Origin: Nitrospirae bacterium GWC2_42_7
GTDB taxonomy: Bacteria; Nitrospirota; Thermodesulfovibrionia; Thermodesulfovibrionales; UBA6898
Length of the DNA stretch: 12,060 nucleotides
Direction: 5' to 3'
Assembly: GCA_001803645.1 (NCBI GenBank)
Contig: MHDW01000201.1
Span: 1-12,060, forward strand
The position numbers and the translations under genes are program-made. Positions 1-12,060 of this stretch are shown piece by piece; positions within the stretch are counted from its first letter, which is position 1; each line of letters starts with the position of its first letter. Under the pieces are notes generated by a model. It saw only the letters and a program-made list of their open reading frames with translations, had not been told where the DNA came from and did no database searches.

Positions 1-51
1 GCTAACTCGAAAAACCAATCCCGAACCTCAACACCGCATATGCGTTTTTGA
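1..51 (+). CDS. 3' end of an upstream gene, possibly a MacA-like adaptor
   Basis: Reading from base 1 gives 16 codons ending in a TGA stop at 49-51, one base before the ATG of the ABC ATPase. The peptide ends in PHMRF, with a polar, basic and proline-containing tail of the kind found at the C-termini of MacA/HlyD-type periplasmic adaptors. The identification rests mainly on context, because MacB-type ATPase and permease genes usually follow their adaptor. A second frame (from base 2) is also open and is continuous with the ATPase, so this stretch alone does not prove a gene. Confidence 0.35.
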
Positions 52-52
52 T

Positions 53-745
53 ATGACATTTATCGAAACACAGGAAATAACCAAGACCTACCAGCTTGGA
101 GATATCTCATTGAATGCTCTCTGGAATGTTTCACTCAGTATTGAGAGAGGTGAATTTATCGCTATAATGGGTCCTTCAGGTTCAGGCAAGTCCACTTTCA
201 TGAACATTCTTGGCTGTCTTGATAAGCCGACAAGCGGGAAGTATATTCTCGAAGGGATCGATGTGGCACACATGAACAAAGATGAACTCGCAGAAATTCG
301 CAATAAAAAACTGGGCTTTGTCTTTCAGGGATTCAATCTTTTGTCGAGAACTTCAGCTTTGGAGAACGTTGAGCTTCCTTTGCTTTATGATGGTCTTCCT
401 GCCAGTGAAAGGACGGAGAGGTCAGCTATGGCACTTTCAACAGTAGGGCTTGCAGGCAGGGAAACCCATCATCCTAACCAGCTTTCCGGAGGGCAGCAGC
501 AGAGAGTTGCCATAGCACGGGCACTTGTGAACAATGCACCTATAATACTTGCTGATGAACCTACCGGGAACCTTGACACAAAAACAAGCTTTGAACTTAT
601 GGAGCTTTTTGTAAAACTGAATAAAGAATCGAACATAACGATTATTCTTGTGACCCATGAAAAAGAGATAGCAGAATTCAGCAGAAGGAGGATATTCTTC
701 AGGGACGGTGTTATTGTCAGTGATGAAATATCAGCAAACGCATGA
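53..745 (+). CDS. MacB/LolD-type ABC transporter ATP-binding protein
   Basis: This 230-residue cytoplasmic ATPase would power the permease encoded next to it. All nucleotide-binding motifs are intact: Walker A GPSGSGKS at residues 40-47, Q-loop Q92, ABC signature LSGGQQQR at 144-151, Walker B ILADEP at 165-170 followed by the D-loop (TGNLD, to 175), and the switch histidine H202. The length and the FQGFNLL segment after the Q-loop fit the MacB/LolD/FtsE branch, in which E. coli MacB is fused to its permease but many bacteria keep the two parts separate. No convincing Shine-Dalgarno sequence precedes ATG 53. The preceding frame stops 2 bases upstream, so translation is probably coupled. The frame is open further upstream, but the start at 53 gives the usual length and N-terminus. 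Its stop overlaps the permease start by 4 bases (ATGA). The substrate cannot be read from the sequence. Confidence 0.95.
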
Positions 746-1971
746 TAGATATACCTTCCACAATACGCATATCTTTTAGGGCGCTACGCGTAAACAAGAT
801 GCGTTCTGCTCTTACAATGCTCGGCATTATAATAGGCGTTGGTGCTGTCATAACCATGCTTGCGGTGGGAACAGGAGCTGCGAAGAAGCTGGGAGATCAG
901 CTCGCAAGTATCGGGAGCAACCTTATCATGATAGTACCGGGTGCAAGTACTTCAGGCGGTGTTAGGATGGGAGCAGGCACGCAATCAACCCTTTCCATAA
1001 GCGATGCAGACGCCATACAGAAAGATTGTCCGGCTGTATTGTATGTAGCGCCTGTCCATAGAGGTGTTGCTCAGATAGTTTACGGGAACCAGAACTGGTC
1101 CACCGCAATAATGGGAACAACAGCAAATATGCTTCTGGTCAGGGATTGGCCTCTTACAGAAGGAAGGTCTTTTACTGACGAAGAAGTCCGAAGCGCTGCA
1201 AAAGTTTGTCTTCCGGGACAGACAGTAATTGATAATCTCTTCGGCGGTATCAATCCGATCGGCCAGATCATCAGGATAAAGAATCTTCCATTTACTGTAA
1301 TAGGCATTCTTGATAAGAAAGGCCAAGATCCCGGAGGTCATGACCAGGACGATACAATTTATGTTCCGATAACAACAGCGCAGAAGAAGCTTTTTGGCAC
1401 TACTTTTCCGGGAATGGTCAGAACGATCATGGTGAAGGCGCAGAGCACTGAAGCCCTTGCAGCAGCAGAAAAACAGATAAATGAACTCTTGAGACAGAGA
1501 CATCATATAGGACTTAAGCAGGAAGATGATTTTACCGTCCGCAACCTTACACAGGTGATGCAGGCTGCAGAGCAGCAAACAAAGATAATGGCCATTCTGC
1601 TTGGAGCAATAGCCTCTGTTTCCCTTCTTGTGGGAGGCATAGGTATCATGAACATAATGCTGGTCTCGGTCACTGAACGTACCAGGGAAATCGGAATCAG
1701 AATGGCAGTCGGCGCGAAAACCTGGGACATCCGGCTCCAATTCATTATAGAAGCGCTTATTCTGTCTTTGATCGGTGGTGTTCTTGGGATAATTGTCGGC
1801 ATATCCGGATCAGTAATATTGTCTGAACTTGCCGATTGGAGCACCATAGTGTCGCCCCTTTCTGTTTTATTGGCCTTTGGTTTTTCCGGATTGGTTGGAA
1901 TATTCTTTGGGTTTTATCCTGCTTACAAGGCTTCATTGCTTGATCCGATTGAGGCATTGAGATATGAATAA
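742..1971 (+). CDS. MacB/FtsX-type ABC transporter permease
   Basis: This 409-residue inner-membrane protein has the MacB architecture. A first membrane helix lies at about residues 24-43, a large periplasmic domain (MacB_PCD type) at about 44-281, and three C-terminal helices at about 282-307, 333-360 and 373-397 form the FtsX domain. The segment [13 protein letters not shown] before the third helix and the C-terminal DPIEALRYE are hallmarks of MacB-type permeases. These are mechanotransmission exporters: ATP hydrolysis in the cytoplasm moves the periplasmic domain, which pushes substrate through a MacA-TolC conduit. Lipoprotein or antibiotic/siderophore export are all possible for the family. 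The start overlaps the ATPase stop by 4 bases, so the two are translationally coupled in one transcript. The gene is followed by a 310-base gap holding a repeat element and then the outer-membrane channel that this pump would need. Confidence 0.95.
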
Positions 1972-2052
1972 AGGAGAAAATTGTTTTATGTTTTTTTCTC
2001 ACAATGAGTGGGTAAAGTTTCTTTCTTTTGAGAGAGGACGTTCTATTTTATT

Positions 2053-2188
2053 CCTCTCCCTTGAGGGGAGAGGGTAGGGAGAGGGTGATTAAATAATGGT
2101 AAAAGGATTAATTCATCTTGCAAAAGACCTCAGAAAAAGATCAAAGGAGGACACCCTCCCCTTAATCCCCTCCCCTCAAGGGAGGGGA
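2053..2188. repeat. G/C-rich inverted-repeat element, copy 1 (two arms and a spacer)
   Basis: The left arm (2053-2090) starts with an 8-bp hairpin, CCTCTCCC at 2053-2060 pairing with GGGAGAGG at 2066-2073. The right arm (2152-2188) contains CCCCTCCC at 2167-2174 pairing with GGGAGGGG at 2180-2187. Each arm is approximately the reverse complement of the other, so the unit can also fold as one long imperfect hairpin around a spacer of about 60 bases. Bases 2152-2187 are identical to 6501-6536. No run of T follows either hairpin, so these are not standard intrinsic terminators. The 1972-2281 gap holds this element, the remnant frame in its spacer, and about 80 plain bases on either side. Confidence 0.85.
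2096..2151 (+). pseudogene. Possible N-terminal remnant of a DUF559 (Vsr-like) endonuclease
   Basis: An ATG just after the left repeat arm opens a frame whose first 19 residues include LIHLAKDLRKRSKE. This resembles the conserved N-terminus of DUF559 proteins (an LA-x-LR-K/R pattern followed by T/S-x-A-E), which are PD-(D/E)XK-fold, Vsr-related endonucleases. After 18-19 codons the similarity stops where the right repeat arm begins. The frame then reads through the repeat and happens to run in phase into the tolC-like gene. I treat it as a decayed fragment, not as an N-terminal extension of that gene. The family match is from memory of the pattern and the fragment is very short. Confidence 0.35.
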
Positions 2189-2266
2189 ACAAATAATGGA
2201 AGATACTCCCTTCGGAGGCTGGGAAGTAATTACCTAAACAATATCAGAAAAAAGCGTTCTAAGTCT

Positions 2267-2273
2267 GAAGGAG
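2267..2273 (+). promoter_or_regulatory. Ribosome binding site that fixes the tolC-like start
   Basis: The sequence GAAGGAG at 2267-2273 lies 8 bases before ATG 2282. It supports this start over the in-frame ATG at 2096, which lies upstream of repeat DNA and would bury the signal peptide 62 residues inside the protein. Confidence 0.85.
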
Positions 2274-2281
2274 ATTATAAA

Positions 2282-3613
2282 ATGAAAAAACAAAATGTTT
2301 TTTTTAGTGTTGTTTTTTTAGTGTTTATACTTTTTATACTTATTAACGAAAGGTCTGCTTCTGCAGATGTAATTACCCTGTCAGAAGGGCTGAAGCTTGC
2401 TACAGACAACAGCAGACTGGTAAAAATAAGCCAGACAGAAGAACTGATGTCAGGTGATGATTCCATGATCGCAATGGCAAAGATGCTGCCGAACATCAAT
2501 GCGTCAATGAGCAAGACTTCACTGAAATATCAACCCACAGCTGTTATGACTACTGATCTAGGCACTCTGAAGGTGGCTGTGTCTGAGAGGGATTTTTATA
2601 CATATAGCCTGAGTGTTCAGCAGACACTCTTTGATTTCTGGGGAAATTACTCAAAATATAAAGCCAGCAAGATTTTGATAGATGCGAAAAAACTTGATAC
2701 ACGAAGAATAAAAAACCTTGTTGCTATTGATTTTGTTCTTATATATTTAGATCTTCTTGAATCAGAGAAGATGCTTTTGGTTGCTGAAAAAGAGGTTGAG
2801 AGGCTGGAGTCCCATCTGAATAAGGCAAAGATCATGCATGAAGAAGGTGTAATCACAAAAGATGATCTTCTTCAGGCGGAAGTAAAGATATCCGATGGCC
2901 GCCAGAGGCTGCTTACAGCCAGGAACATCAGGGCATTAAATGCATCAAGACTTAACAACTCTCTCCTCAGACCTTTGAGATCAGAAGTCCAGACAGTTGA
3001 TATTGACGGCCTCAGCTCAGAAACATCCGGACTTGATATCGAAAAAGCCTGGGAAATTGCAGAAAAGGAAAGGGCTGAAGTCCTGATAGTTGATGAGACC
3101 CTGAAGTCTCTTAATCTTGAAAAAAAGGCAAAGGTCTCCGAGTTTTTCCCAAAGTTCTTCTTAAGGGGAGGCTATGATTACACAGAGAACCGTTTTCAAC
3201 TGTATGAGGAAAACTGGTCGATCATGTTCGGTATAAACATTAATCTGTTCAATGGAGGCAGTACAAGGGCTGAGGTATCAAAGATAAAACATCAGAGCGA
3301 AAAACTTATTGAACAAAGGAACAAATTGGTCGATGATGTAAAGCTTGAGGTTGAGAAATATATTCTAAATTCTCAATCTGCGGCAGAGAGATTAAAGGTT
3401 ACAAGTGGTGCGATCAATCAGGCAGAGGAGAGCCTTCGGATCAACAGGTTGAGGTATGAAGAAGGAGTCGGCATAGCAACAGATGTTATGGATGCTGTTA
3501 CATTGCTCACTGTTGCCGAGTCCAACTATTATAGGTCTTTATACGACCTGCGAAAGGCTGAAGCAGCTGTCTTGTATTCAATAGGAAAAGAAATATCGGA
3601 GGTTTATAAATAA
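2282..3613 (+). CDS. tolC: TolC-family outer-membrane efflux channel
   Basis: The 443-residue product has a strong signal peptide (residues 1-28: lysines at 2-3, a hydrophobic stretch, and cleavage after SASA before D29). It shows the two-fold OEP repeat of TolC proteins. Each half has a strand segment near LPNINAS (first half) or FFPKFFLRGGYDY (second half), followed by long charged helices. Aromatic-rich strand segments such as YSLSVQQTLFDFWGNYSKY and SIMFGININLFNGGS would form the outer-membrane barrel, and the helices the periplasmic tunnel. The protein is a trimeric exit duct for tripartite pumps. It lies between a MacB-type ABC pump and an EmrAB-type MFS pump, so it could serve either or both. 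The frame is open upstream to 2096, but the signal peptide and the ribosome binding site place the start at 2282. Repeat elements flank the gene on both sides. Confidence 0.93.
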   Translation: MKKQNVFFSVVFLVFILFILINERSASADVITLSEGLKLATDNSRLVKISQTEELMSGDDSMIAMAKMLPNINASMSKTSLKYQPTAVMTTDLGTLKVAVSERDFYTYSLSVQQTLFDFWGNYSKYKASKILIDAKKLDTRRIKNLVAIDFVLIYLDLLESEKMLLVAEKEVERLESHLNKAKIMHEEGVITKDDLLQAEVKISDGRQRLLTARNIRALNASRLNNSLLRPLRSEVQTVDIDGLSSETSGLDIEKAWEIAEKERAEVLIVDETLKSLNLEKKAKVSEFFPKFFLRGGYDYTENRFQLYEENWSIMFGININLFNGGSTRAEVSKIKHQSEKLIEQRNKLVDDVKLEVEKYILNSQSAAERLKVTSGAINQAEESLRINRLRYEEGVGIATDVMDAVTLLTVAESNYYRSLYDLRKAEAAVLYSIGKEISEVYK

Positions 3614-3616
3614 TAA

Positions 3617-3729
3617 CACCCCCCTTTGATCCCCTTACGGAAATCATAACTCCCCCATCCCCCTCTTATCTTAAGAGGGGGTGTCCGAAGGACGGGGGCG
3701 TTATCTTAAGAGGGGGCAGGGGGGAGTTA
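3617..3729. repeat. G/C-rich inverted-repeat element, copy 2 (divergent)
   Basis: The core is a perfect 10-bp hairpin, CCCCCTCTTA at 3659-3668 and TAAGAGGGGG at 3672-3681, with a 3-base loop. The G-rich strand of that hairpin is repeated directly: TTATCTTAAGAGGGGG occurs at 3666-3681 and again at 3701-3716. Bases 3649-3668 are nearly the reverse complement of 3707-3728, making a larger nested inverted repeat. A small GTCC-GAA-GGAC hairpin sits between them at 3683-3693. The element fills almost the whole tolC-emrA gap and ends about 14 bases before the emrA start, so it would lie in the leader of any tolC-emrA transcript. No T-run follows. Confidence 0.85.
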
Positions 3730-3742
3730 AAGAGAGGATGAA

Positions 3743-4855
3743 ATGGACGAAATAAAAAAAGAAGAAATAAAACAGAATGGCAACAATCACAAAAGAAAAG
3801 TAATGGCATTTGGCGTTTTGATCGCTGTCGTTGTCATCGGAATAGTCACAACCTTTTTGTACATTCAATATAAAAGCAGGCATATAACAACGGATGATGC
3901 TTTTGTAGATGGAAGAATTCATACTATCGCTTCCAAAGTATCAGGAACACTGAAAAATATACTTGTCTCAGATAATATTTTTGTAAAAAAAGGAGACCTC
4001 CTCGCTGAGATAGACGCTATAGATTATGAAACAAAAGTCAAAGAATCTGAGTCAGGCCTGAATGCTGAAAGATCTAAACTTGCCGAGCTTCTGACAAGGG
4101 TAGATGTTGCGAAAAAACAGTCACTCGAAATGAGTTACAGGGTCAAAGCTGCAAAAGCAGTTCTTGAAGTGCAGAATGCCAATTTAAGGCAGGCGGAAAC
4201 AGATTTGAGAAGAGCCGATAATCTACTAAAGAAAGACGCAATATCAAAGGAGAGATACGACAGGACAAAAACAGGCTATGATGTCAGCGTTGCTCAGGTT
4301 AATGCTGCGGCAGAGCAATTGAAGCAGGCCGAGTCATCGATCGAAACACAAAAGGCTGTGATCATTCAGGCAGAATCATCATTACTTTCTCAAAAATCTG
4401 TAATCAAACAGAAAGAAGCTGTTCTTTCCAGTGCTGAACTAAACAGCGGATATACAAAGCTCTATGCCCCTTCAGACGGTTATGTGACCAAGAGAGCTGT
4501 CGAGGCCGGAAACCAGATACAACCAGGACAGCCGATAATGGCGATTGTCCCTCTCGATGATATCTGGATAACAGCTAACTACAAAGAGACACAATTGGAG
4601 AAGATAAGGCCAGGTCAGAAGGTGAAGATAAAGGTGGATACATTTTCAGGTAAGTCCTTCGATGGAACAGTTGACAGCATAATGGCTGGTACCGGAGCTA
4701 CTTTCTCGCTCTTTCCGCCTGAAAATGCCACCGGCAACTATGTGAAGATCGTCCAGAGAATACCTGTGAAGATCTTTCTTGAAAAGGATGCAGACCCGGC
4801 GCATATATTACGAGTAGGGATGTCTGTTGTACCGACAGTGATAGTTGAAAAATGA
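3743..4855 (+). CDS. emrA: EmrA/HlyD-family membrane fusion protein
   Basis: This 370-residue periplasmic adaptor is anchored by one N-terminal helix (about residues 20-41) after a short lysine-rich cytoplasmic tail. The TTDDAFVDG motif at 49-57 is the EmrA signature just after the helix. A first half of the lipoyl (barrel-sandwich) domain follows (about 58-92), then a long alanine/glutamine/glutamate-rich coiled-coil hairpin (about 93-225). The second lipoyl half includes LYAPSDGYVTKRAVEAGNQI, and a beta-barrel domain carries ANYKETQLEKIRPGQ. The coiled coil would dock onto the TolC-type channel, and the membrane helix onto EmrB. GAGAGG at 3732-3737 lies 5 bases before the start. An ATG at 3739 gives only a five-codon frame and is rejected. 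The stop overlaps the start of emrB (ATGA), so the two subunits are coupled. Confidence 0.95.
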   Translation: MDEIKKEEIKQNGNNHKRKVMAFGVLIAVVVIGIVTTFLYIQYKSRHITTDDAFVDGRIHTIASKVSGTLKNILVSDNIFVKKGDLLAEIDAIDYETKVKESESGLNAERSKLAELLTRVDVAKKQSLEMSYRVKAAKAVLEVQNANLRQAETDLRRADNLLKKDAISKERYDRTKTGYDVSVAQVNAAAEQLKQAESSIETQKAVIIQAESSLLSQKSVIKQKEAVLSSAELNSGYTKLYAPSDGYVTKRAVEAGNQIQPGQPIMAIVPLDDIWITANYKETQLEKIRPGQKVKIKVDTFSGKSFDGTVDSIMAGTGATFSLFPPENATGNYVKIVQRIPVKIFLEKDADPAHILRVGMSVVPTVIVEK

Positions 4856-6381
4856 ACAAATGGATCATTGCGTTAACAGTTATGCTGCCGACGCTTATCG
4901 AGATCATCGATACTTCGGTAGTAAACGTAGCGCTTGACAGCATACGCGGGAGCCTTTCTGCAGGGATTGATGAGTCAACATGGACAATAACTTCCTACCT
5001 TGTATCAAATGCCATTATTATTCCGATGACAGGATGGCTCAGCAGGGTATTCGGCAGAAAACGCTATCTTATGCTTTCTCTTAGTCTATTCACTGTAAGT
5101 TCCCTGTTTTGCGGTTTTGCCTGGAGTCTTCAAAGTCTTGTTTTCTTCAGGATACTTCAGGGGATAGGAGGCGGTGCGCTTCAGCCCATATCACAGTCAA
5201 TTCTGCTTGAAACCTTCCCAAGGAAAGAACACGGCATGGCAATGGCCATATTCGGCGTGGGAATAATGTTCGGTCCTATTATAGGGCCTCTTCTTGGCGG
5301 ATGGATCACGGACAATTGGTCATGGCACTGGATATTCTTTATCAATATACCGATAGGAATAATATCAATGCTGATGATAATGTTTGTTATCGTTGACCCT
5401 CCATATATGAAACGCATGAAGATGAAAATAGACTACTGGGGACTTTCCTTGCTTGCAGTAGGCCTTGGATGCCTCCAGATAGTGCTTGATAAAGGCCAGA
5501 TGGAAGACTGGTTTGCTTCGAGTTTTATTACATCGCTAACAATGATCTCGGTTGTTTCTCTTGTGCTTTTCATTATCGTAGAAATGTTTGCTGAACATCC
5601 GATAGTAAATCTCAAAACCTTTAGAAACATTTCATTCAGTACAGGCAACATTGTTATGTTTTTCGCCTTTTTTAATCTTTTTGGAAGTATTGTGCTTTTG
5701 CCAATCTATCTCCAGACACTCATGGGATATAACGCAACCCTTGCCGGAATGGTGCTCGGCCCGGGAGGCCTTGCAACGCTTGTAGCAATGCCGGTTGCTG
5801 GCAGGCTTGTGACAAAAATGAATCCAAAAATTCTCCTTGCTTTCGGAATAATCATATCAGCATATTCAACATACCTCATGTCACAGTTCAATCTTATGGC
5901 AGACTTTAATACAATTATATGGCCGAGGGTTGTGCTTGGCGTAGGTATGGGTTTTCTCTTTATTCCCCTTACAACAATGACAATGTCCAGTATAAGCAAG
6001 GAAGACATGGGAAACGCATCATCAATATATAATCTTCTGAGGAATCTCGGCGGAAGTTTCGGGGTTGCTTTTGTGACAACCATGCTTGCAAGAAGGTCTC
6101 AGTTACATCAGGTCCATCTTTCAGAGCATTTAACCCCGTTCGATAATGTATTCCAGATAACATCCCAAAATACAGCTCAGGCCCTACAGTTCGGAGGATT
6201 GACGCCTGATGCTGCCAGTCACAGCGCAATTGGTATAATATATTATAAGATGATCGAACAGGCATCAATGATGTCGTTCAATGATACATTTTATCTCTTG
6301 AGTTTGTTTATGTTATTTGTTCTGCCTCTGGTTTTTTTTATGAAAAAGGGAAAGACGGATGCAACTCCAGGGATGCATTGA
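4852..6381 (+). CDS. emrB: EmrB/QacA-type (DHA2) MFS drug exporter
   Basis: This 509-residue inner-membrane protein has the length and hydrophobic pattern of the 14-helix DHA2 family of proton-driven exporters. Visible family motifs are D1 (IDTSVVNVALDSI, residues 19-31), motif A (GWLSRVFGRKR, 61-71), motif B with its arginine (R100-ILQGIGGG, to 108), and the antiporter motif C (GVGIMFGPIIGPLLGG, 135-150). It shares a 4-base overlap with emrA, and together with the upstream TolC-like channel makes a complete tripartite pump. Known EmrAB-TolC systems export hydrophobic compounds such as uncouplers; the substrate here cannot be read. A C-terminal basic tail follows the last helix. The gene is followed by a 200-base gap filled with hairpins and a repeat element. 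Confidence 0.95.
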   Translation: MNKWIIALTVMLPTLIEIIDTSVVNVALDSIRGSLSAGIDESTWTITSYLVSNAIIIPMTGWLSRVFGRKRYLMLSLSLFTVSSLFCGFAWSLQSLVFFRILQGIGGGALQPISQSILLETFPRKEHGMAMAIFGVGIMFGPIIGPLLGGWITDNWSWHWIFFINIPIGIISMLMIMFVIVDPPYMKRMKMKIDYWGLSLLAVGLGCLQIVLDKGQMEDWFASSFITSLTMISVVSLVLFIIVEMFAEHPIVNLKTFRNISFSTGNIVMFFAFFNLFGSIVLLPIYLQTLMGYNATLAGMVLGPGGLATLVAMPVAGRLVTKMNPKILLAFGIIISAYSTYLMSQFNLMADFNTIIWPRVVLGVGMGFLFIPLTTMTMSSISKEDMGNASSIYNLLRNLGGSFGVAFVTTMLARRSQLHQVHLSEHLTPFDNVFQITSQNTAQALQFGGLTPDAASHSAIGIIYYKMIEQASMMSFNDTFYLLSLFMLFVLPLVFFMKKGKTDATPGMH

Positions 6382-6408
6382 GCATATATTGAATTTTTAA
6401 ATAACCTA

Positions 6409-6442
6409 TCCCGAAAGTATTCGGGACTTAGGGATTTCCCTA
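6409..6442. repeat. Two small hairpins after emrB
   Basis: TCCCGAA at 6409-6415 pairs with TTCGGGA at 6420-6426 around a 4-base loop. TAGGGA and TCCCTA directly follow at about 6429-6442 around a 2-base loop. They sit about 28 bases after the emrB stop and directly before a larger repeat element. They could slow or end transcription after emrB, but no T-run follows either stem, so a Rho-independent terminator is not shown. Confidence 0.6.
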
Positions 6443-6445
6443 GAC

Positions 6446-6538
6446 TTCCCTCCCCCTTGAGGGGGGAGGGTTAGGGTGGGGGTGATTGAGATGCTTGTTT
6501 CACCCTCCCCTTAATCCCCTCCCCTCAAGGGAGGGGGG
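6446..6538. repeat. G/C-rich inverted-repeat element, copy 3
   Basis: The left arm (6446-6484) carries a 9-bp stem, CCCTCCCCC at 6448-6456 with GGGGGAGGG at 6462-6470. The right arm (6501-6538) carries CCCCTCCC at 6516-6523 with GGGAGGGG at 6529-6536. The arms are imperfect reverse complements of each other, separated by only about 16 bases. The right arm is identical over 36 bases to 2152-2187, and the left arm is clearly the same sequence as 2053-2090. Copy 3 therefore looks like copy 1 with nearly all of the spacer lost. Confidence 0.88.
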
Positions 6539-6570
6539 TAAACACTGCTGTCTCTATAGGGGAATTTAAA

Positions 6571-6576
6571 AGGAGG
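6571..6576 (+). promoter_or_regulatory. Strong ribosome binding site of the VOC gene
   Basis: AGGAGG at 6571-6576 is a consensus Shine-Dalgarno sequence 5 bases before ATG 6582. An overlapping ATG at 6578 opens only a three-codon frame and is not used as the start. Confidence 0.85.
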
Positions 6577-6581
6577 AATGC

Positions 6582-7178
6582 ATGATTAAATTCAATGGAA
6601 TAAACCATCTTGCCATGGCAACAGGAGATATGGATGAGACTATACGATTCTGGAGAGACCTGCTTGGCATGAGGCTTGTTGCAGGACTTGGCGGGCCTGG
6701 ATACAGGCATTTCTTCTTCGAGATATCCGGAAATGACCTTATAGCTTTCTTCGAATGGCCGGATGTTAAGCCGGCAGAGGAGAAGGAGCAGGGAAGGCCT
6801 GTCAAAGGGCCGTTTATATTCGACCATGTTTCTTTCGGAGTTGAAACTGAGGACAGCCTCTATGAATTAAAAGACAAGCTTAATTCAGCAGATATCTGGG
6901 TATCTGAGGTTATTGACCATGGATTTATACATTCCATATACACTTTTGACCCGAACGGAATACCGATTGAATTCAGTCATAATGTTGAAGGGATAGACAT
7001 ACGAAAGAATCCTATGATCAAAGATACTGCTCCTTCTGACATGACCAAAGAAGGCCCGGAACCTCGTTTCGACAGATGGCCTGAGATCAAAAGACCTACT
7101 TCTAAAAATGATCATAAAGTATATCCCGGCGCTGGCAGTGAACTGTTTCATGGGAAAAAACAGGGGACGAAAAAATGA
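6582..7178 (+). CDS. VOC-fold (glyoxalase / extradiol dioxygenase-like) protein
   Basis: The 198-residue protein has two beta-alpha-beta-beta-beta modules of the vicinal-oxygen-chelate fold: residues about 4-60 (NHLAM, then the helix ETIRFWRDLLGM) and about 78-134 (FDHVSFGV to DPNGIPIEFSHN). H9, H82 and E130 fall at the positions that bind the divalent metal in this superfamily (two His, one Glu). The fourth ligand, Glu in glyoxalase I, is not clearly placed, although E47 or E58 are near. The 2-His-1-Glu pattern and the PNGIPIEF motif fit a dioxygenase-like or isomerase/lyase member, but the substrate is unknown. Residues 135-198 form a polar, proline- and lysine-rich extension outside the fold. 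There is no signal peptide, so it is probably cytoplasmic. Its stop overlaps the next gene by 4 bases, linking a cytoplasmic enzyme with an exported protease. Confidence 0.85.
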   Translation: MIKFNGINHLAMATGDMDETIRFWRDLLGMRLVAGLGGPGYRHFFFEISGNDLIAFFEWPDVKPAEEKEQGRPVKGPFIFDHVSFGVETEDSLYELKDKLNSADIWVSEVIDHGFIHSIYTFDPNGIPIEFSHNVEGIDIRKNPMIKDTAPSDMTKEGPEPRFDRWPEIKRPTSKNDHKVYPGAGSELFHGKKQGTKK

Positions 7179-8050
7179 AGATAAATTTGGTTATTGTACT
7201 ACTGGTACTGTTTTTGTTTCCGACTGCTGCATATAGTCAGCAGGATAACATCACTGTTTTCACTGAAGAGGATCTAAAGAAATACGAGAAACCATACGAT
7301 AATAATAGATCCTCAGGAGCTTCAGGAGGTCAAACAGATCAAAACAGAGCAAATGAAATGATCGTTGATCCTCTTATTGAAAGAAGCGATGTTAATAAAT
7401 CTAAAAGCTATACAGTTCCCTATATACCGTTTGAGGGTTCAGCAAGGAGGATAATTATTCCTGTAACGATCAATGGTTCAGTTACAGCAAAAATGGCTGT
7501 TGATACCGGCTCACCCGGGATGCTGATCTTTGACAGTCTTGCAAAGAAACTTGGAATATTCGAAAGCGATGATGCAAAATTGTTGTCTTATGCCGGAGGC
7601 ATAGGAGGAGTTGTTCCTGCGGTCCTTACTATTATCGATAAAGTGCAGGTCGGAGAACTTGAAGATCATTTCATACCGACCACTATCACCCCCTCGATAT
7701 CAGAGGCATTTGAAGGGCTTGTCGGTATGGACTTTATGGCTAACTTTTCAGTGAAGATAGATACAAGAAAACATGTAGTTGTATTTGAAGAGCTTCCTGC
7801 TTCCGCAAATATGCCGGCCGGCCATGATGAGGTATGGTGGAGAAGTAACTTTCATAATTTTGCTGCTATGCGGTCTGAATGGAAAAACTATAGGGACAGC
7901 CTCAAGCCGGAATATTTTACAGACCCTCGTAAATATAACACGCTGAAGGAATTTGCTTACCGTCAGTATAAAGATGCAGACGATCTGTTTAATAAATTGA
8001 ATGGTTATGCTATCAGGCACTCAGTGCCTATGCGATGGCGGAAGTATTAA
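7175..8050 (+). CDS. Exported retropepsin-like (clan AA) aspartic protease
   Basis: The 291-residue product begins with a signal peptide (about residues 1-21, a leucine/valine-rich core ending AAYS before QQ), so it should act in the periplasm. Residues 93-205 form a retropepsin-like domain: strand RRIIIPVTINGSVTAKMAVDTGSPG with the catalytic D110-T-G-S, a glycine-rich segment (YAGGIGGV), and the closing GLVGMDFMANFSVKIDTRK. One DTG motif implies activity as a homodimer, as in retroviral proteases. Between the signal peptide and the domain is a low-complexity linker rich in N, S, G and Q. After the domain, residues about 215-291 form a tryptophan-rich helical tail (WWRSNFHNF, ending IRHSVPMRWRKY) whose role I do not know. 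The start overlaps the VOC stop by 4 bases. Substrates cannot be inferred. Confidence 0.87.
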   Translation: MKINLVIVLLVLFLFPTAAYSQQDNITVFTEEDLKKYEKPYDNNRSSGASGGQTDQNRANEMIVDPLIERSDVNKSKSYTVPYIPFEGSARRIIIPVTINGSVTAKMAVDTGSPGMLIFDSLAKKLGIFESDDAKLLSYAGGIGGVVPAVLTIIDKVQVGELEDHFIPTTITPSISEAFEGLVGMDFMANFSVKIDTRKHVVVFEELPASANMPAGHDEVWWRSNFHNFAAMRSEWKNYRDSLKPEYFTDPRKYNTLKEFAYRQYKDADDLFNKLNGYAIRHSVPMRWRKY

Positions 8051-8076
8051 CTGTTACTAATTAATACCTTTCAGAG

Positions 8077-8251
8077 ACCCACCCCTTAATCCCCTCCCAA
8101 GAGGGGACTTCTAAAAAAGACTAACCTCCCCGGCGCCCCTCCTTGGTAAGGAGGGGATTGAAAGACAGAAAGACTTGGATATAATCCTCCTCTTTACAAG
8201 GGGACTTGCCTACCGGCAGGCAGGGGCGAAGGAGGGGTGTAGGGGTGGGTT
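8077..8251. repeat. Composite inverted-repeat element, copy 4, in a convergent gap
   Basis: Outer arms at 8077-8097 and 8231-8251 are reverse complements except for a few bases around TAAT/TGTA. Inside are a perfect 9-bp hairpin (CCCCTCCTT at 8136-8144 with AAGGAGGGG at 8148-8156), a partial copy of the C/T-rich arm at 8087-8106, and a near-palindrome GCCTACCGGCAGGC at 8208-8221. The element lies between the convergent ends of the protease and maf genes, so transcripts from both sides would run into it. It may serve as a bidirectional transcription barrier or 3'-end stabiliser. It has no T-run on either strand directly after a stem. Confidence 0.83.
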
Positions 8252-8276
8252 ATCTCTTGTGTTGCAAATTTCATAT

Positions 8277-8852
8277 TTATAAAACTTCAATGCCGAATTT
8301 CTTCAGGTTTTCTACTAATGCAGTCAAGGGAAGCCCCATTACATTATAATAATCACCCTCGATCTTGTTGATAAGCATTGCGCCCATACCCTGAATACCA
8401 TAAGCTCCTGCTTTGCCTAGGGATTCTTTTGTCCTTAAGTATGACTCTATTTCTTTATCATTAAGCTTTCTGAAGAAAACTTTTGTCTCGACAGTTTTTG
8501 ACACTCTTTTGTTCTCAGAGGTATCAATAATAGTGAAGCCTGTAATAACTGAATGGGGCTTTCCGCTGAAAAGTTTCAGCATCTCTCTGGCATTGGAAAT
8601 ATTCCGGGGCTTTCCGAATATTCTGTTCTTAAAAACAATGAAAGTATCAGCAGAGATGATTATCGCGTTTTTATATTTTATTGCAACTGACTTTGCTTTT
8701 TCTGAGGACAAGTAAATTGCCAGTTTTTGAGGAGAGAGTTTATGCCCATTGTCTTCAGCATATTCACTGGCATCCACTTTGAATTTAAGGCCGGTCTTCA
8801 TTAATATCTCTTTTCTTCTTGGCGATGCAGATGCAAGTATAATTTTTTTCAT
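8277..8852 (-). CDS. maf: Maf-family nucleotide pyrophosphatase (dTTP/UTP type)
   Basis: This 191-residue protein matches the usual Maf length. It hydrolyses non-canonical or excess nucleoside triphosphates to monophosphates and pyrophosphate, a house-cleaning role linked to septum formation. The N-terminal ASASPRR (residues 7-13) is the phosphate-binding motif. SADT with catalytic D69 and GKP at 80-82 follow, and KAGAYGIQG at 147-155 is the form seen in the YhdE/dTTP-UTP subgroup rather than the m7GTP subgroup (YceF). All key residues are present. The start is the ATG complementary to 8850-8852; the region just upstream offers only a weak Shine-Dalgarno sequence. The gene converges on the protease gene and lies downstream of the FAD oxidoreductase gene in the same direction, separated from it by about 226 bases containing a BIME-like repeat. 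Confidence 0.94.
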   Translation of the reverse strand: MKKIILASASPRRKEILMKTGLKFKVDASEYAEDNGHKLSPQKLAIYLSSEKAKSVAIKYKNAIIISADTFIVFKNRIFGKPRNISNAREMLKLFSGKPHSVITGFTIIDTSENKRVSKTVETKVFFRKLNDKEIESYLRTKESLGKAGAYGIQGMGAMLINKIEGDYYNVMGLPLTALVENLKKFGIEVL

Positions 8853-8914
8853 ATTATTCCATTTTATTCATAGGAAACTCTGTTTAAAATAAAGTATTAA
8901 TTTATGGGTCCTTC

Positions 8915-9023
8915 GCAAAAGTCTTTGGCAGTGAGATTGCCACGTCGTTGCACTCCTCGCAATGACAGCAAAGACGCCAGTGTCATTGCGAGCGAAGCGC
9001 GGCAATCTCTTTTGGACTTTTGC
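8915..9023. repeat. BIME-like inverted repeat of the GTCATTGCGAG family
   Basis: The left arm (8915-8967) reads GCAAAAGTC, then GAGATTGCC and CTCGCAATGACA. The right arm (8981-9023) is its imperfect reverse complement, from TGTCATTGCGAG through GGCAATCTC to GACTTTTGC. The arms are separated by about 13 bases. This sequence family, with GTCATTGCGAGCGAAGCG and GCAATCTC, is dispersed between genes in many bacterial genomes and is unrelated to the C/T-rich elements elsewhere in the window. It occupies the gap between two genes transcribed leftward (FAD oxidoreductase, then maf) and could form a strong hairpin in a shared transcript. Frames running through it are not genes. Confidence 0.88.
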
Positions 9024-9078
9024 AACAGCCAATTATATGTGAAGTATCCTGATTCATTTATAGTATGAATAATATAGA

Positions 9079-10263
9079 CTATACATACTGTCCAGCAGCA
9101 TATCCTGATGACCAGGCCCATTGAAGATTGTAGCCTCCAAGCTGGCCGGTCACATCAACGACCTCACCAATAAAATACAGTCCTTTTACTTTTTTTGACT
9201 CCATTGTCTTTGATGACAGCTCATCTGTGTCAATTCCTCCTGAAGTGACTTCTGCCTTATCATAACCTTCAGTTGCTTCCGGCGTGACGATCCAGTTGTG
9301 AAGTTTGTCTGCTATACTCCTGAATTCCTTATCATTATACTGATAAAGAGGTTTAGAATGAATATATATTTCTGACCATTCAGATGCGAAACGTTTTGGC
9401 AGATATTCTGCAAGCAGATTTTTCATTTCTGTTTTTGAATCTCTTTTTGAAATGAATAATTCATAGGCATCAATATCAGGGAGAAGATTGATAAGAATAT
9501 CATCACCTTTATTCCAGTAAGAAGCTATCTGTAATATTGCAGGGCCGCTAAGCCCGTTATGGGTGAATAGGATGTTCCCTGTGAAAGATATTTTTTTGCA
9601 GCTGACAGTTGCATTTATTGAAACGCCGGAAAGATCACTGAAGACTTTTCTGTTTTCCCCGCTGAAAACAAGAGGAACAAGACAAGGTTTTGTCGGAACA
9701 ACCCGTATCCCGAACTGTTTTGCTATGCGATAGCCGATATCAGTTGCTCCGAGGGCAGGGTACGAAATACCGCCTGTTGCGATAACCAGAGATCCTGACT
9801 TGAAATCGCCGGCACTGGTAGATACATCAAACAAACCTTCTTCTTGGTTTATCTTTGAAATTCGGCACTTAAATAAATTATCAATTCCTGCTTTGACGCA
9901 TTCATCCTGAAGCATTTTTAGAATTTCAAAAGAGCTTTTTTCACAAAACATCTGGCCATTTTCTTTTTCATAATATCTTATGTCATGGGTATCAAGCATT
10001 CTCATGAAATCATGTGGTGTAAAGCGGGATAGGGCGGACTTGCAGAAGTTTCTATTGTTTGAAATATAATTTTCTGCCTGAATATTGATATTGGTAAAGT
10101 TGGATCGGCCTCCACCTGAGGCCCTTATTTTCTTTCCGGGTTTTTCGTTATGCTCCAGAATAAGCACAGAACGTCCTCTTTTGCCTGCAGTAATTGAACA
10201 CATAAGGCCCGAAGCTCCGGCACCTATGATAATAACGTCTTTTTCAGCAGATATCTTTTGCAT
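9079..10263 (-). CDS. HI0933/YhiN-family FAD-dependent oxidoreductase
   Basis: From the chosen start the product is 394 residues, typical for this flavoprotein family. The N-terminus is a Rossmann dinucleotide-binding site, IIIGAGASGL, with GxGxxG at 14-19 and the ribose-binding acid E37. The family motif follows at about 43-58: GKKIRASGGGRSNFTN, which in most relatives reads GRCN, so the cysteine is serine (S54) here. The C-terminus has the second FAD-contact region, GLYFIGEVVDVTGQLGG, and YNLQWAWSSGYAAGQ. Members are annotated as NAD(P)/FAD-dependent or aminoacetone-oxidase-like; the physiological reaction is unclear. The frame is open to an ATG ending at 10353, but the extra 30 residues are unlike the family and lie in the divergent promoter region, so the ATG at 10261-10263 is preferred. 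Neither start has a good ribosome binding site. Confidence 0.9.
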   Translation of the reverse strand: MQKISAEKDVIIIGAGASGLMCSITAGKRGRSVLILEHNEKPGKKIRASGGGRSNFTNINIQAENYISNNRNFCKSALSRFTPHDFMRMLDTHDIRYYEKENGQMFCEKSSFEILKMLQDECVKAGIDNLFKCRISKINQEEGLFDVSTSAGDFKSGSLVIATGGISYPALGATDIGYRIAKQFGIRVVPTKPCLVPLVFSGENRKVFSDLSGVSINATVSCKKISFTGNILFTHNGLSGPAILQIASYWNKGDDILINLLPDIDAYELFISKRDSKTEMKNLLAEYLPKRFASEWSEIYIHSKPLYQYNDKEFRSIADKLHNWIVTPEATEGYDKAEVTSGGIDTDELSSKTMESKKVKGLYFIGEVVDVTGQLGGYNLQWAWSSGYAAGQYV

Positions 10264-10356
10264 AAGGTATTTTACTCGTTTATTCGAAAATAAGTCTGAT
10301 GAAAATATATTGATTAAAAATAAAGTGTGTCGGTCCAATTTTGCGCTATTCATTGT

Positions 10357-10385
10357 TTGTTAGTATCAGTAATTGACTGTATAAT
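10357..10385 (+). promoter_or_regulatory. Sigma-70-like promoter of the STAND regulator
   Basis: A perfect -10 box TATAAT at 10380-10385 is preceded, with the ideal 17-base spacing, by TTGTTA at 10357-10362 (four of six matches to TTGACA). Transcription would start about 7 bases after the -10 box, at or within a base or two of the ATG at 10393. This implies a leaderless or nearly leaderless message. The promoter lies in the gap shared with the divergent FAD oxidoreductase gene. Confidence 0.6.
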
Positions 10386-10392
10386 AGCATGA

Positions 10393-12060
10393 ATGAATAA
10401 AGCTCAAAAAACTGTATCACTGGCCAAGATAACCCGTCCCATGACACGTGGCATCATTCAAAGGAAAAGGCTCTTTAGACTGCTGGATAAAGCGGCTGAG
10501 AAGTCAGTAACATGGATTTTCTCTCCGGCAGGTTCAGGGAAATCAACGCTTATTTCAAGCTATTTGGACTCACGCAAACTCCATAGCATCTGGTATCGTT
10601 GTGACGAGGGAGACTCAGATCTTGCAACTTTTTTCTATTACATTGGACTTGCCATAAAAAAGGCTGCACCCCGCTACAAGAGATCCCTTCCGCTCCTGAC
10701 ACCTGAATATCTTGCCGGAATTCCCACATTTACCAGAAAATATTTTGAGGAACTTTATAATCGCTTATTGTCTCATCGTTCTCCCTCTTTAGTAAAGAAG
10801 AGGATAGGGGGGGTTATTGTCCTTGATAATTATCAGAACGTGCCTGTCAATGCACCATTTCACGACATGATAGCCAAAGGTTTTGATAGCATTCCCGAAG
10901 GCGTTCATATTGTGGTTATAAGCCGAAGCGAACCGCCATCTGCATTGGTCAGCTTGTATGCCAATGATAAGATTAGCATTCTTGACTACAGCGCCATTTG
11001 CTTTACTTTTGAAGAAGCAAAGGAGCTTGTTCGTGGAAGCATTCCGAAGATGGGCAATAGATATATAAGAGTAATGCACGAAAAAACAGAAGGCTGGGCA
11101 GCGGGAATGACCCTGATACTCGAGAGGTCAAGGGTTAAAGGCAGGGAGACTGACTCATCAGAGAACTTTAAGTATGGGAGGGTATTTGATTATTTTGCCG
11201 AAGAAATATTCAGCAAGACAGAAAAAGGGGTCCAGGACTTTTTGCTTAAGACAGCATTTCTGCCCATGCTCAGCGTCTCTCTGGCTGAGAAACTGACAGG
11301 GACCGACAATGCTGCCCGAATACTCTCGGAGTTGAACCGGCATCATTTTTTTACTGAAAAACTTTCCGGGAGCGGATATGGGTATCAGTACCATCCGTTA
11401 TTCAGGGATTTTCTTTTGAATTGGGCAAAGACCAACTTTGCTCCAGATGCATTGGCCGATATGCAGAAAAAAGCTGCACAGCTGCTTGAGCAGGCAGGAA
11501 TGATAGAAGATGCAGCAAGGCTTTACTGCAATACCGGAGACTGGGATGGCCTCAGCCGGCTGATAATACATCATGCACGGAAACTCTTAATGCAGGGAAG
11601 AAGCAAAACCGTTGAAGAATGGCTCGCAGGTATCCCCAGCGAGCGAGCAGATGATGATCCGTGGCTCTTATACTGGGCAGGGATGTGTTCGTTTCCTGTT
11701 GATATGCCCCGTACAAGAAAATATCTTGAAAAAGCCTTTGAGTTATTCAAAACTACAGGTAACACAACAGGCATATATCTTACATGGTCAGGCATTGTTG
11801 ATACCTATGCGTTTGGACTTGATGAATGGAAGCGCCTTGATGAATGCATAGCTGTTTTTGAGAAGTTAAGGAAAACATTTCCCTCTTTCTCCTCAAAAGA
11901 AATTGACCTCATCGTATCATCCAGAATGCTTATATCGCTTACCATGAGAAAAACAGACCGGCCGAAACTGGTGAAGAAATGGTTAGATCACGTGTCCGTC
12001 CTGCTTCAGGAAACCCCGTCTATTGATATTCAGATAGATACCATATTTGCGATGAACGTC
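10393..12060 (+). CDS. MalT-like STAND ATPase transcriptional regulator (5' part)
   Basis: An open frame of 556 codons begins at ATG 10393 and runs off the window. The N-terminal KITRP-x(7)-QRKRLFRLLD segment (residues 12-32) precedes a STAND-type NTPase domain. That domain has a P-loop SPAGSGKST (44-52), Walker B VIVLDNYQN (about 141-149), VVISRSEPP (about 174-182), TEGWAAGM (232-239), and the winged-helix end motif YHPLFRDFLL (333-342). From about 350 on the sequence is helical and TPR-like, as expected for the ligand-sensing part of MalT relatives. The DNA-binding part lies beyond the window. In relatives with the KITRP start I expect a BTAD-type C-terminus, but a LuxR helix-turn-helix is equally possible. 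There is no Shine-Dalgarno sequence; the start relies on the promoter and the conserved N-terminus. A 12-14 residue insert (127-140) just before Walker B looks repeat-derived. Confidence 0.87.
   Translation, partial: MNKAQKTVSLAKITRPMTRGIIQRKRLFRLLDKAAEKSVTWIFSPAGSGKSTLISSYLDSRKLHSIWYRCDEGDSDLATFFYYIGLAIKKAAPRYKRSLPLLTPEYLAGIPTFTRKYFEELYNRLLSHRSPSLVKKRIGGVIVLDNYQNVPVNAPFHDMIAKGFDSIPEGVHIVVISRSEPPSALVSLYANDKISILDYSAICFTFEEAKELVRGSIPKMGNRYIRVMHEKTEGWAAGMTLILERSRVKGRETDSSENFKYGRVFDYFAEEIFSKTEKGVQDFLLKTAFLPMLSVSLAEKLTGTDNAARILSELNRHHFFTEKLSGSGYGYQYHPLFRDFLLNWAKTNFAPDALADMQKKAAQLLEQAGMIEDAARLYCNTGDWDGLSRLIIHHARKLLMQGRSKTVEEWLAGIPSERADDDPWLLYWAGMCSFPVDMPRTRKYLEKAFELFKTTGNTTGIYLTWSGIVDTYAFGLDEWKRLDECIAVFEKLRKTFPSFSSKEIDLIVSSRMLISLTMRKTDRPKLVKKWLDHVSVLLQETPSIDIQIDTIFAMNV

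Follow-up and report, generated by a model that had tools for sequence, protein, structure and literature searches.

An internally deleted DUF559 nuclease gene between triplex-type arms in a Nitrospirae genome, and a probable nuclease-based repeat system in bacteria

The window analyzed here, i.e., the whole 12,060-nucleotide stretch of contig MHDW01000201.1 (C201) of Nitrospirae bacterium GWC2_42_7 (assembly of 2.58 Mb in 238 contigs, 70.8% complete), carries at 2053–2189 a short arm-bounded element, lying between what we take to be a MacB-like permease gene on one side and a TolC-like gene on the other (Table 1). Each arm consists of a hairpin and, after it, a third block rich in G, and the left one (2053–2087) agrees with the reverse complement of the right one (2152–2187) in 30 of 36 alignment columns; the inverted-repeat search of the window recovered the same pair (I3, 27 nt, 89% complementary), so that the near-reverse-complementary arms noted in the sequence-only reading of this DNA are indeed present. 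The frame that they enclose, from the ATG at 2096, reads MVKGLIHLAKDLRKRSKE, and its counterpart in an intact DUF559 gene of the same genome (L001, 133 residues, contig C138) reads MAKGLTQLAKGLRKRSTD.

Arms and gene start are common to L001 and the window copy: the window's 137 bases match L001 with 92% identity over query bases 1–96 (E-value 4.1e-33), and the right arm matches as well. Because global alignment to the L001 element (425 bases) leaves 287 bases of it in a single gap (plus one single-base gap), with GGA at the joint (about 2146–2151), alignment confirms the window copy as an arm-DUF559-arm element carrying an internal deletion, as had been supposed. The HMM comparison suggested for the enclosed fragment gave no match (0 Pfam families; at 21 residues it is too short on its own), but DNA alignment to the intact L001 element identifies it as DUF559, in agreement with the remnant proposed earlier. 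The frame had also been read as ending exactly where the right arm begins, which is incorrect: the relic frame (2096–3613) has no stop within the right arm and continues in frame into the TolC-like ORF, which starts near 2284; annotation may therefore give the TolC-like protein a false N-terminus with the repeat-encoded LPLIPSPQGRG.

Table 1. Features of the element and of related motifs in the window.
Feature	Position	Strand	Evidence
Possible outer terminal motif (TTCTCACAATGAGTGGGTAAAG) outside the arms of some elements	1994–2019	+	Seen in a minority of elements only
Left arm, BoxC/triplex-type motif (hairpin + third G-rich block)	2053–2090	+	First 42 bases from 2053 identical to L001 element
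5' remnant of DUF559 gene (MVKGLIHLAKDLRKRSK...)	2096–2148	+	92% DNA identity to L001 over query bases 1–96; global alignment
Deletion joint, 287 element bases missing, GGA	2146–2151		Alignment to L001
Right arm, BoxC/triplex-type motif, inverted orientation	2152–2189	-	Repeat search, L001 alignment; 97–100% copies at many genome sites
Motif resembling L002 DUF559 arm family (CCCCCTCTTATCTTAAGAGGGGG...), no gene	3619–3735		Comparison by eye with L002-type arms
Minimal left arm - 14 nt - right arm pair, no gene (copy 3)	6448–6537	+	I1, 38 nt, 79% complementary; genome-wide element matches
Two further arm types, no gene	8076–8258		Visual likeness to L081 arms and to L057/L004-type arms

Elsewhere in the window, the pair at 6448–6537 had been taken for the same element with its gene lost. 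The arms are the same and enclose no gene, which may reflect gene loss or an empty or self-spreading unit. With the motifs at 3619–3735 and 8076–8258, the window seems to hold arms matching several DUF559 subfamilies of its own genome and of relatives.

Within the host genome, a PF04480 profile search found six places, five of them full length, and these five intact genes score 108–136 bits (cut-off 20.6), which places them in DUF559. The sequence-only reading would have fallen had intact genes lacked flanking arms; by eye, palindromic arms stand on both sides of all five, in four different arm sequences, and three of the five reach an inverted-arm score of at least 14 (13.5 for L004 and 8.0 for L003, where N masks part of the upstream region). 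The window element itself has 72 matches in the host genome, mostly arms (a count from 40 scored out of 145 candidates), which excludes chance as an explanation for it. A series can be read across the genome, from the intact gene (C138) through deleted genes (window, C149, C190) to gene-less pairs with short spacers (including C201:6448, C196, C121, C177, C183, and C224). Several gene-less pairs at different sites have the spacer TCAGTTGTT or TAAGTTGTT in common, some with similar outer flanks, and minimal pairs with similar spacers likewise lie at different sites (L014, L016, L027, L015), suggesting that the arm pair itself has multiplied. Six loci (L022, L025, L026, L029, L030, L034) carry a repeat of ~120 bases in which two motifs in opposite order sit inside an outer inverted repeat (TTACTAATG..GTCATTA / TTACTAAGGAGTTCATAAGTAAG), and which looks like a separate non-autonomous unit.

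To evaluate how widely DUF559 genes are flanked in this way, we scored the best inverted match between the 200 bases on either side of each gene (threshold of at least 14), and treated ORFs of about 150 codons or more from the same loci as controls. Among relatives from the family and order, 34 of 46 DUF559 genes reached the threshold and 40 of 46 scored above 11. Named loci, taken as the 80 most similar to L001 out of 562 and for which the last 60 bases of the match were also covered (likewise for controls), gave 65/78, or 64/77 once the N-run artefact of L102 was dropped (L119, L129, and L268, with short flanks, were skipped; L086 and L106 duplicate L065 and L066); their record titles include Nitrospirae, Proteobacteria, Aminicenantes, Clostridia, Omnitrophica, Chloroflexi, and others. 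Since these loci had been chosen by likeness to L001, two further samples were taken at the fixed threshold. In the class of an Alcanivorax genome (which we take to be Gammaproteobacteria), 16 of 19 loci reached it (22 full-length matches, one of them, L209, already scored and two without a locus), as did 21 of 23 scored among 24 newly fetched loci of the host's own phylum, these being the best-scoring matches rather than all. An extra set gave 23/29, and is not counted as a separate sample because several of its loci repeat named loci. Control ORFs reached the threshold in 1/132, 9/416, and 0/26 cases (10/574 in total), with motif-like arms in only four of the ten. Around several ordinary ORFs among the controls at L090 and L091 lies a different inverted repeat (TTAACCGCAAAGGACGC...).

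The arm-nuclease gene-arm unit anticipated from the window is thus present in the host and at most DUF559 genes of the four samples, and its recurrence in many kinds of bacteria is well supported. The full arrangement is missing at some DUF559 genes, including E. coli ycjD, where triplex-type motifs lie downstream only. Phages and plasmids were considered as carriers and rejected: searched with one query protein each, the phage collection gave only 3 matching records of 50,697 and the plasmid collection 45 of 72,556. Several matching plasmid records look, by their length, like chromosomes filed as plasmids, and one of six records picked from the tblastn list of the plasmid collection reaches the arm threshold. 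A PADLOC search with four of the five host DUF559 proteins returned only partial matches to longer models (best E-value 1.5e-7). One relative from the host's phylum (G192) has 13 DUF559 matches, several of them fragments, and would be a good site for studying active or recent expansion.

By their predicted layout, the DUF559 arms are the known BoxC/PIT triplex motif of E. coli, i.e., a block A, a loop, its complement A', a second loop, and a third strand mirroring A'. Across 184 parsed arms, the third block was compared with the mirrored stem under the rule G to G and A to A or T. The fit is 0.852, compared to 0.766 when the repeat is taken as direct, 0.724 with shuffles, and 0.737 with other arms, and the mirror beats the direct repeat in 84 arms, loses in 16, and ties in 84. 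Because this fit holds though arm sequences differ between families, a triplex-capable strand is arguably a feature that has been kept. The second loops seen in the arms are such as TTA, TT, CC, and CT. In the accessible part of the 2015 study of these motifs (PMC4666352), the second loop is of TTA or CCG type, and the motif is described as intergenic and multicopy in more than 260 genomes, E. coli having five pairs in inverted orientation; in isolation, the E. coli strand forms a triplex in vitro, and a stable triplex in vivo is not supported there.

One idea that we considered is that snapped-back left and right arms mispair in their second loops (TTA vs. CCG), giving T.G mispairs suited to a Vsr-like enzyme. 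Left and right motifs could both be parsed in 70 of 126 loci; seven loop pairs among these are identical vs. 4.0 expected by re-pairing, and with no excess of mismatching pairs the idea is not supported. An outer inverted motif (GTGTGGGTA) beyond the arms was found in 10 of 92 flanks of relatives (vs. one on the opposite strand and 2.0 in shuffles) and in 7 of 158 flanks of named loci (vs. three and 4.0), and is probably real in some elements rather than general. An outer inverted motif around GTGTGGGTAA can be seen beyond the arms at L001, L041, L049, L080, L084, L269, and the window's 1994–2019, and much longer inverted ends occur at L229, L251, and L231. The DUF559 gene of L084 (ORF 5066–5443, minus strand) holds an in-frame, motif-derived stretch (PLSPPLIKGDLGG) between two conserved blocks.

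Arm sequence follows nuclease subfamily, i.e., the arms are cognate. Protein identity and arm similarity across genomes are correlated in the 46 relatives (990 pairs, Mantel r 0.644, 0/999 permutations) and in 79 named loci (r 0.313, 0/999 permutations). The median arm score in relatives is 18.75–20.75 at protein identities of at least 60% and 9.0 at 30–50%, and protein pairs 30–50% identical within one genome score 8.5–9.0. Ranking all downstream arms for each upstream arm put the true partner first in only 8 of 46 cases, because related elements share arms, and this test was replaced by the Mantel test. Motifs of one arm pattern, counted by hand, occur in 13 of 22 relatives with a full DUF559 gene vs. 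11 of 39 without, a modest association.

Comparison of empty and filled sites had been proposed for close strains; the comparisons made here are between species and reveal two polymorphic sites, which may reflect either gain or loss. Each is occupied in one species, while relatives have an empty site, a solo motif or a relic, as for filled and empty alleles of homing genes. The two genes flanking the L078 element of G024 have closely spaced counterparts in eight relatives, separated by no more than about 0.3 kb in five and by 1.3–1.4 kb in G014, G023, and G017. By tblastn the nuclease gene is absent from this site in all eight, and three (G004, G016, G025) have a solo motif there. At the L082 site, the final 17 or so gene bases and the right motif remain in G004, neither is present in G011, and only the left flank matches in G025, G016, and G026. 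No target-site duplication was recognized by eye at these two sites, whose borders are not base-exact.

The DUF559 gene is under purifying selection, and the solved folds nearest to DUF559 are the gonococcal DUF559 protein, a homing-endonuclease domain, and Vsr. The gonococcal protein (NGO0050, structure 3hrl) is encoded by a gene with motifs on both sides in direct orientation. Around ycjD, a 1001-base stretch is at least 80% present in 3364 of 5426 E. coli genomes, and three inspected strains without it have efflux genes in its place; efflux genes at this site are described in the accessible part of PMC12817139. The available text of the literature searched, mainly open-access, holds no link of DUF559 or ycjD to BoxC/PIT or flanking repeats.

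Taken together, the unit, its breadth, the arm-nuclease pairing, purifying selection, triplex-rule covariation, and filled and empty sites lead us to consider it fairly probable that the element is a nuclease-based repeat system, homing- or REPIN-like, with an enzyme acting on its own arms. We infer that this enzyme works on the arms and drives spreading, possibly by the following route. A small Vsr/homing-fold nuclease would recognize its cognate motif, probably single-stranded and folded as a hairpin plus third strand, and would nick or cut there; repair or replication of the break would then carry a copy of a single motif, a pair of motifs or the complete arm-gene-arm unit to another site bearing the motif. 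On this view, empty sites or non-autonomous progeny would account for solo motifs and gene-less pairs, and internally deleted copies such as the window's would be relics. Paired motifs would be expected as empty sites under a homing route and as moving units under a REPIN-like one, and traces of both are seen. Two observations weigh against this reading, namely the motifs of one pattern in 11 of 39 relatives that have no full DUF559 gene and the frequency of Y1 transposases among relatives.

The chief competitor, which we hold to be rather unlikely, is that the nuclease gene alone is mobile, entering existing motif pairs by break repair, while the motifs spread otherwise (replication slippage or another enzyme). 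The homing-endonuclease domain as nearest non-DUF559 fold, the solo motifs in the position orthologous to a filled locus (three of eight relatives), and the very existence of gene-less pairs are all compatible with it, but arm sequence tracks nuclease subfamily more than landing in independent repeats would give, and the minimal pairs with similar spacers (L014, L016, L027, L015) suggest that pairs themselves spread. That RAYT-like HUH transposases move the motifs in trans, with DUF559 as a passenger, seems improbable: REP/RAYT units do look alike as described in the accessible part of PMC3733652, and Y1_Tnp matches occur in 49 of 61 relatives, but none was found in the window's genome (G000, 70.8% complete) or in G046 (99% complete), each with at least one armed DUF559 gene (L001, L049), and the arms covary with DUF559.

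We would give as little weight to DUF559 being a host repair or defence nuclease whose arms are terminators or regulators insulating the gene. The Vsr-like fold and the functional link of the Caulobacter DUF559 protein VsrA to a cytosine methylase (in the available part of PMC12907096) point that way; against it stand the tens of gene-less arm copies, several differently armed DUF559 genes within one genome, sites polymorphic between relatives, and the lack of promoter or terminator activity of PIT elements in earlier work, as told in the accessible text of PMC4666352. Finally, multicopy arm families might happen to flank some genes by chance, a prospect that is vanishingly small and refuted by the controls (10/574 control ORFs at a score of at least 14 vs. 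34/46, 64/77, 16/19, and 21/23 DUF559 genes).

Beyond the nuclease-based repeat system itself, a broader version can be proposed to which we lend slightly less than even credence: bacteria-wide selfish elements in which a single-domain Vsr/homing-fold nuclease would read an intrastrand triplex at its own inverted ends and spread itself and gene-less pairs by nick- or break-driven copying without a transposase, the BoxC/PIT/triplex repeats, E. coli included, being their progeny. These repeats became known in the 1990s and have had no enzyme assigned to their movement; the spread of BoxC may be explained by the nuclease unit, and repeat origin would become a bench question involving a small protein and a 40-base oligonucleotide. 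If true, this would assign a function to DUF559, the family of E. coli YcjD and of the solved structure 3hrl, would mean a repeat-spreading system built on a nuclease instead of a transposase, and would suggest an enzyme reading a triplex-forming strand.

Among known systems, MITEs are internally deleted, multicopy and have inverted ends, as do the elements described here, for which neither a transposase parent nor a target-site duplication was found. Unlike homing endonucleases of the I-Bth0305I kind, the gene is framed by multicopy structured repeats, and no intron or conserved host gene is seen as target. To the Vsr mismatch endonuclease the relation is one of fold only, the genetic setting and proposed role being different. 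The parallel drawn in the sequence-only reading with REP/REPIN and RAYT (REPtron, TIRtron; accessible part of PMC3733652) holds for the architecture, with inverted palindromic cognate arms, one small enzyme gene, and gene-less, putatively non-autonomous pairs. It fails for the enzyme and the type of repeat: an HUH tyrosine transposase and GTAG-tagged repeats there, a PD-(D/E)XK-type nuclease (PF04480) and BoxC/triplex-type arms here, in a genome without a detected Y1 transposase. The closest likeness in the repeats is to BoxC/PIT, in the hairpin, the TTA/CCG-type second loop, the third G-rich block, and the intergenic multicopy copies, sometimes in inverted pairs. In the available text of PMC4666352, transposase or integrase remnants were never found near these motifs and no mobility gene is given, whereas here a nuclease family lies between cognate arms in many bacteria.
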